Source of the DNA: Candidatus Krumholzibacteriia bacterium
GTDB lineage: Bacteria > Krumholzibacteriota > Krumholzibacteriia > JAJRXK01
Length of the DNA stretch: 64,000 nt
Direction: 5' to 3'
NCBI GenBank assembly: GCA_029932915.1
Contig: JAOZPE010000003.1
Location: 1 to 64,000, forward strand
Part shown: in pieces, positions 1-64,000 of the stretch
How positions within the stretch are numbered: position 1 is the first letter of the stretch
Layout: each line of letters begins with the position of its first letter
Program-made: the position numbers and the translations under genes
Notes under the pieces: generated by a model
The model's input: only the letters and a program-made list of their open reading frames with translations
What the model was told of the DNA's origin: nothing
Databases searched by the model: none

Positions 1-638
1 GTGTACTTGTTCCGGTAGTCGTAGAAACCCTCGTGGGGACGGATCTCCACCACCGGGGTCGGCTCGCCCCAGACCATGGGCAGGGTCAACTCCCGACCGG
101 GAATGTAGCGCTCGAGCAGCCAGCGGCCAGGCCGGCGAGAGGGATCGTCCCAGATCCGGCGCAGCTCCTCGGCCGAGGGCCTCAGATGGACACCGATGGC
201 CGAGCCCTCGTCCACCGGTTTGAGCACCACATCGGCGCCGAGTTCGGCCGCGGCGGCCACGAGGGCGTCGGCCGTCTCGTCCCCCTCCAGCACCTTCCAC
301 TCGGCGGTCGCGATCCCCAGCGAGCGGCAGAGGTGCTTGCTCAGCACCTTGTCCATGCTCAGCGCGCAGGCGCGGGGAGGGCTTCCCACGTAGGGCTTGC
401 CCATCAGTTCCAGCAGGGCCTGGATGCGCCCGTCCTCGCCGAAGCCCCCGTGCAGGGCCACGAAGACCACCTCGACGGTGGTGCAGGCGGCAGTGGTGCA
501 GGCGGCCACCGGATCGACCGGGTCGATCTCGATCACCTCGTGCCCGCGTCCGCGCAGGGCCTCGGCGACGGCCTGGCCCGTGGCCAGGGAGATCTCCCGC
601 TCGGAACTGACGCCTCCCCGCAGTACGGCGACCCTCAC
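1..638 (-). CDS. ddl: D-alanine--D-alanine ligase, partial (C-terminus beyond window)
   Basis: Ligates two D-alanines with ATP in the cytoplasm to make the dipeptide used in peptidoglycan precursor synthesis. About 212 residues are visible. The N-terminus MRVAVLRGGVSSEREISL matches the Ddl N-terminal domain, LHGGFGEDGRIQ follows, and the ATP-grasp part shows KPVDEGSAIGV and ERYIPGREL, then EIRPHEGFYDY near the edge. The ORF track misses it because it runs off the window. The chosen start is GTG, whose bases overlap the ispF stop as GTGA, the same coupling seen at most junctions here. It is the last visible gene of the mla-radA-isp operon. The family call is secure; only the 3' end is unseen. 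Confidence 0.93.
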   Translation of the reverse strand, partial: MRVAVLRGGVSSEREISLATGQAVAEALRGRGHEVIEIDPVDPVAACTTAACTTVEVVFVALHGGFGEDGRIQALLELMGKPYVGSPPRACALSMDKVLSKHLCRSLGIATAEWKVLEGDETADALVAAAAELGADVVLKPVDEGSAIGVHLRPSAEELRRIWDDPSRRPGRWLLERYIPGRELTLPMVWGEPTPVVEIRPHEGFYDYRNKY

Positions 639-1129
639 TGTCCCTTCCCTTCCACCGATTCCACCAGCACCACCGCGTACGCGGTCATACCCTCGCCGCG
701 TCCCTCCGGCCCGAGTCCCTCGCCCCGGGTGGCCTTGATCGAGATCCTGTCGGCCGAGACCGCCAGGGTCTGGGCCAGGCGCGCGCGCATGGCCGCAAGA
801 TGCGGCGCCAGGCGGGGCGCCTCGGCCATCACCGTGCAGTCGAGGTTGACCGGCTCGAAGCCCCGCTCCCGGACCTCCTGGACGATCTCGGCCAGGAATT
901 CCTGGCTGTCGCGGCCGCGGTGGGCCTCGTCGGTGTCGGGGAAGCGCTGGCCCAGATCCCCCAGGGCCAATGCCCCCAGCAGGGCGTCGCAGATGGCGTG
1001 GGTGAGCGCATCGGCGTCGCTGTGCCCCAACAGCCCCCGCTGCGAGGCGATCCGGACGCCCCCGAGGATCAGGGGCCGCCCTTCGACCAGCCGGTGCCGG
1101 TCGATCCCCTGGCCGATGCGTAGACTCAT
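635..1129 (-). CDS. ispF: 2-C-methyl-D-erythritol 2,4-cyclodiphosphate synthase
   Basis: Cyclises CDP-methylerythritol 2-phosphate to MEcPP with release of CMP, the fifth step of the MEP isoprenoid pathway. The 164-residue product has the usual length. It begins MSLRIGQGIDRHRL, whose D10 and H12 are the metal ligands, and continues with LLGHSDADALTHA, which carries the third ligand His36, then DLGQRFPDTD. The C-terminal TRGEGLGPEGRGEG region is typical. The ORF track starts 10 codons too early; the ATG at 1129 overlaps the ispD stop as ATGA and places the protein start where the family expects it. It sits between ispD and ddl, so two MEP enzymes are co-transcribed with a cell-wall gene. Confidence 0.96.
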   Translation of the reverse strand: MSLRIGQGIDRHRLVEGRPLILGGVRIASQRGLLGHSDADALTHAICDALLGALALGDLGQRFPDTDEAHRGRDSQEFLAEIVQEVRERGFEPVNLDCTVMAEAPRLAPHLAAMRARLAQTLAVSADRISIKATRGEGLGPEGRGEGMTAYAVVLVESVEGKGQ

Positions 1130-1857
1130 GATTCCTCCCGCAGGCGTCGCAGGGCCCACTCGAGTTCCCCGGCGCTGGTGATCTTGAGATTGTCCGGCTC
1201 CCCCTCGACCAGGCTCACCGGCCGGCCCGACTCGAGCACCACGCTGCCCTCGTCGGGGGCATCGGGGCGACCCGCTTCCCGGAAGGCCCGCCGCAGCAGC
1301 TCGAGGGAGAATCCCTGGGGCGTCTGGACCGCGCGCAGGCTCTGCCGGGGAAGGTAGCGCCGCACGTCCTGTCCCCTTCCGTTCCGTCCATCGTCGCCCG
1401 GCGCAGGGGAATCGTCCACTTCCAGGATGGCATCCTTCAAGCCGACCACCGGAACCGCCGCCCCGCTCTCCGCCGCGGCGGCCACCACCCGATCGACCAG
1501 GGTGGCGCTGGTGAAGGGGCGGGCCGCGTCGTGGATGAGCACGAGTTCGCAGGAGGGGCCGAGCGCGTCCAGACCCGCCTGCGCGCTCAGGTGCCGGGTG
1601 GCCCCGCCCTGGACGATCCGCAACTCGACGCCGTCCATCCCGGCCCTCAGTTCGCGCTCGACCTCCTCGATCCGTTCGGGATGGCCGGCCGGCGTCACCA
1701 CCACCAGGCCCTCGACCGCCGGCCCCTGGAGAAAGGGGGCACAGGCGCGGGCGAGCAGGGTACGGCCGCCGATGCGGGCGAATTGCTTGGCCCGGCCCGC
1801 GCGGCGTCCGCTGCCGGCGGCGAGGACGACGGCCCAGACCTGCCCCCCCCGGCTCAA
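1126..1857 (-). CDS. ispD: 2-C-methyl-D-erythritol 4-phosphate cytidylyltransferase
   Basis: Transfers CMP from CTP to MEP in the MEP isoprenoid pathway. The 243-residue protein opens with the nucleotidyltransferase loop AVVLAAGSGRRAG followed by KQFARIGGRTLL. It then shows VLIHDAARPF, the conserved core motif, and AVQTPQGF, and ends with the LKITSAGELEWA segment that IspD proteins share. A short D/G/R-rich insertion (SPAPGDDGRNGRGQD) lies in the middle. Its ATG overlaps the radA stop by 4 bases and its stop overlaps the ispF start, so radA, ispD and ispF are probably translationally coupled. The adjacency of ispD and ispF is common in bacteria and supports both calls. Confidence 0.96.
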   Translation of the reverse strand: MSRGGQVWAVVLAAGSGRRAGRAKQFARIGGRTLLARACAPFLQGPAVEGLVVVTPAGHPERIEEVERELRAGMDGVELRIVQGGATRHLSAQAGLDALGPSCELVLIHDAARPFTSATLVDRVVAAAAESGAAVPVVGLKDAILEVDDSPAPGDDGRNGRGQDVRRYLPRQSLRAVQTPQGFSLELLRRAFREAGRPDAPDEGSVVLESGRPVSLVEGEPDNLKITSAGELEWALRRLREES

Positions 1858-3269
1858 GCGCCCTCCTCCTCGGCGTCCTTCGGCAGCTCGCGCAGGCCGA
1901 AGGCGGCGGAGATCGCGGCGGCGAGCGTCCGCACGCCGATCACCTGCAGGCCTTCGATCCGGGGCAGGGACTGGCCGGGCAGGCGCGCCACCACCGCCTT
2001 GCGGAAGCCGTGGGCAGCGGCCTCCTTCAGCCGCGGCGTGAGATTCTCGGCCGGGCGCAACTCACCGGTGAGACCGACCTCACCGAGGAAGATCGTCTCG
2101 GCCAGGAGGGGGCGGTTGCGCAGGCTCGAGGCCATGGCGCAGGCCAGGGCCAGATCGGCCGCCGGATCGCTCACCTTCAGACCGCCGGCCACCTTCACGA
2201 AGATGTCCCGGCCCGAGGTCGACATCCTGCTCTTGCGATCGAGGATGGCGGCCAGCAGGGCGATCCGCCGCCCATCCACGCCGGACACGACCCGGGCGGG
2301 GGTGCCGTAGTGCGAAGGCGTCAACAGCGCCTGCACCTCCACCAGGAAGGGCCGCGAACCCGATTGCACCGCGGTGACCGCGCTGCCCGGCTCGTTCACC
2401 AGCCGGCCGGCCAGGAACATCGCGCTCACGTCGCGGACCGGCTGCAGGCCCTTCTGCGTCATCTCCATCACCGCCAGCTCGCCGGTGGCGCCGAAGCGGT
2501 TCTTGAACGCGCGGATGATGCGGACCACCCCGCGCGGATCGGGTTCGAAGTACAGGACCGCGTCGACCATGTGCTCGAGTACCCGCGGGCCGGCCAGGTC
2601 GCCGTCCTTGGTGACGTGGCCCACCAGCGCGACCGCACAGGAGGTGGCCCGGGCGAAGTCGGCCAACAGCCCGCCGCAGAAACGGATCTGCGACACACTG
2701 CCGGCGATGCCGTCGAGCTCGCGGCTGTAGACGGCCTGGATGGAATCGACGACGAGGAAGGCCGGAGGATCCCTGTACAGTCCAGGCAGCACCCGCTCCA
2801 GACAGGGCTCGTCGACGATGAGGAAGCGGTCGCCGATCTCGCCCAGACGCTGGGCGCGACGGCGCACCTGCGAGGCCGATTCCTCCGCGGAGAGATAGAC
2901 CGCGCGCTGTCCGGCGGCCGCGAAGTCACGGGTGAGCATGGTCAGCAGGGTCGACTTGCCCACGCCCGGCGCTCCTCCGAGCAGGAAGATGCTGCCGGGC
3001 ACGATCCCGCCGCCGAGGACGCGATCCAGCTCGGCGGGTTGGACGTGGTAGCGGGGAAGGCGATCGATCTCGACGCCGTTGAGTGCGATGGGTTCGACGG
3101 TGTCCTCGGCCGCACCCAGGCTGCGTGTGCTGCGGCCGGAGCCGGAGAGACCGCCCGGCTTCTCCTCGTTGAAGCTGTTCCAGGCTCCGCACTGGGGACA
3201 GCGTCCCATCCAGCGGACCTCGGTGTGTCCACATTCGCTGCAGGTGTAGAGGGTTCGTTCTCTGGGCAT
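1854..3269 (-). CDS. radA: DNA repair protein RadA
   Basis: RecA-like ATPase that processes branched recombination intermediates and promotes branch migration. The 471-residue protein begins with a four-cysteine zinc finger (C10, C13, C24, C27 in CSECGHTEVRWMGRCPQCG). Next come Walker A GGAPGVGKST, Walker B LVVDSIQ, the RadA-specific KNRFGATGE motif, and a C-terminal Lon-protease-like fold ending near GVRTLAAAISAAFG. The tracked ORF carries 20 extra N-terminal residues; the ATG at 3269 is preceded by GGGAGAGAG and starts just before the finger, so it is preferred. It follows mlaD after a gap containing a strong hairpin and is coupled to ispD downstream. Confidence 0.96.
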   Translation of the reverse strand: MPRERTLYTCSECGHTEVRWMGRCPQCGAWNSFNEEKPGGLSGSGRSTRSLGAAEDTVEPIALNGVEIDRLPRYHVQPAELDRVLGGGIVPGSIFLLGGAPGVGKSTLLTMLTRDFAAAGQRAVYLSAEESASQVRRRAQRLGEIGDRFLIVDEPCLERVLPGLYRDPPAFLVVDSIQAVYSRELDGIAGSVSQIRFCGGLLADFARATSCAVALVGHVTKDGDLAGPRVLEHMVDAVLYFEPDPRGVVRIIRAFKNRFGATGELAVMEMTQKGLQPVRDVSAMFLAGRLVNEPGSAVTAVQSGSRPFLVEVQALLTPSHYGTPARVVSGVDGRRIALLAAILDRKSRMSTSGRDIFVKVAGGLKVSDPAADLALACAMASSLRNRPLLAETIFLGEVGLTGELRPAENLTPRLKEAAAHGFRKAVVARLPGQSLPRIEGLQVIGVRTLAAAISAAFGLRELPKDAEEEGA

Positions 3270-3308
3270 GCTCTCTCCCGACCCTCGGGTCGCCGGAGGC
3301 GGGGGCGG

Positions 3309-3327
3309 GGCCGGAACCGTTCCGGCC
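3309..3327 (-). terminator. hairpin after mlaD
   Basis: GGCCGGAA and TTCCGGCC form an 8-bp perfect stem with a 3-base loop, beginning 14 bases after the mlaD stop. No T-run follows, so it may be a weak or Rho-assisted terminator, or an mRNA-stabilising structure that separates the mla genes from radA. Confidence 0.4.
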
Positions 3328-3341
3328 ATCGTGGCTGGACC

Positions 3342-4256
3342 TCAGAAGTCCATGATCGTCAGGTTCAGGTAGCGTTGCGGGTTGCGGCGGATGTCTTCCA
3401 CCAGCGCCTGCATCTGCCGGATGCTCTCCTTCACGCTCTCGGCCGTCTCGCCGTCGTGGATCAGGACCCCGACCGTTCCCTTCTGCTCGTTGATCGCCGC
3501 CAACAGGAGCTGCGCCTCGCGGGAGACCGCATCCAGTCGCGCCAGCAGACTGTCGGCGCGGTCGAGGGTAGCTGGGAATCGGTCAATCGCCTCGCCCAGG
3601 GAGTCACCGTGCGCACTCAGCAGGGTGTCCAGATGCCCGGTGAGGGAAGCCAGGTTCCCGGTGGCCGCATCGAGATGGGCACGGTTGTCCTGCAGATACT
3701 CGGAGAGCCCGGTGACCGCGCGGGTGGTCGCCTGCAGGGTGGAGGCCAGGCCTCCCTCCCCCTCGATGGCATCCATCGCAAGCTGCAGGCGGTCGAGGAA
3801 ATCGTTGAAGCGCTGGCCCAGATCGGCCATCTGACCCGCCAATTCGGGCATCGAGTAGTCGTAGCTGCCGACGAAGATCCGGTCTCCCGGGTCGAGGATG
3901 CGTTCGCCCATCCCCGGGTCGAGCAGCAGGACACGATCGCCGACCAGTCCGACCGAGGACACCCGGAAGGTGGCGTCCTGACGCAGCGCCACGCGCCGAT
4001 CGACCTCGCAGACCACCAGCACCCCTTTGTCCTCGAGCTGGATGCTCTGGACATTGCCCATGGGAATCCCTCGCACGTGCACCGGATCTCCCGCGCTGAG
4101 TCCGCCCACGGTCTGGAAATGCACGAACAGGGTCTGGCTCTCCCGCCGCATGCGCACTTCCTGCAGGTAGAGGAGTCCCGCGACGAGCACGATCATGGCG
4201 ACGATCACCACCACCCCCACCTGGATCTCCTGCCGGCTCCGCGACGCGCTGCTCAT
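3342..4256 (-). CDS. mlaD: MCE/MlaD family lipid-transport substrate-binding protein
   Basis: Periplasmic-side component of an Mla-type ABC system that moves phospholipids between the inner and outer membranes. The 304-residue protein has a short cytoplasmic start, one transmembrane anchor (about residues 13-30, VGVVVIVAMIVLVAGLLYL), and an MCE domain at about 38-120 with GLSAGDPVHVRGIPMGNV and VGDRVLLLDPG. A mostly helical C-terminal region of about 180 residues follows, which in MCE proteins can build a channel or hexamer. It lies immediately after mlaE and mlaF, the canonical order. The C-terminal part is longer than in E. coli MlaD and closer to YebT/PqiB or actinobacterial MCE proteins, so the symbol indicates family, not strict orthology. 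Confidence 0.9.
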   Translation of the reverse strand: MSSASRSRQEIQVGVVVIVAMIVLVAGLLYLQEVRMRRESQTLFVHFQTVGGLSAGDPVHVRGIPMGNVQSIQLEDKGVLVVCEVDRRVALRQDATFRVSSVGLVGDRVLLLDPGMGERILDPGDRIFVGSYDYSMPELAGQMADLGQRFNDFLDRLQLAMDAIEGEGGLASTLQATTRAVTGLSEYLQDNRAHLDAATGNLASLTGHLDTLLSAHGDSLGEAIDRFPATLDRADSLLARLDAVSREAQLLLAAINEQKGTVGVLIHDGETAESVKESIRQMQALVEDIRRNPQRYLNLTIMDF

Positions 4257-4273
4257 GTCCGGTATCCCTTCGC

Positions 4274-5032
4274 TCAGAATGCTTGCAGAGGCCCCTCGCT
4301 GCTGCCGTCGATGAACTGGCGCATGGGCCCGTCCGTGGTGGCCTGCGCCTCCTCCTTGGATCCGTCGAAGACGATGCGGCCGTCGTTGAGCAGCGCGAAG
4401 CGCTCACCGACGGTCCAGGCGCTGGTCATGTCGTGGGTGACCACCACCGAGGTCACCCCCAGTTCGCGGTCCAGCCGCAGGATGAGGTGGTTGATCGCGT
4501 CGGACGATATGGGATCGAGACCCGTGGTGGGTTCATCATACAACAGGTAGTCAGGCCGGGTCACGATCGCCCTGGCGATGCCCGCGCGCTTGCGCATCCC
4601 TCCGGAGAGCTCGGCCGGCATCTTGTCGTAGCTGCCGCCCAGGCCGACCTGGGACAGGGCCGAGCGGGCGCGTTCGGTGACCTCGTCCTCTTCCAGGGAG
4701 GTGTGCTCGCGCAGGGCCAGGGCCACGTTCTCCCCCACGGTCATCGAATCGAAGAGGGCGCCGCCCTGGAAGACCATGGCGAAGCGGCGGCGCAGGCGGA
4801 ACAGGCCCCTGCGCGAGAGCCCGGGAACGTCCTCGCCGTCGACGAGGATCGAGCCGCGGTCGGGCTTGAGCAGTCCGACGATGAGCTTGAGCATCACACT
4901 CTTGCCCTGTCCGCTCTTGCCCAGGATGACCCTCTGCTCCCCGCGGGCGATCCGCAGGTCGACACCGTCGAGGACCTTCTGCTGTCCGAAGGTCTTGCTC
5001 ACCTGGCTGATGACGATTCCCGCTTCGCTCAT
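4274..5032 (-). CDS. mlaF: Mla-type ABC transporter ATP-binding protein
   Basis: ATPase subunit that powers the MlaE permease. The product is 252 residues with Walker A ILGKSGQGKSV, the Q-loop FQGGALFDSMTVGENV, the signature LSGGMRKRAGIARA, Walker B YLLYDEPTTGLDP and the switch histidine in VVVTHDM. The GKSGQGKSVMLK loop and GGMRKR signature are typical of the Mla/Ttg2A subfamily. The tracked ORF has 64 extra N-terminal residues that are out-of-frame mlaE sequence. The ATG at 5032 overlaps the mlaE stop (ATGA) and leads directly into MSEAGIVISQVSKTFG. Gene order E-F-D supports the assignment. No MlaB or MlaC gene is visible nearby. Confidence 0.95.
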   Translation of the reverse strand: MSEAGIVISQVSKTFGQQKVLDGVDLRIARGEQRVILGKSGQGKSVMLKLIVGLLKPDRGSILVDGEDVPGLSRRGLFRLRRRFAMVFQGGALFDSMTVGENVALALREHTSLEEDEVTERARSALSQVGLGGSYDKMPAELSGGMRKRAGIARAIVTRPDYLLYDEPTTGLDPISSDAINHLILRLDRELGVTSVVVTHDMTSAWTVGERFALLNDGRIVFDGSKEEAQATTDGPMRQFIDGSSEGPLQAF

Positions 5033-5811
5033 CCGAAGAACACCTGGAAGATGATGGTGGCCAGCAGGTAGTCGGCGACGAGAATCATCAAGGCGCTGCC
5101 CACCACCGCCCGCATCGCCGCGTCCCCCACCCCGGCCGCGCCTCCCTCGGTATGGAAACCGCTGACCACACCGCTGATGGCGATGATCGCCCCGAAGACG
5201 GCGGCCTTGATGAGTCCACCCCACACGTCGTGGGCGTAGAAGAGCAGTTTGAGACCATCGACGAAGACCTTGGCCGAGATCCCCAGGGTCAGCGAGGAGA
5301 CCAGGAAGGCGCCCAGGACCGCCACCGCATCGGCCAGGACGGTGAGCACGGGCAACATGGCCACGCAGGCCAAGAAACGGGGCAGGGCCAGGTAACGCAC
5401 CGGATCGATGGCCAGCATCTCCAGTGCGTCGATCTGTTCGGTGACCTTCATCGTGCCCAGCTCGGCCGCGATGCTCGAGCTCACCCTCGCGCCCACCACC
5501 AGGGCGGTGAGCACCGGACCGAGTTCGATGAACACCATCTTGGCCACGACGGTCCCCAGAAGGGTGGCCGGCACATAGGTGGACATCTGGTAGGACGACT
5601 GCACCGCGGCGACCGCGCCGGTGAAGATGGAGGTGATCAGGACCAGGGGAATCGACCCGTTCCCCACGATGAACATCTGCCGGAGGATCTCATGGAAACT
5701 GCGGGGCAGCTCGGGAAGGGCGCGGACGAGACGGGCCAGCAGGAGGCCGCCCCGCCCGGCCTCGGCCACCGTGCCGAGAACACCGGCCCCAATGCGTCGT
5801 ACCAGGAACAT
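5029..5811 (-). CDS. mlaE: Mla-type ABC transporter permease
   Basis: Inner-membrane permease of the phospholipid transport complex. The 260-residue MlaE-family protein has several hydrophobic helices and the conserved stretches IELGPVLTALVVGARVSSSIAAELGTMKVTEQIDAL and LPRFLACVAMLPVLT. The chosen ATG at 5811 gives the standard family length; the tracked ORF adds 25 residues from a TTG with no ribosome-binding site. There is also no Shine-Dalgarno sequence before the ATG. A TATACT element ends only 6 bases upstream, so the mRNA may start at or next to the A of ATG (leaderless). It is the first gene of the mla-radA-isp-ddl run. Confidence 0.94.
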   Translation of the reverse strand: MFLVRRIGAGVLGTVAEAGRGGLLLARLVRALPELPRSFHEILRQMFIVGNGSIPLVLITSIFTGAVAAVQSSYQMSTYVPATLLGTVVAKMVFIELGPVLTALVVGARVSSSIAAELGTMKVTEQIDALEMLAIDPVRYLALPRFLACVAMLPVLTVLADAVAVLGAFLVSSLTLGISAKVFVDGLKLLFYAHDVWGGLIKAAVFGAIIAISGVVSGFHTEGGAAGVGDAAMRAVVGSALMILVADYLLATIIFQVFFG

Positions 5812-5817
5812 GGGCGC

Positions 5818-5847
5818 AGTATAGGCACCTTCGACGTCCAGTGGCAA
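5818..5847 (-). promoter_or_regulatory. sigma70-like promoter of mlaE, predicted leaderless
   Basis: On the minus strand TTGCCA, an 18-base spacer and TATACT precede the mlaE ATG by exactly 6 bases. A start 7 or so bases after the -10 element would fall on the start codon itself. The same TATACT-6-ATG layout occurs at priA. Confidence 0.65.
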
Positions 5848-5910
5848 CGACCGCTCACCGGCCAGCACAGGCTCCTTGCGCCACAAGAGCGAGCGAGACG
5901 GGGATCTCCG

Positions 5911-7521
5911 TTACCAGATGTCGGGGCCGTCGTCCTCTTCCGGAGGCGGCGAGGGCCGCGAATCCACACCTTCGGGGGCCGGCGGTGAGGCAGGGGTTCC
6001 GGGATCCTCCCGGCCAGGCCGGGGCGGAGCCGCGGACGAGGGACCCGCATCCGAGGCCGGCGACGGCCTTCCCCGCCCCGAGGGCGCCGAAGCCGGCGGA
6101 GCGCCCGAAGGAGCCGCGGCCGTGGGACGCGCGCCCGGAGGCGGTTTCTCCCGGGAGAGATTGGAGAAGCGCGTGAAGTGCTTGTCGAAGTGCAGGTTCA
6201 CCGTCCCGAGGGGACCATTGCGCTGCTTGCCGACGATGAGCTCGGCCAGGTTGGCATACTCCGGTGTGTCCGGTTCGTAGTACTCCTGCCGATAGATGAA
6301 CGCCACCAGGTCGGCGTCCTGCTCGATGGCGCCGGACTCACGCAGGTCGCTGAGCATGGGCCGGCGGTCGCCGCCGCGGCTCTCGACCGCGCGGGAGAGC
6401 TGGGAGAGGGCCACCACGGTGATGGAGAGATCCTTGGCCAGGGCCTTCAGGGCCCGGGAGATCTGGCTGATCTCCTGCTGGCGGTTCTCCATGCGGCCGT
6501 GGCTGTTCATCAGTTGCAGGTAGTCGACGATGATCAGTTCGACCTTGTGGTTCTGGACCATGCGCCGTGCCTTCGAACGCAGTTCGAGGACGGTGATGCC
6601 GCTGCTGTCGTCGATGTACACCGGCAGACGGGTGAGCTTGCCCAGGGCATCGGTCAGGCGGGGCCAGTCGGTGGGCTTGAGCCGGCCGGTCCGGATGGCA
6701 TGGTTGTCGAAACCACCGATGGAGGAGATCAGCCGGGTGACCAACTGCTCGGCGGACATCTCCAGGCTGAAGAAGCCCACCGGATGCCCCTTCATCGCCG
6801 CGTTGCACGCGATGTTCAGACAGAAGGCGGTCTTGCCCATGCCCGGGCGGCCGGCCAGGATCACCAGATCACCCGGCTGGAAACCTCCGGTGAGCTTGTC
6901 CAGGTCGCGGAAACCACTGGGCACGCCCGAAAGGCTCCCTCCCCGCTGGTAGGCCTCCTGGATGTGCTGGAAGGTGAGGTTGGCCAGGTCCTTGAGCGCG
7001 CGGTAGCCCTTCCTCTCCGCATGCTGGGCCAGGGTGAACAGCTCGTTCTGGGCGTGGTCGAGGATGTCCTCGGCTTCCTCCCCACCCTCGTAGGCCTCGC
7101 GGGCGGTGGCGTGGCTGATGGCGATGATCTCCCGCAGGATCGACCGCTGCCGCACGATGCGCGCGTGGTAGCTGACGTTGGCCGGGCTCACCGCCACGTC
7201 GAGCATGGCATCGAGTTCGGCCGGTCCACCGAGCTTCTCCAGTTCCCCCTTCTTGTCCAGGTAGTCGGCCAGGGTGATGAGATCGGCCGGTTCCCCTCCC
7301 TCGCTGAGATGGATCATCGCCTCGTACACCATGCGATGGCGGGGAACGTAGAAGTCCTCGGGCCGGAGGACCTCCATCGACTCGCTCAGGGCGTCCGGGC
7401 TCTGCAGACACGCCGACAGCACGGCCCTCTCGGCCTCGAGAGCCTGCGGAGGGGTGCGGTCGCCGGGAAGGGCGGCATTGGAGAACTTGTCGGCCAGTGT
7501 CTTCATCCGGGGCTGTGCCAT
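5911..7521 (-). CDS. dnaB: replicative DNA helicase DnaB
   Basis: Hexameric 5'-3' helicase that unwinds DNA ahead of the replisome. The 536-residue protein has the DnaB N-terminal helical domain (PPQALEAERAVLSACLQSP) and a RecA-type motor with Walker A LAGRPGMGKTAF, Walker B LIIVDYLQLM, SQLSRAVE, and the LRESGAIEQDADLV segment. After the fold ends near NLHFDKHFTRF there is a proline- and alanine-rich tail of about 80 residues finishing in acidic EEDDGPDIW, absent from E. coli DnaB. The ATG at 7521 has AGGTGG just upstream; a second in-frame ATG lies 5 codons later. The track's 139 extra N-terminal residues are translated intergenic repeats. Confidence 0.96.
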   Translation of the reverse strand: MAQPRMKTLADKFSNAALPGDRTPPQALEAERAVLSACLQSPDALSESMEVLRPEDFYVPRHRMVYEAMIHLSEGGEPADLITLADYLDKKGELEKLGGPAELDAMLDVAVSPANVSYHARIVRQRSILREIIAISHATAREAYEGGEEAEDILDHAQNELFTLAQHAERKGYRALKDLANLTFQHIQEAYQRGGSLSGVPSGFRDLDKLTGGFQPGDLVILAGRPGMGKTAFCLNIACNAAMKGHPVGFFSLEMSAEQLVTRLISSIGGFDNHAIRTGRLKPTDWPRLTDALGKLTRLPVYIDDSSGITVLELRSKARRMVQNHKVELIIVDYLQLMNSHGRMENRQQEISQISRALKALAKDLSITVVALSQLSRAVESRGGDRRPMLSDLRESGAIEQDADLVAFIYRQEYYEPDTPEYANLAELIVGKQRNGPLGTVNLHFDKHFTRFSNLSREKPPPGARPTAAAPSGAPPASAPSGRGRPSPASDAGPSSAAPPRPGREDPGTPASPPAPEGVDSRPSPPPEEDDGPDIW

Positions 7522-7578
7522 GCGTCCACCTGATCCGGGGAGCCGTGGGAACTCGCGTGTCGAGAGGCAGGGTGAACC

Positions 7579-7607
7579 AGCATAGTCCCCCCGCGGCCGC
7601 GCTTCAA
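7579..7607 (-). promoter_or_regulatory. sigma70-like promoter of dnaB
   Basis: TTGAAG, a 17-base spacer and TATGCT are read on the minus strand about 57 bases before the dnaB ATG, giving a leader of roughly 50 bases. Confidence 0.55.
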
Positions 7608-7639
7608 GACGCAGGCGACGCCCCCGGCCGACGGGCGAT

Positions 7640-7687
7640 TTCTCCTGGGGACAGCCTGGGGACTTCTCCTGGGGACAGCCTGGGGAC
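7640..7687. repeat. tandem duplication of a 24-bp unit
   Basis: The unit TTCTCCTGGGGACAGCCTGG plus GGAC occurs twice head to tail without a mismatch in the dnaB-sodB gap. Each unit contains two GGGGAC words. It does not overlap either promoter; no function is visible. Confidence 0.85.
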
Positions 7688-7770
7688 GAGCGGGGAAAAG
7701 TCGCCTCGACGGGGGAGAAGCCGGGGACGGGATCCCATCGGAGCCGAGGCGGCCGCCGCCGGGCAGCCCG

Positions 7771-7799
7771 TTGGCGCCCCGACCGCTTCGCAGTATCCT
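7771..7799 (+). promoter_or_regulatory. sigma70-like promoter of sodB
   Basis: TTGGCG, a 17-base spacer and TATCCT lie about 50 bases before the sodB ATG. A GAGAGG ribosome-binding site sits 7 bases before that ATG. Confidence 0.5.
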
Positions 7800-7849
7800 G
7801 TGGCCCACAGCGCCCCCGAGAGATTCCCCGAGGCCAGAGAGGTCGACCC

Positions 7850-8434
7850 ATGAGTTTCCAGCTGCCCGATCTTCCCTTCGCCAAGGACGCGCTCGCCCCC
7901 CACATGAGCGCGGAGACCCTGGAATACCACCATGGCAAGCACCACCAGGGTTACGTGAACAACCTGAACGCGCTCATCGAGGGCACCGAGTGGGAGGACA
8001 AGCCGCTGGAGGCGATCATCCTCGGCGCCGAGGGTGGGATCTTCAACAACGCCGCCCAGCACTACAACCATTCCTTCTTCTGGAAGTGCCTGAAGCCCGG
8101 CGGCGGAGGCCGGCCCCAGGGCGCCCTGCTCGAGGCGGTCGAGAGGGACTTCGGGGATTTCGACACCTTCGTGGAGCTCTTCACCAGGACCGCTACCTCC
8201 CAGTTCGGCAGCGGCTGGGGATGGCTGGTCAAGAAGGACGGCCGCCTCGAGGTGATGAGCACCGGCAACGCCGACACCCCGATGATCCGCGGCGCCACCG
8301 CATTGCTGACCGTCGACGTATGGGAGCACGCCTACTACATCGACTACCGCAACGCCCGTCCGAAGTTCATCGAGACGGTGATGCAGCACCTGGTGAACTG
8401 GGACTTCGTGGCCGAGAACCTCGAGCGGGCCTAG
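7850..8434 (+). CDS. sodB: superoxide dismutase, Fe type
   Basis: Converts superoxide to oxygen and hydrogen peroxide, indicating exposure to oxygen. The 194-residue Fe/Mn-SOD carries the four metal ligands H27 (EYHHGKHH), H74 (YNHSFFW), D156 and H160 (DVWEHAYYIDY). Gln70 in FNNAAQHYNHS occupies the position that marks iron-type enzymes, and there is no Gln in the FGSGWGWL segment where manganese enzymes have theirs, so Fe is preferred. Metal identity should still be treated as a prediction. It has no signal peptide and is cytoplasmic. It is one of only three plus-strand genes here, with its own promoter, and is monocistronic, converging on the glycosylase gene. Confidence 0.95.
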   Translation: MSFQLPDLPFAKDALAPHMSAETLEYHHGKHHQGYVNNLNALIEGTEWEDKPLEAIILGAEGGIFNNAAQHYNHSFFWKCLKPGGGGRPQGALLEAVERDFGDFDTFVELFTRTATSQFGSGWGWLVKKDGRLEVMSTGNADTPMIRGATALLTVDVWEHAYYIDYRNARPKFIETVMQHLVNWDFVAENLERA

Positions 8435-8455
8435 GAAGGGCCGGATCGGGCAGGC

Positions 8456-8479
8456 AAGCGCGAAGGGACGGCGGCGCTT
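8456..8479. terminator. possible shared terminator of sodB and the glycosylase gene
   Basis: AAGCGC and GCGCTT form a 6-bp stem around a 12-base loop in the short convergent gap. No T-run is present on either strand, so this is a weak call. Confidence 0.3.
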
Positions 8480-8515
8480 CGGGAATCGCGACACGCACCG
8501 CGACCCGGCGATGTC

Positions 8516-9409
8516 TCAGGCCTCACCCCGCAGGCGATCGACCATCGCCCGGAGCTTCTGCATGTCCTCCCAGGTGGGACGCTTCCACTGGGGATTGCGC
8601 AGCAACGCGGCCGGATGGTAGGTGACCACGGTAGGAATGCCGTAGTAGTCCTGCAGATGCGCCCGCAGGCTCTTCAGACTGGCCCGGCTCCCGAGCAGGG
8701 TATGGGCGGCGTGCCTTCCCAGACAGCAGATCACCTTCGGCTGGAGGATGTCCAGTTGCCGCTGCAGGTAGGGCTCGCAGGCGACGATCTCGTCGCGCTC
8801 GGGATCGCGGTTGTTGGGCGGACGGCACTTCAGGACGTTGCAGATGTAGACCTCGTCACGCTCGAAGCCGATGGCGGAGAGGATCTTCGTCAACAGTTTG
8901 CCGGCGGCACCCACAAAGGGCTCTCCGGCCAGGTCCTCGTCACGGCCGGGTGCCTCGCCGACGAAGACCACGTCGGCGTCGGGATTGCCCGCCCCGAACA
9001 CCGTGCGGTTGCGGGTGCGGTGCAACTTGCAGCGCGTACAGACGGAGACCTCGTCGCGGTCCATGGCGGCCAGGGCCTCGGCCTTCTCCTGTGGACTCAT
9101 CGTGGCCGCAGTGGAGCCGAGGGTGAAGAGTTCGCCGCTGGTCGCCGGCATCTGGAAGGACGGATCCGCCGAAGCCGCTGCACCCCCGGCGACGGCACCG
9201 GGCGGGGCGACCGGCGTATCCTCCGAACCGGGGAGGCGGGCCGAGCCCGCGGTCGCGTCCTCTGAGCCCGTGCGCAGTTGCGCGCCGCGCTGCTGGATCT
9301 CCCGGACCCGGTCCCAGTCGATGTACACGCGGGAATCCCCCTGCTCCTCCTGCTGGCGCAACCACTGCCGCAGTTCGTCGGCGATGCGTTGGAAACGGGG
9401 ATCACTCAT
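8516..9409 (-). CDS. uracil-DNA glycosylase, family 4 (Fe-S)
   Basis: Removes uracil from DNA to start base-excision repair. The 297-residue protein has a poorly conserved N-terminal region of about 115 residues rich in Ala, Gly and Ser. The family 4/5 catalytic domain follows, with FVGEAPGRDEDLAGEPFVG and the late VTYHPAALLR motif. Four cysteines (C124, C127, C195, C211) are spaced as the [4Fe-4S] ligands of family 4 enzymes. The acidic residue of GEAPGRDED supports family 4 rather than family 5. The ATG at 9409 overlaps the coaBC stop as ATGA; the extra 30 residues in the tracked ORF are coaBC sequence in another frame. It is the third gene after rpoZ and coaBC. Confidence 0.93.
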   Translation of the reverse strand: MSDPRFQRIADELRQWLRQQEEQGDSRVYIDWDRVREIQQRGAQLRTGSEDATAGSARLPGSEDTPVAPPGAVAGGAAASADPSFQMPATSGELFTLGSTAATMSPQEKAEALAAMDRDEVSVCTRCKLHRTRNRTVFGAGNPDADVVFVGEAPGRDEDLAGEPFVGAAGKLLTKILSAIGFERDEVYICNVLKCRPPNNRDPERDEIVACEPYLQRQLDILQPKVICCLGRHAAHTLLGSRASLKSLRAHLQDYYGIPTVVTYHPAALLRNPQWKRPTWEDMQKLRAMVDRLRGEA

Positions 9410-10671
9410 GACGGCTCCTCGTCGGCGATTCCGGCGATGGTGAGGATGCGGCGCAGGAGGATGCGGGCGAGGTCCTCCTTGTTCGCCGGAGGCAGCCATT
9501 CCTCCGCGCCGGTGGAGGCGAGCAGGAAGACGCGGTTGGTCTCGCTCGAGAAGCCCTCTCCCTCGACGTCGGCGCGGTTGCCCACGATGAAGTCCAGCGC
9601 CTTGCGGTGGAGCTTGCGGCGCGCCTCCTCTTCGAGATGTTCGTCATCGCCGGTCTCCAGGGCGAATCCCACCAGGATCTGGCCCTCCTTCTTCCGGCGG
9701 CCCAGTTCGGCGAGGATGTCCACCGTGGGCTCCAGCTCCACCGTGGGCACCCCCTTCTCCTTCTTCCACTTCTCGGGCCACGGCCCGGCGGGGCGGAAGT
9801 CCGAGACGGCGGCGGCCATGATGACCAGATCGCTGTCGGCGGCGGCCCCATCGACCATGGTTGCCAGCTCCTCGGTGCTCTCGAAACGCTCCACCCGCAT
9901 GCCTTCCGGCGGAGGAAGTTCGGTGGGACCCAACAACAGGGTCACCCGCGCCCCGAGGGCGTGGGCGGCGCGGGCCAGGGCCATCCCCATCCGGCCGCTG
10001 CTGCGGTTGCCCAGGAAGCGGACCGCGTCGAGGGGCTCGCGCGTGCCTCCGGCGGTGACCAGCACCCGCCGGCCGGCCAGGGGTCCCCGCTCCAGCCGGG
10101 CCATCACCCGTTCGACGATCTCCTCGGGAGCGGCCAGCCGGCCTTCGGCCACGCTGCCGCAGGCCAGCCATCCGCTCTCGGGTTCGATCACCTCGACGCC
10201 GCGCGCGCGCAGGATCTGCAGGTTCTCGTGGTTGGCCTCGTTCTTCCACATCTGATCGTTCATGGCCGGAGCCACCAGGATGGGGGCCGCAGCAGCGGTG
10301 ATGAGCGTGGAGGGAAGATCATCGGCCAGACCGGCGGCCATCTTGGCCAGGAAGTCGGCGGTGGCCGGGGCAACCAGGATCAGCTCGCAGCCCTGTGCCC
10401 AGTGCACGTGGTCGAGCGGTTCCTCGCCGCCCTCGCCCCACAGGGTGGTTCCCACCGGCCGGCCCGACAGGGCTTCGAAGGTCATGGGGGTGACGAAGCG
10501 GGTGGCCGCTTCGGTCATGGCCACCTGGACACTGCACCCGGCCTCCTGCAGGCCGCGCAGGATCAGGCAGCTCTTGTAGGCGGCGATGCCGCCGGTGACG
10601 ATGAGCAAGACACGACGACCTCGACCCGAAGGGGGCGAGGTCGCAGCCCTCGTGGATGGGGGATCGGACAT
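9406..10671 (-). CDS. coaBC: bifunctional phosphopantothenoylcysteine decarboxylase / phosphopantothenate-cysteine ligase
   Basis: Carries out two consecutive steps of coenzyme A synthesis: ligation of cysteine to 4'-phosphopantothenate and decarboxylation of the product. The 421-residue chain has an N-terminal flavoprotein CoaC half (LLIVTGGIAAYKS, VHWAQGCELILVAPATADFLAK, PAMNDQMW and the substrate-clamp GWLACG). The C-terminal CoaB half has RVLVTAGGTREPLDAVRFLGNRSSGRMG and AAAVSDFRP. The ATG at 10671 removes 24 basic residues of the tracked ORF that look non-coding. It lies 16 bases after rpoZ, a conserved pairing in many bacteria, and is coupled to the glycosylase gene. Confidence 0.95.
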   Translation of the reverse strand: MSDPPSTRAATSPPSGRGRRVLLIVTGGIAAYKSCLILRGLQEAGCSVQVAMTEAATRFVTPMTFEALSGRPVGTTLWGEGGEEPLDHVHWAQGCELILVAPATADFLAKMAAGLADDLPSTLITAAAAPILVAPAMNDQMWKNEANHENLQILRARGVEVIEPESGWLACGSVAEGRLAAPEEIVERVMARLERGPLAGRRVLVTAGGTREPLDAVRFLGNRSSGRMGMALARAAHALGARVTLLLGPTELPPPEGMRVERFESTEELATMVDGAAADSDLVIMAAAVSDFRPAGPWPEKWKKEKGVPTVELEPTVDILAELGRRKKEGQILVGFALETGDDEHLEEEARRKLHRKALDFIVGNRADVEGEGFSSETNRVFLLASTGAEEWLPPANKEDLARILLRRILTIAGIADEEPS

Positions 10672-10687
10672 GGCAGGCGCCTTCCGC

Positions 10688-11275
10688 TCAGTCCTTGGTC
10701 TCCTCGGCGGGAGCGTCCGGCTCGGTGTCCTCCGTTTGGACATCCATCATCGCCCCGCCCTCCTCGCGCTTCTCCTCGTCCGTCTCGCTGTCGGACCCGG
10801 ACTCGGAATCGGCCGCCTGGGCACCGGTGGAAGCGTCCGCCTCCAGGACGATCTCCTCCTCCGATGCGGTGTCCTCTTCCTCAGCCTCTTCGGCGGGGGG
10901 CTTCACACCCACATCGATGGCGGCGGCGGAGGGGAAGGTCCCGGTGGCTGCGGCGGAGGGCGTCTCCTCCTCACCCACCTCTGCCCCGAGCTCGGCCAGG
11001 GTGGCGTCGCTCGGCGCGGTCATGTCGAGCATCTCCTCGGCGGCGGCCAGCATGGCCTCGCTGCGCTCCTGTTCGCGCCGTTCGCGGGCATCGTAGTACT
11101 TGATCCGGCCGTCCATGAGGCGATGGATCGCCAGGGTGGTGATCTTCTCCTCCTCGTGGATCTCCAGGGCCCGTAGCTTGTCGTTGAGCCGGCGGCACTC
11201 GAGCGCTGCGACCTTGATGGCCTCGAACTTGTTGGGGATGTGCTCCAGGATCCGGTCGACGGGGACGTAGGTCAT
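10688..11275 (-). CDS. rpoZ: RNA polymerase omega subunit with long acidic tail
   Basis: Omega helps assemble and stabilise RNA polymerase by clamping beta prime. The first 75 residues fit the family (IPNKFEAIKVAALECRRLND and later EEKITTLAIHRLMDGRI). The gene sits between gmk and coaBC, the classic rpoZ location. At 195 residues it is more than twice the usual 70-90. Residues from about 85 to the end form a low-complexity tail dominated by Glu, Asp, Ala, Ser and Thr. The ATG has GGAGG 4 bases upstream and its own promoter about 70 bases away. The omega identity is reasonably firm; the role of the tail is unknown. Confidence 0.88.
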   Translation of the reverse strand: MTYVPVDRILEHIPNKFEAIKVAALECRRLNDKLRALEIHEEEKITTLAIHRLMDGRIKYYDARERREQERSEAMLAAAEEMLDMTAPSDATLAELGAEVGEEETPSAAATGTFPSAAAIDVGVKPPAEEAEEEDTASEEEIVLEADASTGAQAADSESGSDSETDEEKREEGGAMMDVQTEDTEPDAPAEETKD

Positions 11276-11341
11276 GCTTCCTCCAGGCCTTCCGCGTGGG
11301 GCAGATCGATCGTCGATCGCCCGAAGAAGTGGCAGGGGGTG

Positions 11342-11370
11342 AGTATAGGGACAGCCGGGCCGGTGGGCAA
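11342..11370 (-). promoter_or_regulatory. sigma70-like promoter of rpoZ-coaBC-udg
   Basis: TTGCCC, a 17-base spacer and TATACT are read on the minus strand in the gmk-rpoZ gap. The predicted leader is about 60 bases and ends with GGAGG before the rpoZ ATG. Confidence 0.65.
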
Positions 11371-11455
11371 GCCGGGCGGCCGGGAGCCGGTCCCGACCGT
11401 CCGTTCCCTGCGGCGGATCGGCGCCTTCCGGGAGCGGCCCGGCCGGCCGGCGAGC

Positions 11456-12079
11456 TCAGCGCTCCCGTCCGCTGCTCTCCAGCGGCGGACGAGGCCAGCG
11501 GGTGCGTCGCAGCCGTTCGGCCCGCACGATGGCGCGCAGATCGTCGATGGCCTGCTCGAGGACCTCGTTGACCACCCAGTAGCCGTAGTGATCGGCCCAG
11601 CGGAGCTCCCGGTGGGCGTTCTCCAGCCGGAGCCGGATCTCCTGCTCGTCCTCCGTCCGGCGGCGTCGCAGGCGCCGTTCGAGCTCCTCCCAACTGGGGG
11701 GAAAGAGGAAGACCGACACCACCTGGTCCCCGTAGGCGGAGAGGATGCGCATACCTCCCTGGACATCGAGATCCAGGACCGGGGTATGGCCCTCGGCCAG
11801 CATCTCGTCGAGATCGGCCCGGCGTGTTCCATAGAGCTGGTCGTGCACGGTGAAGTGCTCGACGAAACGCCCCTGGTCGACCTGACGGAGGAATTCCTCG
11901 CGGCTCAGGAAGTGGTATTCCCTGCCGTCGACCTCGCCGGGACGCGGCGGCCGCGTGGTACACGAGACGGAGAACCTCAGGCTCGCATCCTTCTCCATCA
12001 GGGGAAGGTAGACGCTGCTCTTCCCCGCTCCGCTGGGGCCGGAGATCAACAGCAGGAAGGGTGAAGGGGAAAGGTCCAT
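11456..12079 (-). CDS. gmk: guanylate kinase
   Basis: Phosphorylates GMP to GDP with ATP. The 207-residue enzyme shows the P-loop ISGPSGAGKSSVY, the GMP-binding SVSCTTRPPRPGEVDGREYHF, and the lid segment RLRRRRTEDEQEIRLRL. About 20 residues at the C-terminus are basic and not conserved. The upstream gene stops in a GTGA overlap with a GTG, but the ATG two codons later has GGAG 5 bases before it and is the better start. The order yicC-gmk-rpoZ-coaBC is conserved across many bacteria and supports all four calls. Confidence 0.96.
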   Translation of the reverse strand: MDLSPSPFLLLISGPSGAGKSSVYLPLMEKDASLRFSVSCTTRPPRPGEVDGREYHFLSREEFLRQVDQGRFVEHFTVHDQLYGTRRADLDEMLAEGHTPVLDLDVQGGMRILSAYGDQVVSVFLFPPSWEELERRLRRRRTEDEQEIRLRLENAHRELRWADHYGYWVVNEVLEQAIDDLRAIVRAERLRRTRWPRPPLESSGRER

Positions 12080-12081
12080 CT

Positions 12082-12954
12082 TCACTCCAGGTTCTGGATC
12101 TGTTCGCGCATGTTCTCGATCTCCTCCTTCATGCGGACCACCCGGTCGGTGATGGGCAGCTCACTGCTCTTGCTGCCGATGGTGTTCACCTCACGGTGCA
12201 TCTCCTGCAGGAGGAAACCCAACCGCTTCGCCCCGGGTCCGTCGGCATCGAGGGTCTCCTCGAACTGCGTCAGGTGACTGCCCAGCCGTTCGATCTCCTC
12301 GCTGACCGTGGCCTTCTCGGCCAACAGCACCACTTCCTGCGCCAGCCTCTGCGGATCGACCACGTCCTGGGCCCCCACCTCGGCCAGGCGTTGCTGGAGA
12401 CGGCGGCGCAGGCGGGCGGGCAGGTTCCGGGTGCGGTGGATCAGCACCTTGCGATGGGCGGAGACCGCCTTGCAGCGGCGGCGGAGTTCCCGCACCAGGG
12501 CACGCCCCTCCTTCGCCCGCATCGCATCGAGGCGATCGAGAGCCTCGTCGACCGCCTGCAGGAGGAGCTTGCGCATCGTTCGCTCCGGAAGACTGCGTTC
12601 GCGGACGGTGAAGACCTCGGGCAGGGACACCACCTGGGCGATCTCGATCTCCCCGGGCAGGCCATGGCGGCGGGCGAGCCGGCGAGCCGCGCGCAGGAAG
12701 GAAGCGACGTATTCCTCGTCGACGATGACCTCCCCGTGCCGGCGCTGCAGATCGAGTTCCACCGAAAGGGTGACCCGGCCGCGATGCAGCCGCGCGGCGA
12801 CCCGCTCGCGGATGAGCGATTCGTAGACGCCCAGACGGGAGGGCGCGCGCACGGACAGATCGAAGAAGCGGTGGTTCACCGAGCGGATCTCCACCTTCAC
12901 CACCGCGCCGTCTCCCTTGACGGTCGCCGCTCCCATGCCGGTCATGCTGCGCAT
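12082..12954 (-). CDS. yicC: YicC-family endoribonuclease
   Basis: YicC proteins are endoribonucleases implicated in small-RNA turnover; the exact role in this lineage is unknown. The 290-residue product begins MRSMTGMGAATVKGDGAVVKVEIRSVNHRFFD, the hallmark YicC N-terminus, and ends with the DUF1732 helical signature IGSKSSELPITDRVVRMKEEIENMREQIQNLE. The tracked ORF's first 119 residues come from the rqcH-like gene read antisense. The ATG at 12954 has GGGAGG upstream. It is divergent from the rqcH-like gene across a 126-bp gap and heads the gmk unit. Confidence 0.95.
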   Translation of the reverse strand: MRSMTGMGAATVKGDGAVVKVEIRSVNHRFFDLSVRAPSRLGVYESLIRERVAARLHRGRVTLSVELDLQRRHGEVIVDEEYVASFLRAARRLARRHGLPGEIEIAQVVSLPEVFTVRERSLPERTMRKLLLQAVDEALDRLDAMRAKEGRALVRELRRRCKAVSAHRKVLIHRTRNLPARLRRRLQQRLAEVGAQDVVDPQRLAQEVVLLAEKATVSEEIERLGSHLTQFEETLDADGPGAKRLGFLLQEMHREVNTIGSKSSELPITDRVVRMKEEIENMREQIQNLE

Positions 12955-13017
12955 CGCGTGCCTCCCGTGGCCGTGATCCGAACCCCCTCCCCGGCGAAGG
13001 AAAAATCGGGCAGGGGT

Positions 13018-13067
13018 GGCCGGGATCATCCGGGCCGCGATAGTATGCCAAAGCGAGCAAGTGGAAA
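13018..13067. promoter_or_regulatory. divergent promoter region of yicC and the rqcH-like gene
   Basis: On the minus strand TTTCCA, 16 bases and TACTAT (13040-13067) could serve yicC. On the plus strand TAGTAT at 13041 could serve the rqcH-like gene. A near-palindrome, GGCCGGGATCATCCGGGCC (13018-13036), overlaps where the plus-strand -35 would be and could be an operator. All matches are moderate. Confidence 0.35.
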
Positions 13068-13080
13068 AGAAAGGCCTCCG

Positions 13081-14484
13081 ATGGATCCTGTCTCCCCCGG
13101 CGCCCCCCACCTCTGGCTGGGCGGTCTCTGCCGTGAACTCGACCGTCGCCTGGTCGGCGCCCACCTGCAGGGCGTGCTGAGCGGACGGGGGTGGATGAGC
13201 CTGCGGCTGGACGATCGCTTCCTGTGGCTGATGGCCCTGCCGCAATTGCGCGCGATCTGGCTGGACCGAAGGGGCATCCCCCGTGCCTGGGCCGAAGTGC
13301 TCGGCCGCCACCGCCGTCCTCCCCTGGAGGGGCCGCTGAGGCAGCGCCGGGTGGAAGCGGTCCAGCTCGTGGCCGATGAGGAGGGCCTGCCCGGCGGCAT
13401 GCTGCTGCGCCTGGACGACGGCGGAGGGCTGGGCATCCGCCTGTGGCCGCGTCCTCCCCTGTTGTGGGTACAGGACCGGGAAGACCGCATCGTCGGCACC
13501 TCACCACCCAACGAGCAACTCCACCCACCGCACCGGCTGGTGCTGGACGAGCCGCCGTCCATCGCGTTCGACGAACACGCCGGGCGCTGCCGAAGCGCCC
13601 TGGAGGCCCTCGTCGAGAACATGCTCCGCCGCCGTCTGAAGGCGATCCTCTCCGGCCGGGCCGACAAGGCCTCCCGCCTGGTGGATGCGCTCGGCCGCGA
13701 GCGCGAACAGGCGCGAGCCGACGCCGGCCTGCGCGCGCAGGCCGACATCCTGGCCGCGCATCTGCATCAGCTCGAAGCGGGTCGATCCCAGCTCGAGGTG
13801 GAGGACTTCGAGGGCCGGCCGGTGACGATCCCGCTCGACCCGGCCCTGAGCCCGGCCGAGAACCTCGAGCGCCTGTATCACCGGGCGCGGCGCGCCGAGC
13901 GGGCGAGCGGGCAACTGGAGAGGCGATGGGAGGAGGCACGGGCGCGCCAGGAGGAAGCACGCCGACAGGCCGAGGCGCTCGCCGACGCGGCGAACCTGGA
14001 CGCCCTGCTCGCGATCGCCAGGCGGGAAGGGGTCGAGCTACGGCCCCCCACTCCCGGGCAGGCCCGCCGAAGCGCCGGCCGCCGGCGCGAGCGTCTGCCC
14101 TACCGCGTCTTCGAGCTCACGAGCGGACGCCAGGTGTGGGTGGGCCGAAGCGCCCGGGACAACGACGAGCTGACCCTTCACCGGGCGGCCGGCGACGACC
14201 TGTGGCTGCACGCCGGAGGCGTCGAGGGGAGCCACGTCATCCTGCGGGCGGGGAGCAGCCCGCCGCAGCCATGGGAGGTGGAAGCGGCCGCGCGCCTGGC
14301 GGCCCGTTTCTCCCGCGCCCGTCATTCGACCACCGTCGCGGTGTGGGTCACCGAGAAACGCCACGTGCGCAAGCCGCGCAAGTCGGCACCCGGGGTGGTC
14401 GCCCCCCAGAGGGTCCGGACGATCTTCGTCGATCCCCACGAGGAGACCGAGGGCAGGTGGTTGCACGCCGGGGACGAGGATTGA
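13081..14484 (+). CDS. NFACT-domain protein, RqcH/FbpA-like
   Basis: NFACT proteins such as RqcH bind stalled 50S subunits and can add C-terminal alanine tails to incomplete peptides; others act as adhesins. The 467-residue product has an NFACT-N-like region (about 1-210), a long charged helical section (about 225-350, Arg/Ala/Glu-rich, likely coiled coil), and the NFACT-R/DUF814 domain with NDELTLHRAAGDDLWLHAGGVEGSHVIL. It is shorter than typical RqcH (about 550-580). The Asp-Arg pair needed for tailing appears replaced: the aligned site reads RQRRVEAVQL. The ATG at 13081 has AAGAAAGG upstream; the 340 residues before it in the track are antisense yicC. Confidence 0.85.
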   Translation: MDPVSPGAPHLWLGGLCRELDRRLVGAHLQGVLSGRGWMSLRLDDRFLWLMALPQLRAIWLDRRGIPRAWAEVLGRHRRPPLEGPLRQRRVEAVQLVADEEGLPGGMLLRLDDGGGLGIRLWPRPPLLWVQDREDRIVGTSPPNEQLHPPHRLVLDEPPSIAFDEHAGRCRSALEALVENMLRRRLKAILSGRADKASRLVDALGREREQARADAGLRAQADILAAHLHQLEAGRSQLEVEDFEGRPVTIPLDPALSPAENLERLYHRARRAERASGQLERRWEEARARQEEARRQAEALADAANLDALLAIARREGVELRPPTPGQARRSAGRRRERLPYRVFELTSGRQVWVGRSARDNDELTLHRAAGDDLWLHAGGVEGSHVILRAGSSPPQPWEVEAAARLAARFSRARHSTTVAVWVTEKRHVRKPRKSAPGVVAPQRVRTIFVDPHEETEGRWLHAGDED

Positions 14485-14518
14485 GATCCAGATGAAGTCC
14501 CCCGTCGGGATCGATACA

Positions 14519-14544
14519 ACCGCGACGCCGAACGGCGTCGCGGT
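14519..14544. terminator. bidirectional terminator hairpin
   Basis: ACCGCGACGCC and GGCGTCGCGGT make a perfect 11-bp stem with a GAAC loop, centred in the gap where the rqcH-like gene and the GAF/HD-GYP gene converge. No T-run flanks it, but stem strength and position fit a shared terminator. Confidence 0.55.
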
Positions 14545-14586
14545 CCCCGGTGGGCACGAAGAGGAAGTGCGGCCGGCCGCCGCGGC

Positions 14587-16362
14587 TCAGGCCGCGTAGC
14601 GCTTGCGGATCTCGAGCAGGCGGCTCTCGCTGTCCAGGAAGGCCCGCACCACACCCGGATCGAAATGGCGGCCGCTCGACTTGAGGATGTACTCGCGCGC
14701 CACCTCGTGGCTGTAGGCTTCCTTGTAACAGCGCTTGGAGGTCAAGGCGTCGTACACGTCCGCCAGTCCGACGATGCGGGCGGGTACGGGAATGGCCTCA
14801 CCGGCGAGTCCATGCGGATAGCCCTTGCCGTCCCACTTCTCATGATGGTGATAGGCGATCTCCGTCCCCATCTTCAGCAGGCTGAGGTTCTCGATCCGCA
14901 ACTCGGCCTGTTTCAGGGTGTCCCCACCGATGATGGTGTGGGTCTTCATGATCTCGAATTCATCGTGGGTGAGGCGGCCCTTCTTCTGGAGGATCGCGTC
15001 GGGGATGCCCACCTTCCCGATGTCGTGCAGGGCGGCCGAGCGGTAGAGGTCGTCGAGATAGGCGTCCGTGAGGAAGTGCTTGAAGCGGGGATGGCTGCGG
15101 AGGGCCTCGGCGATGGTCCACGTGTATCCGCAGATGCGTTCGAGATGGCCGCCGGTGTCATCGTCACGGCTCTCGGCCAGCCGCGCCAGCGCGAAGACCA
15201 GGACGTCGCGGCTGTCGGCGACCTTGCGGAACAGGCTGAGCCGCTCGCTGGCCAGACTGAGCTGGTTCACCAGCGTGGTGCAGAGCTTGATGTCCTCGTC
15301 GTTGAATGCCTCCCTCCGCACCGACGCCGCGCTGAAGACACCCACCGGATGTCCACCGACGACGATGGGGATGTCCAGCTCGCTGCGGACGTCCCGGTGG
15401 CCCTCGACATAGCGCGGATCGCGGTGCACGTCGGGCACACTCACCACACGATTCTCCAGGAAGGCATGGGAGGTCAGGCCCTTCTCCCGGTCCAGGGGAA
15501 TGCCGAGCTGGTGGAGCTCGGTGGAATAGCCCGCGCTGTGCCGCAGCACCAGACGGCGCTGCTCCTCGTCGTAGAGGAAGACCGCACAGTATTCATAGCC
15601 CAGGATCGTCGACGCCGCGTCGACTGCCCGCTCGTAGAGGTTCTCCTCGGTGACCATCAATTCGAGGCTGGCGTTGAACTGGTGCAACGCGGCCAGTTTC
15701 TTCACCAGGCGGGCATGGGAATCGATGGACGGCGCCGGATGGGTGGAAGATCGATCGGAGCTGTCCTCGAAGATGACGAAACCGCCGTGCAACTGTCCTT
15801 CCACCCCGGTCACCGGCAGTGCGGTCACGTGGATCTCCCTCCCCGCAGGAGGGAGGGTCACGTGTTCCTGCACCGCCTGTCCCGTTCGCAGACAGCGGCG
15901 GATGGGTTCGAACTCGGAGAGTTCGGGCAGGGCCAGACCTTCGCGCAGATCGAGCTCGAACTCGTCGTTGGCACGGTAGTAGAGGAGCTGCTCTCCGCTG
16001 AACACGGCGAACTGCAGGTGCGGAGCCATCGCACCCAGCACCGGACACAGGTCCACCAGATGATCACAGGGATTGCCGCCGGGGTGGCGATGGAGATAGC
16101 GCGCCACGCAGTTCTCCACCACCTCCTGGTATTCGGAGCCATCGAGGATCGATGTCTCCATCGACAGGAAGGAAGAACCCGTCCCTGTCGGCTTCGCCGA
16201 AGCGAATGAGCTCCCATGGCCGACGGAGGAATCCGTCGGCGTCGCTTCACTCGTCGTTGGGGGCGGGCCGCCCACATTCACCGTTGTCAAACTTCCACTC
16301 CCCGTAGAGGGCGCCGTCTCCAGAGGGACAGTGAAGAGAAGGCAAATCCCATGCCTTCGCAT
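14587..16362 (-). CDS. GAF and HD-GYP domain protein, likely c-di-GMP phosphodiesterase
   Basis: Probably degrades cyclic di-GMP in response to a signal sensed by its N-terminal domains. Residues about 75-215 form a PAS/GAF-like region and 225-385 a clearer GAF domain (YEYCAVFLYDEEQRRLVLRHSAGY). Residues about 395-580 are a complete HD-GYP domain: AALHDIGKVGIPDAIL, MKTHTIIGG, AYHHHEKWDGKGYPHGL and LADVYDALTSKRCY, so all canonical metal ligands are present. The first 67 residues are Ser/Thr/Gly/Pro-rich and may not be translated; METSILDG at 16161 is an alternative start but also lacks a clear ribosome-binding site. It lies downstream of selB with 81 bases between. Confidence 0.87.
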   Translation of the reverse strand: MRRHGICLLFTVPLETAPSTGSGSLTTVNVGGPPPTTSEATPTDSSVGHGSSFASAKPTGTGSSFLSMETSILDGSEYQEVVENCVARYLHRHPGGNPCDHLVDLCPVLGAMAPHLQFAVFSGEQLLYYRANDEFELDLREGLALPELSEFEPIRRCLRTGQAVQEHVTLPPAGREIHVTALPVTGVEGQLHGGFVIFEDSSDRSSTHPAPSIDSHARLVKKLAALHQFNASLELMVTEENLYERAVDAASTILGYEYCAVFLYDEEQRRLVLRHSAGYSTELHQLGIPLDREKGLTSHAFLENRVVSVPDVHRDPRYVEGHRDVRSELDIPIVVGGHPVGVFSAASVRREAFNDEDIKLCTTLVNQLSLASERLSLFRKVADSRDVLVFALARLAESRDDDTGGHLERICGYTWTIAEALRSHPRFKHFLTDAYLDDLYRSAALHDIGKVGIPDAILQKKGRLTHDEFEIMKTHTIIGGDTLKQAELRIENLSLLKMGTEIAYHHHEKWDGKGYPHGLAGEAIPVPARIVGLADVYDALTSKRCYKEAYSHEVAREYILKSSGRHFDPGVVRAFLDSESRLLEIRKRYAA

Positions 16363-16443
16363 CCAGTCCCGCGGTGGCCCAGGAGGTGGGGAAGCATGGG
16401 GAAGGATGGGGCAGGACAGGGCCTGCTGGACCGGCAGGAGAGT

Positions 16444-18345
16444 TCAGGGCCGCGGGCACGCGGGGCCGCGGGTGCGTCCTTTTCCGTCGAACCGGGTGAT
16501 ATCCTGCGAATCGAGCCATTCAAGAAGCGGAACGACGAACTTGCGCGACCCGCCGGTCCACTCCTTCATCTGGACCACCTCCAGGCGCTCCTCGCTCTGG
16601 AAGTGCTGGGCCACCCGGGCGATCCACGCATCGAGCCGGCGGCGGGACACCAGCAGCCGGCCCTGGAGCCGGACCACGCTTCCCTCCTTCAGCAGCAGGA
16701 CCATCTGCGGCGACTTCAACTCGCGCTCGTCGGCCTCGTACATCACCTCGGCCGCTTCCACCTTCCGGCGCAAGGCGTCGAGCTCGCGGCGGGTGGCCTC
16801 GTCGATGGACAGCTCCTTCTGGTCGGCCCGCACCCGATCGGCGGCCACGAAGAGGGGCATCGAACGCTGCCAGGTCTCCAGGAGCTGGCTGAAGGCGCCC
16901 GAGCCGCCGGTGAATCCCAGGGCGCTGCGCAGCTCCTCCTTCTGCATCCCCGGCGACAGGGGTTGGCGACCCTGGTGCTCCCGCAGCAGATCGAGCGCAC
17001 GGCGGCCCGTCGCCTCGGCGACCGCCGCGTCCACCACCCGTTCGCCCAGGGCCAGCAGGCGGCCCTCGGCCACCGCCTCCTCCACCACCGCCGCGGCCTC
17101 CGAGGGGGATCGACCGACCATGCCCAGGTCGGCTTCCACCCGCACGCGCTCGCGGCCGCTGCATCCGGCTTCTTCCACCCGCAGGAACACCCACTCCCGG
17201 CTTCCTCCCTCGCGCAGGCGTTGCAGGCGCCGCAGCGCGTCGGCCCTCCTCTGGCGGGCCGGCGCGAAGGGATCGAGCACGACACCGCCGGCGATGGTGA
17301 CCATCGGTGAGTACGAGCGCAGCACCAGTCGGTCGCCGACGGTGGGAACCAGGGCCTCCTCCAGGTGCAGGCGAGCCAGCATGACGCCGCCGGAGGTGAG
17401 CTGCTGACCCTCGAGCAGATCGACCCGGCCGAGCACCTCGCGGGCCGCGTGGTGCACGTGGACGCGGGCGCGTTGTCGGATGGGATGAGCCAGCGATTCC
17501 ACCGCGCTGAGCACCAGACCGATCCGCAGCGAACTCTCCCAACCCGCTCCGGAGACGAGCACGTCGCCCCGTTGCAGTTCGTCCTTCTTCACCCCGTGCA
17601 GGGCCAGGGCCACCCTCTCACCGGCGCCGGCGAGGGGGACACTCTGGTCGTGGCTCTGCACCTCGCGCACCCGCAGCCGGCAGTCCTGCGGCAAGAGCCG
17701 CAGGTGCTCGCCGCGTCGGACCTGTCCGCTCCAGGCAGTACCGGTCACGACCACTCCGGCCCCACTCAGGGTGAAGACCCGATCGAGCGGCAGGCGGAAA
17801 TCGCCGTCCCGCGAGCGCACCGGCGTGTGGCGGGCCAGCGCGGTCAAGGCCGCCTTGAGATCGTCCAGGCCCTCGCCGCTCACCGCGCTCACCGGAAGGA
17901 CGGGAGCCCCCTCCAGGAAGCTGCCCCTCACCAGCTCGGCGACCTCGGCCTGCACCACTTCCACCAGCTCCGGATCGACCAGATCGATCTTGGTGATGAC
18001 GACCAGTCCGTCCTCGACCCCCAGCAGGCGCAACACGTCGAAGTGTTCGACGGTCTGGGGCATCACGCCCTCGTCGGCCGCCACCAGGAGCAGCGCCAGG
18101 TCCATCCCCCCCGCTCCGGCCACCATCTGCCGCACGAAGCGCTCGTGACCGGGCACGTCGACGATCCCCAGGCGCAGATCGTCGGCCAGGTCGAGATGGG
18201 CGAAGCCCAGCTCGATGGAGATGCCGCGCCGGTGTTCCTCCTCCAGGCGATCGGTGTCCTTGCCGGTCAGCGCGCGCACCAGCGCGGTCTTGCCGTGATC
18301 GACGTGACCGGCCGTGCCCAGGATGAAGGTACGGGGTGAAGCCAT
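16444..18345 (-). CDS. selB: selenocysteine-specific elongation factor
   Basis: GTPase that delivers Sec-tRNA to UGA codons with a SECIS element. The 633-residue protein has an EF-Tu-like G domain ([42 protein letters not shown]) with the [13 protein letters not shown] switch typical of SelB. Two beta-barrel domains follow ([19 protein letters not shown]), then a C-terminal winged-helix region of about 250 residues that in SelB binds SECIS RNA. Its presence implies that the genome encodes selenoproteins; selA, selC and selD are not in this window. It starts 21 bases after murA and is likely in the rpmE-murA operon. Confidence 0.95.
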
Positions 18346-18366
18346 GGCAGCGCTCGAAGACTCCCT

Positions 18367-19638
18367 TCAGGGGGTGGGCGGACCCTCGACGCGCTCGATC
18401 CGGGCACCGAGGGCAGCCAGTTTCCGTTCGATCTGCTCGTAGCCGCGGTCGATGTGGTAGATGCGGTCGACCAGGGTCTCCCCGTGGGCGGCCAGACCGG
18501 CCAGGATCAGCGCGGCCGAGGCCCGCAGGTCGGTGGCCATCACCGGAGCCCCCGACAGTCTCTCCACCCCGGTGACCACCGCCGAGTTCCCGTCGAGGCG
18601 GATCTGCGCGCCGAGGCGGCGCAGTTCGGCCACGTGGGTGAAGCGGTCGGGATAGATGGTGTCGGTGATGACGCTGATGCCGTCCAGGAGGGTGGCGACG
18701 GCCATGGTCTGCGCCTGCATGTCGGTGGCGAAGCCGGGGTAGGGACGGGTCACCACGTTCACCGGCGCGGAGGCGGCGCTGCCGTCGATCTCCACGAAGT
18801 CCTCCCCCACCTGGAAGCTGCAGCCACAGGCCTCGAGCACCTCCAGGGTCGCCCCCAGGTGGTCCGGGCGCAGCCCCTCCACCTTCAGCTTCGAGTGCAG
18901 GATCGGCGCCGCGGTGAGGAAGGTTCCGGCCTCGATGCGATCGGGGATGACCGTCACCTCCAGGGGGCGGATCTCCTCGACCCCCTCGACGGTGAGGGTG
19001 GTGGTCCCGATTCCCTCGATCTTCGCGCCGGCGTCCACCAGGGCCTCCGCCAGTTGGGTCACCTCCGGCTCGCGCGCCGCATTCTCCAGGACGCTGGTTC
19101 CCCGGGCCAGGACCGCCGCCATCAGGAGATTGGCGGTCGCCCCGACGCTGGAGGTCTCGAAGTCCATGTCCCCACCCGTCAAGCCACCCGAGGGCTGGCG
19201 CGCGACGATGTATCCACCCTCGAGTTCGACCACCGCGCCGAGGGTCTCCATGCCTTTCAGGTGCAGATCGACCGGCCGCGGTCCCCAGGCGCACCCACCC
19301 GGCAGGCTCACCCGCGCCTTCCCCTTCGCGGCGAGCAGGGGACCGAGCACGTAGATGCTCGCGCGCATGGTCTTCACCAGTTCGTAGGGAGCGTCGACGC
19401 CGTCGGCCGCAGTAGTGTCGATCGTCAGGGTCGACCCCTCACGGTGGACCTCCGCCCCGAGGGTCTCCAGCACCTTCGCCATGGTGCGGGTGTCGCGCAG
19501 ATCGGGAACGTTGTGGATGCGGCTGACGCCGCGGCTGAGAAGGGTGGCGGCCATCAAGGGCAACACCGCGTTCTTGGCTCCGCTGACCCGAACACTGCCG
19601 CTGAGCGTGCAGGGACCATGGATGAGAAAGCGATCCAC
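18367..19638 (-). CDS. murA: UDP-N-acetylglucosamine 1-carboxyvinyltransferase
   Basis: Transfers enolpyruvate from PEP to UDP-GlcNAc, the first committed step of peptidoglycan synthesis. The 423-residue protein has the usual length, the start [27 protein letters not shown], and the active-site loop [16 protein letters not shown] with catalytic Cys116. Because this Cys is present rather than Asp, fosfomycin sensitivity would be expected of the enzyme. The GTG at 19638 is chosen: GGAAGGAG lies 8 bases upstream and the protein begins at the family start. The 91 Pro/Gly/Arg-rich residues ahead of it in the track are the preceding gene in another frame. Only 5 bases separate it from that gene. 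Confidence 0.95.
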
Positions 19639-19643
19639 TTCGG

Positions 19644-21710
19644 CTACTCCTTCCGATCGGGCAGATGATAGCGATTCTCGCCGAGGACCAGGGGCGCCTC
19701 CTGGACGGCGTGGACGATCTCCGAAGCCAGCTTCTCCAACTGCGGGCGGGGATCGTGGCCCGCGTGGGCCTCGGCCTCCGCATCGGCCAGGATCTCCAAT
19801 TGCTTCTCGACCATCTTGTCCACCTGGGGACCCGCCCTCTCCACCACCTGCAGCAGCAGGCGGCGGGTCTGGGCCAGGAAACGGTCGCGCCGCTCGTCGT
19901 CGCCGGCCCACGCCTCACGATACGCATTCAACGCCGCCTCGCGCGCCTCCATCAGGGGCAGGTAGTACCAACGCAGGTCGTCGAGCTGATGGAGGGCCCG
20001 CTGCAGATCCTCCCGGGCCGCCGCGTCGTCCGAGGAGAGCCGGGCATTCGCCTTCTCCACCTGCTCGTGCGCCGATTCCACTGCCTGACGCAGCGGGCTC
20101 AGCTCGGTGGCCTCCACCACCGGATGGGCCCGTGGATAGCTCTGCGGTTCGCTGGAACATCCAACGAGAAGGGTGACGGCAAACAGGGCCGCCACTGCAC
20201 TCCAGACGACGCGGTTGAACGCCAGCATGAACGAACTCCCCGTTGCAGCGCCTCTGCGTTGCGGCCGACCATAGCGCCAAAGCTCCGGCAGGAAAAGCGT
20301 GGCCAGACCGAGGATCTCCAGCCGGCCCGCGAGCATGCACAGGATGAGGATCCACGACGCCGCTTCCGGCAGATGGGCGAAGTTGTCGAAGGGCCCCACC
20401 GTTCCCAGGCCCGGTCCCACGTTGCCCAGGGTGGCCGCCACCGCGGTGATGGAAGTCGCGCCGTCCACCCCCAACACACTCAGGCCGAGGACGGAGATCG
20501 TGGCCAGTCCCAGGTAGGCCAGGAAGTAGAGTTGGACCGCCTCGACCTGTTCGGGCCGGATCACCCTCGTGCCCAGCCGCAACACGTGCACCAGATTGGG
20601 ATGCAGATGCCGCCGCACCTGCAGGAAGAGGCTCTTGGCGGTGACCTGGTAGCGCACGACCTTGATCGAACCGCTCGTGCTGGCGCTGCACCCTCCGACG
20701 AACATCAGCAGGATGAGCAACACCTGGGGCATCACCGGCCACAGCTCGAAGTCCTCGGTGGCGAATCCGGTGGTGGTGATGATGCTCACCACCTGGAAGG
20801 CTCCTCCGCGCAGGGCCTGGCCCACCGCCAGACCCTGGCGGACGACCAGATCGCCGGCGACGAGCACGGTCGAGACGGCCACGATCCCCATGAACAGCCG
20901 GATCTCCCCGTTCTTCAGATAGACGCGGGGGCTGCGCTCGAGGACGGCGCGCAGATGGGCGTAGAAGGACGTGGCCCCGGCCAGCATGAAGACCATGAGC
21001 ACGATCTCCGTGTAGAGATCGTCCCACGCACCGATGCTCAGCGAGCGGGTGGAGAAACCGCCGCCGGCGATGGCGGCGAAGGAGTGGCAGACCGCCTCGA
21101 AGAGATCCATCGGACCCAGCCACAGCAGGACGACCTGGATCGCGGTGAGAGCGGCGTAGATGGCCAGGTAGCTGCGGATGACCGCCGAGAAACGGGGCTG
21201 GGGCTGCGCCTCCAGGCTCAGAGGAGCCTCCGCGCCGTAGAGCATGCGGCTGCCCACCGTCCGGGGCAGCACCGCCAGCACCATCAGGATGATGCCGATG
21301 CCCCCCACCCAGTGGGTGAGCGAACGCCACAGGAGCAGACTGCGGGGCACTTCCTCGATCGCCGTCAGCATGGTGCTGCCGGTGGCGGTGAAACCGGAGA
21401 CACTCTCGAAGATCGCCGCAGTGAAGCGCGGCAAGGCGGCCCCCATCAGGTAGGGCAGGGCACCCAGCACACCAGCCCCGATCCAGGCCACCACCACCAC
21501 CAGATGACCCAGAGGGGGATCGACCCGCTCCGGCGAGCTTCCCAGCCACCGGGCCAGGCCGGCCAGGGCGATCATCAGGACGAGGATCTGCAGGTAGACC
21601 GGGGCGAGCCCGTCTCCCTCGGCCAGGGAGAGGGCGAGGCTGGGCAGGATCCCCACTCCCAGGAGGAAGGGAACCCCCGCCCACAGATGGAGGACTTGGC
21701 GCAACTTCAT
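19644..21710 (-). CDS. trkH: TrkH-family potassium uptake protein fused in frame to a lipoprotein-like C-terminus
   Basis: Membrane subunit for potassium uptake. Residues 1-484 form a normal TrkH with selectivity-loop segments FESVSGFTATGST, HSFAAIAGGGFSTRS, VSIITTTGFATEDF and TLGNVGPGLGTVGP. TrkH proteins normally end near the sequence LFLPELWRYG seen here, but no stop follows. The frame continues after about 10 residues into MLAFNRVVWSAVAALFAVTLLVGCSS, which looks like a complete lipoprotein signal peptide with lipobox LLVGC, and then about 165 charged helical residues. An internal ATG at 20228 has its own ribosome-binding site. This is either a fusion, two genes that lost a stop, or one ORF with two starts. 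The ATG at 21710 overlaps the prmC stop. No trkA is visible. Confidence 0.88.
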   Translation of the reverse strand: MKLRQVLHLWAGVPFLLGVGILPSLALSLAEGDGLAPVYLQILVLMIALAGLARWLGSSPERVDPPLGHLVVVVAWIGAGVLGALPYLMGAALPRFTAAIFESVSGFTATGSTMLTAIEEVPRSLLLWRSLTHWVGGIGIILMVLAVLPRTVGSRMLYGAEAPLSLEAQPQPRFSAVIRSYLAIYAALTAIQVVLLWLGPMDLFEAVCHSFAAIAGGGFSTRSLSIGAWDDLYTEIVLMVFMLAGATSFYAHLRAVLERSPRVYLKNGEIRLFMGIVAVSTVLVAGDLVVRQGLAVGQALRGGAFQVVSIITTTGFATEDFELWPVMPQVLLILLMFVGGCSASTSGSIKVVRYQVTAKSLFLQVRRHLHPNLVHVLRLGTRVIRPEQVEAVQLYFLAYLGLATISVLGLSVLGVDGATSITAVAATLGNVGPGLGTVGPFDNFAHLPEAASWILILCMLAGRLEILGLATLFLPELWRYGRPQRRGAATGSSFMLAFNRVVWSAVAALFAVTLLVGCSSEPQSYPRAHPVVEATELSPLRQAVESAHEQVEKANARLSSDDAAAREDLQRALHQLDDLRWYYLPLMEAREAALNAYREAWAGDDERRDRFLAQTRRLLLQVVERAGPQVDKMVEKQLEILADAEAEAHAGHDPRPQLEKLASEIVHAVQEAPLVLGENRYHLPDRKE
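20226..20241 (-). promoter_or_regulatory. internal ribosome-binding site and start inside the trkH ORF
   Basis: GGGGAG lies 7 bases before an in-frame ATG that begins a lipoprotein-type signal peptide. If used, it would give a separate 194-residue lipoprotein (19644-20228) in addition to the fused product. Confidence 0.5.
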
Positions 21711-22591
21711 GATCGCTGGCTCCGGCGGGCGATCGTCACCCGGGGACGTTCCGCCAGATCGCGCCGGCAGAGTACTCCCTCCCAGGGCCCACGGGCCAGA
21801 AGCTCTCCGATTTTCTCCTCCTGGGACTCGCCGTGTTCGAAGGCGAGCCATCCGCCTCCGACGAGGTGGCGTTCGGCGTGCCGGGACAACGCGCGAATGG
21901 CATCGAGACCGTCCTCCCCGGAGAACAATGCCTCGGGCGGATCGTGCTCGATCACCTCCGGCTGCAGGCGCTCGCGCTCGCCGAGGGCCACGTAGGGCGG
22001 GTTGGAGACCACCAGCCCACATCCCTCCCACCTTGCGGCGGCCTCCTCCAGGAAGGCGTCGCCCACGAGGAACTCCGCCCGGTCGGTCAGCCCCAATCGC
22101 TCGGCGTTGCGGCGGCTCAGCTCGACCGCCCGGGGTGAGAGGTCCCACCCGACGAGGCGCAGGTCCGGCCGTCGGTGCAGCAGCGAGAGTCCCACGCAAC
22201 CCACACCCACCCCGACCTCGACCACCAGAGCGCCCTCGGGCAGCGGCAAGCCGGCCGCCGCCTCGATGAGCACTTCGGTCTCCGGCCGGGGGATGAACAC
22301 ACCCTCGGCCACCTCGAAGTGCAGATCGTGAAGCTGGACCGAGCCCACCAGCAGTTGCAGGGGCTCGCGTCGTCCACGGCGGCGGATGAGTTCGCGGTAG
22401 CGATCGAGTTCGTCGGCCACGAGGGGGCGCTCGTGCTCCAGATAGAGATGGAGACGGTCCATGTCCAGGACGTGGGCGAGGAGGAGTTCGGCATCCAGGC
22501 GTGGCTGGGGAACACCCCGGTCGGCCAGGTACTCCGTGGAGACCCGGATGAGATCGAGCGGCGTCCAGCGGAGGAAACGTTCCGCCGTCAT
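21707..22591 (-). CDS. prmC: release factor glutamine methyltransferase
   Basis: Methylates the glutamine of the GGQ motif in peptide release factors using S-adenosylmethionine. The 294-residue protein has the N-terminal helical domain (PRLDAELLLAHVLDMDRL), GVFIPRPETEVLIEAA, the SAM-binding strand VVEVGVGVGCVGLSLL, and the catalytic NPPYVA. It directly follows prfA (3 bases between), its substrate, the standard pairing. Its stop overlaps the trkH start. Note that the usual DxGTGSG motif I reads EVGVGVG here, a mild deviation. Confidence 0.96.
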   Translation of the reverse strand: MTAERFLRWTPLDLIRVSTEYLADRGVPQPRLDAELLLAHVLDMDRLHLYLEHERPLVADELDRYRELIRRRGRREPLQLLVGSVQLHDLHFEVAEGVFIPRPETEVLIEAAAGLPLPEGALVVEVGVGVGCVGLSLLHRRPDLRLVGWDLSPRAVELSRRNAERLGLTDRAEFLVGDAFLEEAAARWEGCGLVVSNPPYVALGERERLQPEVIEHDPPEALFSGEDGLDAIRALSRHAERHLVGGGWLAFEHGESQEEKIGELLARGPWEGVLCRRDLAERPRVTIARRSQRS

Positions 22592-22594
22592 GCC

Positions 22595-23665
22595 TCAGTC
22601 CCCCTGTTGCTCCAGCGCCTGCTGGCGGTAATGGAGGATCAAGTGATCGATCAGCTCGTCGAGGTCGCCGTCCATGACATCGGTGAGATTGTGGGCGGTG
22701 TAGTTGATGCGGTGATCGGTGACCCGCGACTGGGGAAAGTTGTAGGTGCGGATCTTGGCGCTGCGGTCCCCTCCGGCGACGGCGGCCTTGCGCTCGGCGG
22801 CGGTCGCCTCGTGCTGCTTCTGCTTCTCCATCTCGTACAGACGGGCCTGAAGCACCCGCATGGCCTTGGCCTTGTTCTTGTGCTGGCTCTTCTCGTCCTG
22901 GCAGGTCACCACCACCCCGGTGGGAAGGTGGGTGATCCGCACCGCACTGTCGGTGGTGTTGACGCTCTGTCCGCCCGGGCCGCTGCTGCGGTAGACGTCG
23001 ATCTTCAGATCGTTGGGATCGATCTGTACCTCGACCTCCTCGGCCTCGGGCAGGACGACCACGCTGCACGCGGAGGTGTGGATGCGGCCGCTGCTCTCGG
23101 TCGCCGGCACCCGTTGGACCCGATGGACCCCGCTCTCGTAGCGGAGCCTTCCGTACGCGCCCTCGCCCTGCAGCGAGAAGATGATCTCCTTGGTCGCCCC
23201 TCCTGCGGTGGCCGAGAACTCCAGGGCCTCCATCTTCCAACCCCTGCGCTCGGCGTAGCGTTGGTACATGCGGGCGATGTCCCCGGCGAAGAGCGCGGCC
23301 TCCTCGCCGCCGGTGCCGGCGCGGATCTCCACGATCGCGTCGCGCGAATCGTCCGGATCCTGCGGCAGCAGGAGCACTTCGAGCTCCTCCTCCATCTCCG
23401 GGATGCGGGCCTCCAGCTCCTCCAATTCCTCGCGGGCCAGCTCCCGCATCTGCGGATCGGTCTCCGTCCGCAGGAGTTCGCGGGCTCCCTCGAGTTCGTC
23501 CAGGGCGCTGAGGTAGGGCCGGCCCGCATCGGCGATCCTCTTCAGGTGCTTGTATTCGCGGCTGAGTTCACGATAGCGGACGCGATCGCCGACCAGGTGG
23601 GGATCGCCCAGGAGCTCTTCGACCTCGGCGAGGCGGGCGAGACGGGATTCCACGAGTTCACGCAT
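22595..23665 (-). CDS. prfA: peptide chain release factor 1
   Basis: Recognises UAA and UAG stop codons and triggers peptide release. The 356-residue protein has the RF1-type recognition tripeptide PAT in [17 protein letters not shown] and the catalytic GGQ in [22 protein letters not shown]. The PAT motif separates it from RF2, which has SPF. It begins [19 protein letters not shown], as expected for the family. It lies between the DUF1385 gene (18 bases upstream) and prmC in the rpmE operon. Confidence 0.97.
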
Positions 23666-23683
23666 GACGATGGGGCCGCAGCA

Positions 23684-24643
23684 CTAGCTGGACGTGCCGG
23701 CAAGCTGGAGGTAGGTCTCTTCGGCGAAATCGATGGCTTCCTCCTCGAGCACGGCGGCCAGGGCGGCCATGGCCACCTCGACCTGCTCGTCGCTGGGTTC
23801 GCGCGTGGTGATCCTCTGCAACCACAGACCGGGTTGGATCAGGGGCCGGATCCACCAGCGATCCTGGAATCGACCGCTGAGCTTGATCACCTCGTACGCG
23901 ATCCCGCCGATGAGGGGAATGAAGGCCAGACGCTCCAGACGGTCGCCGATGGACTCGGGCCGTCCGAGGGTCAGGAACACCAGGATGCTCACCACCATCA
24001 CGAAGAAGAGGAAACTGGTGCCGCACCGGGGGTGGAAGGTGGTGAAGCGATGGGCGGACTCGGGCCTCAGGGGAAGACCGTGTTCGAAGACGTGGATGCT
24101 CTTGTGTTCGGCCCCATGGTACTGGAAGACCCGCTGGATGTCCTTCATCCTCGAGATCAACAGCAGATAGCCCAGGAACAGGGCCAGGCGCAGAGCGCCG
24201 TCCAGGAGGTTGAAGGCCAGGCCGCTTCGGGCGCCCAGCAGATCGGCCAGGACCAGGGGCAGGTAGAAGAACAGGGCCAGACCCAGGATGAGGGTCACCC
24301 CCAGTGTCCCCCACAGGACGAGGCGCTCGCGGAGCGAGACCTCCCGGTCCTCGACCGCCTCCTCGTGGACCGCCTGCTCGGCCGAGTACATCAGACTCCT
24401 CAGACCCAGGGCCATCGTCTCGATCAGGACGATGGCGCCCCGCAGCAGCGGCAGGTTCAACAGGGGATGGCGGCGGACCACACTGACGAAGGGCAGGCGG
24501 CGGACGACGATGCCTCCGTCGGGGGTGCGCACCGCGGTGGCCACACCCGAGAGTCCGCGCATCATGACCCCCTCGATCACCGCCTGGCCGCCGACGGCCA
24601 GGTCGAGGGTACGGGGGTCGAAGCGCCGGGGTGATGGGGCCAT
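23684..24643 (-). CDS. DUF1385 (YqhQ-like) membrane protein
   Basis: Conserved membrane protein of unknown function. The 319-residue product starts with the DUF1385 signature LAVGGQAVIEGVMMRGLSGVATAVRTPDG. It has several hydrophobic segments at about 115-135, 145-165 and 205-225, and the conserved FQYHGAEHKSIHVFEHG and FHPRCGTSFLFFV stretches, which have His and Cys residues that could bind metal. In Firmicutes and other phyla the gene commonly lies between rpmE and prfA, exactly as here, suggesting a link to translation or envelope, but no activity is established. Confidence 0.92.
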   Translation of the reverse strand: MAPSPRRFDPRTLDLAVGGQAVIEGVMMRGLSGVATAVRTPDGGIVVRRLPFVSVVRRHPLLNLPLLRGAIVLIETMALGLRSLMYSAEQAVHEEAVEDREVSLRERLVLWGTLGVTLILGLALFFYLPLVLADLLGARSGLAFNLLDGALRLALFLGYLLLISRMKDIQRVFQYHGAEHKSIHVFEHGLPLRPESAHRFTTFHPRCGTSFLFFVMVVSILVFLTLGRPESIGDRLERLAFIPLIGGIAYEVIKLSGRFQDRWWIRPLIQPGLWLQRITTREPSDEQVEVAMAALAAVLEEEAIDFAEETYLQLAGTSS

Positions 24644-24711
24644 GGGCTCTCAGGGCCGACGACGGTTCCCTTCCCACGGAAGGCAGGGCCGGCCGGCGCG
24701 GGGTGGGAAAG

Positions 24712-24927
24712 CTACTTCGAAGCCTTGTTCTTCTCGTAGCGGCGCTTGAACCGCTCGACGCGGCCCGCGGTGTCCACGATCTTCTGCTGCCCGGTATAGA
24801 AGGGATGGCAGGCCGAGCAGATCTCCACCCGGATTTCCGGGCCCGCGGTGCTTCGCGTCTCCACCACGTTGCCACACAGGCAGATGATCTTGGTGTCGAC
24901 GTACTGGGGATGGATTTGCGACTTCAT
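24712..24927 (-). CDS. rpmE: 50S ribosomal protein L31, zinc-binding type
   Basis: Large-subunit protein bridging to the 30S head. The 71-residue protein begins [20 protein letters not shown] and carries four cysteines (C16, C18, C37, C40; CLC and CSAC), the C-plus form that binds zinc, followed by [20 protein letters not shown]. The ATG at 24927 is the family start; the track adds 37 residues of leader. It is first in the rpmE-DUF1385-prfA-prmC-trkH-murA-selB run. Its leader has three consecutive small hairpins, the last covering the ribosome-binding site. Confidence 0.97.
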
Positions 24928-24936
24928 GGCTCGGTT

Positions 24937-24994
24937 CCTCAGTTGAGGCGCTGTGGGGCGCCGCTGCGGGTTGCACCCGCCGGCATGGCGGGTG
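24937..24994 (-). promoter_or_regulatory. structured rpmE leader
   Basis: Three inverted repeats follow one another in the predicted 5' leader: CACCCGCC/GGCGGGTG (8 bp, 24974-24994), GGCGC/GCGCC (24947-24962) and CCTCA/TGAGG (24937-24948). The last one and the second overlap slightly, so they may be alternatives. The CCTCA/TGAGG stem contains the GAGG ribosome-binding site. Confidence 0.5.
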
Positions 24995-25009
24995 GGACGC
25001 AGGCGTGAA

Positions 25010-25038
25010 AAAATAGCACAGGCCCGCTTCTCGCGCAA
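25010..25038 (-). promoter_or_regulatory. sigma70-like promoter of rpmE operon
   Basis: TTGCGC, a 17-base spacer and TATTTT on the minus strand, about 80 bases before the rpmE ATG. Confidence 0.6.
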
Positions 25039-25063
25039 ATGGCGGCTTTCCGGGGCCTTTTTC

Positions 25064-25078
25064 CGCCGCGGAGCGGCG
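25064..25078 (-). terminator. possible terminator of rho
   Basis: CGCCGC and GCGGCG form a 6-bp stem with a 3-base loop about 30 bases after the rho stop. On the minus strand it is followed by GGAAAAAGG rather than T residues, so termination here is uncertain. Confidence 0.35.
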
Positions 25079-25108
25079 CCGGAGGGCCTTCCCCCGGGCC
25101 GGGCCGGC

Positions 25109-26497
25109 TCAGGCGTTCATCGACTCGAGGAACTGATGGTTGCTCTCGGTCTTGGACAGCTTGTCCAGGAGGAATTCCATGGCCTCCTGGGGCGAGCGGT
25201 CGTTGAGGAACTTCCTCAACACCCAGACCTTGTTCAGCTCCTTGGGATCCATCAGCAGCTCTTCCTTGCGGGTCCCGCTCTTGAAGATGTCGATGGCGGG
25301 GAAGATCCGCCGGTCGCTCAGCTTCCGGTCCAGGACGAGCTCCATGTTCCCCGTTCCCTTGAACTCCTCGAAGATGACCTCGTCCATGCGGCTGCCGGTC
25401 TCGATCAGGGCGGTGGCGATGATGGTGAGACTGCCCCCCTCCTCGATGTTCCGCGCCGCGCCGAAGAAGCGCTTGGGGCGCTGCAGGGCGTTCGCGTCGA
25501 CACCGCCGGAGAGGATCTTGCCGCTGTGCGGGACCACCGTGTTGTGGGCACGCGCGAGCCGGGTGATCGAGTCAAGCAGGATGACCACGTCATGGCCGTG
25601 CTCGACCAGACGCTTGGCCTTCTTGATGACCATCGCCGCCACCTGCACGTGCCGCTCGGCCGGTTCGTCGAAGGTGGAGGAGACGACCTCGCCATCGACG
25701 GTGCGCTGCATGTCGGTGACTTCCTCGGGCCGCTCGTCGATCAACAGGACGATGAGGATGACCTCGGGATGGTTGGCGGCGATGCTGTTCGCGAGCTTCT
25801 GCAACAACACCGTCTTGCCCGTCCGCGGAGGCGCCACGATGAGTCCGCGCTGGCCCTTGCCGATGGGACAGAGCAGATCGACCACCCGCATGCTCAGGTC
25901 GTTGTTGCCCACGACCCACTCGCCGTTCTCGTCGCGGTGATCGCTCAGGCGCAGCCATTCGTCCGGATACAGCGGAGTCAGGTTGTCGAAGAGCGGCTTC
26001 TGCTTCGAGACGTCGGGATTCTCGAAGTTCACCGCCTCCACCTTCAGCAGGGCGAAGTAGCGTTCGCTGTCCTTGGGAGGTCGCACCTGGCCGCTGATGG
26101 TGTCGCCGGTCCGTAGATCGAATTTCTTGATCTGCGAGGGCGACAGGTAGATGTCGTCCGGTCCGGGCAGGTAGTTGTAGTCCGGGGAACGAAGGAAGCC
26201 GTAGCCCTCGGCCAGGACCTGCAGGACCCCCTCGGCGAAGATCAAACCCTTCCGCTCGGCCTGCCCTTCGAGGAGCTTGAAGATGAGTTCCTGTTTGCGC
26301 AGGTGGGCGACACCCTCGATGCCGAACTCACGGGCGAGTTCCATCAGCTCCTGGATGTTCTTCTGTTTCAGGTCGCCGATGTTCAACTGGGGCAACGAGC
26401 TGTCGACCGATTCGACCTGTTCGTCGCCGTTGTCCTCGACTGCAGGCTCGACGGCCTCAGGGGACTCGGGCGGAGCGGAGGGGAGCTTCCGCGCCAT
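25109..26497 (-). CDS. rho: transcription termination factor Rho
   Basis: Hexameric RNA-dependent ATPase that terminates transcription at C-rich, unstructured sites. From the ATG at 26497 the protein is 462 residues: an acidic, poorly conserved N-terminal 40 residues, then the Rho N-terminal domain ([19 protein letters not shown]), the cold-shock-like RNA-binding domain ([28 protein letters not shown]), and the motor with [30 protein letters not shown] and [12 protein letters not shown]. The tracked ORF starts at a TTG 24 codons earlier (26569); those residues are basic and cannot be excluded. Many operons here lack T-runs after hairpins, which fits heavy use of Rho. Confidence 0.95.
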
Positions 26498-26652
26498 GCG
26501 GGCGTCGGAAGTCTTCTTTCGGACTGTGCGTCGTTTCAAAGGACTCAAGTTACCTGGAGACGGCTGCAATCCCCCACAGGGGAAAGCCCGTCGGGCTGGA
26601 CGTTCAGATGGCGCCCGGGCGACTCATTCCGCTCCGGACTGAAGGTCGGCCG

Positions 26653-26691
26653 GGCGCGGGAAGGCTTGTCCCGTGGGGCAAGTCCCGCGCC
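26653..26691 (-). terminator. terminator of the TPR lipoprotein gene
   Basis: GGCGCGGGA and TCCCGCGCC form a 9-bp outer stem with a further CTTG/CAAG inner stem, starting 18 bases after the stop of the TPR gene. No T-run follows. Two smaller hairpins (AGCCC/GGGCT and CCCC/GGGG) lie between it and rho. Confidence 0.55.
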
Positions 26692-26709
26692 AGCGGCCCA
26701 CCGAGGGGG

Positions 26710-27900
26710 TCAGTTGTTGGCGTCACGCAGCTCGGAGAACTTCGCGCACGCGGTTTCCGATTCGCTCTGGCGGCCCATACGGCTCAACGAACGGCACTGG
26801 ATCTGCCAGCCGTTGAGGTTCTCCGGATCGAGGTCGACCACCTTCTTCGCGTATTCGAGAGCCTTCTCGTACTTCTCGAGCTGGAACCAGGAGACGGCGA
26901 TGCGGTCGTAGAAGTCGAGGCGCTCGACATCGGTCTTTGCCACATCGAGAGCCATGGTGAAGGCATCGATGGCCTTCTCGTACTCGTCGGCCATGAAGTA
27001 GGCCCGTGCACACTCCGAGTAGACGTAGTCGTAGCGGCCGTCCTCGTTGATCACCGGGGCCATCTCGATCTGGTCGATCGCCCTCTGGTAGAAGGCGGCC
27101 GCACCGGCGTAGTCCCCCTGCTCCTTCTGCGAGCGGGCCAGGTTCAGCATGAGGCCGATATCGTCGGGATTCTCCTCCAGCAACTGCTCGTAGAGGGCCC
27201 GGGCCTCGCTGCCCCGGTCGAGCATGCGGTACAGAGCGGCCTTCACTTCGACGAAGGTCCGTTTGGTATCGGGATCCTTCACGTCGGGCATGGTCTTGTC
27301 GATCCTGGTCAGCAGGTCCTCGGCCTCCTCGGTGGCCTTGGCCAGGGCCGTCGAATCGCCGCTGGTCTGGGCGGTTCGGAATTCCCCGCTGAGCTTGTCG
27401 TACTTGAGCTGCACGATGTTCAGCTCGGCGCGGGGACCGTTCTCCCCGTGGGGATCGATCTGATAGGCCAGCTCGTAGTATTCCAGGGCCGCGTCGCTGT
27501 CGCCGGCCCGCAACAGCTTGGCTCCCTCGTTGAAGACGCGCGCGAAGTTGGAGGAGATGTTCAGGTCCGCGTCGTCGGCCCACGCTGCCGAGTCGATCTG
27601 CGCCGCCTTCAGGTAGTGCTCGGTGGCGGCCACGAACTTCACCCGGGCCGAATCCATCTGACCATCGGCCAGATGCTTCTTGGCCATCTCGCTGAGGGTA
27701 TACGCCAACTGGAAGTGGGCTTCCCCGTTGTCGGGCTCATCGTGCAGCGCAACCCGGTAGCACGCCTCCGCCTTGGGCAACATTCCCTGATCGAGGTAGA
27801 TGTTTCCCGAATTCACGAAGGGATGCTTGCAGCCATAGATACCGGCAAGCAGGGCCAGGCTCAACACGACCAGAATCTTCCAACTCATACGCATGCGCAT
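26710..27900 (-). CDS. TPR-repeat lipoprotein
   Basis: Probable envelope scaffold; no specific partner can be named. The 396-residue product has a signal peptide with lipobox LLAGIYGC (acylated Cys about residue 24). Six or more tetratricopeptide-like units follow, for example AEACYRVALHDEPDNGEAHFQLAYTL, EYYELAYQIDPHGE, ARALYEQLLEENPDDIGLMLNLAR and YEKALEYAKKVVDLDPENLNGW. Three ATGs occur within the first five codons; the third or the first is preceded by GGGAG. It stands alone between rho and priA, with a consensus -35 promoter about 230 bases upstream and a terminator downstream. A role in outer-membrane or gliding/secretion assembly is possible but unproven. Confidence 0.85.
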   Translation of the reverse strand: MRMRMSWKILVVLSLALLAGIYGCKHPFVNSGNIYLDQGMLPKAEACYRVALHDEPDNGEAHFQLAYTLSEMAKKHLADGQMDSARVKFVAATEHYLKAAQIDSAAWADDADLNISSNFARVFNEGAKLLRAGDSDAALEYYELAYQIDPHGENGPRAELNIVQLKYDKLSGEFRTAQTSGDSTALAKATEEAEDLLTRIDKTMPDVKDPDTKRTFVEVKAALYRMLDRGSEARALYEQLLEENPDDIGLMLNLARSQKEQGDYAGAAAFYQRAIDQIEMAPVINEDGRYDYVYSECARAYFMADEYEKAIDAFTMALDVAKTDVERLDFYDRIAVSWFQLEKYEKALEYAKKVVDLDPENLNGWQIQCRSLSRMGRQSESETACAKFSELRDANN

Positions 27901-27999
27901 TACTCCCGGTCGAAGGAAGAGGTCTCCTCGTCGAGACCGCGGTTCTTCAAGCTAAGGAAGGTCTTCATCCTACGTGCGCCCGGTGGACGGATCCACAGC

Positions 28000-28100
28000 G
28001 GTGCCTCAGTTGCGTTGGAAAGCGATAGCTTGGAGAAGAAGAGATGGGTGAGGCGCTTCACCGGTCGGGTTTCCCGGCGGATACCGACCGGGAATTCCCC
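28000..28100 (-). promoter_or_regulatory. long structured leader of the TPR lipoprotein gene
   Basis: The roughly 200-base leader contains an imperfect 16-base palindrome, GGTGAGGCGCTTCACC, and an 8-bp inverted repeat, CCGGTCGG with CCGACCGG, separated by 15 bases. A regulatory role is inference. Confidence 0.35.
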
Positions 28101-28113
28101 ACCAGTGGAATAA

Positions 28114-28143
28114 GATATAGTCCTTCGGGGGGCTGCCTGTCAA
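28114..28143 (-). promoter_or_regulatory. sigma70-like promoter of the TPR lipoprotein gene
   Basis: A perfect TTGACA, 18 bases and TATATC on the minus strand, just after the priA stop codon. Confidence 0.6.
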
Positions 28144-28158
28144 CTCCTCCGGCCCCTC

Positions 28159-30186
28159 TCAGAGCAGTTGCTGGGGATCGACATCCAAGGTGATCTCCAC
28201 CTTCCGCGAGGACCCGTGGCGGTGTGCGGTCTCCTCGAGCAGTCCGGTGACGGCGGCCTTCCCCCCGGCGCTGAGGCTTCCCTTGAGCAGGATCTGGCCC
28301 CGCCAGCGGCGCTGCAGACGCGGAAGAGCGGCGCGCGCCGGCCCGAGGATCTCCACTCCGCTGCCGCGCAACAGCCGGCGCAGACCAGCGGCGAGATCGC
28401 CCAGCACTTCGTCCAGGAGCGCCTCGCTGGAGGCGGCGGCCAGGACCGCGCTGAGGCGGCGGAAAGGTGGATACCGGAGCTGCCGGCGCTGCTCGAGTTC
28501 CTCGTCGAGGAAACCCAGGACGTCGTGATGCACCACCCGGCGGAGGACCCGGTGCTCGGGGTCGTGCGACTGGAGGATGACCCTTCCCGGCGAGACCCTT
28601 CCACTGCGTCCGGCCACCTGGATCAACAACTGGAAGGCCCGCTCGTGCGCCCTCAGGTCGGGGAAGTGCAGTCCCGCATCGGCCGAGATCACCCCCACCA
28701 CCGTCACCCGGGGGAAATGCAGCCCCTTGGCCACCATCTGCGTGCCCAGGAGGATGTCGGCCTCACCCCGGCCGAAGCGCTCGAGCAGCCGATGGTGGGA
28801 ACGCTTCGTCGTGGTGGTGTCATGGTCCAGGCGCAGGATCCGCGCCTGCGGGAAACGGCTGGTCAGGGCCAGTTCCACCCGCTGCGTCCCGATGCCCCGC
28901 GGTCGCAGCACCTTCTCCCCGCACTCGCTGCAGATCCGGGGCCTGGGCATGTGGAAGCCGCAGTAGTGGCAGCGCAACTGGTCACCCGCCAGATGCCAGA
29001 TCAGGGAGATGTCGCAGTGGGGACAGGTCTCCACGTGTCCGCAGGCGTGACACTGGAGGAAACGGGCGTAACCCCGCCGGTTGTGGAAGACGATGACCTG
29101 CTCGTCGCGGCCGAGAGCCTCCTCGATGGCCTCCTCCAGGGGCGGACTGAGGATCTGCAGACCCGAGCCCACCCGTTCGCGCAGGTCGACGATCTCGACG
29201 CGGGGCAGCTCGTCGGCTCCGATGCGGGTGGGGAGCGTGAGCAGCTCGAACTTCCCCTCGCGCGCGTTGTGGTAGCTCTCCAGGCTCGGGGTGGCCGAAC
29301 CCAGGATCACCGGGATGCCCTCCCTCCTTCCCCGCATGAGTGCCACGTCGCGGGCGTGGTAGCGGGGCCGCGCATCGGACTTGTAGCTGGGGTCGTGTTC
29401 CTCGTCGACGACGATCAGTCCCAGCTGCTTCATCGGCAAGAAGACCGCACTGCGCGGTCCCACCACGATGGGAAGCCGCCCTTCGGCCGCCGCCTCCCAC
29501 ACCGCGCAGCGTTCCCCCTGGCTGAGCCGGCTGTGGTAGGGCGCCACCCGGCCGGGGAAACGCCGTTGCAGACGCTGGAGGGTCTGCGGCGTCAAGGAGA
29601 TCTCCGGAAGCAGGACCAGGGCGCTGCGGCCCTGCTCGAGGACGTGCGCGATGGCCTGCAGATACACCTCGGTCTTCCCGCTGCCGGTGACCCCGTGCAG
29701 GAGGAATCCGACGTGCCGCTGCTCGGAGAGGACCGCATCGATCCGCGCCAGGGCCTTCTCCTGGTCCGGCAAGAGGATCTGCGGATCGCTCGGCGGTTCC
29801 TCGTCGCCGTCCCACGGCCGACGGCGCGCGCGGGTTCCCGGGCGCGGCGGCAGCAGCAGGGCCACAGCCTCTCCCAGCGAGCAGGCGTAGTAGGCAGCGA
29901 CCCAGCGGGCGAGTTCCAGGGCGGTGGGATCGAGGCGATAGGGAGCGGGCAGGAGCTCGGCGATCTCCTTGAGACCCTTCACATCGGGAACCCGGTCTCC
30001 GATCCCGGTGACCACGCCGATGCGCTCGCGGCGGCCGAAGGGCACACGGACGACCGCACCCACCTGGAGCGTCTCGGCCCATTGCGCCCCCACCCGGTAG
30101 CTGAAGGTGCGGGGCACGGGAACGCCCAGAGCCACCTCGCAGTACAGGGGCCGGGTCTCGGCAGCGCTCCCATTCTCCTGGCTCAT
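28159..30186 (-). CDS. priA: primosomal protein N' (replication restart helicase)
   Basis: Recognises abandoned replication forks and reloads the replicative helicase. From the ATG at 30186 the protein is 675 residues: a 3'-DNA-binding domain (CEVALGVPVPRTFSYRV), helicase motifs LLHGVTGSGKTEVYLQ, LLPEISLT, VVDEEHDPSYKS, LGSATPSLES and GTQMVAKGLHFP. A zinc region carries CHACGHVETCPHCD, CHYCGF and CSECG, giving eight cysteines. The track's first 12 residues are upstream of this ATG. No ribosome-binding site is visible; a TATACT element ends 6 bases before the ATG, predicting a leaderless transcript as for mlaE. Confidence 0.96.
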   Translation of the reverse strand: MSQENGSAAETRPLYCEVALGVPVPRTFSYRVGAQWAETLQVGAVVRVPFGRRERIGVVTGIGDRVPDVKGLKEIAELLPAPYRLDPTALELARWVAAYYACSLGEAVALLLPPRPGTRARRRPWDGDEEPPSDPQILLPDQEKALARIDAVLSEQRHVGFLLHGVTGSGKTEVYLQAIAHVLEQGRSALVLLPEISLTPQTLQRLQRRFPGRVAPYHSRLSQGERCAVWEAAAEGRLPIVVGPRSAVFLPMKQLGLIVVDEEHDPSYKSDARPRYHARDVALMRGRREGIPVILGSATPSLESYHNAREGKFELLTLPTRIGADELPRVEIVDLRERVGSGLQILSPPLEEAIEEALGRDEQVIVFHNRRGYARFLQCHACGHVETCPHCDISLIWHLAGDQLRCHYCGFHMPRPRICSECGEKVLRPRGIGTQRVELALTSRFPQARILRLDHDTTTTKRSHHRLLERFGRGEADILLGTQMVAKGLHFPRVTVVGVISADAGLHFPDLRAHERAFQLLIQVAGRSGRVSPGRVILQSHDPEHRVLRRVVHHDVLGFLDEELEQRRQLRYPPFRRLSAVLAAASSEALLDEVLGDLAAGLRRLLRGSGVEILGPARAALPRLQRRWRGQILLKGSLSAGGKAAVTGLLEETAHRHGSSRKVEITLDVDPQQLL

Positions 30187-30192
30187 GCCGGC

Positions 30193-30198
30193 AGTATA
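30193..30198 (-). promoter_or_regulatory. -10 element of priA, predicted leaderless
   Basis: TATACT followed by GCCGGC and then the priA ATG. The -35 region is weak (TGTCGG at 17 bases). The layout equals that of mlaE. Confidence 0.5.
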
Positions 30199-30253
30199 GG
30201 CCAGGGGCAGCCGGGCCGACATGCCCGAGTCGCCTCCGGCTCGCCGGCCGGCC

Positions 30254-30634
30254 TCAGACCTGGCGGGCGGGATCCAGGAACGAGCGGACGACCTCGGCCA
30301 GCTTGTTCGGACTGAAGGGCTTGGTCAGGTAGGCGTCGCACTTGACCTCTTCGCCCCGCCGGCGGTCGGCCTCCTTGTCCCGGGCGGTGAGCAGGATCAC
30401 CGGGATGTGCCGGGTCTCCTCCTTGGCCTTCACCGCCCGGCACACCTCGAAGCCGTCGAGCTTGGGCATCATCACGTCCAGGACGATGAGGTCGGGCACC
30501 TGGGACAGGGCCTTCTGCAGGGCCTGTTCCCCGTCGGCCGCAGTGATCACCTCGAAGCCCTCGCTCTCGAGGGCGAAGTCCAGGATGTTGCGGATGTACA
30601 GCTCGTCGTCGACGACCAGGATCTTCGCGTTCAT
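30254..30634 (-). CDS. single-domain response regulator (receiver only)
   Basis: A 126-residue receiver with no output domain, likely a phosphotransfer intermediate or protein-protein switch. It shows the acidic pair in ILVVDDE, phospho-acceptor Asp53 in LIVLDVMMPKLDG, the Thr of ILLTARD and the Lys of YLTKPF. The ATG at 30634 overlaps the upstream kinase stop (ATGA), and the track's 53 extra residues are out-of-frame kinase sequence. It is the last of five signalling genes read as one unit and is the natural partner of the kinase it is coupled to. Confidence 0.93.
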   Translation of the reverse strand: MNAKILVVDDELYIRNILDFALESEGFEVITAADGEQALQKALSQVPDLIVLDVMMPKLDGFEVCRAVKAKEETRHIPVILLTARDKEADRRRGEEVKCDAYLTKPFSPNKLAEVVRSFLDPARQV

Positions 30635-33084
30635 GAATCGTCCTCCATGGGCGGGGAAGTCACGGCTTCCACCGCGATGAGATCTTCCTCCCGGGAGGGG
30701 AGGGAAGACCGGATGGGGGGAAGTTTGCCGTTGCGAGGCCACTGCGGCCCGCTCTCGTGTCTGCCGGGCCCGTTCTCCTCCTGCCAGCGGCACAGGTAGA
30801 CCAGTTCGTCCCTCCGCGAGCGGACCTCCTCGAGGAAGAGAGCTCCCAGACGGGGACAGAAACGGCGTCCCAGCGCCTCCTCCACCAGGGCGATGGCCTC
30901 ATCGACGTCGATCGGCGGACGGGCCGGCCGGCCGTGCAGCATGGCCGCGAAGCAATCGACCAGACGGATGATCCGCGCCGAGGGCGGAATCGACTCGCCG
31001 GCGAGCCCGTCGGGATAACCGCTGCCGTCCCAGTTCTCGTGGTGATGGGCCAGGGCGGACTGGACGCGCCGATCCTCCTCCAGCACGCTGCTGAGGTCGG
31101 CGCCGCGCAGGGCATGTTCCTCGAGGCGGCGGCGCTGACCGGCCCCGAGCGGCTCGGTCCGTCCCAGGAACTCGTCTCCCAGCGTGGACAATCCCAGGTC
31201 GTAGACCCGCAGGGCGTAGGAGAGGGCGCGCAGTTCCTTCTCGTCGGCTCCGTCGCGACGGGCGGTGGCCAGACCGCAGCGGACGATGGCCTCGCGCAGG
31301 GGCGTGCGGCGCTGGTGGTTCACGTCGACCACCGCGCGCAGGGCCTCGCGGGCCTTGGAGACCGTCTGGTGACTCTTCTGGAAGGTGAGGTAGTGGGCGA
31401 AGGCGACGGAGATGCGCTCGGCCAGTGACTCGAGCAGCAGGCGGTCGTCATCGTCGAAGACCTCGCCCGCGCTCTTGTTGTTGACGTTCAACACCCCCAC
31501 GACCTTCCCCTCGAGTCTCAGGGGCGTGCTGAGCACGCTGTAGCCGTCGTACTGCTCTTCGTTCAGTTGGACCGGGAAGCGGCGGTCCTCGCGCAGATCG
31601 CGGATCAACACCGTCTCTCCGCTCTCGTAGACCCGTCCGGCCACCCCCTGGCCCACCTCCACCCGCGTCCGACGGACGACCTCCTCGCTCAGACCCACCG
31701 CCGCCTGCACGCGCAGGCATGCGTCCTTCTCGTCGTAGGTCATGATCGAGGCGATCCCGCACGACATCAGTTCGCAGGCCGCCGCCACCGACAGATCGAG
31801 GAGTTCGAGCAACTCGCCCCTGGCCCCCCGCTGGACACCGTGGGTCATCTCCGAGCGCAGGACCGCGCGTTGGCGAGGCAGACGCACCCGGAAGAGCGCG
31901 CCTCCCTGATCGGGGCGTTCGACCCAGATCCTGCCCTCGTGCTCTTCGACGATCCGGCGGCAGACCGACAGACCGAGACCCTGCCCCCCGTGGACCCGTG
32001 TCGTCGAACCGTCCACCTGGTAGAAGCGTTCGAAGATCCGCGTACTCTCGCTCTCGGGGATTCCCTCTCCGCTGTCCTCCACCCGCAGCTCCACTTCCCC
32101 CTCGTCCTCGACCACCGCCGCCACGACCCTGCCGCCTTCCGGGGAGAACTTCACCGCGTTGTCCATGAGTTCCTGGACCACCAGGGCGATGCCCTCCCTC
32201 TCGCCTTCCATCAGGACCGGCTGTCCGGGCAGATCGAGAACGGCCTGGATGTGTTTCTCCTCGAGAATGGGAGTCAGGCGGAGATGGACCTCGCGGACCA
32301 CCTCGCGCAGATCGAAGCGCAGGCGGCGGGTGGACGACGGCGGCGCATGATCTCCCCGGGCGATGGCCAGCAGGTCCTCCACCCGGTCGTTCAGACGGCG
32401 GCTCTCCTCGAGGATGACGTGAAGGAAGCGCTTGCTGAGCCCCTCATCCATCTCACCCTCTTGACTCAGCAATCCTTCACAGTAGGCCTGGATGGAAGTC
32501 AGGGGTGTGCGCAACTCGTGGCTCACCCCGTCCAGGAATGCCTGTTGCCGGGTCTCCAGATCGTCGATGCGGCTGTGGGCGGTGGAGAGCTCCCGGCTCG
32601 CTTCGGCCAGCTCCTCCCTCTCCACCATCGCCTCCAGCAGGAGCGCCGACATCTCGGCCAGACGGTCGCCCCAGCGCAGACGGTCGTGATCGATGCTCCC
32701 ACTCGAAGGGTTGCGCAGTTCCACGAGGCCCAGCAGTTCCTGCTCGCTCGTCAGGAGGGGAACGTACAGGCGCGGCCGGCCGCCCTCGGCCTCCTCGTCG
32801 AGATAGCACCACCCCACCCGGTGGCACGCCTCCAGCAGCTCCTCCACCCCCGGCAGATCCAGATCCCAGGAATGCAGTTCCTCGAGTTCCGCTCCGGCCA
32901 TACCGGTGGTGGCCCACAGCACGAAGCGGTCGTCCTCGGGGCTTCTCAGACGCAGCAGCCCGGCGTCGAAACCGAGGACCTCGCAGAAGACACCGGTGAT
33001 GCGGGCAGTGAGTTCGGTCTGATCACGACAGCGGAGGAATGCGGTCGTCGATCGGAACAAGCGATCCAATTCCTCCGAAGTCAT
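30631..33084 (-). CDS. histidine kinase fused to GAF and altered HD-GYP domain
   Basis: An 817-residue soluble protein with no membrane helix. In order: GAF-like domain (about 10-155), short coiled coil, HisKA with His189 in FLDGVSHELRTPLTS, HATPase (VQELMDNAVKFSPEGG, VEDSGEGIP, GGQGLGLSVC), a second GAF (about 435-585, QGVAGRVYESGETVLIRD), and an HD-GYP-like domain (about 610-770). In the last, the HD motif reads VYDLGLS (His replaced by Tyr), HALRGA and HHENWDGSGYPDG are kept, and the late DxxDAL reads VDCFAAM. Loss of a metal ligand argues against normal phosphodiesterase activity, so it may bind c-di-GMP or a partner instead. It is paralogous to the 1011-residue kinase two genes upstream. 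Confidence 0.88.
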   Translation of the reverse strand: MTSEELDRLFRSTTAFLRCRDQTELTARITGVFCEVLGFDAGLLRLRSPEDDRFVLWATTGMAGAELEELHSWDLDLPGVEELLEACHRVGWCYLDEEAEGGRPRLYVPLLTSEQELLGLVELRNPSSGSIDHDRLRWGDRLAEMSALLLEAMVEREELAEASRELSTAHSRIDDLETRQQAFLDGVSHELRTPLTSIQAYCEGLLSQEGEMDEGLSKRFLHVILEESRRLNDRVEDLLAIARGDHAPPSSTRRLRFDLREVVREVHLRLTPILEEKHIQAVLDLPGQPVLMEGEREGIALVVQELMDNAVKFSPEGGRVVAAVVEDEGEVELRVEDSGEGIPESESTRIFERFYQVDGSTTRVHGGQGLGLSVCRRIVEEHEGRIWVERPDQGGALFRVRLPRQRAVLRSEMTHGVQRGARGELLELLDLSVAAACELMSCGIASIMTYDEKDACLRVQAAVGLSEEVVRRTRVEVGQGVAGRVYESGETVLIRDLREDRRFPVQLNEEQYDGYSVLSTPLRLEGKVVGVLNVNNKSAGEVFDDDDRLLLESLAERISVAFAHYLTFQKSHQTVSKAREALRAVVDVNHQRRTPLREAIVRCGLATARRDGADEKELRALSYALRVYDLGLSTLGDEFLGRTEPLGAGQRRRLEEHALRGADLSSVLEEDRRVQSALAHHHENWDGSGYPDGLAGESIPPSARIIRLVDCFAAMLHGRPARPPIDVDEAIALVEEALGRRFCPRLGALFLEEVRSRRDELVYLCRWQEENGPGRHESGPQWPRNGKLPPIRSSLPSREEDLIAVEAVTSPPMEDDS

Positions 33085-33087
33085 GGT

Positions 33088-33471
33088 CTAGCTCACTCCA
33101 CGAGGCGTCAGCATGCTTCCCACCCGTTCCAGCAAGGCGGAGATCTGGAAGGGTTTCTTCACGAAGAAATCGGCTCCGGCCTCGAGCGCCGCCACCCGGT
33201 CGACGGGCCGTGACTTTGCGGTGACCGCGATGATGATCAGGTCGCGGTGGGCCTCGTTGGCCCGCAGCAGACGAATGGTCTCCAATCCGTCGAGCTTGGG
33301 CATCATCAGATCCATGAGCACGACATCCGGCCGGAAGGTCGAGATCTTGTTCATGCACTCGACGCCGTCCTCGGCGCGCGCGACGATGTAGCCCTCGTTC
33401 TGGAACGAGAAGCTCAAGATCCGAGCCAGCGAGAGCTCGTCTTCTACGATAAGGACGCGGGGCGTAGCCAT
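33088..33471 (-). CDS. single-domain response regulator (receiver only)
   Basis: A 127-residue receiver: VLIVEDE, phospho-acceptor Asp54 in VVLMDLMMPKLDG, IAVTAK and FFVKKPF. There is no DNA-binding or enzymatic output. The ATG at 33471 is preceded by AAGGAACAGGA and lies 28 bases inside the 3' end of the large kinase gene. The track's longer start adds 9 residues. It sits between the two kinase-HD-GYP genes and could receive phosphate from either. The order kinase, receiver, kinase, receiver suggests two duplicated kinase-receiver pairs. Confidence 0.92.
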   Translation of the reverse strand: MATPRVLIVEDELSLARILSFSFQNEGYIVARAEDGVECMNKISTFRPDVVLMDLMMPKLDGLETIRLLRANEAHRDLIIIAVTAKSRPVDRVAALEAGADFFVKKPFQISALLERVGSMLTPRGVS

Positions 33472-36400
33472 TGATCCTGTTCCTTCAAGCGTGACCATTC
33501 GTCGGGTTGCAGCTCGCCGTTCTCGGCGAGGACATCGATGAAGAGCCGCAGCACCTCGGCGTCGAACTGGGTGCCCGCGTTCGCCACCAGTTCGGCGGCG
33601 GCTTCCGAGGAGCTCATCAGCGTGCGGTAGGCGCGTGGAGAGGTCATGGCGTCGTAGGCGTCGACGATGGACACGATCCTCGCCGGCAGCGGAATGTGCT
33701 CGCCGGACAGACCGTAGGGGTATCCCTTGCCATCCACCCTTTCGTGGTGATACCGGATGACCTCGTCGAGTTCATCCGCGCTCAGGAAGGGTTCGAGCAT
33801 CTCCACCCCCATCGTGGGGTGCGACTTGACCATCTCGAACTCCTCCTGCTTCAGCGGGCCCTTCCGCTTGAGGATCTCGTGATTGAGACGGGTCATCCCG
33901 ACATCGTGGATCACGAAGGCGTACTGCAGGGCCAGCACCTGTTGGCGGGTCAACCCCAGTCTGCGCCCCAGTTCCATGGCGTAGCGAACCGCGCGCGAGG
34001 AAGAACGGACCTCCGAGGAGTGCAACTCCACCAGCGACTGCAGGGCATCGACGGTCCGGTCGAGGTTCTCCTTGCTGTTCTCGAAGGCCAGGGCCTTGGA
34101 CAGGGCGTAGGTGACCTTCTCGGTGAGGGTGATGAGCAGGCTCAGATCGTCGGCATAGAAGGGCTCACCGGTCACCTTGTTGTTGCAGTTGACCACTCCG
34201 ATGACCTCGCCGTCCATGAACAGCGGAACGCTCACCAGTGAATTGGTCTCGTACTGATCCTTGTGGTCGCTCGGATGGAGTCCCTCCGCGTCCTCGACGT
34301 TCTCGATGAGGAGTGGACGGCCGGTCGCCGCGACCCGGCCGGCGATGCCCGACCCGACCTTCACCCGCGCATCCTTCACCACCGACTCGTCGAGTCCATA
34401 GGCCAGTTGGATGAAGAGCTCGTCGCGGTCCTTGGACATCAACATCACCGAGACGATCTTGCAATCCATGTAGTCGGCCACCATCTGCACCAACAGGCGC
34501 ATCAGGCGGGAGAACTCCTGGGTGCGGGTGACATCGCCCAGCACTGTCTCCGGATGCACGTTGAGGTGCTGTTCCTTGGGAATGGAGAAGGAGAAGGCCG
34601 CACCCCTGCCCTGTCCTCCCTTGACGTCGACCTTGCCCCCGTGGGCCTCGACGATGTTCTTGACGATGGTCAGGCCCAGCCCGGTTCCCTCCGTGCGTTC
34701 CACCCCGTCGCCGTAGTCGCGTACCCGGTAGAACTGGCGGAAGATGTTGCTGACCTCCTCCTCGGGAATGCCCGGTCCCTCGTCCTCCACCGTCATGTCC
34801 ACCGTGGTCGCCTTCTCCACCGCAGAGACGGTGATCGTCCCGCCCTCGGGGCTGAACTTCAGCGCGTTGCTCATCAGATTGAGAAGGACCTGTTTCATCA
34901 TGTCCTTGTCGACCTCGATGCGCGGGATGTTGTCGGCGAGGAAGGTGTCCACCTTCACCCTCTTGCGCTCGAGTTCGGGACGGAGGGTCGCCACCACGTC
35001 GTTCACCAGGTCGAGGATGCTGCAGTGGACGCGATTCAGTTCGTGCTGGTTGAACTCGATCTTCGAGTAGTCCAGGATCCGGTTGACCATGCGCAACAGG
35101 CGGTCGGCCTCTGAACGGATCACCTGCAGGAAGTCGCGGCGCTCGGGGAACTCCGGCTGATCGACCGCCAGCAGGAGAGCGTCGGTGTAGGCGCCGATAC
35201 TGGTCAGGGGTGTCTTCAGTTCGTGGCTGGCCATGCTCACGAACTCGGCCTGCATCCGGTTCAGACGAGCCAGGTTCTCGTTCTCGTCGTGCAGGGCGGT
35301 GATCTCCCCGCGCATACGGGAGAGACGCGATTCGGCCACCAGCAGCGGCTTCAACTGCGAGGCCAGGTGCAGCAGGTGCAGCACGACGTCGTTGCGCCGC
35401 TGGACGGGATGCTCCAGACCCACCAGCAACACCACCACCGCCTTGCCGTTCTGGCTCACCGGGGTGGCCAGGTAGATGTCGGCCTCGTTGAAGTTGACGA
35501 AGAGACCGTCGTTCTGGAGCAGGGTGAACGGCCCTTCCCACAGGTCGCCGGTCTCGCCATAGCGCAGGTTGCGGAAGAAGTTGCTGCGCTCGGTCTCGAA
35601 CTCGATCCAGGTGGGGATGACCTGGCGGCGGGTGATGCTCACCACGCGGTGCGGGGTCAGCCCCTCGTGCCAGCCGCTTCCCGGCCGGCCGCCGACGGTG
35701 TCCTCGCCGGCGGGGAAGACCACCGCCGCCGCGAAGCACACGCTGGGATTGGTGGTGAGGTTCTGGACGACCTCCTCGAGCAGATCCTCCGGGCCCACCG
35801 CCTCGACCTCCTCCAGCCGCAGATCCTGGACGTCCCCCATGCGCAGACTCTGGATCCGAAAACGTCCCTCCTGGAATCCGTCGCGGAAGAAGGCGAAGTT
35901 GGGCCGGAAACGATGAAGGGTGAAGACGATGAGCGAGAGCACCGCAGCCATCATCAGGGAGATGCCGATGGCGACGTTGAGGTCGCGGAAGAGGATGTCG
36001 ACCTCGGCCGGGTAGACCGCGAAGTGGGGAATGCTCCCTGCGTTCTCCAGCCCCCACATGCTCAGGAAGCCCAGGACCGCGACGGCAACGACGATGTAGC
36101 TCACCCGGGCTTCGTTGGTGACCGCGGTGCTGATGATCACCGGCAAAGCGAGAAGGAAGAGGAAGGGACTGCTGGCCATGCCGGTGAAGTAGATCACCAG
36201 CAGGGTGGTGAACACGTCGGCCGCGAGCCACGAGTACAGGAGCAAACGGGTTCCGTCGACACCGCGCTCGACGAGCAGATGGCGGCGGCCGGCGTGCCAG
36301 AACATGAAGTTCCACACCAGACCGAGGGTGAAGACCACGGCCACCGGACGGGGATCGAAATGGATGTAGCTGAGCTCCCGGGCGAAGAAGACGATCATCG

Positions 36401-36479
36401 CCATGATCGACAACTCGACCCAGCGCACGTGGCGCACCAGGTACCGGAAACTCGAGTAACTCTGCCTGAGGGTCGTCAT
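33444..36479 (-). CDS. membrane histidine kinase fused to GAF and HD-GYP domains
   Basis: A 1011-residue inner-membrane sensor. The first 195 residues hold about six hydrophobic helices. A GAF-like region follows (about 225-375), a coiled coil, HisKA with FVSMASHELKTPLTSIGAY, and HATPase (QVLLNLMSNALKFSPEGG, EDEGPGIPEEE, EGTGLGLTIVKNIV). Then comes a GAF domain (VGSGIAGRVAATGRPLLIENV) and an HD-GYP domain with FVIHDVGMTRLNHEIL, MVKSHPTMGVEML, IRYHHERVDGKGYPYGL and IVDAYDAMTSPRAYR. Metal ligands are kept, but the usual Lys after HDxG is Met. A kinase core and a c-di-GMP phosphodiesterase module in one chain is uncommon. It begins 33 bases after the receiver-GGDEF gene. Confidence 0.9.
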   Translation of the reverse strand: MTTLRQSYSSFRYLVRHVRWVELSIMAMIVFFARELSYIHFDPRPVAVVFTLGLVWNFMFWHAGRRHLLVERGVDGTRLLLYSWLAADVFTTLLVIYFTGMASSPFLFLLALPVIISTAVTNEARVSYIVVAVAVLGFLSMWGLENAGSIPHFAVYPAEVDILFRDLNVAIGISLMMAAVLSLIVFTLHRFRPNFAFFRDGFQEGRFRIQSLRMGDVQDLRLEEVEAVGPEDLLEEVVQNLTTNPSVCFAAAVVFPAGEDTVGGRPGSGWHEGLTPHRVVSITRRQVIPTWIEFETERSNFFRNLRYGETGDLWEGPFTLLQNDGLFVNFNEADIYLATPVSQNGKAVVVLLVGLEHPVQRRNDVVLHLLHLASQLKPLLVAESRLSRMRGEITALHDENENLARLNRMQAEFVSMASHELKTPLTSIGAYTDALLLAVDQPEFPERRDFLQVIRSEADRLLRMVNRILDYSKIEFNQHELNRVHCSILDLVNDVVATLRPELERKRVKVDTFLADNIPRIEVDKDMMKQVLLNLMSNALKFSPEGGTITVSAVEKATTVDMTVEDEGPGIPEEEVSNIFRQFYRVRDYGDGVERTEGTGLGLTIVKNIVEAHGGKVDVKGGQGRGAAFSFSIPKEQHLNVHPETVLGDVTRTQEFSRLMRLLVQMVADYMDCKIVSVMLMSKDRDELFIQLAYGLDESVVKDARVKVGSGIAGRVAATGRPLLIENVEDAEGLHPSDHKDQYETNSLVSVPLFMDGEVIGVVNCNNKVTGEPFYADDLSLLITLTEKVTYALSKALAFENSKENLDRTVDALQSLVELHSSEVRSSSRAVRYAMELGRRLGLTRQQVLALQYAFVIHDVGMTRLNHEILKRKGPLKQEEFEMVKSHPTMGVEMLEPFLSADELDEVIRYHHERVDGKGYPYGLSGEHIPLPARIVSIVDAYDAMTSPRAYRTLMSSSEAAAELVANAGTQFDAEVLRLFIDVLAENGELQPDEWSRLKEQDQWLRPASLS

Positions 36480-36512
36480 GCCGTGGTCACTTCCTCACGT
36501 CCGACTGCGGGA

Positions 36513-37490
36513 TCACACGTTCTTCTGCCCGATGGTCTCCACCGGAGCGGCGCCATCGCTCTGATGACTCCGCCTCTCCTTCACCACCACACTTCCCTTG
36601 AGTGACTTGCCGTATTTCTTGAGCTCGGCGGCGACGTCGCTCACCTTCGCCCAGTGTTGGAATGCCCCGCCCGGATCGGTGATCATGGCCAGGGTCAGCG
36701 TGCAGAACGGCACCATGTTGGTGCCCCCGAAACGGTTGCGGACCTCCAGATAGCCCTTCTCCTGGTCCTCGGCGTCGAAGAGCATGCTGCTGGTGGCATC
36801 GAAGTCGTCGACGATGGCCTGGGCGACGGCGTCACCCACCTCCGGCGAGGTGATCACCACGAAGTCGTCGCCGCCGATGTGGCCGATGAAACTCTGTTCA
36901 CCACCCAGACGAAGCGTGGTCTGGCGAATGATGTCGCTGACGAAACGGATGGCCTGGTCGCCGCGCGAGTAGCCGTAGTAGTCGTTGTAGCCCTTGAAGT
37001 TGTCGATATCGACGTACATGAACGAGAAGGGGATCTTCTCCTGGATGCGCCGCTGCAGCTCGGCCTCGATCGCCTGGTTGCCCGGAAGTCCGGTCAGGGG
37101 ATTCGCCTGGCGTTGGGCACGGCTCCAGTCGAGCATGTTGCGCACCCGTGCGATGAGTTCGGCGTGGTCGTAGGGCTTGGTCAGGTAGTCGTTGGCCCCT
37201 CCCTTGAGGCCGCGCACCTTCTCGCTGATGTTGCCCTTGGCGGTGACGATGATGATCGGGATCTGCGCGGTCTGGAAGTCCTCCCGCAGGTGCTGGCACA
37301 CCTGATAGCCGTCCATCTTGGGCATCATCAGATCCAGCAGGATGAGATCGGGCAGATGGGCGTGGGCCTGCGTGAGCGCAGCCTCGCCATCCTCGGCGGT
37401 CACCACCTCGAAGCCGTTCTGCTCGAGCAGAAAGGCCAGGATCTTTCGGATATGGGGCTCGTCATCGACGACGAGAATCGTTTCTTTCAC
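36513..37490 (-). CDS. response regulator with GGDEF-type domain (GGDDF)
   Basis: A 325-residue protein: receiver at 1-120 (phospho-acceptor Asp53 in LILLDLMMPKMDG, TAK, TKPY), then a GGDEF-family domain from about 128. This has NPLTGLPGNQAIE, the metal-binding DIDNFKGYNDYYG (161-173) and GHIGGDDFVVI (signature at 206-210). The signature is GGDDF instead of GGDEF/GGEEF and the upstream RxxD inhibitory-site Arg is absent, so diguanylate cyclase activity is possible but not assured. The start is GTG at 37490, which overlaps the stop of a small upstream ORF as GTGA. It is first of the five main genes and would supply or sense c-di-GMP for the HD-GYP proteins downstream. Confidence 0.9.
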   Translation of the reverse strand: MKETILVVDDEPHIRKILAFLLEQNGFEVVTAEDGEAALTQAHAHLPDLILLDLMMPKMDGYQVCQHLREDFQTAQIPIIIVTAKGNISEKVRGLKGGANDYLTKPYDHAELIARVRNMLDWSRAQRQANPLTGLPGNQAIEAELQRRIQEKIPFSFMYVDIDNFKGYNDYYGYSRGDQAIRFVSDIIRQTTLRLGGEQSFIGHIGGDDFVVITSPEVGDAVAQAIVDDFDATSSMLFDAEDQEKGYLEVRNRFGGTNMVPFCTLTLAMITDPGGAFQHWAKVSDVAAELKKYGKSLKGSVVVKERRSHQSDGAAPVETIGQKNV

Positions 37491-37600
37491 GATCGACCTC
37501 TCTCGATGTCGTGCAGGATGTCACGCGCCCCGGCGAGAGGCAGCGACACCCGGCTCCAGCCCGGGCCGCCCATTGGACCTCGTAAGGTGTTGTCAGACAA
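37487..37600 (-). CDS. small ORF coupled to the receiver-GGDEF gene
   Basis: A candidate 37-residue peptide beginning at TTG with GGAGG 7 bases upstream and ending in a GTGA overlap with the next gene's start. The sequence (ending LAGARDILHDIERGRS) matches no family I recognise. The first dozen codons include rare ones (TCT, TTA, CGA); the later part has the high GC third positions of genuine genes here. A longer reading to 37711 (74 residues) lacks a ribosome-binding site. It may be a leader peptide for translational control rather than a functional protein. Confidence 0.35.
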   Translation of the reverse strand: MSDNTLRGPMGGPGWSRVSLPLAGARDILHDIERGRS

Positions 37601-37694
37601 TGACATACCTCCAAGCAAGGATGTCCCGGCCGCGGCCGGAGCGCCGCTGACGCCATCGGGATGGCCCGATCCGACCACGATTCCCCTGCTGACT

Positions 37695-37710
37695 TGCAGA
37701 ATGCTTGCCA
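37695..37710 (-). promoter_or_regulatory. possible sigma54 (-24/-12) promoter of the signalling cluster
   Basis: On the minus strand TGGCAA, 5 bases, CTGCA matches the consensus TGGCAC-5-TTGCA at 9 of 11 positions with exact GG/GC spacing. It would give a leader of about 195 bases before the receiver-GGDEF gene. No sigma70-like pair was found in this gap. Confidence 0.4.
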
Positions 37711-37746
37711 TCTGGAAGGCAGCGGATCGGATCCGGAGCGTCGAGA

Positions 37747-37763
37747 CCCGCCGGGGAGGCGGG
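37747..37763 (-). terminator. possible tsaD terminator hairpin
   Basis: CCCGCC, a 5-base loop and GGCGGG, about 105 bases beyond the tsaD stop. There is no T-run. Confidence 0.3.
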
Positions 37764-37869
37764 AATCCCCCATCGGAACGAGAGGAAAGCCCACGGAAAG
37801 CAGGAGAGGGAGCCCGCGGGAGGGTTGCGCCGCGGAGGGGGAGAAGGGTCGAGGGCGAAGCGGGGCCGC

Positions 37870-38886
37870 TCAGCTCCAGCTCGAGAGGGGGCGCCGGGCG
37901 AAGGCCCCCAACTGCAGGGAGTCCCTCTGACCGGCGAGCAGGCGATGCCGGCCCGCCCAGGCGATCATCGCCGCGTTGTCGGTGCAGTAGGCGGGCGGAG
38001 GCGGGGTGAACACGAGCCGCCGGGCGGCGGCCAGGCTCTCGAAGGCATCCCGCAGCGCCGCATTGCGGGCCACGCCACCGGCCAGATAGAGACCCCGCAC
38101 CCGGCCGGCGCCCAGCGCATCCAGCGCCGCGGCGGTCTTCAGGACGAGGCTCTCGATCACCGCGTCCTGCAGGGCACGGGCGAGGTCGGCCCGGTCCGCC
38201 TCGGACACCTCATCGCCCATCGCCTCCAGCCGCAGACGCACCGCGGTCTTCAGCCCGCTGAAGGAGAAGTCGAGCTCCCCGCGGCGGCGCAGACCCACCG
38301 GCAGGGAGATCGCCCCCGCTCTTCCGCCGGCGGCCAGTTTCTCGATGAGCGGACCGCCCGGATAGCCCAGCCCCATGAGCTTGGCCGCCTTGTCCAGGGT
38401 CTCGCCGGCGGCGTCGTCCCGGGTCTTGCCGAGGACCCGGTAGCGCCCCGGCGCCTCCATCCAGACCGTCTGGGTGTGACCCCCGCTGACCACCAGCACC
38501 AGGGCGGGCAGGGTCATGGGACGCTCGATGTCGTTGGCCAGGATGTGGCCCTCGATGTGATGCACGCCCACGAAGGGCAGACGGCGGGCCCAGGCCACGG
38601 ACTTCGCGCAACTCAGGCCCATCAGGACCGCGCCGATGAGGCCGGGACCGGCAGTGGCTGCCACCGCCTCGACCTCGTCGAGGGTCCAGCCGGCCTCCTC
38701 CAGGGCCGCGCTGAGCACGGGCAGGATGTTGCTCAGATGGGCACGCGAGGCCAGCTCGGGGACGACGCCCCCGAAGTGCCGGTGCAGGTCCACCTGCGAG
38801 CTGATGAGATTGCTGCGCACGCCGCCGTCGTCCACGCAGGCGACGGCGGTCTCGTCGCACGAGCTCTCGATGCCCAACACCCTCAA
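37870..38886 (-). CDS. tsaD: tRNA N6-adenosine threonylcarbamoyltransferase
   Basis: Transfers the threonylcarbamoyl group to A37 of tRNAs reading ANN codons, with TsaB and TsaE. The 338-residue protein starts LRVLGIESSCDETAVACVDDG, has the metal-binding VGVHHIEGHILAN, the ATP-binding VVSGGHTQTV, and the C-terminal YLAGGVARNAALR and CTDNAAMIAWAG. The start is TTG at 38886, with AGGAG 8 bases upstream and a TTGA overlap with the nnrD stop. The track merges it with out-of-frame nnrD sequence into an 881-residue ORF, which is wrong. It is the second gene of an nnrD-tsaD pair. Confidence 0.96.
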   Translation of the reverse strand: MRVLGIESSCDETAVACVDDGGVRSNLISSQVDLHRHFGGVVPELASRAHLSNILPVLSAALEEAGWTLDEVEAVAATAGPGLIGAVLMGLSCAKSVAWARRLPFVGVHHIEGHILANDIERPMTLPALVLVVSGGHTQTVWMEAPGRYRVLGKTRDDAAGETLDKAAKLMGLGYPGGPLIEKLAAGGRAGAISLPVGLRRRGELDFSFSGLKTAVRLRLEAMGDEVSEADRADLARALQDAVIESLVLKTAAALDALGAGRVRGLYLAGGVARNAALRDAFESLAAARRLVFTPPPPAYCTDNAAMIAWAGRHRLLAGQRDSLQLGAFARRPLSSWS

Positions 38887-40445
38887 CGGGAACGCTCCTG
38901 CAGCTCCAGCCCGGCCGGTCCGAGTTCGTCCAGGAGATCGCGGGCGAGCAATCCGGCCTCGCCCTGCCGCGCGGCCACGCGGTCGCCGGCCCTCCCGTGC
39001 AGCCAGGCGCCCAGACAGGCGGCCTCGAAACTCTCGTAGCCGGCGGCGAGAAGGGCGGTGATGACGCCGGAGAGGACGTCGCCGGTGCCCGCGCTGGCCA
39101 GCGCCGCATTGCCGGAGGCGATGACCGCCAGGCTGCCGTCGGGAGAAGCCACCATGGTTGGAGCACCCTTGTGCAGGACGACGCAACCCAGCCCGGCCGC
39201 GACCCGCCGCAGGGTCTCCACCCTTCCAGCGCCCAGGTCGAGCGGCTCGGGGAAGAGCCTCTGCAGCTCCCCGCTGTGGGGGGTGATCACCGAACCCTCG
39301 GGCAGTTTCAGGGGACGCTGCATGCGCCCGAAGGCGTTCAGGCCGTCGGCGTCGACGACCATGGGCACATCCAGCCGCTCCGCCGCATCGCAGGCCAGCG
39401 AGGCGGTGGCCAGGTCCGCCCCCAACCCGACCCCCAGCAGCACCGCCCGGTGGCGTCCGGCCCGCTCGAGGATCTCGGGCAGTACCTCCGGAGACAAGCC
39501 TCCCTCGGCCGTCTCGCTGCACGGATGCACGAGGACCTCCAGGCAGGCGCCGTCGACGGCCAGGCGCTGGCTGCCGGGCACCATGGCCTCCACCAGGCCC
39601 CCCCCCGCCCGCATCGCGCCCAGACAGGCCAGGGCCACCGCGCCGGACATGCCCATGCTGCCGCCGACCACCAGCAGGCTGCCGACCGAATACTTGTGGG
39701 CGTCGATCGGACGGGGACGCCACCAACCGGCGGCCAGGGTGCGGTCGACGTACAGGGCCGCTCGCTCGTCCCCCTCCACCTGGCGGCGGACGATATCCGC
39801 GGGAATCTCCAGGTCGACGAATTCCACCCGCCCGGAATGGCTTCTCCCCGGCGGAAGGAAGAGCCCCCACTTCACCAGCCCGAAGGTGCAGGTGAGGTCG
39901 GCCACCACCGCGGTGGGGTCGATCGCCCCGGTGGTGGAATCGAGTCCGCTGGGAACGTCGAGGGAGAGCACACGCCGGCCGCTCGCGTTGACCGCCTCGA
40001 TCAGGTGGAGGAAACGGCCCTTCAGCGGAGGACGGAAACCCGTGCCGAGGATGCCGTCGACCAGCAGGCGCCCCGGGTACTGGCGATCGAGACGCTCGAG
40101 ATCGGCGGCGGCGTCCTCGCCGGCGAACTCCATGGGAATGCCCGCCTCGCGGGCGCGGTGCAGATTCGTCAGCGCCTCGCCCTGGTAGCGCTCCTCCTCC
40201 GCGAGGAGCAGGACCCGCACCGCATGACCTTCCCCGTGCAGCAGACGGGCCACGACCAGGGCGTCCCCGCCGTTGTTGCCGCGGCCGACCAGGACCAGGG
40301 TGGTCCCCCACAGCCAGGTGGGGCGCTCGAGCAGCGCACGGACCGCGCCGGCCCCGGCGCGTTCCATCAGTTGGATTCCGGCGATGCCGGCCTCGATCGC
40401 ACGCGCATCGAGGGCTCGCACCGTCGCCGCATCGACGACAAACAT
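38883..40445 (-). CDS. nnrD: bifunctional NAD(P)HX epimerase / ADP-dependent dehydratase
   Basis: Repairs damaged hydrated NADH and NADPH. The 520-residue protein has an N-terminal YjeF/NnrE epimerase (about 1-215) with VLVGRGNNGGDALVVARLL and LSLDVPSGLDSTTG. The C-terminal ribokinase-like NnrD (about 225-505) has DAHKYSVGSLLVVGGSMGMSGA, VVDADGLNAF, VITPHSGELQRL and the nucleotide-binding ASAGTGDVLSGVI. The ATG at 40445 has GGGAGG 6 bases upstream and gives the standard N-terminus MFVVDAATVRALD. A perfect 20-bp palindrome lies 16 bases upstream, between it and the divergent protease gene. Fusion of both activities is common in bacteria. Confidence 0.95.
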   Translation of the reverse strand: MFVVDAATVRALDARAIEAGIAGIQLMERAGAGAVRALLERPTWLWGTTLVLVGRGNNGGDALVVARLLHGEGHAVRVLLLAEEERYQGEALTNLHRAREAGIPMEFAGEDAAADLERLDRQYPGRLLVDGILGTGFRPPLKGRFLHLIEAVNASGRRVLSLDVPSGLDSTTGAIDPTAVVADLTCTFGLVKWGLFLPPGRSHSGRVEFVDLEIPADIVRRQVEGDERAALYVDRTLAAGWWRPRPIDAHKYSVGSLLVVGGSMGMSGAVALACLGAMRAGGGLVEAMVPGSQRLAVDGACLEVLVHPCSETAEGGLSPEVLPEILERAGRHRAVLLGVGLGADLATASLACDAAERLDVPMVVDADGLNAFGRMQRPLKLPEGSVITPHSGELQRLFPEPLDLGAGRVETLRRVAAGLGCVVLHKGAPTMVASPDGSLAVIASGNAALASAGTGDVLSGVITALLAAGYESFEAACLGAWLHGRAGDRVAARQGEAGLLARDLLDELGPAGLELQERSR

Positions 40446-40460
40446 GCCTGCCTCCCTTTC

Positions 40461-40480
40461 CCCCACCACCGGTGGTGGGG
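40461..40480. promoter_or_regulatory. perfect 20-bp palindrome between divergent genes
   Basis: CCCCACCACCGGTGGTGGGG is an uninterrupted palindrome in the 68-bp gap between nnrD and the CPBP protease gene. It overlaps the position of a -35 for the plus-strand gene and could be an operator for both. Confidence 0.55.
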
Positions 40481-40498
40481 CTTTGGGCCCAATGATGG

Positions 40499-40504
40499 TA
40501 GAGT
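40499..40504 (+). promoter_or_regulatory. possible -10 element of the CPBP protease gene
   Basis: TAGAGT lies 9 bases before the ATG at 40514. No ribosome-binding site is visible, so a very short or absent leader is predicted. Confidence 0.35.
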
Positions 40505-40513
40505 CGGCCGGCC

Positions 40514-41329
40514 ATGACCAGCCCGAGTCCTCCGACCCGTCCCTTCCTGGAGATCTACGGCTTCACCCGGCTCTTCGTGCTGGCGATGGCCCTGGTCTTC
40601 CTGCACCTGGCCCTGGTGGGCAGCCTGCAGGAGGTCTTCCCCTACGAGATGTCCGCCCTGCTGGTGTCCAGCCTCCTGCTGCTGGCCGGATTCCCCCTCC
40701 TGCTCGTGCGCATCCTGGGGCAGAGCCCCCGGGACACCTTCCATCTGAAGGGCCTGCGACCTTCCACCTTCCTGCTGCTGAGTCTGCTGACGGTGGCCGC
40801 GGTGGTGCCCATCGATCTGCTGACCGCCTGGAACATGCGGCTCGTGCCTCCACCGGACGATCTGGCGGCCACGCTCGCGCAGCTGCAACCCCACGGTCCG
40901 GGTCAGTGGATCATCGCGCTCGCGGCGGCCAGCGTGGCCGCCCCCCTGGGCGAGGAGATCGTCTTCCGCGGGATGCTCCAGCAGTCGGCGCTCGGCCACA
41001 TGGCTCCGACCGAGGCGGTCCTGCTCTGCGCCTTCCTCTTCGCGGCCGTCCACCTGCAGGTGTACGCCCTGCTGGGTCTGTTGTCGGTGGGCGTGATCGC
41101 CGGAGTGATCTTCCTCCGGACACGATCGCTCACCGCCTCCATCTACTTCCACGGCCTCTACAATCTGATCAGTCTCCTCTCCCTGGGCTTCGGCCAGGGA
41201 GAGGAGACGGGCCTCGCGGACAAACCCCTGGGTCTGCCACTGGCGGTGGTGGGGCTGGCGGTCGTGATCTGGGTCCTGCGCCGACTGGGTTCGGACGCGT
41301 CCACCGAGTCTACTTGGAAGACTGGATGA
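40514..41329 (+). CDS. CPBP-family intramembrane metalloprotease
   Basis: Membrane protein of the CPBP (Abi/CAAX-like) family, which includes prenyl-protein proteases and bacteriocin-immunity proteins; the substrate is unknown. The 271-residue product has about eight hydrophobic helices and the three family motifs: GEEIVFRGML (EExxxR), FLFAAVHL (FxxxH) and the late SIYFHGLYNLIS. The catalytic Glu pair and both His residues are present. It is a plus-strand single gene, divergent from nnrD. Its 3' end overlaps that of the zinc-ribbon gene on the opposite strand by 20 bases. The ATG lacks a ribosome-binding site. Confidence 0.9.
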   Translation: MTSPSPPTRPFLEIYGFTRLFVLAMALVFLHLALVGSLQEVFPYEMSALLVSSLLLLAGFPLLLVRILGQSPRDTFHLKGLRPSTFLLLSLLTVAAVVPIDLLTAWNMRLVPPPDDLAATLAQLQPHGPGQWIIALAAASVAAPLGEEIVFRGMLQQSALGHMAPTEAVLLCAFLFAAVHLQVYALLGLLSVGVIAGVIFLRTRSLTASIYFHGLYNLISLLSLGFGQGEETGLADKPLGLPLAVVGLAVVIWVLRRLGSDASTESTWKTG

Positions 41330-41504
41330 GGGGCCGACCCAGGCTGATCTCCCCGTTGTCGATGCGGATGTTGAACCCGCAGTGGGGATTGTTGCAGACC
41401 CAGGCTTTGTACTGGATGGGCGCTCCGTCCCGGCCGTAGTCCGAGAGCGGCAGCAAGACACCCTTCTCACATTGCAGACAGGTGGGGAATTCCTTCATCG
41501 CCAT
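41310..41504 (-). CDS. small zinc-ribbon protein
   Basis: A 64-residue protein of unknown function with four cysteines (C9, C12, C37, C42) in CLQC and CNNPHC arrangements, which should fold as a zinc ribbon. It has no signal peptide. Small proteins of this type occur beside many different genes and sometimes bind nucleic acid. Two ATGs lie three codons apart at the start. It is preceded by one of the best promoters in the window and by a strong leader hairpin, so despite its size it looks well expressed and real. The last 20 bases are antisense to the end of the protease gene. Confidence 0.82.
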   Translation of the reverse strand: MAMKEFPTCLQCEKGVLLPLSDYGRDGAPIQYKAWVCNNPHCGFNIRIDNGEISLGRPLIQSSK

Positions 41505-41511
41505 GTCCAGG

Positions 41512-41535
41512 CCCCGTCCGCCGACGGCGACGGGG
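41512..41535 (-). promoter_or_regulatory. leader hairpin of the zinc-ribbon gene
   Basis: CCCCGTC and GACGGGG (7 bp) enclose a further GCC/GGC stem. The hairpin ends 7 bases before the start codon, displacing the only good ribosome-binding sequence (GGGAGG) upstream of it. Confidence 0.5.
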
Positions 41536-41580
41536 CTCTCACCTCCCTCTCACTGGGACAACGAGGATCACCTCGCAGGG

Positions 41581-41610
41581 ATTATCCCCAGGCCGGAAAA
41601 AGCATGTCAA
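41581..41610 (-). promoter_or_regulatory. strong sigma70-like promoter of the zinc-ribbon gene
   Basis: Perfect TTGACA, an 18-base spacer and GATAAT (5 of 6) on the minus strand. The leader is about 70 bases. Confidence 0.75.
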
Positions 41611-41627
41611 GGACCGATCCGTGCTTC

Positions 41628-42920
41628 TCAGGTCTTCTGGGGCTTCTTCTTCGCCGCTGGAAAGAGGACGTTGTTGAGGATGAGACGGTAACCCGGGGAA
41701 TTCGGATGCAGATCGAGATCGGTGGGTGGATCACCGACGGCGTGGGTGTAGTCCTCCGGATCGTGCCCTCCGTAGAAGGTGAAGGTGCCCTTGCCCGCGT
41801 TTCCGTGCAGGTACTTCACTTCGTCGGCGCCCTCCACCTCGGCCAGGATGACCACGCTGTCCTTGATGAGATCCTTCCGGAAGGCGGTGGTCTGGCCCAT
41901 GAAACCGTTGATCACGTCGACGTGGTCCTGGGTGAGCATGGTCGCCACCGGATCGATCTTGGCCGAGAAGTCGAAGAGCGTGAAGTAGTCGGCCTCGGGC
42001 CCCCGCAGCCGGGCGTAGTCGGAGGTGTCGATGTTGCTGAACTCGTACTTCAGGGGATCGGGATACACGGTGAAGTTCTCGAAGGCCAGACACCGGCCGA
42101 AGTCGAGTTTCTCCTGGAAATCGGGATCGACCGGTGTCCCGTCGAAGGGGGTGTCGACGAAATCGACGCCCAGGCCGGCCAGGGCGATGTCGTAGGTGTC
42201 CGTCGCCGAGCACATCGCGAACAGGAATCCACCGTTGAGAACGTACTCCTTGATGGTCAGGGCGACGGCGCCCTTCAGTTCGCGGACGGTCTTGAAACCG
42301 TTGGCGCGGGCGATGGTCTCGAACAGCTTCTTCTGCTGCTTGTACCAGGGCTGGTCGTGGAATGAGGCGTAGAACTTCCCGTACTGGCCGGTGAAGTCCT
42401 CGTGGTGCAGGTGCAGCCAGTCGTAGTTGCTCAGTTCACCTGCGAGCACCTCGGTGTCGAAGAGGGTATCGAAGTCGATCTCCGCGTAGCTCAGCGCCAG
42501 GGTGACCGCGTCGTCCCATGGTTGGAAGTTCGGAGGAGCATAGATGGCGATGCGCGGCGGCACCTCCAGCAACACCTCCTCCATGTTCGAGCGCGCGATG
42601 GTCTGGCGGATGCGGGCCACCTCGCCGGCGCCCACCCTCTCGGTGGACACCCCCATCACCCGGGCCTCCATCTCCAGGGAGAGGCCGCCGGGAAAGAGGA
42701 AGCTGCCACCCCGGTAGTTCAACAACCAACTGACCTTCATGCCCCGCTTGAGCGCCTTGAAGGCGAGGCCATAGGCCTTCAGGTGGTTGGCCTGGCTCAG
42801 GTCCATGGGCACCAGCAGATCGGCCGCCTGCGCCGAACGTTCGGCCATGGCCAGACCCAGAAGGACCACGAGAGCGCAGATCAGGGCACCCGCTCGAAGC
42901 AGCGCAGGACGTCGTCTCAC
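41628..42920 (-). CDS. conserved exported protein of unknown function (sometimes labelled asparagine synthetase B)
   Basis: A 430-residue protein with a cleavable signal peptide (cut near AERSAQA). The mature part begins LLVPMDLSQANHLKAYGLAFKALKRGMKVSWLLNYRGGSF, a pattern I associate with FCB-group proteins often annotated as asparagine synthetase B. It shows no glutamine-amidotransferase Cys2 or ATP-pyrophosphatase motif, so that name looks wrong. Later features include LSYAEIDFDTL, LHLHHEDFTGQYGKF, FLFAMCSATDTYD and FTFYGGHDPEDYTHAVGD, with His and Asp residues that might bind metal. It is coupled (ATGA) to the TPR gene upstream and ends the DUF4159-DUF4175-TPR unit. Confidence 0.75.
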   Translation of the reverse strand: MRRRPALLRAGALICALVVLLGLAMAERSAQAADLLVPMDLSQANHLKAYGLAFKALKRGMKVSWLLNYRGGSFLFPGGLSLEMEARVMGVSTERVGAGEVARIRQTIARSNMEEVLLEVPPRIAIYAPPNFQPWDDAVTLALSYAEIDFDTLFDTEVLAGELSNYDWLHLHHEDFTGQYGKFYASFHDQPWYKQQKKLFETIARANGFKTVRELKGAVALTIKEYVLNGGFLFAMCSATDTYDIALAGLGVDFVDTPFDGTPVDPDFQEKLDFGRCLAFENFTVYPDPLKYEFSNIDTSDYARLRGPEADYFTLFDFSAKIDPVATMLTQDHVDVINGFMGQTTAFRKDLIKDSVVILAEVEGADEVKYLHGNAGKGTFTFYGGHDPEDYTHAVGDPPTDLDLHPNSPGYRLILNNVLFPAAKKKPQKT

Positions 42921-44923
42921 GGCAGCTCATCCTCCTTCTTCTTCCCACTCGCCTTGGCCGAGGATGTGAGCGCGCGGATCTTGTCGCGGACCCGTTCGGC
43001 GAAGACATAGTCCTCGTGATCCTCGAGCAGGCCCTCCCAGATCCGCCGCGCCTGCCCCGGCCGACCGGTGCGCAGCAGGAGATCGCCCTTCAGCTCCAGC
43101 GCAATCGGAACCTGTCGGCTCTCGGGGTCCTCGCTCAACAGCCGGTCGATGGATGCGATCGCCGCCTTCTCGTTTCCCTTGCCGAGATCGTCACGGGCCA
43201 GTTCCAGCAGCGCACGTGAGCGCAGCACCGTCGATTCGCTGCGGCTCATCGCCTCCAGTTCGGCCCGCAGGGAATCGTCGGCGGCGGTGATGCGGAAGTA
43301 GAGCGCGCGGCCGAAGTGGCGGAGACCCTCCTGGTCGTTCTTCCCCATGAGCTCCTCGGCCAGGACCAACGCGAGCTGGAGCGCATCGTTGGTGTAGTCG
43401 GCCGAAGGTGACTCGAAGGCCACTGCACTCAGGCGCTCCTTGGCCCGCTGGAAGTGGCCGCCCATGAGATCGAGCTGTCCGAGGTGGTAGTGGGCCCGGC
43501 CCTGGCCCTCCACGAAGTCCATGTCCTGACCCATCTTCTCGAAGAGGCTGCGCGCCCGGGTCGTGTCGCCCGCGGCCATCCAGGCCCGGCCGAGTTCCAT
43601 CCGTGCGGCATGGAGCTGCACCTTGCTCGCATTGGGATCGACCTGGATCCTCCGCAGCAGGGCGATGGCATCGTCCGGACGGTGAAGCTCATCGATGTAG
43701 GCCCCGCTCAGCCGCAAGAGGGAGGCGGTGACCCCCTGGTCGTGGGGGAAACGCCGGGCCATGTCCAGGATCGTCCGGCGAAATCCGTTCAATGCCTCCT
43801 CCTTCTCGGATCGAGGCAAGGCGTCGAAGCCCTCGCTCTCCAGCAGGGCGAGCCAGCTCTGGACGAGGGTCTCGTAGGCCTTCGCCTGCAGCGAGCGGCC
43901 GAGGCGGCCGTTGCGGAGGAGCCCGGTGAGGATGGTCTGGCTCAGGTACAGTTTCCGGCGCGTCATCTCCGCGCTGAGGTCGGGCAGACGGCTCTCGGCC
44001 ACGCAACTCCGCGCGGTCTGCAGGAGATCGGAGCTCATCGACGCATCGGCCATCAGCCGATCGATCGATGCGCGGGCCTCCTCCTCGTTGCCTTCCATCT
44101 GATCCAGCTCGGCGAGCAGGAGACGCAACTGGGGTACGTCGGGGTGTCCGGCGGCGGCCTCCTCCACCACCTTCACGACGGCCTCGGCCTGCTCGGGCCG
44201 ATCGGCGAGGAGATCGAGGATCCGCGAGCGCATCAGGGCCAGATTCATCGGATGGTCGACGATCACCCGTGTGAACTCCCCGGCCGCCTCGACCACCCGC
44301 CCTTCCTCCGCGTAGAGGACACCCAGTTGCTGGGCGAAGACACCGGGATCCCCGCTGCGGGAACGGGCCTGCAGGAGGACCTCGATGGCCGCGGCGTTCT
44401 CGTCGTGCCGCCTCAGGATGGAAGCCACCATGCGCGCATAGGATTCCTCATCGGGATGGGAGTCGACGATGGCCTGCAACTGGGCCATGGCCTCGTCCCG
44501 CCGGCCCCGCTCGAAACGGGCCTCGGCGAGCAGGCGGCGCAGGGCGACGGTGTCCGATCCGGAAGCGTTCTGCAGCTGCCGGGTGATCAGCGCATCGAGT
44601 TCCTCGAAGCGGCCCATGTCCCGGTACAGCCGGGCCAGACGCCACACCACCCGCGAATCGTCTCCGCCCTCGGCGATCCACGCCTCCAGGAGGGCGCCGG
44701 CGCGCGCATCCTGTCCGAGAATCACCCACTGCTCGGCCTGCTGCAGCACCTGCTCGGCCGTCTTCGATCCACCGTCGGCCACCGGGGCGGACGGAGTCTC
44801 CGGCGCCGCGGGCTCGGGTGTCCTGCCCTCGGCCCCGGCCGGGGCGGGCCATCCCCCCACCGCCGCGATCAGGACCGATCCCATCAGGAGAACGGCGACC
44901 AGGATTCCATGCCTTCGACTCAA
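42917..44923 (-). CDS. exported TPR-repeat protein
   Basis: A 668-residue protein, probably periplasmic, acting as a scaffold. From the TTG at 44923 it has a basic start (LSRRHG), a hydrophobic segment GILVAVLLMGSVLIAAV and a likely signal-peptidase site at PAGAEG. A Pro/Ala-rich linker and about 600 residues of helical TPR-like repeats follow (for example LARLYRDMGRFEELDALITRQL and LGQLDLMGGHFQRAKERL). The C-terminus is Lys/Glu-rich. The TTG overlaps the DUF4175 stop as TTGA and has AAGGA 4 bases upstream; the track start is 32 codons earlier in that gene. Its stop is coupled to the 430-residue protein. Confidence 0.82.
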   Translation of the reverse strand: MSRRHGILVAVLLMGSVLIAAVGGWPAPAGAEGRTPEPAAPETPSAPVADGGSKTAEQVLQQAEQWVILGQDARAGALLEAWIAEGGDDSRVVWRLARLYRDMGRFEELDALITRQLQNASGSDTVALRRLLAEARFERGRRDEAMAQLQAIVDSHPDEESYARMVASILRRHDENAAAIEVLLQARSRSGDPGVFAQQLGVLYAEEGRVVEAAGEFTRVIVDHPMNLALMRSRILDLLADRPEQAEAVVKVVEEAAAGHPDVPQLRLLLAELDQMEGNEEEARASIDRLMADASMSSDLLQTARSCVAESRLPDLSAEMTRRKLYLSQTILTGLLRNGRLGRSLQAKAYETLVQSWLALLESEGFDALPRSEKEEALNGFRRTILDMARRFPHDQGVTASLLRLSGAYIDELHRPDDAIALLRRIQVDPNASKVQLHAARMELGRAWMAAGDTTRARSLFEKMGQDMDFVEGQGRAHYHLGQLDLMGGHFQRAKERLSAVAFESPSADYTNDALQLALVLAEELMGKNDQEGLRHFGRALYFRITAADDSLRAELEAMSRSESTVLRSRALLELARDDLGKGNEKAAIASIDRLLSEDPESRQVPIALELKGDLLLRTGRPGQARRIWEGLLEDHEDYVFAERVRDKIRALTSSAKASGKKKEDELP

Positions 44924-47900
44924 GGTGTCCTTCCCTCCCCCAACTCTCCCTGGATGCGGCGGAAGTAGCGGCGCACCTCGTCCTGGTACTCGCGGGGAGC
45001 CCGCCCGGGGGCGCGCCACCGGCGAATCTGCTGGTCGGCGGAGAGCTCGTCGGCCGCCCCCGTACTTCCCTCCTGCCCGCCGAAGAGCCGGCGGCCCGTC
45101 TTCGACTCGCGACGACGCGCGTAGTCGCGTTCACGGACGGACTTCTCCGCGTCGAGCAGGCGGGAGAGGATGCGATCCTGCAGACGCCGGGTCTCGGGCG
45201 TGATGCGACCGTCGTCGAGCATCTCCTCCTCCCGCCTCATGTCCTCCCCCAGACGCTGGAGATCGCCCAGCACCTTGCGCTGGTCCTCGAGCGAGCGGCG
45301 GAACTCCTCCAACTGCCGTCGGATCTGCTCCTGCATCGCCTTCAGTTGGGCGAGCTGACGGCGCTCCTCTCCACTCAGTCCGGCCTGCGACCTGCGCTGC
45401 AACTCCTCGGTCATCGAGTTCAAACGGGACTGTTGCTCGACCATCTGCTGCATCTGCTGCGAGGCGCTGCCCCCTCCACTGCCCTCTCCCTGCTGCTGTG
45501 CGGTGGTCAAGAGCCCGATGACCACCTGGTTCATCATGCCCATCGAGGTCTCGGCCTCCGTGCGCGCCCGCTTGGGCCGGGCGGCCTCCATCCTCCGGAC
45601 CGTGGTCTCCATCGCCTCGACGAGTTCGCGCAGACTCTCCAGGAGTCTCTCGCCGACGAAGAAATTCTGCGAGGCCAGGCGGGCCAGATCGTCCGACAGG
45701 CGTCGGGTGCTTCGGGTGAGGTGGAACTGACGCCGGGTCAACGGGGTCAGGCGTTGATCGTTGACCCCCGTGTCGAGGGCATGAACGATCGCCTCCTCCT
45801 CGAAGCTGATCTGCAGGAGGTCGTAGGCGGTCTTCTGGAGGGTGTCGACCGCGAACTTCATGCTGGCCTGGGTCATCCCCTTCTGCCCTTTGGCCAGGAC
45901 CTGGTAGAGCGAGATGAGTTGCTTCATCGCCTCGTCCATCGACTTCCTGGTTTCCTCCCACTGCTCCTCGCTCATGCGGCGGCGCGCCTCCTCCATCGAC
46001 TGTGAGGACGAGCCCCCGTTCTCCATCTGCCGCAGGGCCTCCTCCAGCGCCTTGCGCATCTCCTCGGCCGAGGCGTCCGGCATCTCCTGCGATTCCATCT
46101 GCTCCTTGAGTTCATCGAGCCGCTGGCGGAGTTTCTTCTCCAGTTCCTCCGTCCGCCGTGCCAGCTCCTCCTGGAGACGGGCCAGCTCCTCCTCGCTCAT
46201 CTGGGAGTGCTCGTCGCCCGCCTTCTCCTTCGCGCCATTCCTCCGTCCACTTCCGGTCGAATCAGCCGGGGCTTCGAGCTTCCTGGCTTCCTTGCCGCCC
46301 TCGTCCATCTCCGACGAGGGTTTCGATGCCGACTCACTCTTCGGGAGTCTGTCCTGCAGTTCCTGCTGGCGGGCGAGGTACTCGCGGGCCTCCTCCACCA
46401 GATCGCTCATCGCCTTCTCCCGTTCGAGCTGACGCAACAGCGACAGGGTGCGGTCCAGCCGGCGGTTCATTTCCTCCTGATCCCCGGTGGCCTCCTCCAT
46501 CGCCCGGCGCAGCTCGTCGGGTGAGAGCTGTCCCATCGCCTCGTCCATGGCCTTCAGATAGGACTGCAGACTCTCGTCCTGCAGGCTCTCCAGCAGTTCC
46601 TGGACGGTCTCCATCTTCTCCAGCAGGGCCATCTCCCCCGAGTTGTTGCGCTGGAATTCCTCGAGCTGCGCCTGCATGCGTTCGGCCGACCGGCGGGCCT
46701 GGCGTCTCAGCTCCTCCTGATCCTTCAGCAGCTCCTCGATCTCCTGACGGCGGGCCCAGTCCGGTTCGGGGTTCTTCATCAACTCGCGGCGCAGGCGCTC
46801 GAGGTCGCTCTGCAGCTCTTCTCCCTTGTGGAGCATCTCCCCCAGTTCGTCGCGCTGCAGCGTCGACCGTTCGCGCTGTTCATGGAGCACCTCGGCGATG
46901 GTGGGCAGGCGAAGGGTGTGCACCCGGCTGCGGCCCCGTTGACCGCCGCCCGGTTTGTCGTCGACCGCCTCGAGACAGTAGCTCAGTGCATCGCCGGGAA
47001 AGAGTTCGAGCTCGCCGAGTCTCCACTCGAAGGACAGAGCGAGTTCGCGGCGGCCGGCATCCACCTGAAGCCGTCCGATCGAACTGTCCGGCGCGGCGGG
47101 GCCGCCCCCCTTCACCAGGTTCATCCGTTTCCATCGCCGGGCGTCGCTGCGCCGCCAGAGCAGATCGATCCTCCGCAGACCCACATCGTCCATCGCCACC
47201 CCTTCGATCCCCACCCGCAACTGGCGGTCGAGGGTGAGATCGAGCTGCGGGCGGGTGATCTTCACCGTGGGAAGCTCGTCGGGCACCGCCACCACGTGAT
47301 AGACCGCGGCGCCTTCGCTCTCACCTCCCTGCCGGTCGACGAGCAGCAGGGAGAAATCCAGGTCGTCCAGCACGGTGAGGGTGTCGGCGAAGCTGGGGCC
47401 GTCCACCGCCAGCTCGACGGGATCGGCCGGCGGGCTGATCCGTCGCGCATGCCGAAGGGGCGTGCTGGCCTCGCCGCGGAGGAAGAGACGGCTGCCCGCA
47501 AGCACCTCCACCGTCGGCGCCAGCGGTTTCCACGGCTGCGGAGGATGTCCGGTGTAGGCGGGCGGAACGACACGGAGCTCCACCGTGCGGATCACCGGAC
47601 GTTCGCGGACCACGACCCGATACACCGGGGTGAGGAGCTCGCCCTTGCGGAAACGATAGCGGAAGGGATCGCTCGCCTGCGGGATGACGCCCTCCCAGCT
47701 CAGATAGGGGGCGTGGAGGCGGTCCAGGGTGCGCAGGGTGGTGTCCATCTGCTGCCAGTAGTCGCCGGTCCAGGAGACCTCCAGGCGGACCGCCGGGTCG
47801 CCCCCGATGAGATCGCGTGCACGCAGACGCACCACACTGCCCACCGGCACGGAGAGATCACCGTCGAGGGCGTAGAGTCCGGTGGTCGGTGCCGTCCGCT

Positions 47901-48489
47901 TCAGGCGGGACGGATGGCTCAGGGCTTCCAGGGTGGCATCGATCCGCCGGGGCGCGGTCAGCCCGAGAACCAGCCAGACCGTGATCGCCAGCACCGCCAG
48001 GGTGAAATGGGAGAACAGGCGAGGCAGCGGGATGCGCGCGGCCAGGGGACGCGCCTCGACGCTGCGGCGCGCGCGCCGCAGGACCTCCTCGACGAGTTCC
48101 TCGGACACCCCACCCGCCACCGGGGCCTCTTCTCCCGAACCGGTGAACTCGACGGCCGCCACCAGCAGGTTGTCCAGGCTCTCGTGCCGCTCCACCACGA
48201 GACTGAAGTCCCGCAGACCCCGAAGCCTCGACAGGGGCAACACGGCCTCGACCACCACGATCCACAGTGCGGCACCCACGAGCGCCACCTGGAAGATCCG
48301 CGCCGCCAGCGGACCCACCTGCGGCCAGCCGTCCACCGAGAGGACCGCCCCCAGGGCCAGCAGACCCGTCGCGGCGATCACTGCGACTGCGGCGTTGGCG
48401 ACGATGCGCAGACGCAGACCCCGCAGTTCCCGCTCGAGCCGGCGGCGCAGGACGGCGGCGTCGGGATTCACACGGGGAGGGGTCTTCAT
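44920..48489 (-). CDS. DUF4175-type large membrane protein
   Basis: A 1189-residue envelope protein of unknown function. Two hydrophobic helices lie near residues 28-55 and 62-85, and a third near 160-180. Then comes a beta-rich region of about 350 residues with repeated Ig-like features (for example VRVVPPAYTGHPPQPWKPLAPTVEVLAGSRL). From about 520 to the end it is long, Gln/Glu/Arg-rich and strongly coiled-coil in character (such as EELARRTEELEKKLRQRLDELKEQM). The layout matches DUF4175 proteins of Gemmatimonadetes, Bacteroidetes and related groups. The cytoplasmic or periplasmic side of the coiled coil cannot be told from sequence. It is coupled downstream to the TPR gene. Confidence 0.82.
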   Translation of the reverse strand: MKTPPRVNPDAAVLRRRLERELRGLRLRIVANAAVAVIAATGLLALGAVLSVDGWPQVGPLAARIFQVALVGAALWIVVVEAVLPLSRLRGLRDFSLVVERHESLDNLLVAAVEFTGSGEEAPVAGGVSEELVEEVLRRARRSVEARPLAARIPLPRLFSHFTLAVLAITVWLVLGLTAPRRIDATLEALSHPSRLKRTAPTTGLYALDGDLSVPVGSVVRLRARDLIGGDPAVRLEVSWTGDYWQQMDTTLRTLDRLHAPYLSWEGVIPQASDPFRYRFRKGELLTPVYRVVVRERPVIRTVELRVVPPAYTGHPPQPWKPLAPTVEVLAGSRLFLRGEASTPLRHARRISPPADPVELAVDGPSFADTLTVLDDLDFSLLLVDRQGGESEGAAVYHVVAVPDELPTVKITRPQLDLTLDRQLRVGIEGVAMDDVGLRRIDLLWRRSDARRWKRMNLVKGGGPAAPDSSIGRLQVDAGRRELALSFEWRLGELELFPGDALSYCLEAVDDKPGGGQRGRSRVHTLRLPTIAEVLHEQRERSTLQRDELGEMLHKGEELQSDLERLRRELMKNPEPDWARRQEIEELLKDQEELRRQARRSAERMQAQLEEFQRNNSGEMALLEKMETVQELLESLQDESLQSYLKAMDEAMGQLSPDELRRAMEEATGDQEEMNRRLDRTLSLLRQLEREKAMSDLVEEAREYLARQQELQDRLPKSESASKPSSEMDEGGKEARKLEAPADSTGSGRRNGAKEKAGDEHSQMSEEELARLQEELARRTEELEKKLRQRLDELKEQMESQEMPDASAEEMRKALEEALRQMENGGSSSQSMEEARRRMSEEQWEETRKSMDEAMKQLISLYQVLAKGQKGMTQASMKFAVDTLQKTAYDLLQISFEEEAIVHALDTGVNDQRLTPLTRRQFHLTRSTRRLSDDLARLASQNFFVGERLLESLRELVEAMETTVRRMEAARPKRARTEAETSMGMMNQVVIGLLTTAQQQGEGSGGGSASQQMQQMVEQQSRLNSMTEELQRRSQAGLSGEERRQLAQLKAMQEQIRRQLEEFRRSLEDQRKVLGDLQRLGEDMRREEEMLDDGRITPETRRLQDRILSRLLDAEKSVRERDYARRRESKTGRRLFGGQEGSTGAADELSADQQIRRWRAPGRAPREYQDEVRRYFRRIQGELGEGRTP

Positions 48490-48537
48490 GACGATCGTGT
48501 CCTCACAAGATGATCACAGGTGCCGCCGAAGCGACGA

Positions 48538-49287
48538 TCAGGGTTGGGTCAGGGCCCAGATGCACACGTTGATGCCCATCTGCATCGCCGCCTCGCGTAC
48601 CTGCGGAGGATCGCCGTGCACCTGCGGATCCTCCAGCCCGTCTCCGATGTCGCTGCTCCACGAATAGAAGATGGCCATGCGTCCGTCGAGGAAGAGAGCG
48701 AAGCCCTGGGCGGGGTCGCCGTCGTGTTCGTGCACCTTGGGCAGCCCGGGAAGATCATACCAGCTGCGGTAGATCGGATGGTCGCTGCCGAGGGGAACGA
48801 GCTGTCGATCCGGATACAGACGCGACACCATCGCGCGGAAGGAGGTGTCGAAGCCGTAGTTGTCGTCCACCCAGAGGAAGCCGCCCGCCTCGAGATAGCG
48901 CCGCAGACGGGCCAGGTCCTCCTCGGAGAGATCGATCACCCCGTGGCCGGTCGCGTAGAGGAAGGGGTGGGCATAGAGCTCCTCGCTGTCGAGGGTGACC
49001 ACCACGTCGTGTTCGGCGCAGGGAATGCCGCACCGGCGTTGGAGCTGGGCCAGCAGATTGGGCAGGGAACTGGGGTCGCCGTACCAGTCGCCCCCGCCGG
49101 GATAGCGCAGGCGGGCGATGGTGAATACGCCCTGGCCGGCCGGGGCGGAGGAGACGGACGGTCCGGCCCACGAAGAGCCCACCGCACCCACCGTCAGCAC
49201 CACGGCCAGCAGGGCGGCCATCACCGGCCGGGGCCGGGCGCCCAGTCGGCGCCACCCGCTCCACCGAGGACTCTCCACCGTCGACAT
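48538..49287 (-). CDS. DUF4159 domain exported protein
   Basis: A 249-residue protein with a signal peptide (hydrophobic core VMAALLAVVLTVGAVGSSWA). The DUF4159 domain (about 50-245) starts FTIARLRYPGGGDWYGDPSSLPNLL and includes VVTLDSEELYAHPFLYATGHGVIDLSEEDLARLRRYLEAGGFLWVDDNYG. This resembles a degenerate ThuA/glutamine-amidotransferase fold. DUF4159 proteins usually occur in MoxR/DUF58/von Willebrand clusters; those partners are not visible here. It starts 173 bases beyond the stop of the large kinase and is followed 48 bases later by the DUF4175 gene. Function unknown. Confidence 0.86.
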   Translation of the reverse strand: MSTVESPRWSGWRRLGARPRPVMAALLAVVLTVGAVGSSWAGPSVSSAPAGQGVFTIARLRYPGGGDWYGDPSSLPNLLAQLQRRCGIPCAEHDVVVTLDSEELYAHPFLYATGHGVIDLSEEDLARLRRYLEAGGFLWVDDNYGFDTSFRAMVSRLYPDRQLVPLGSDHPIYRSWYDLPGLPKVHEHDGDPAQGFALFLDGRMAIFYSWSSDIGDGLEDPQVHGDPPQVREAAMQMGINVCIWALTQP

Positions 49288-49420
49288 GCGCTCGGTCTCC
49301 TTCGTGCCGTTCGTGCCGCCGCCCCCAGGGCAGCGTCCGATCCTCGGCCACCGCCCGGGGCGTCTGCTTCGTCCATACCCTTACGAAGAACTTCCGGTTC
49401 CGGCCAATCCTCCCTGCCGG

Positions 49421-49432
49421 GGTCCTCGGACC
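49421..49432 (-). terminator. possible terminator of the large kinase gene
   Basis: GGTCC/GGACC with a 2-base centre, extended by flanking CCGG on both sides, starts about 28 bases after the kinase stop. No T-run follows. Confidence 0.35.
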
Positions 49433-49460
49433 GGAAGGGGATGCGGCAGGATGCACACCC

Positions 49461-52400
49461 TCACGCGTGCTGCAGGGGAAGGCTCACCGTGGCCACGGCG
49501 CCGCGCCGGTCCTCCCGATTGGCCAGTTGGATCCGCCCGCCCATCTTCTCGGTGAGATTCCGGCAGATGATCAGCCCCAGGCCCGTCCCGTAGCTCTTGG
49601 TGGAGAAATAGGCCTCGAAGAGATGCTCCTCCACTTCCGGAGCGATGCCCGGACCCTCGTCGAGGACCCTCAGGACGACCCGGTCGCCCTCGCGCCGGGC
49701 CTCGACCTGCACCGTGCCCTTCTCCCCCATGGCCTGCCGGGCATTGGCCACCAGGTTCGTCAGCACCTTCATCATGGCCTCGCGGTTGACCAGCACGTGC
49801 AGCCCTTCGCCCCCGCTCACCTGCAGGGTCTCCCCCTCCTGGAGGGTGGGATAGAGCAGACGCAATTCCTCGAACAGCGAGCGGACCTCCACCACCTCCA
49901 GCGAAGGGGGCTCGGTCCTTCCGAGCAGACTGAACTCCGAGGCGATCTCCCGCAGACGTTCCACCTGCCGTTCGATCTGGCGGGTGTTCTCGTCGACGAT
50001 CTCCTCCATCCGGGGATGACCGTCCCGGCACGCCTGGCGCACCATCTGGGCCGCCAGTTGGATGGGCGTCAGCGGATTCTTCACCTCGTGGGCGACCTGG
50101 CGCGCCATCTCCGCGTAGAGGGCGAGCCGGCGGCTCGACAGCAGTTCGGTGACGTCGTCGAAGAGGACGAGCCAACCGGCATCGCCTTCCTCCAGTTGGA
50201 TCGGTGAGAGCACGGCGCGCAGGGTCCGCGGTCCCTCCTCGCTCTCCAGGACGATCTCGGTGGCCTGGACCTCGATCTTCCGCTCGCCCTCGCGCACCCG
50301 CTCGAGCAGACGCTGCAGCGCCTCGTCGCCGAGACCGCGGGCCGCCCGGTTGGCCTCGACCAGTTCGAAGTCGCCGTCGAGGATGAGCACGCCGGCGCTG
50401 AGACCGGCCAGCATGGTCTCCAGGAAGGAGCGGCGGGCCGCCAACGCGCGCTGGCCGCTCTGGAGCTGCTGGGTCATCCGGTTGAAGGAATGGGTGAGCT
50501 GACCGATCTCGTCGTCGCCCTTCTCGGGCAGGCGGACGGAGAAGTCGCCGGCTCCGACCCGCTCGGTGGCGCCGAGCAACACCAGGATGGGATTGACGGT
50601 GCGCGCGGCCACCACCAGGCCCACCACCGTGGCCAACAGGAAGGCCAGCGAGGACAGGCCGAAGAGGAAGAGATAGCTGCGGCGCTGCTCGAGGGCGGCG
50701 ACCGTGGCCTGGGTGAAGAGCCGGGCGGCCAGCACGCCGCGCCGCGGATCGCGCGGCCCGGGCAATCGCACGTAGCCGCGGGCCACCACCAGGCCGGCAT
50801 CGGGTTCGGTGGTGAGGTAGCGGGGGCTGCCTCCCACCCGGAGGATCCTCTCGGCGTCCGCGGGCAGGACCGGCACCACCAGGCCGGCCTTGAGCAGATC
50901 GTCCCGGCTGCTCACCACCGCCCACGGTCCGTCGAAGAGGGTGAGGTCGGCGCCCACCGTGCGGGCGAGCCGCCGGAGGTCCTCGTCCTGCAGACGCCGC
51001 CGCAGATAGACCCAGTAGTGGTGGTGATCGGACGCGCTCTTGTCGAACAGGCGGCCGAGGTACCAGCCCCGCTCGTCGTCCTCCAGCAGGAGGATCGCTC
51101 CCCGCAGCTGGTGGAGGAGACGGGCGGCCGAGGGCGGCGAGAGCTCCCGCCCGCTCTCGTCGTGGACCAGGCGTCCCAGCTCGTCGAAGACCATGAGTTG
51201 ATCGCGTTCCATCAACGGGGGAACCGCCTGCCGGCGGGCCGGGTCACCGTCGACCAGGCCTTCCAGGGGGTCGACCTCCAGGCGCGCGCGCACCGCGTCC
51301 TCCAGACCATCGGCCAGCAGCCGGAACGCGGTGTCCAGGCGGCGGGCCACCTCCTCGCGGTTCGAGCGACGGAGGTTGGCCTCCGCCCGGCGGCTCTGGA
51401 AGACCCCGAAGACGATCACCGGCAGCAGGACCAGGATCACGATGGCGCCCAGCAGGCGTTCCTGGTATCCCAGGCGCCCCAACGCCTGGGGCCAGCGGAG
51501 CGAACCCCCGCGCAGCGCGACCGCGGCGAGCAGGAACAGCAGGATCACCGCGCCGGCGAGCAGGTACAGGGCGACCAGCCGTGCGCTGTCCAGCAGGCGC
51601 TCGTTCAGGGTGGGCAGGGCGAAGGCGACCGCGAGCCGTTCTCCCCGCTCGCTCACCACCCGCGCCCGGTAGGGGTGCCCTCCCCGGCGGATGGAGGTCC
51701 AGCTTCCATCGGCCGGCAGTTGCGAGCGCAGCAGCCCCACCAGCACCGGCTCGGTGGCCGCCACCACGCGGTCGCCGTCCCAGCGGCCGAGGATGACCGG
51801 ATGCTCGAATTCGCGACGGGGGGAGAGGAAGTCACCGCCGGCGGCGAAACCCAGGGCCAGGGGTCCCCCGCTCGGGCTGAGGTCGACCGGAGTGGCCGGA
51901 TCGACGGTGCCGTACGGCAGATCCACCCGTACCCAGCTCAGGTCGCCGTCGGGAAACATCTGACCGGTGTCCAGCCAGCCGCGGTAGACGAGGAAGGTGC
52001 CCTCGGCACTGCGGATGCGGACACTCTGCACCCCGTACAGGCCCGATTCGATGGGCGTGGTGGCGGGTGGAAGCGCGGGGCGGGGCGGGTAGGGCAGACC
52101 GAGATCGAAGTCGCTGAGCACGTGCCCGGCCGCGTCGAAGAGCACGATCTGCGAGCCGTATCCCAGCGCGCTCAATCCGCTGGAGGCCGCCCACAGTTCG
52201 AAGGCCGCGTTGCTGCGGTCGGCTCCCTTCACCGCGAGACCCCGCAGCCGTGAGGGATCCTCGGCCAGCTCGCGCAGGAACTCCTCCACCAGCACGCGGC
52301 GCCAGTTGTCGCGGGGATGCAGGCGGTCCAATGCCCGTTCGGTGGCCACCTCCTCCTTGAGCTGGCGATAGACCCCCCTCAAGCCCTCGGTCTGCGCCCA

Positions 52401-54014
52401 GCTCAACCAGAGCACCATGACCAGCGCCGCCACCACCCGCATCGAGAACGACGGATGCCGCAGCGCCGAGGAGAGCGCCACCGCCAGCAGGGGCAGGAGG
52501 GAGAACCACATTCCCAGGAAGACATCCACCCCATCGGCGATCATCACCAGCGCCAGGACGATGGAGACGCCCAGCGCCAGCGGCCAACGGTGCCGTCTTC
52601 CCCTCCACCAACGCTCCCAACCGAGGAGAGCCATTCCCGCCGGGGCCAGCAGGGCCAGCAACATGGCCCCGTGGAGAAGCTGGAAGGAGAGGGTGAAGAA
52701 CGGGGCATCCAGACCGATGAGCTTGGGGTTGGCGTTCTGGGCCACGACCCTCTGCAGGGAGACGGTCCACAGCAAGGTGGCCACGGTGAAGAGGGTCAGA
52801 ACCAGCACGGCGAGAGCCTGCCGGACCCTTCCTGCCCGCGCCGACATCCAGTGCAGCCACGAGGGAAGAAGCAGCAGGAGGACGAAGGCCAGGGCCAGGG
52901 CACTCACGAAGAAATCGAGCACGCTCCGCAGGAGGCCCAGACCCCAGGTGGTCGCGAAGTAGGCAGGCTCGAGCAACCAGCGCAGACCCCCGTGCCCGGC
53001 GGCGAAGGCGAGCTGCAGCACCTGCGCCCGATCCATGCCGAAGCGGAAGAGCACGACCAAGGCGGCCAGGACGAGCGCCGTCGTCAGCGCTCCGCGGTCC
53101 ACCCGGAGGCCGCGCCAGCTTCGCCAGGCCCGCATCGTGGCCAGGGTGAGACCCAACAGGAGGATCCACGACAGGATCCGCCCCTCGGCGGTGAGGACCA
53201 GACGGCGCTCTTCGCGGGCGATGGGCGCCCGCAGGACCACCCAGGCCCACGGCTCGTTCTCCGGCACGGCCACCACCCGCTGCAACTGCGGCGCGATCTC
53301 CTCCGGACGAGGTGCACTGGCCCTCAGTTGCGCCTTCAGACCGGTGCCCGCGGCCAGGGGCTGGGCCGGATCCACCCCCAATCCCAGGCGGGGAAAGAGT
53401 TCCCGCGTGATGCCCAGACTGAGATCGAAGTAGGTGGTGAGTCCCTGCCCGTCGTGGGCCGACACGGTCAGATAGCGGCGAAAGCCGTGATCGACCAGGA
53501 GAGGGCGGTCCTGGGGAGGGACGCGTTCGGGACCTGGAACCTCACCGGCCCAGTCGACGAGACGGCCGTCGCGCCAGCGCGACACGCCGACCCGCAGGGA
53601 GGCATCCCCCAGTCGAAGGGGACGGGCGAGTTCCTCCAGATCGACGCTCTCGTCGAGGGCCCGTCCGGCCCTCGTCTCGGCCTCGGCCTGCAGGTGGAGC
53701 AGACGCGAGCGAACCACCTCGGCTCCGGTGTCCAGGCGAAGGCGGGCCCGCCGCAACCACACCCCATCGTCGTAGGAGGCCACTCTCGACAGGTGCAGGG
53801 CCATGACGGAGGCGGCGATCAGGACCACGATGATCGCCGCCTCGAGCGCACGATCGGTTCCCCGCGATCGCCGGCGGTACAGACGTGCCCAGGCCAGGGC
53901 AGCGAAGGTGGTGGACAGGAGAGCGGCCGAAGGCCACAGGACCTGTTGACCCTGGGTCGACAGGAGCAGAGCCGCCAGGGCGAGGACGATCCACAGAGGA
54001 AGCAGTCGCTCCAT
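49461..54014 (-). CDS. large multi-pass sensor histidine kinase, NtrY-like core
   Basis: A 1517-residue inner-membrane sensor. The N-terminal two thirds contain two extracytoplasmic sensor-like regions (about 70-280 and 580-800) separated by a block of roughly eight to ten hydrophobic helices (about 290-560). More helices lie near 840-900 and 1130. Then come a HAMP domain (RTVNPILVLLGATERVGAGDFSVRLPEKGDDEIGQL), a PAS-like region, HisKA with QVAHEVKNPLTPIQLAAQMV, and HATPase (LTNLVANARQAMGEKG, LDEGPGIAP, GTGLGLIICRNL). The HEVKNPLTPI box is NtrY-like. No response regulator lies nearby, so the partner is unknown. The ATG at 54014 is chosen; a TTG start 21 codons earlier would overlap the preceding gene. 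Confidence 0.88.
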   Translation of the reverse strand: MERLLPLWIVLALAALLLSTQGQQVLWPSAALLSTTFAALAWARLYRRRSRGTDRALEAAIIVVLIAASVMALHLSRVASYDDGVWLRRARLRLDTGAEVVRSRLLHLQAEAETRAGRALDESVDLEELARPLRLGDASLRVGVSRWRDGRLVDWAGEVPGPERVPPQDRPLLVDHGFRRYLTVSAHDGQGLTTYFDLSLGITRELFPRLGLGVDPAQPLAAGTGLKAQLRASAPRPEEIAPQLQRVVAVPENEPWAWVVLRAPIAREERRLVLTAEGRILSWILLLGLTLATMRAWRSWRGLRVDRGALTTALVLAALVVLFRFGMDRAQVLQLAFAAGHGGLRWLLEPAYFATTWGLGLLRSVLDFFVSALALAFVLLLLLPSWLHWMSARAGRVRQALAVLVLTLFTVATLLWTVSLQRVVAQNANPKLIGLDAPFFTLSFQLLHGAMLLALLAPAGMALLGWERWWRGRRHRWPLALGVSIVLALVMIADGVDVFLGMWFSLLPLLAVALSSALRHPSFSMRVVAALVMVLWLSWAQTEGLRGVYRQLKEEVATERALDRLHPRDNWRRVLVEEFLRELAEDPSRLRGLAVKGADRSNAAFELWAASSGLSALGYGSQIVLFDAAGHVLSDFDLGLPYPPRPALPPATTPIESGLYGVQSVRIRSAEGTFLVYRGWLDTGQMFPDGDLSWVRVDLPYGTVDPATPVDLSPSGGPLALGFAAGGDFLSPRREFEHPVILGRWDGDRVVAATEPVLVGLLRSQLPADGSWTSIRRGGHPYRARVVSERGERLAVAFALPTLNERLLDSARLVALYLLAGAVILLFLLAAVALRGGSLRWPQALGRLGYQERLLGAIVILVLLPVIVFGVFQSRRAEANLRRSNREEVARRLDTAFRLLADGLEDAVRARLEVDPLEGLVDGDPARRQAVPPLMERDQLMVFDELGRLVHDESGRELSPPSAARLLHQLRGAILLLEDDERGWYLGRLFDKSASDHHHYWVYLRRRLQDEDLRRLARTVGADLTLFDGPWAVVSSRDDLLKAGLVVPVLPADAERILRVGGSPRYLTTEPDAGLVVARGYVRLPGPRDPRRGVLAARLFTQATVAALEQRRSYLFLFGLSSLAFLLATVVGLVVAARTVNPILVLLGATERVGAGDFSVRLPEKGDDEIGQLTHSFNRMTQQLQSGQRALAARRSFLETMLAGLSAGVLILDGDFELVEANRAARGLGDEALQRLLERVREGERKIEVQATEIVLESEEGPRTLRAVLSPIQLEEGDAGWLVLFDDVTELLSSRRLALYAEMARQVAHEVKNPLTPIQLAAQMVRQACRDGHPRMEEIVDENTRQIERQVERLREIASEFSLLGRTEPPSLEVVEVRSLFEELRLLYPTLQEGETLQVSGGEGLHVLVNREAMMKVLTNLVANARQAMGEKGTVQVEARREGDRVVLRVLDEGPGIAPEVEEHLFEAYFSTKSYGTGLGLIICRNLTEKMGGRIQLANREDRRGAVATVSLPLQHA

Positions 54015-54043
54015 CCCACGCACACCAGGCAAACGCAAGTGGT

Positions 54044-54583
54044 TCAAGGAAGGACTCTCAGCTCCGCCACCTTCCAATGTCCCTTCATCCGGTGCAAGTG
54101 GAGAAACAGGCGACGGGCGGGGGAATCCTCCAGCTCCAGTCGAAGCACACCGTGCAGATCATCCGGGGTGTCGTCCTCGGCCTCATCGAAACCCACCTCG
54201 GTGGGTTCCTCCTTCTCGAAGAAATCCTGCAGGAGATAGAAGATCTGTTCCCGGCTGCGGCGGATCCCATCCTCCGAGGCGAAACCCTCCGCCGGGCCGT
54301 CCAGTTCGAAGGGGATCTCCGCTTGGGGCAGGAGATCCATGATGCCTTCGATGTCTTCTTCGGTGAAGGCGCGCATCAGGCTGTCGACGGCGGCCTGGGC
54401 ATCCTCGATCCCCCCACGGGCCGAGGCGATCCCTACCGGAACGGAGATGGGTGTCGCTCCGGCTGCCGGCTGGGAGCGGAGCTCCGTCGGCTGGGCCCCG
54501 GACTCCGCCGCCGGCCAGAGGACAAACGCGACCAGCAGGGCCAGAGGCCCTGCCGCCGCGCTGCGGATCACTTGCAGTTGCAT
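54044..54583 (-). CDS. exported DUF4783/NTF2-like protein
   Basis: A 179-residue protein with a signal peptide (AGPLALLVAFVLWPAAESGAQ). A low-complexity linker and a domain of about 110 residues follow: AAVDSLMRAFTEEDIEGIMDLLP, EQIFYLLQDFFEKEEPTEVGF, and C-terminal HRMKGHWKVAELRVLP. The pattern of a helix-rich start, FF-containing centre and beta hairpin end resembles DUF4783/NTF2-like proteins. The ATG at 54583 has GGAG 5 bases upstream; the track's 48 extra residues are leader. It lies between secF and the large kinase, whose start follows after 29 bases, so it may modulate that sensor from the periplasm (inference). Confidence 0.72.
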   Translation of the reverse strand: MQLQVIRSAAAGPLALLVAFVLWPAAESGAQPTELRSQPAAGATPISVPVGIASARGGIEDAQAAVDSLMRAFTEEDIEGIMDLLPQAEIPFELDGPAEGFASEDGIRRSREQIFYLLQDFFEKEEPTEVGFDEAEDDTPDDLHGVLRLELEDSPARRLFLHLHRMKGHWKVAELRVLP

Positions 54584-54660
54584 GGTTTCTCCAGGTGGCC
54601 GATCCCCGGGGCGACTTCCCCTGGAGGATACCACGACCGGCCCCAAAGAGACACCGCGGT

Positions 54661-55605
54661 CTAGATGGCCGCCTTCCGGGGGCGCCGCGCGCCTCGCTTG
54701 CGGTCGGCCGAACGCCACTTGTACCACAGCACCAGCAAGGGGCTGGCGATGTAGATGGACGAGTAGGTACCGACCACCACCCCGATGGTCAGGGCGAAGG
54801 CGAAATCGTGGATGACCGGACCGCCCACCGCGAAGAGCATGGCAGCCACGAACAAGGTGGTCAGGGAGGTGATGATGGTGCGGCTCAAGGTCTCGTTGAT
54901 GCTGCGGTTGATCACCTCGTCGTAGCTCTCCTTGCGCCGCAGACGCATGTTCTCCCGGATGCGGTCGAAGACGACGATGGTGTCGTTCAGCGAGTAACCG
55001 ATGATGGTCAGGAACGCGGCCACGATGCTGAGGCTGATCTCCTTGTTGAGCAGGGAGAACAGGCCCAGGGTGATGAGCACGTCGTGCACCAGGGTGAGGA
55101 CCGCGGCCAGTCCGAAGTTGAAGACGAAGCGCAGGGTGATGTACAGGACGATCAGGATGAGCGAGACGAAGATGGCGTTGGTCGCTCCCTTGCGCAGCTC
55201 CTCACCGATCTTCGGACCCACCGTCTCCTCGCGCCTCAACTCGACCTTGTGGTCGGGAAATGCCTCGGCCACCACCTGGCGAACCGTCTTGTCGCCGACG
55301 GCGCTCTGCTCGGAGGCATCGACCTTCTTGTCCAGGTAGATGAGGATCTCGTCGGGTCCGCCGAAGGTGGTCACCTGATTGGCCTTCACCCCGGCGTTCT
55401 TCAGGGCCTCCCGCAGATCTCCGACGTCGATGGGGGGGTCGACCTTCAGCTCGACGATGCTGCCCCCACGGAAGTCGATGGAGAGCCGGGGGCCGTGATG
55501 GACCGCCAGGGAGATGAGCCCGGCGAGGATCATCAACACCGAAAGCGTGATGGCGTACTTCCGCGAGTCGATGAAATTGATGTTGGTATTGGTCAGAAAC
55601 TGCAT
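54661..55605 (-). CDS. secF: protein translocase subunit SecF
   Basis: With SecD, uses the proton gradient to help pull exported proteins through SecYEG. The 314-residue protein has six hydrophobic helices, the signature SIDFRGGSIVELKV in the first periplasmic domain, VLTLVHDVLITLGLF, and the RND-type motif GYSLNDTIVVFDRIRENMRLRRKESYDEVINRSINETLSRT. It starts 15 bases after secD. The many exported proteins of this window depend on it. Confidence 0.97.
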   Translation of the reverse strand: MQFLTNTNINFIDSRKYAITLSVLMILAGLISLAVHHGPRLSIDFRGGSIVELKVDPPIDVGDLREALKNAGVKANQVTTFGGPDEILIYLDKKVDASEQSAVGDKTVRQVVAEAFPDHKVELRREETVGPKIGEELRKGATNAIFVSLILIVLYITLRFVFNFGLAAVLTLVHDVLITLGLFSLLNKEISLSIVAAFLTIIGYSLNDTIVVFDRIRENMRLRRKESYDEVINRSINETLSRTIITSLTTLFVAAMLFAVGGPVIHDFAFALTIGVVVGTYSSIYIASPLLVLWYKWRSADRKRGARRPRKAAI

Positions 55606-55620
55606 GGATTTCCTCGTCCC

Positions 55621-57369
55621 TCAGATGCTCAGACGGCGAGGATTGCGCCCCGCCAGCCAGAGATCATAGACCGTTCGCGAGAAGACCAGCGCCGAGAACA
55701 TGCTGGTCAGGATCCCGACGCTCAGGGTGACCGCGAATCCCTTGATGGGACCGGTCCCGAAGTAGTAGAGCACCACGGCGGCGATGAAGGTGGTGATGTT
55801 CGCATCGACGATGGTGCGGGTGGCGTTGCTGTAGCCCGCGTCGATCGCCGCGCGCACCGACTTGCCCCCACGCAACTCTTCACGGATGCGCTCGAAGATG
55901 AGCACGTTGGCATCGACGGCCATACCCACGGTCAGGATGATACCGGCGATGCCGGGCAGGGTGAGCGTCAGGTGCAACTGGGCCAGGATGCCCAGCAGCA
56001 GCAGCAGGGTCAGAAGCAGCCCCAGCGCGGCCACGATACCGGACAGCCGGTAGTAGACCATGATGAACAGGACCACGAGGATGCCCCCGATGAGGGCCGC
56101 CTGGACACCGCGGCGGATGGAGTCCTGACCCAGGCTCGGGCCCACCGTCCGCTCCTCGGCGATCCGCACGTCCACCGGCAGGGCGCCCGCGCGGAGCATC
56201 AGGGCCAGGTCACGCGCCTCGGTGTCCGACTCGAATCCACCGCTGATGACCGCCTGGCCGTTGGGAATCCGGGTGCGGATGTTCGGGGCGCTGATCACCA
56301 CCCCGTCGAGCACGATCGCCAGCTTGCGTCCCACGTTGGCACCGGTGACGTTGGCGAACTTCAGCCCTCCCCGCTTGCTCAGACCGAGGTTCACCATCAA
56401 CAGGGGCGGACGGTCCGGATCGGGTGAGACACCGGCGTTGCGGATCTCCCCGCCGGTGAGTTCGATCTTCTTCTCCACGAGGTAGAGCAGCGAGGCGCTG
56501 CTGCCGTCGGTCCCGGTGACCTTCTCGCTGCCCCACAGGAATTCCACGTCACGCGGAATCAGGCGCTGGGCCTCGGGACTCTGCAGGAGCTTCTCCACCG
56601 CCGGCCGGTTGCTGTCGGCGACGGGGATGGCACCCCGGTTCTTCAGGAAGGGACCCATCAACGCACTCAAGGGGTGCTGGCTGGTCCAATCGCCCTCGCC
56701 GGGGACGGTCTCCTCGCCCTCGCCGCCGAGGTCGCTCAGGAGATCACCCTGGGCACTGTCGCCGGCCGCTTCGGCCGTCTCCACCCCGGCGCTGTCCGCA
56801 GCCGCCTCGACCTCGGTGGAATCGGCCGCCTCCAGTTCCTCATCGATCGACTTCAGCGCGTCAGCGGCCACCTTCTTGCCGGCCAGGGCCTTGTCCAGAC
56901 GCGCGATGAGAGTGGTCACCTCGGCCCCCTCGCGTACCATCCGGAATTCCAGACGGGCGGTCCGGCCGATGAGGCGCTTCGCCCGCTCGGCGTCCTGCAG
57001 ACCGGGCAACTGGACGATGATCCGCGAGGTGCCCTCCTGACGCACGTCCGGTTCGCTGACGCCGAACTGGTCGATCCGGTTGCGCAGGATCTCCAGCGTC
57101 CGCTTCACCGCGTCGTCGCTGGTTCCCTGCTCCACCGACTTGGTGTCGACGTCCAGGACCAGGTACATCCCGCCCTGCAGGTCGAGGCCCCGCTTGATGG
57201 CGCGGCCGTGCAGGTGATCGAGCTTGGCCGCCCCTTCCGGGGTCGCCTCCAGCTCCGCTCTCTTCTCGGGACTCATCCGGCTGAGTTGGATCGTCGGCCA
57301 GAGGCTCACAAGAGCCCAGATTGAAAGGACCACCACCAGGGCGGCCTTGATCTTCAGTGATCGTTTCAT
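55621..57369 (-). CDS. secD: protein translocase subunit SecD with acidic insertion
   Basis: Partner of SecF in proton-driven protein export. The 582-residue protein has the N-terminal helix, the P1 region beginning KRGLDLQGGMYLVLDVD, RNRIDQFGVSEPDVRQEG, and six helices with GLSKRGGLKFANVTGANVGRKLAIVLDG and TLPGIAGIILTVGMAVDANVLIFERIREELR. Between about residues 175 and 235 it carries an Ala/Glu/Asp-rich stretch of roughly 50 residues (for example EVEAAADSAGVETAEAAGDS) that is not part of standard SecD. The ATG at 57369 has GGAG 5 bases upstream; the track's 45 extra residues are leader. A near-consensus promoter lies about 155 bases upstream. Confidence 0.96.
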   Translation of the reverse strand: MKRSLKIKAALVVVLSIWALVSLWPTIQLSRMSPEKRAELEATPEGAAKLDHLHGRAIKRGLDLQGGMYLVLDVDTKSVEQGTSDDAVKRTLEILRNRIDQFGVSEPDVRQEGTSRIIVQLPGLQDAERAKRLIGRTARLEFRMVREGAEVTTLIARLDKALAGKKVAADALKSIDEELEAADSTEVEAAADSAGVETAEAAGDSAQGDLLSDLGGEGEETVPGEGDWTSQHPLSALMGPFLKNRGAIPVADSNRPAVEKLLQSPEAQRLIPRDVEFLWGSEKVTGTDGSSASLLYLVEKKIELTGGEIRNAGVSPDPDRPPLLMVNLGLSKRGGLKFANVTGANVGRKLAIVLDGVVISAPNIRTRIPNGQAVISGGFESDTEARDLALMLRAGALPVDVRIAEERTVGPSLGQDSIRRGVQAALIGGILVVLFIMVYYRLSGIVAALGLLLTLLLLLGILAQLHLTLTLPGIAGIILTVGMAVDANVLIFERIREELRGGKSVRAAIDAGYSNATRTIVDANITTFIAAVVLYYFGTGPIKGFAVTLSVGILTSMFSALVFSRTVYDLWLAGRNPRRLSI

Positions 57370-57523
57370 GCCATCTCCACCCGTCCGGCGGGGGCGGGGT
57401 GCCCCGGGTCCAGGGGGGTTCATCGGTGTCGAGGATTTCCGGCCGCGAAGAAATCGGCCTCGTCGGAAGGGCCCCGCGGGCAAGCCTCTTCCCGAACGTT
57501 CCACTTCCCACAGCGAAACAACC

Positions 57524-57551
57524 AGTATAGCCCGCCACCGGGCCCTGTCAA
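57524..57551 (-). promoter_or_regulatory. strong sigma70-like promoter of secD-secF
   Basis: Perfect TTGACA, a 16-base spacer and TATACT (5 of 6) on the minus strand. The predicted leader is about 150 bases. Confidence 0.75.
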
Positions 57552-57570
57552 CGAGGGCGGCCAGGAAGCC

Positions 57571-58740
57571 TCAATCCGCGGGGCTCAGGCGCACCAGTTC
57601 GCTCAGGAAGACACAGCGCACGTCGGTGGGATCCAGGGCGGGGAGAACCTCCTGGAGGACCTGGGCCGTGGCCGCCGTCAGATGACCGATTCCGACCGCC
57701 CGGCCGCGGCGGCGGGCCTTCTCGATGAGATGATCCAGACGGCGCCGGATCTCCACCGGATCGTCGACGTCCAGGTCGAGGAAGAGGTCGTTCCGCAGGG
57801 TGGGCACCCCCCGGCTGTGGGCCGCCTCCCAGCCCTTCGAGCGGGGGGTGGTCAGGCTGTCGAGGAAGAACAGGCCGCGTTGGGCCAGGATCTCCATCAC
57901 CACGTCCATCTGGTGCCGGTGCCGGGTGAACTCGCTGCCCATGTGGTTGTTCATGCCCACCACCTCGGGCAGGCCGTCCAGGGCGCGCTCGACGGTGCGG
58001 CGGATCTCCTCGTCGGACATGTCCACGGTCAGGGCCAGCGGCCCGGGGCCGGGCGAAGAGCCCTCGACCGGCTGCATGGGCATGTGCAGGATGGCCTCCT
58101 TGCCCGCCCGCCGGGCCTCGTTGAGCACGCGCAAGCTGCGGGGGCGTTCGGGCAGGATGGCCACGGTGATCGGCACCGGCAGATCGAGCAGGGCACGGGC
58201 GGTACGGTTGAGATTGTGACCCCAGTCGTCGACCACGATGGCCAGGAGTCCGGCCGGCGGCGGCGGTGGCTTCAGGGCATGGGCCCCGGGACCGCGGGTG
58301 GCGATGAGGCGATGGGTGAGATAGCCACGTCCTCCCAGGCGCAGCTCCAGCACCGACGAGCCGTCCTTCTCCCAGCGCTCCCCCCACTGCACGCATCCCC
58401 CCCGCGCCTCCACGCGGGTGGTGACGGCCAGGTTCAGGCTTCGCAGATCGCCGGTGGCGCCGACCTCGATGAGCGCGGGGTTCCCCGGGTGGAGCACCAC
58501 ACTGTCCGAGGGCACGCCGCAGTCGGCCAGGCCCTGGAGCACCGCCTCCTCGAAGACGGCCGCATTATGCTCTCTTGCGCTCTGGACCCCCCGCTCGGCC
58601 AGCCAGATGCCTCCGGCCTCACTGCGCAACCACAGCAGAGCGCCCGTGCCGGCCACCGCCAGCACGAGCAGCAGCCACAGGCCACGGCGCAGGCCGCGCT
58701 CGCGGCGGCTTCTGGACGATCGGCGGTGGGGAGGGCTCAT
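57571..58740 (-). CDS. divergent polysaccharide deacetylase (YibQ/DUF610 family)
   Basis: Probably an envelope enzyme related to polysaccharide deacetylases; substrate unknown. The 389-residue protein has an Arg-rich start, one hydrophobic anchor (RRGLWLLLVLAVAGTGALLWL), a region of about 110 residues, a proline run, and a YibQ-like NodB fold from about 180. The fold shows LLAIVVDDWGHNLNRTARALLDLPVPITVAILP, ILHMPMQPVEG, MNNHMGSEFT and AVGIGHL. The DD and NHMGS motifs are the family's likely metal-binding residues. The start is uncertain: the ATG at 58740 or a GTG 21 codons upstream. It lies between a terminator and the secD promoter, so it may be monocistronic. Confidence 0.86.
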   Translation of the reverse strand: MSPPHRRSSRSRRERGLRRGLWLLLVLAVAGTGALLWLRSEAGGIWLAERGVQSAREHNAAVFEEAVLQGLADCGVPSDSVVLHPGNPALIEVGATGDLRSLNLAVTTRVEARGGCVQWGERWEKDGSSVLELRLGGRGYLTHRLIATRGPGAHALKPPPPPAGLLAIVVDDWGHNLNRTARALLDLPVPITVAILPERPRSLRVLNEARRAGKEAILHMPMQPVEGSSPGPGPLALTVDMSDEEIRRTVERALDGLPEVVGMNNHMGSEFTRHRHQMDVVMEILAQRGLFFLDSLTTPRSKGWEAAHSRGVPTLRNDLFLDLDVDDPVEIRRRLDHLIEKARRRGRAVGIGHLTAATAQVLQEVLPALDPTDVRCVFLSELVRLSPAD

Positions 58741-58864
58741 GCTGCGGATTCCCGGGTGGAGGAGCTGGAACGGACGGAAGGAGACCGAAGCGGTGGTGGC
58801 CACCGGACGAGCTGTCCTTCCTCCTTAGCACGGAGCCCCGGCGGCGTCCACGGACGAACGCAGA

Positions 58865-58893
58865 GGCGCCCCCACCATTCGGTGGGAGCGCCC
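58865..58893 (-). terminator. terminator after the first lipoprotein gene
   Basis: GGCGCTCCCACC and GGTGGGGGCGCC pair over 12 positions with one mismatch and an ATTC loop, starting about 35 bases after the stop. There is no T-run, but the stem is strong and the position is right for ending the rsmA-barrel-lipoprotein unit. Confidence 0.6.
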
Positions 58894-58927
58894 GGTCGGT
58901 CCACGTGAAGCAGGGGAAAACGAAGTC

Positions 58928-59548
58928 TCAGCCCTGATCCTTCCCCTTGTCCTCCCACACCTTGATCACCCACAGGGTCTTGCCGTCGACCTCGATGGGC
59001 TCGACGTAGAAGTCGTTGTCGCCGGTGACGTTGCTGTAGCTGCCCTCACCCTGGTAGGTCACCTGGATCGCCACCTTGTAGCGGGCGCGGATCGTGCCCT
59101 CGTACAGCGGCTCGGCCGGCGGCTCGGCCCAGTCGGTGAGCTTGTCGAAGGTGGTGAAACGGATGCTCAGGATCGGTGGAATCGGATCGCCGGTCTTGGG
59201 ATCGGCGCCCGGCTGGTTGGAGAACATCTTCGTCGCCGCGCCGATCTCGTGCGTGCGGTCCCAACTGGCCCCGAGGAATTCCTCCAGACCGTCATCGGGG
59301 TCGAAGAAGAACTGGAAGTCGGTCGCCAGGAGCTTCTCGTACTCGACGATGCTCATCTGCTCCCAGGCCTTCTTGAAGTTCTCCATCAGGATCTCCGGAC
59401 TCGTGGCCGGCTCGAAGTCACCGCTCACAGGCGGCGGAGCCTCCTTGCTCTCGTCCGGGGAGAAGATGCCGCAGCCCGAGGAGAACAGCAGCAGAACGCT
59501 CAGCGCCAGCGGGAGCAGCGCTCGATGGAATCGCGACGAATGGAACAT
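58928..59548 (-). CDS. lipoprotein, NTF2-like
   Basis: A 206-residue lipoprotein of unknown function. The signal peptide (LLPLALSVLLLFSSGC) ends in lipobox FSSGC. The mature part has a helical start, PEILMENFKKAWEQMSIVEYEKLLATDFQFFF, followed by beta-rich sequence ending LWVIKVWEDKGKDQG, a layout typical of NTF2-like lipoproteins in FCB genomes. It resembles the next lipoprotein upstream, which also ends in VWEDLG, suggesting a tandem duplication. The ATG at 59548 has GGAGG 9 bases upstream; the 15 extra track residues overlap an inverted repeat. Confidence 0.78.
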   Translation of the reverse strand: MFHSSRFHRALLPLALSVLLLFSSGCGIFSPDESKEAPPPVSGDFEPATSPEILMENFKKAWEQMSIVEYEKLLATDFQFFFDPDDGLEEFLGASWDRTHEIGAATKMFSNQPGADPKTGDPIPPILSIRFTTFDKLTDWAEPPAEPLYEGTIRARYKVAIQVTYQGEGSYSNVTGDNDFYVEPIEVDGKTLWVIKVWEDKGKDQG

Positions 59549-59567
59549 GAGATCAAACCTCCAGCGG

Positions 59568-59581
59568 GTGCATCCATGCAC
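59568..59581 (-). repeat. inverted repeat just upstream of the first lipoprotein gene
   Basis: GTGCATCCATGCAC is a 6-bp inverted repeat around CC, lying just before the GGAGG ribosome-binding site. It could be a leader hairpin or an operator. A weak TTGGCA-18-TAGGTT pair lies around it. Confidence 0.4.
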
Positions 59582-59677
59582 AAAACCTACCAAATCGGGG
59601 GTGGCGGTGCCAATTCCCCCCGTAGAGTGGGGCCCCTCGGGGCCGAATCGGGGAAAACGGGGACGAACAAGGACTCG

Positions 59678-60370
59678 TCAGACACCACCCCCCTGCTCGC
59701 CACGGCGCTGGCCGAAGGACAGCGGACCCGTGCCCAGGTCCTCCCACACGGTCATCTCCACGAAGAGAGAGCTGCGCACGAACTCGAAGCGGGCGGTATC
59801 GGTGTAGAGCTGGCCCACCGGGTTGCCCGCCGCGTCGACCTCCTGGATGCGGTAGCGCGCGGTGAGGCGGATGGTGGTGCCGTCGTCGTCCGGACCGGAG
59901 AGGATGCTGTCGGTGAGCGAGGCCGAGAACAGTGCGGTCGCGAACTGGTCCTGGATGAAGATCTCCTCGCGGTCCTTGGTCCAGGGAGTGGCGAAGGCGC
60001 TGAGATACTGACCCACCAGCGTGGCGGTGGGCACATAGAGGAACTGGTCGTTGAGCACCTTGAGGTACTCGGAGGCCTCGCCGCAGCCCAGGGCACCCTC
60101 CATGTTGGCGATGACCACTTCCCACTTGTCGTTGAACTTGAAGTCGAAGTCGCAGCCGCCGCCGATGATGGGTTCCTCGGGCGTGCGGGTGTGGAAGAAG
60201 CAGCCGGAGAGGGACAGGCCCACCAGCATCAGCAGCACCGCGGCGACCGCCCTCGCCCAAGCGAGGCGGGACATCCCCGCCGCAGGGTCGCCGAACGGAC
60301 GCCTCCGCCGGTCGCCGGGCCGTGTGCGGCCTTCGATCCGTCGTTCCCACCGTGTCCCTTGGCTGCGCAT
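59678..60370 (-). CDS. lipoprotein, paralogous to the one downstream
   Basis: A 230-residue lipoprotein of unknown function with lipobox LSLSGC after the core AVAAVLLMLVGLSL. The mature part runs GGGCDFDFKFNDKWEVVIANMEG through YLKVLNDQFLYVPTATL, to FEFVRSSLFVEMTVWEDLG. The start is settled by a strong GGAGGAG 9 bases before the ATG at 60370. The second possible ATG (60274), which would give a normal short signal peptide, has no ribosome-binding site. Thus the n-region may be an unusual 40 residues and very Arg-rich. It lies 15 bases after the beta-barrel gene. Confidence 0.75.
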   Translation of the reverse strand: MRSQGTRWERRIEGRTRPGDRRRRPFGDPAAGMSRLAWARAVAAVLLMLVGLSLSGCFFHTRTPEEPIIGGGCDFDFKFNDKWEVVIANMEGALGCGEASEYLKVLNDQFLYVPTATLVGQYLSAFATPWTKDREEIFIQDQFATALFSASLTDSILSGPDDDGTTIRLTARYRIQEVDAAGNPVGQLYTDTARFEFVRSSLFVEMTVWEDLGTGPLSFGQRRGEQGGGV

Positions 60371-60385
60371 GCGGATCGTCTCCTC

Positions 60386-62593
60386 CTAGAAGCTCCAGCT
60401 CACGTAGCTGGACGAGGTGAAGTAGCGGCGGTCGCGGTCGATGCGGATGACCCGCGGCGGCCCGAAGGCCCACACGTAACCCAGATCGAGGCCCAGCACG
60501 AGGCGCTCGTGCAGGAACTTGCTCTGGCCCTTCAGCCCGATGCGCAGGTCGCCCTGGGTCTCCTCGCTCTGGCCTCGAAGGAGACGGTAGACGTGGCTGG
60601 TCTGCACCGAGGCGGTGTAGCCGAAGACGGGGATGTGCAGACCCAGCTGCAGACGCTGTTCATCCTGCCGGCGCGAGACATCGTCGGTGTACGAAAGGCT
60701 CTCCACCCCTCCCACCATCTCCTTGGTCCCGCCGCGGGTGCGGTCGACCACGTGGCTCACCGAGAAACCGACCGCTCCGGGAAGAGTGATGTCCAGATCG
60801 GTCTTCATCTGGGTACGCTTGTAGAACTTGTCCCGGCGGTTGATCTCCGGCACATAGGAATAGTGGTAGTCGGTGTAGTCGATGCTGAGCTGGTAGCTCT
60901 GCCCGAAGCTCACCGCCGGGGTCATCGTCCACTTGTAGTCGCCGGTGACCTTCCAGGTATCCAGATCGCGGTTGTTGTTGGCCACCTGCAGGGCATCGAG
61001 AAAGATGTTCGAACTGGTCTTGTAGGAGGCGGCCAGGGTCACGTTCACCCGGTCGATGGCCTTGGAGCTCAAACGACTCTCGTAGCGGTTGCTCAAGACG
61101 TCGGTGTTGGAGGTACCGGTGGCCAGCTTGTAGTCGTAGATCTGCTGGGCGAGATCCTGGGCGTAGATCAGGCGCAGGCTGGTCGCTCCCAACAGATACT
61201 GGTCCATGGTGAAGGAGATGTTGTCCGAGACGGTGTAGTGGCGGCCGCGAAGCTCCCCCGTATCGGGAGGACGCCGGTCATCCCAGCGCTCGTTCAGACC
61301 CAGCGATACCTTCAGGCTGCCCGCCCTGGCGTAGCGGAAGAACAGGTCGCCCTTGAAGCTCTGCCCCTGCTCGGGCACGAAGCCCTCCTGGCTGAGGGTG
61401 TACTGGGTTTCCTTCTTGTCGATCCCGTAGCTCAGTCTGGTGCGGATCGAACGGAAGATGCGGGTGTCGGCCGCCAGTTGGATGCTGGTGATGTTGCGGG
61501 TCTCCTTCTCGTGGCCCACGATCTTCTGGTTGGTCTCCGGGTCGAAGATCGCCACCCCGCGGTAGTCGGTCTCGTAGTCGAGCCGCTTCTCGTTGAAGGC
61601 CTGCCGGCTCATGCTCACCGAGAAATTCCGATCACCCAGGCCGTGCCACTGCAGGGCGACGCCGAGGGTGTCGCTGATGGTGGTCTTGGTGGCCTCCTGG
61701 GCGTCGCTGCCGTCGACGGCGGCCGACAGCTTCTGAGGCCCCGCGGCCGTGTTGAGCCCGGCGCTCATGCTCAAGCCGAAGGGACCGAAACGGCGGCCCA
61801 GGGCGCCGCTGAAGACCCCGTTGTTCATGGTCTGGTCGGTGGCCCCCGATCGCGAGCCGGAGATCACCTTCTTCTTGTTCACCCCGCCCTGGATCGACCA
61901 CTTGCCCGAGAAGTTGGACGGCCCGAGGGTGCCGCCGCCGGAGAGCTGCGAGTCGAGTTTGGTGTCATCGGACGAACTCGGCTCGAAGCCCTCGCGGGTG
62001 GTCCGGTTGTGATGGGTGGCCAAAGCCATGTTGAAACGGCCCCACTCGCCCATCGTCCGGTTCCAGTTGCTCGAGAACGAGCGGTTCTTCTTCTCCTGGT
62101 TGGTGGTCGGCTCCCGGGAACTGTCCAGGTGGTAGTGGGTCACGGTCCGGAAGCCGCCGAGCACGAACAGGGGCAGGTCCAGGTCGAGACCGGGCCCGTA
62201 GCTGGCCTTGCTCGAGTTGTAACTGCCCTTCACCGAGGGGCGATCCTTCGGGCTCGATCCGGCGAAGTCCAGCCAGCGCAGGCCCTTCATCTGTTCGATG
62301 AGGGCCAGGATCGAGTCGGAGAGCGCCGAAGCCGACGCGGGTGCGATACGGGTGCTGTCCCCGGCGTCCCGGGCCAGGTCGGAGAGACCGGGCTGGCCCT
62401 CGAGGATCTCCTCCTCCTCCACCTGCGCCACCGTGCTGTCCACCGATCCCTCCTGTGCCGGCGAAGCGTCATCCACCGGACCCTCCTGCGCGCGCGCCGT
62501 CCTGGCCCCCATGCCCCAGCAGACCAGGACCCAGGCGGCCAGCACCACCGACGCCGCCAGCCGCGTCCGCGTTTCTCCCATGGCCCTGCTCAT
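60386..62593 (-). CDS. outer-membrane beta-barrel protein of unknown function
   Basis: A 735-residue protein with a signal peptide (LAASVVLAAWVLVCWGMGARTARAQ). Then come an acidic region (about 28-100) and some 600 residues of alternating amphipathic strands rich in Tyr, Ser, Thr and Asn, for example FSGKWSIQGGVNKKKVI and QSYQLSIDYTDYHYSYV. It ends RRYFTSSSYVSWSF, with the C-terminal Phe recognised by the BAM complex. Strand count suggests a large barrel; no plug or TonB box is evident. The ATG at 62593 overlaps the rsmA stop (ATGA); earlier track residues are rsmA out of frame. It is followed by two lipoproteins, which could be its partners. Confidence 0.82.
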   Translation of the reverse strand: MSRAMGETRTRLAASVVLAAWVLVCWGMGARTARAQEGPVDDASPAQEGSVDSTVAQVEEEEILEGQPGLSDLARDAGDSTRIAPASASALSDSILALIEQMKGLRWLDFAGSSPKDRPSVKGSYNSSKASYGPGLDLDLPLFVLGGFRTVTHYHLDSSREPTTNQEKKNRSFSSNWNRTMGEWGRFNMALATHHNRTTREGFEPSSSDDTKLDSQLSGGGTLGPSNFSGKWSIQGGVNKKKVISGSRSGATDQTMNNGVFSGALGRRFGPFGLSMSAGLNTAAGPQKLSAAVDGSDAQEATKTTISDTLGVALQWHGLGDRNFSVSMSRQAFNEKRLDYETDYRGVAIFDPETNQKIVGHEKETRNITSIQLAADTRIFRSIRTRLSYGIDKKETQYTLSQEGFVPEQGQSFKGDLFFRYARAGSLKVSLGLNERWDDRRPPDTGELRGRHYTVSDNISFTMDQYLLGATSLRLIYAQDLAQQIYDYKLATGTSNTDVLSNRYESRLSSKAIDRVNVTLAASYKTSSNIFLDALQVANNNRDLDTWKVTGDYKWTMTPAVSFGQSYQLSIDYTDYHYSYVPEINRRDKFYKRTQMKTDLDITLPGAVGFSVSHVVDRTRGGTKEMVGGVESLSYTDDVSRRQDEQRLQLGLHIPVFGYTASVQTSHVYRLLRGQSEETQGDLRIGLKGQSKFLHERLVLGLDLGYVWAFGPPRVIRIDRDRRYFTSSSYVSWSF

Positions 62594-63432
62594 CGCGTCC
62601 GGTGACCTCCACTCAACCACGCGTCCAGCCGCAGGAAGTCCTGCAGGCTCAGCTCTTCCGGACGGCGACGGGGATCGATCCCGCACTCCTGCTGAAGACG
62701 CTCCAGACGTGCATCGTCGACCCCTCGGCGGCGGCGCAACACGCCGCCGATCTGCTTGCGGCGCTGCGAGAAGAGTTCCTTCACCAGCTCCGTCCCCCTC
62801 TGTCCCAGTTCGACGGGATCCTCCCGCGGCCGAAGTTCCACCACCGCCGATTGCACCTTGGGCGGAGGCAGGAAGGAGCCGGGACGAACCGTCAAGCGCC
62901 GGCGGCAGTGGAAACGGGCGGACATGAGCACGCCGAGGATCCCCCACTCACGGCTTCCCGGTCGGGAACACAGGCGTTGGGCCACGTCGGCCTGCACCAT
63001 GAGGACGGCGCCGCGGAACGCCGGACGGGCCGCCGCCTCGAGCAGGCCGAAGAGAACGGGGCTGGTGACCTGATAGGGAAGATTCCCCACGAAGGCCATG
63101 GGCTCCTCTCCCACCAGCTCGGAGAGATCCTCCTGGGCGATGTCACAGCGCCGCACGGTCAAAGCCTCCCCCGCATACTCCTGGGCGAGCAGATCGGCCA
63201 TCCGCCGATCGAGTTCCAGGGCCTCCACCCGCAGACCTGCGGCCAGGAGCGGACCGGTGAGCGCACCGGCACCCGCCCCGAGTTCGACGACGGTGGAAAC
63301 CTCCATCTCACGGACCAGATCCACGATCCGTGCCAGAATGCGCTGATCCACGAGGAAGTGCTGTCCCAGACGTCGATGGAGACGGAAGCCCCATTTCCGG
63401 AGCAGTTCCCCCTGAGAGCTATGCTGAGCCAT
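62590..63432 (-). CDS. rsmA: 16S rRNA (adenine(1518)-N6/adenine(1519)-N6)-dimethyltransferase
   Basis: Dimethylates two adjacent adenines in the 3' hairpin of 16S rRNA during 30S maturation (KsgA). The 280-residue protein has the family start RRLGQHFLVDQRILARIVDLV, SAM-binding VVELGAGAGALTGPLL, LELDRRMADLL, and catalytic VGNLPYQVTSPVLF. The C-terminal domain carries FSQRRKQIGGVLRR. The start could be the ATG at 63432 or a GTG 3 codons earlier; neither has a clear ribosome-binding site. Promoter and a UUCG-type hairpin lie upstream, and it leads the unit with the barrel and lipoprotein genes. Confidence 0.96.
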   Translation of the reverse strand: MAQHSSQGELLRKWGFRLHRRLGQHFLVDQRILARIVDLVREMEVSTVVELGAGAGALTGPLLAAGLRVEALELDRRMADLLAQEYAGEALTVRRCDIAQEDLSELVGEEPMAFVGNLPYQVTSPVLFGLLEAAARPAFRGAVLMVQADVAQRLCSRPGSREWGILGVLMSARFHCRRRLTVRPGSFLPPPKVQSAVVELRPREDPVELGQRGTELVKELFSQRRKQIGGVLRRRRGVDDARLERLQQECGIDPRRRPEELSLQDFLRLDAWLSGGHRTR

Positions 63433-63597
63433 CGTTCCCACGGCGGTCGAAGCCGCCCGTTGCGGAGTCCGCGGCCGGGAAGAACGCGATCTCCCCGCGA
63501 ACGGAGCCCCGTGGCCCGAATGGACGCGCCGTCGGGCGCATCAGCCTTAGCACAGCTTCGCTGGGATACCTCCGGGAGGGGAGCACCGAGAGGAAGC

Positions 63598-63616
63598 GGC
63601 TGCCCCGAAGGCAGCC
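63598..63616 (-). promoter_or_regulatory. leader hairpin with UUCG loop upstream of rsmA
   Basis: GGCTGCC and GGCAGCC pair over 7 bp around TTCGG. It starts about 10 bases into the predicted transcript of a leader of about 190 bases, too early for a normal terminator. Confidence 0.5.
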
Positions 63617-63632
63617 CTCGGAAGGAACATCG

Positions 63633-63662
63633 AGCATAGCACCGGCCACCGCGGACTGTCAA
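63633..63662 (-). promoter_or_regulatory. sigma70-like promoter of rsmA
   Basis: Perfect TTGACA, 18 bases and TATGCT on the minus strand. The TTGACA contains the tatD stop codon, so this promoter lies at the very end of tatD. Confidence 0.65.
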
Positions 63663-64000
63663 CCGGAGGAGGCCTGCGGCGGAGGCAGGGTCGAGGGTGC
63701 CAAGTCGTTGAATCCACTGGAGAAACGCACGTCGAAACAGGCCGCGAAGGAGTTGGCCACCACCGCCGCCAGCTCGTCCAGGTCGAGGCCGCAGACCGCG
63801 GCCAGACGCTCGGCGGTCTCCCTCAGATAGGCCGGCTCGTTCCGCTTCCCCCGCCAGGGCTGGGGCGGCAGCCACGGGGCGTCGGTCTCCAGCAGGAAGC
63901 TCGAGGCGGGCAGGCCGGCGATGGCCTCCGGCAGCCGGGCCCGGCGATAGCTCAAGGGTCCCCCGATCCCCAGCAGGAAGCCCTCGGAGACGGCCCAGCG
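63659..64000 (-). CDS. tatD: TatD-family metal-dependent hydrolase, partial (N-terminus beyond window)
   Basis: TatD proteins are metal-dependent 3'-5' exonucleases or deoxyribonucleases. The last 113 residues are visible. The frame is open to the window edge and reads GFLLGIGGPLSYRRAR, then the family signature SFLLETDAPWLPPQPWRGKRNEP, whose Asp is a metal ligand, then AYLRETAERLAAVCGLDLDELA. The tracked 98-residue ORF starts at an internal codon. About 20 C-terminal residues (Ser/Pro-rich) extend past the conserved part. The stop codon overlaps the rsmA promoter. Confidence 0.9.
   Translation of the reverse strand, partial: RWAVSEGFLLGIGGPLSYRRARLPEAIAGLPASSFLLETDAPWLPPQPWRGKRNEPAYLRETAERLAAVCGLDLDELAAVVANSFAACFDVRFSSGFNDLAPSTLPPPQASSG

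Follow-up and report, generated by a model that had tools for sequence, protein, structure and literature searches.

Two paralogous histidine kinases of Candidatus Krumholzibacteriia carry GAF-HD-GYP domains that may serve as ligand receptors

The window analysed in this study, a stretch of 64,000 nucleotides from a Candidatus Krumholzibacteriia bacterium, contains five signalling genes between tsaD and priA. On the minus strand, the order of transcription is Rec-GGDDF, HK1, RecA, HK2 and RecB, followed by priA. The features are as follows.

37870..38880, minus strand: tsaD, conserved upstream neighbour, used as a landmark (PF00814; synteny)
37491..37869, minus strand: gap of 379 nt between tsaD and Rec-GGDDF, likely promoter region
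36513..37490, minus strand: Rec-GGDDF, receiver plus GGDEF-family domain, 325 aa (PF00072, PF00990)
33444..36479, minus strand: HK1, membrane histidine kinase, GAF-HD-GYP at the C-terminus, 1011 aa (Pfam, hydropathy, phylum-wide orthologues)
33552..34043, minus strand: HD-GYP domain of HK1, HDVGM replacing HDxGK, GYP side intact
33088..33498, minus strand: RecA, stand-alone receiver overlapping the end of HK1 (PF00072)
30631..33084, minus strand: HK2, soluble histidine kinase, GAF-like domain at the N-terminus and GAF-HD-GYP at the C-terminus, 817 aa (Pfam)
30856..31323, minus strand: HD-GYP domain of HK2, YDLGL replacing HDxGK, GYP side intact
30254..30634, minus strand: RecB, stand-alone receiver always adjoined by priA (PF00072; position)
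28159..30222, minus strand: priA, conserved downstream neighbour, used as a landmark (TIGR00595; synteny)

The five genes are closely packed. Rec-GGDDF and HK1 are separated by 33 nt, HK1 and RecA overlap by 55 nt (28 nt with the second Met of RecA as its start), RecA and HK2 are separated by 3 nt, and HK2 and RecB overlap by 4 nt. The ORF listed for RecB is 30254-30793, within which the receiver begins at the ATG at 30634. The ORFs and the Pfam domains agree with an earlier reading of the locus, made from the sequence only, which described these genes as running in one direction and either overlapping or lying at most 33 nt apart. The five-gene cluster is far beyond chance, because the E-values of its defining domains range from about 1e-15 to 1e-34 and the same order of genes was seen in 40 further genomes. 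priA begins 31 nt beyond RecB and is thought not to be part of the signalling system. The 379-nt gap upstream of Rec-GGDDF is likely to be the promoter region; the promoter scan of this gap showed no consensus sigma-70 site and two weak terminator-like stems. Scans of the window gave no match in Rfam and no tRNA.

In HK1, hydrophobic segments at approximately residues 79-187 (hydropathy) are followed in the Pfam analysis by HisKA (410-475), HATPase_c (524-636), GAF (655-793) and HD_5 (813-976). HK2 has no membrane segment; it shows a weak N-terminal GAF match (residues 20-150), followed by HisKA (180-246), HATPase_c (296-405), GAF (425-562) and HD_5 (588-743). A complete kinase core N-terminal to GAF-HD-GYP in a single chain, as the sequence-only reading had claimed, is thus present twice. 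The H box reads SHELKTP in HK1 (H419) and SHELRTP in HK2 (H189 in its own numbering), and the H-box His and the N-box Asn were found in every HK1 and HK2 scored. HATPase_c (PF02518) was matched with E-values of 6e-28 and 3e-29, and the G-box glycines were invariant in the 12 HK1 sequences compared. Judged by the H, N and G boxes, HK1 and HK2 would be HisKA-type histidine kinases with predicted activity. Neither is a hybrid histidine kinase, as no PF00072 match was found by Pfam within their chains. Two AlphaFold predictions on a four-sequence alignment were of low confidence (mean pLDDT 62.8 and 52.2).

The receivers are also complete. Rec-GGDDF, RecA and RecB all have the phospho-Asp, the acid pocket and the Lys, and the phospho-Asp and the Lys were kept in all orthologues scored (47/47 Rec-GGDDF, 25/25 RecA and 47/47 RecB). 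Rec-GGDDF consists of a receiver (PF00072, residues 5-117) and a GGDEF-family domain (PF00990, residues 131-224). Its motif is GGDDF in 46 of the 47 orthologues, which departs from [G/A/S]G[D/E]E[F/Y]. In PleD numbering, D327, N335 and D344 are kept in 47/47, K442 is Lys in 45 and Arg in 2, and R446 is Lys in all 47; no I-site was found in these orthologues. Rec-GGDDF is probably a cyclase or cyclase-like output, the activity of the GGDDF variant being uncertain. Synthesis of cGAMP by a Hypr-type reaction was considered and rejected, since the residue at D344 is Asp, not Ser, in every orthologue.

The order from Rec-GGDDF to RecB-priA was observed in 40/40 other Candidatus Krumholzibacteriia genomes with a spanning contig, and 29 of these 40 carry both HD-GYP kinases. 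The HK1/HK2 pair is deeply conserved and vertically inherited. In two genomes of family f2, the receivers and Rec-GGDDF are present and an HD-GYP kinase is absent at the locus, so that the module can do without its HD-GYP part. In the tree of the GAF-HD-GYP halves, HK1 and HK2 group together as a single clade (support 100/99), within which each paralogue has its own phylum-wide clade. These halves arose by one duplication, which predates the radiation of the class. The kinase cores form an HK1 clade and an HK2 clade, the sister relation of which gave an AU p of 0.44; this tree omits HK2_L041, the f2 kinase and all small kinases, which did not match the H-box pattern. In the receiver tree, RecA, RecB and the GGDDF receivers form separate clusters. 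The duplication proposed in the sequence-only reading is upheld for the GAF-HD-GYP halves; whole kinase-receiver pairs may have been duplicated as well.

The usual annotation of an HD-GYP domain is c-di-GMP phosphodiesterase, and active HD-GYP enzymes read HDxGK. The PF13487 profile matched the domains of HK1 and HK2 above its curated cut-off (E-values of 6e-34 and 8e-26, respectively). At the HDxGK site, however, HK1 reads HDVGM, and in HK2 the "HD" itself reads YD (VYDLGL). Both replacements were overlooked in the sequence-only reading. We tallied the residues of the pocket in 33 HK1 and 36 HK2 sequences, using the residue numbering of PmGH. K225 is replaced by Met in 33/33 HK1 and by Leu, Met or Ile in 36/36 HK2. 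D183 is lost in 69/69 sequences and H189 of the PmGH numbering in 68/69. H221 is Tyr in 35/36 HK2, while the HD dyad, H221 and D222, is kept in 33/33 HK1. D222, H250, H276, H277, G284, P286 and D305 are invariant in 69/69, and Y285 is kept in 64/69, the exceptions being His or Phe in 5/33 HK1. The lost HD-side positions vary at or above the median entropy, whereas the GYP-side positions are frozen (enrichment p = 3e-9 and 1e-7). Pure decay of the domains was rejected in view of the invariant GYP-side half.

Mutational data on PmGH bear on these losses. In that enzyme D183 and K225 are putative catalytic residues, hydrolysis is all but lost when H189, H221, K225 or D183 is changed to Ala, and unhydrolysed c-di-GMP was captured in a subunit with the GYP-side iron only (PMC4159591). 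RpfG, which lacks E185 and H189, is nonetheless active, so that the loss of those two residues is not decisive. The sequence-only reading proposed that autophosphorylation gates c-di-GMP turnover in cis, that is, that the HD-GYP domains, at least that of HK1, are active phosphodiesterases controlled by their own kinase core. The retention of H221, D222 and D305 in all HK1 and the activity of RpfG would be in line with this proposal. However, K225 and D183, either of which kills PmGH activity when mutated, are replaced throughout the class, and H221 is missing in addition in nearly all HK2. Furthermore, this genome has five other HD-GYPs, of which four are canonical; a canonical neighbour lies at 14587-16362. 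The canonical HD-GYPs retain HDxGK, as do those of the outside relatives for which the site was readable. Because of these residue losses, hydrolysis gated in cis was rejected as the leading model, and we regard it as improbable. The HD-GYP domains of HK1 and HK2 appear to have kept the half of the pocket that holds c-di-GMP and to have lost the half that cuts it. These kinases are thus more likely to listen to c-di-GMP than to destroy it.

The ligand may differ from c-di-GMP. The guanine-contacting R314 is replaced in 15/36 HK2, by Gly in 14 and by Ser in 1 (these belong to families f3 and f7), and all HK1 have Arg at K317. From the loss of R314 in these HK2s and the change of Y285 in some HK1s, it follows that not all copies may bind c-di-GMP. 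Instead of c-di-GMP, the half-pockets could sense a metal or a different nucleotide (e.g. cGAMP, pGpG or GTP) and tune the kinases in the manner described below for c-di-GMP; V-cGAP3, for instance, is an HD-GYP relative that acts on cGAMP (according to the molecule name of 5z7c). On the other hand, the first gene of the operon encodes a GGDEF-family protein that lacks the Hypr cyclase signature in 47/47 orthologues, and the window contains no Rfam riboswitch. A ligand of this sort seems unlikely to us.

It is also conceivable that the HD-GYP domains are modules for protein contact or dimerisation, which regulate another c-di-GMP enzyme, e.g. the always adjacent Rec-GGDDF, without nucleotide binding. 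There is a precedent in HnoD of Shewanella, a degenerate HD-GYP protein without phosphodiesterase activity that suppresses HnoB through direct contact (PMC6335343), and a similar proposal was made for NosR (PMC12570481). A pure scaffold, however, should not hold five metal ligands and the GYP motif invariant across the phylum, and we consider this explanation improbable.

We therefore favour, with about even confidence, the reading that HK1 and HK2 are two paralogous kinases whose GAF-HD-GYP domains, rather than being phosphodiesterases, are putative receptors for a ligand, most probably c-di-GMP, within a class-wide module. This reading is based on the loss of the HD-side residues together with the invariance of the GYP side, on the canonical HD-GYPs in the same genome, on the precedents of DvhD and SgmT, and on the intact H and N boxes of the kinases and the phospho-Asp of the receivers in every sequence scored. 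As to its mechanism, we infer that the ligand would be held in the conserved GYP-side half-pocket and would alter the packing of a dimeric GAF-HD-GYP stalk. The repacking of the stalk might shift HK1 and HK2 between kinase and phosphatase states, and phosphate would then move to Rec-GGDDF, RecA and RecB. A target in motility or in the envelope, as suggested in the sequence-only reading, was not found, although one may exist. Through Rec-GGDDF, the c-di-GMP level and phosphorylation could be linked in a feedback loop. A more specific form of the receptor reading, which is rather unlikely in our view, is that HK1 and HK2 are an obligate pair whose half-sites (HD..M and YD..L/M) complement each other. 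They would possibly form a heterodimer and have two c-di-GMP sensitivities that set the shared receivers, including their own GGDDF cyclase, in a closed feedback circuit throughout the phylum.

If the receptor reading is true, information flows opposite to the first guess, with c-di-GMP controlling phosphorylation. A frozen half and a drifted half of one active site, fused to intact kinases, lead to the prediction of binding without cutting and of kinase control. The orthologues of HK1 and HK2 also constitute a natural series in which the binding residues of HD-GYP domains could be told apart from the catalytic ones. The arrangement occurs throughout one uncultured phylum, and our results suggest that the phosphodiesterase label given by automatic annotation is wrong for its HK1/HK2-type proteins.

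No single-chain protein comparable to HK1 or HK2 was found among 588 genomes of five other phyla. In the open-access literature, we found no described HK-GAF-HD-GYP fusion and no paper naming both Krumholzibacteria and c-di-GMP. The suggestion that this is a new system is sound insofar as no described counterpart was found there; its kind is already known from SgmT and DvhD. The best solved relative of both GAF-HD-GYPs is PmGH of Persephonella marina (E-values of 1.7e-34 and 1e-29; PDB 4MCW, 4MDZ, 4ME4; PMC4159591), which is identical in the GAF-HD-GYP order and the GYP-side ligands. Unlike HK1 and HK2, PmGH has no kinase, retains all eight metal ligands as well as D183 and K225, and hydrolyses c-di-GMP.

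For SgmT, a hybrid kinase of Myxococcus xanthus, both the kinase and the c-di-GMP receptor domain at its C-terminus are proven (PMC3509222). SgmT resembles HK1 and HK2 as a histidine kinase with a GAF input in which a C-terminal domain of c-di-GMP metabolism has turned receptor, putatively so in the present case. In SgmT this domain is a degenerate GGDEF and the receiver is internal, whereas here GAF-HD-GYP is the candidate receptor and each receiver has a gene of its own. In DvhD, a PAS-HD-GYP protein of Desulfovibrio vulgaris (PDB 9RBZ, 9RC0), a degenerate HD-GYP has been proven to act as a c-di-GMP receptor (PMC13090378), and a sequence match to DvhD was found. Its non-hydrolysing HD-GYP binds c-di-GMP and signals along a stalk. 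DvhD, however, has SQ in place of HD, has lost the HH pair, binds without metal and has no kinase, whereas HK1 and HK2 keep HH, D222, H250 and D305. The HnoK/HnoS-HnoB-HnoC-HnoD network of Shewanella likewise brings a degenerate HD-GYP together with two kinases and several receivers in a single c-di-GMP network (PMC6335343), but HnoD is a response regulator, whereas the HD-GYPs described here are fused to kinases. Finally, GSU1937 of Geobacter has the same GGDDF variant as Rec-GGDDF and is catalytically active (PMC8835794); it differs in its Hypr Ser and membrane N-terminus, where Rec-GGDDF has Asp at that site and a receiver.

Five minus-strand genes, running from 37490 to 30254, encode in order Rec-GGDDF (a receiver with a GGDEF-family domain of motif GGDDF), the membrane histidine kinase HK1, the stand-alone receiver RecA, the soluble histidine kinase HK2 and a second stand-alone receiver, RecB. 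The gene cluster noticed in the sequence-only reading stands, the five-gene order and the kinase-GAF-HD-GYP fusions having been found as described. priA lies 31 nt beyond RecB; on the upstream side, the five genes are preceded by tsaD and an nnr (YjeF) gene. Since the successive junctions are short gaps or overlaps (33-nt gap, 55-nt overlap, 3-nt gap, 4-nt overlap), the five genes are likely to be co-transcribed. HK1 and HK2 share a HisKA-HATPase_c-GAF-HD_5 run. Hydropathy analysis placed hydrophobic segments at residues 79-187 of HK1 and found none in HK2, the N-terminus of which is a weak GAF domain.

The phosphorylation residues are retained in all three receivers (Rec-GGDDF, RecA and RecB). 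Rec-GGDDF also retains the GTP-binding residues and has Asp where Hypr enzymes have Ser; an I-site was looked for in it and none was seen. The GGDDF variant occurs in 46 of 47 orthologues. Cyclase activity of Rec-GGDDF is only plausible, because among proteins with this motif GSU1937 is active whereas PA3258 apparently is not (PMC8835794).

The phylum was sampled with 80 genomes, every one from a single class, that of the window's genome. In 40 other genomes the contig reaches from Rec-GGDDF to priA; in each of them Rec-GGDDF leads the series and RecB closes it ahead of priA, as judged only among genes matching window proteins. Both HK1 and HK2 are present in 29 of these 40 genomes, nine have a single HD-GYP kinase, and two, both of family f2, have none at the locus. 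The gene order of the window is matched in a Candidatus Krumholzibacteriia MAG (L078, JAGLCY010000079.1). RecA lies between the kinases in families f1 and f5, and is missing from f3, f6, f7 and, as far as its contig reaches, f8. These RecA-less families carry a small soluble kinase (~276 aa) between Rec-GGDDF and HK1, for example:
L045:10368-11198, small soluble kinase
L051:11398-12240, small soluble kinase
The module looks vertically inherited with lineage-specific part swaps, not like a one-off cluster. At L173 and L175 (f2), Rec-GGDDF has a second copy, which lies away from priA and follows two kinases and a RecB-like receiver.

The HD-GYP domains of 33 HK1 and 36 HK2 sequences were scored in the numbering of PmGH, the Persephonella marina GAF-HD-GYP phosphodiesterase. 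D183 and K225 are lost in 69/69 and H189 in 68/69, K225 being replaced by Met in 33/33 HK1 and by Leu, Met or Ile in HK2. H221 is replaced by Tyr in 35/36 HK2, and D308 is lost in 29/33 HK1 and 36/36 HK2. D222, H250, H276, H277, G284, P286 and D305 are invariant (69/69), and Y285 is retained in 64/69. At the level of these columns, the HD side (the cutting half) has drifted, because D183, E185 and H189 have column entropies that equal, exceed or come close to the domain median, and the GYP side (the binding half) is frozen (enrichment p about 3e-9 for HK2 and about 1e-7 for HK1). The only HK2 with His at the H221 position is L066:5753-8497.

In PmGH, Ala at H189, H221, K225 or D183 essentially abolishes hydrolysis, and a subunit with only the GYP-side iron had c-di-GMP bound (PMC4159591). 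RpfG is active though it lacks E185 and H189, and the argument for inactivity therefore rests on K225 and D183 in both paralogues and on H221 in HK2. Given these losses, the earlier proposal that kinase activity gates c-di-GMP turnover in cis is probably to be reversed, and sensing is more likely than turnover for the HD-GYP parts of HK1 and HK2. R314, which contacts guanine in PmGH, is lost in 15/36 HK2 (Gly in 14, Ser in 1). Because of this loss, the ligand of HK2 may differ in f3 and f7, having changed within the HK2 clade. The HK2s lacking R314 belong to these two families (e.g. L048:1461-4652).

Since four other HD-GYPs of this genome carry the canonical HDxGK, the organism likely retains phosphodiesterases. 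c-di-GMP signalling probably exists in it, because the genome also encodes one PilZ protein and two GGDEF proteins with high scores. Individual genes are as follows:
14587-16362, minus strand, canonical GAF-HD-GYP (HDIGK, all ligands)
16444-18345, SelB-like selenocysteine elongation factor adjoining it
L004:1423-3426 (contig G000:C69), minus strand, 667-aa GAF-HD-GYP protein without kinase
The 667-aa protein has the same half-site pattern (D183S, H189S, H221R, K225M; D222, H250, HH and GYP retained). The gene next to it encodes a canonical Rec-GAF-HD-GYP protein (L001/L004, HDIGK), suggesting that the two are a second pair of sensor and enzyme.

A tree was built from GAF-HD-GYP segments, with PmGH, further HD-GYPs from this genome and similar GAF-HD-GYP proteins from elsewhere for comparison. 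It united HK1, HK2 and the single f4 kinases in one clade (100/99), containing an HK2 clade (100/99) and an HK1 plus f4 clade (97/99). By this tree, the GAF-HD-GYP parts have one origin and form two paralogues. The kinase cores gave clades of 98/100 for the paralogue grouped with f4 and 98/95 for the other, and their tree neither supports nor rejects HK1-HK2 sisterhood.

HK1 searches of 588 genomes from five other phyla gave no single chain with both kinase and HD-GYP parts at E <= 1e-55, a threshold and sampling that leave room for unrelated fusions elsewhere. Unrelated HK-HD-GYP fusions may be entered in domain databases. One match, in genome G315, spans both parts as two adjacent genes with stops between, not one chain; the remaining matches cover GAF-HD-GYP only. 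This pair (L180:5058-8183), in which the HD-GYP gene comes immediately after the kinase gene, is possibly an unfused counterpart of the fusion.

On sequence-level results (architecture, gene order, conservation and residue loss), the HD-GYP halves are best read as receptors tuning the kinases. The ligand-receiving halves would tune HK1 and HK2; ligand, coupling and phosphotransfer are what we infer. We consider the module a real, conserved, lineage-specific signalling system whose architecture varies on known two-component and c-di-GMP types. DvhD, in which a degenerate HD-GYP is a c-di-GMP receptor and stalk packing alters upon binding (PMC13090378), is a precedent for the receptor role proposed for HK1 and HK2. 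SgmT, a kinase in which a domain that is a c-di-GMP receptor follows the core on its C-terminal side (PMC3509222), is likewise a precedent for the proposed arrangement.
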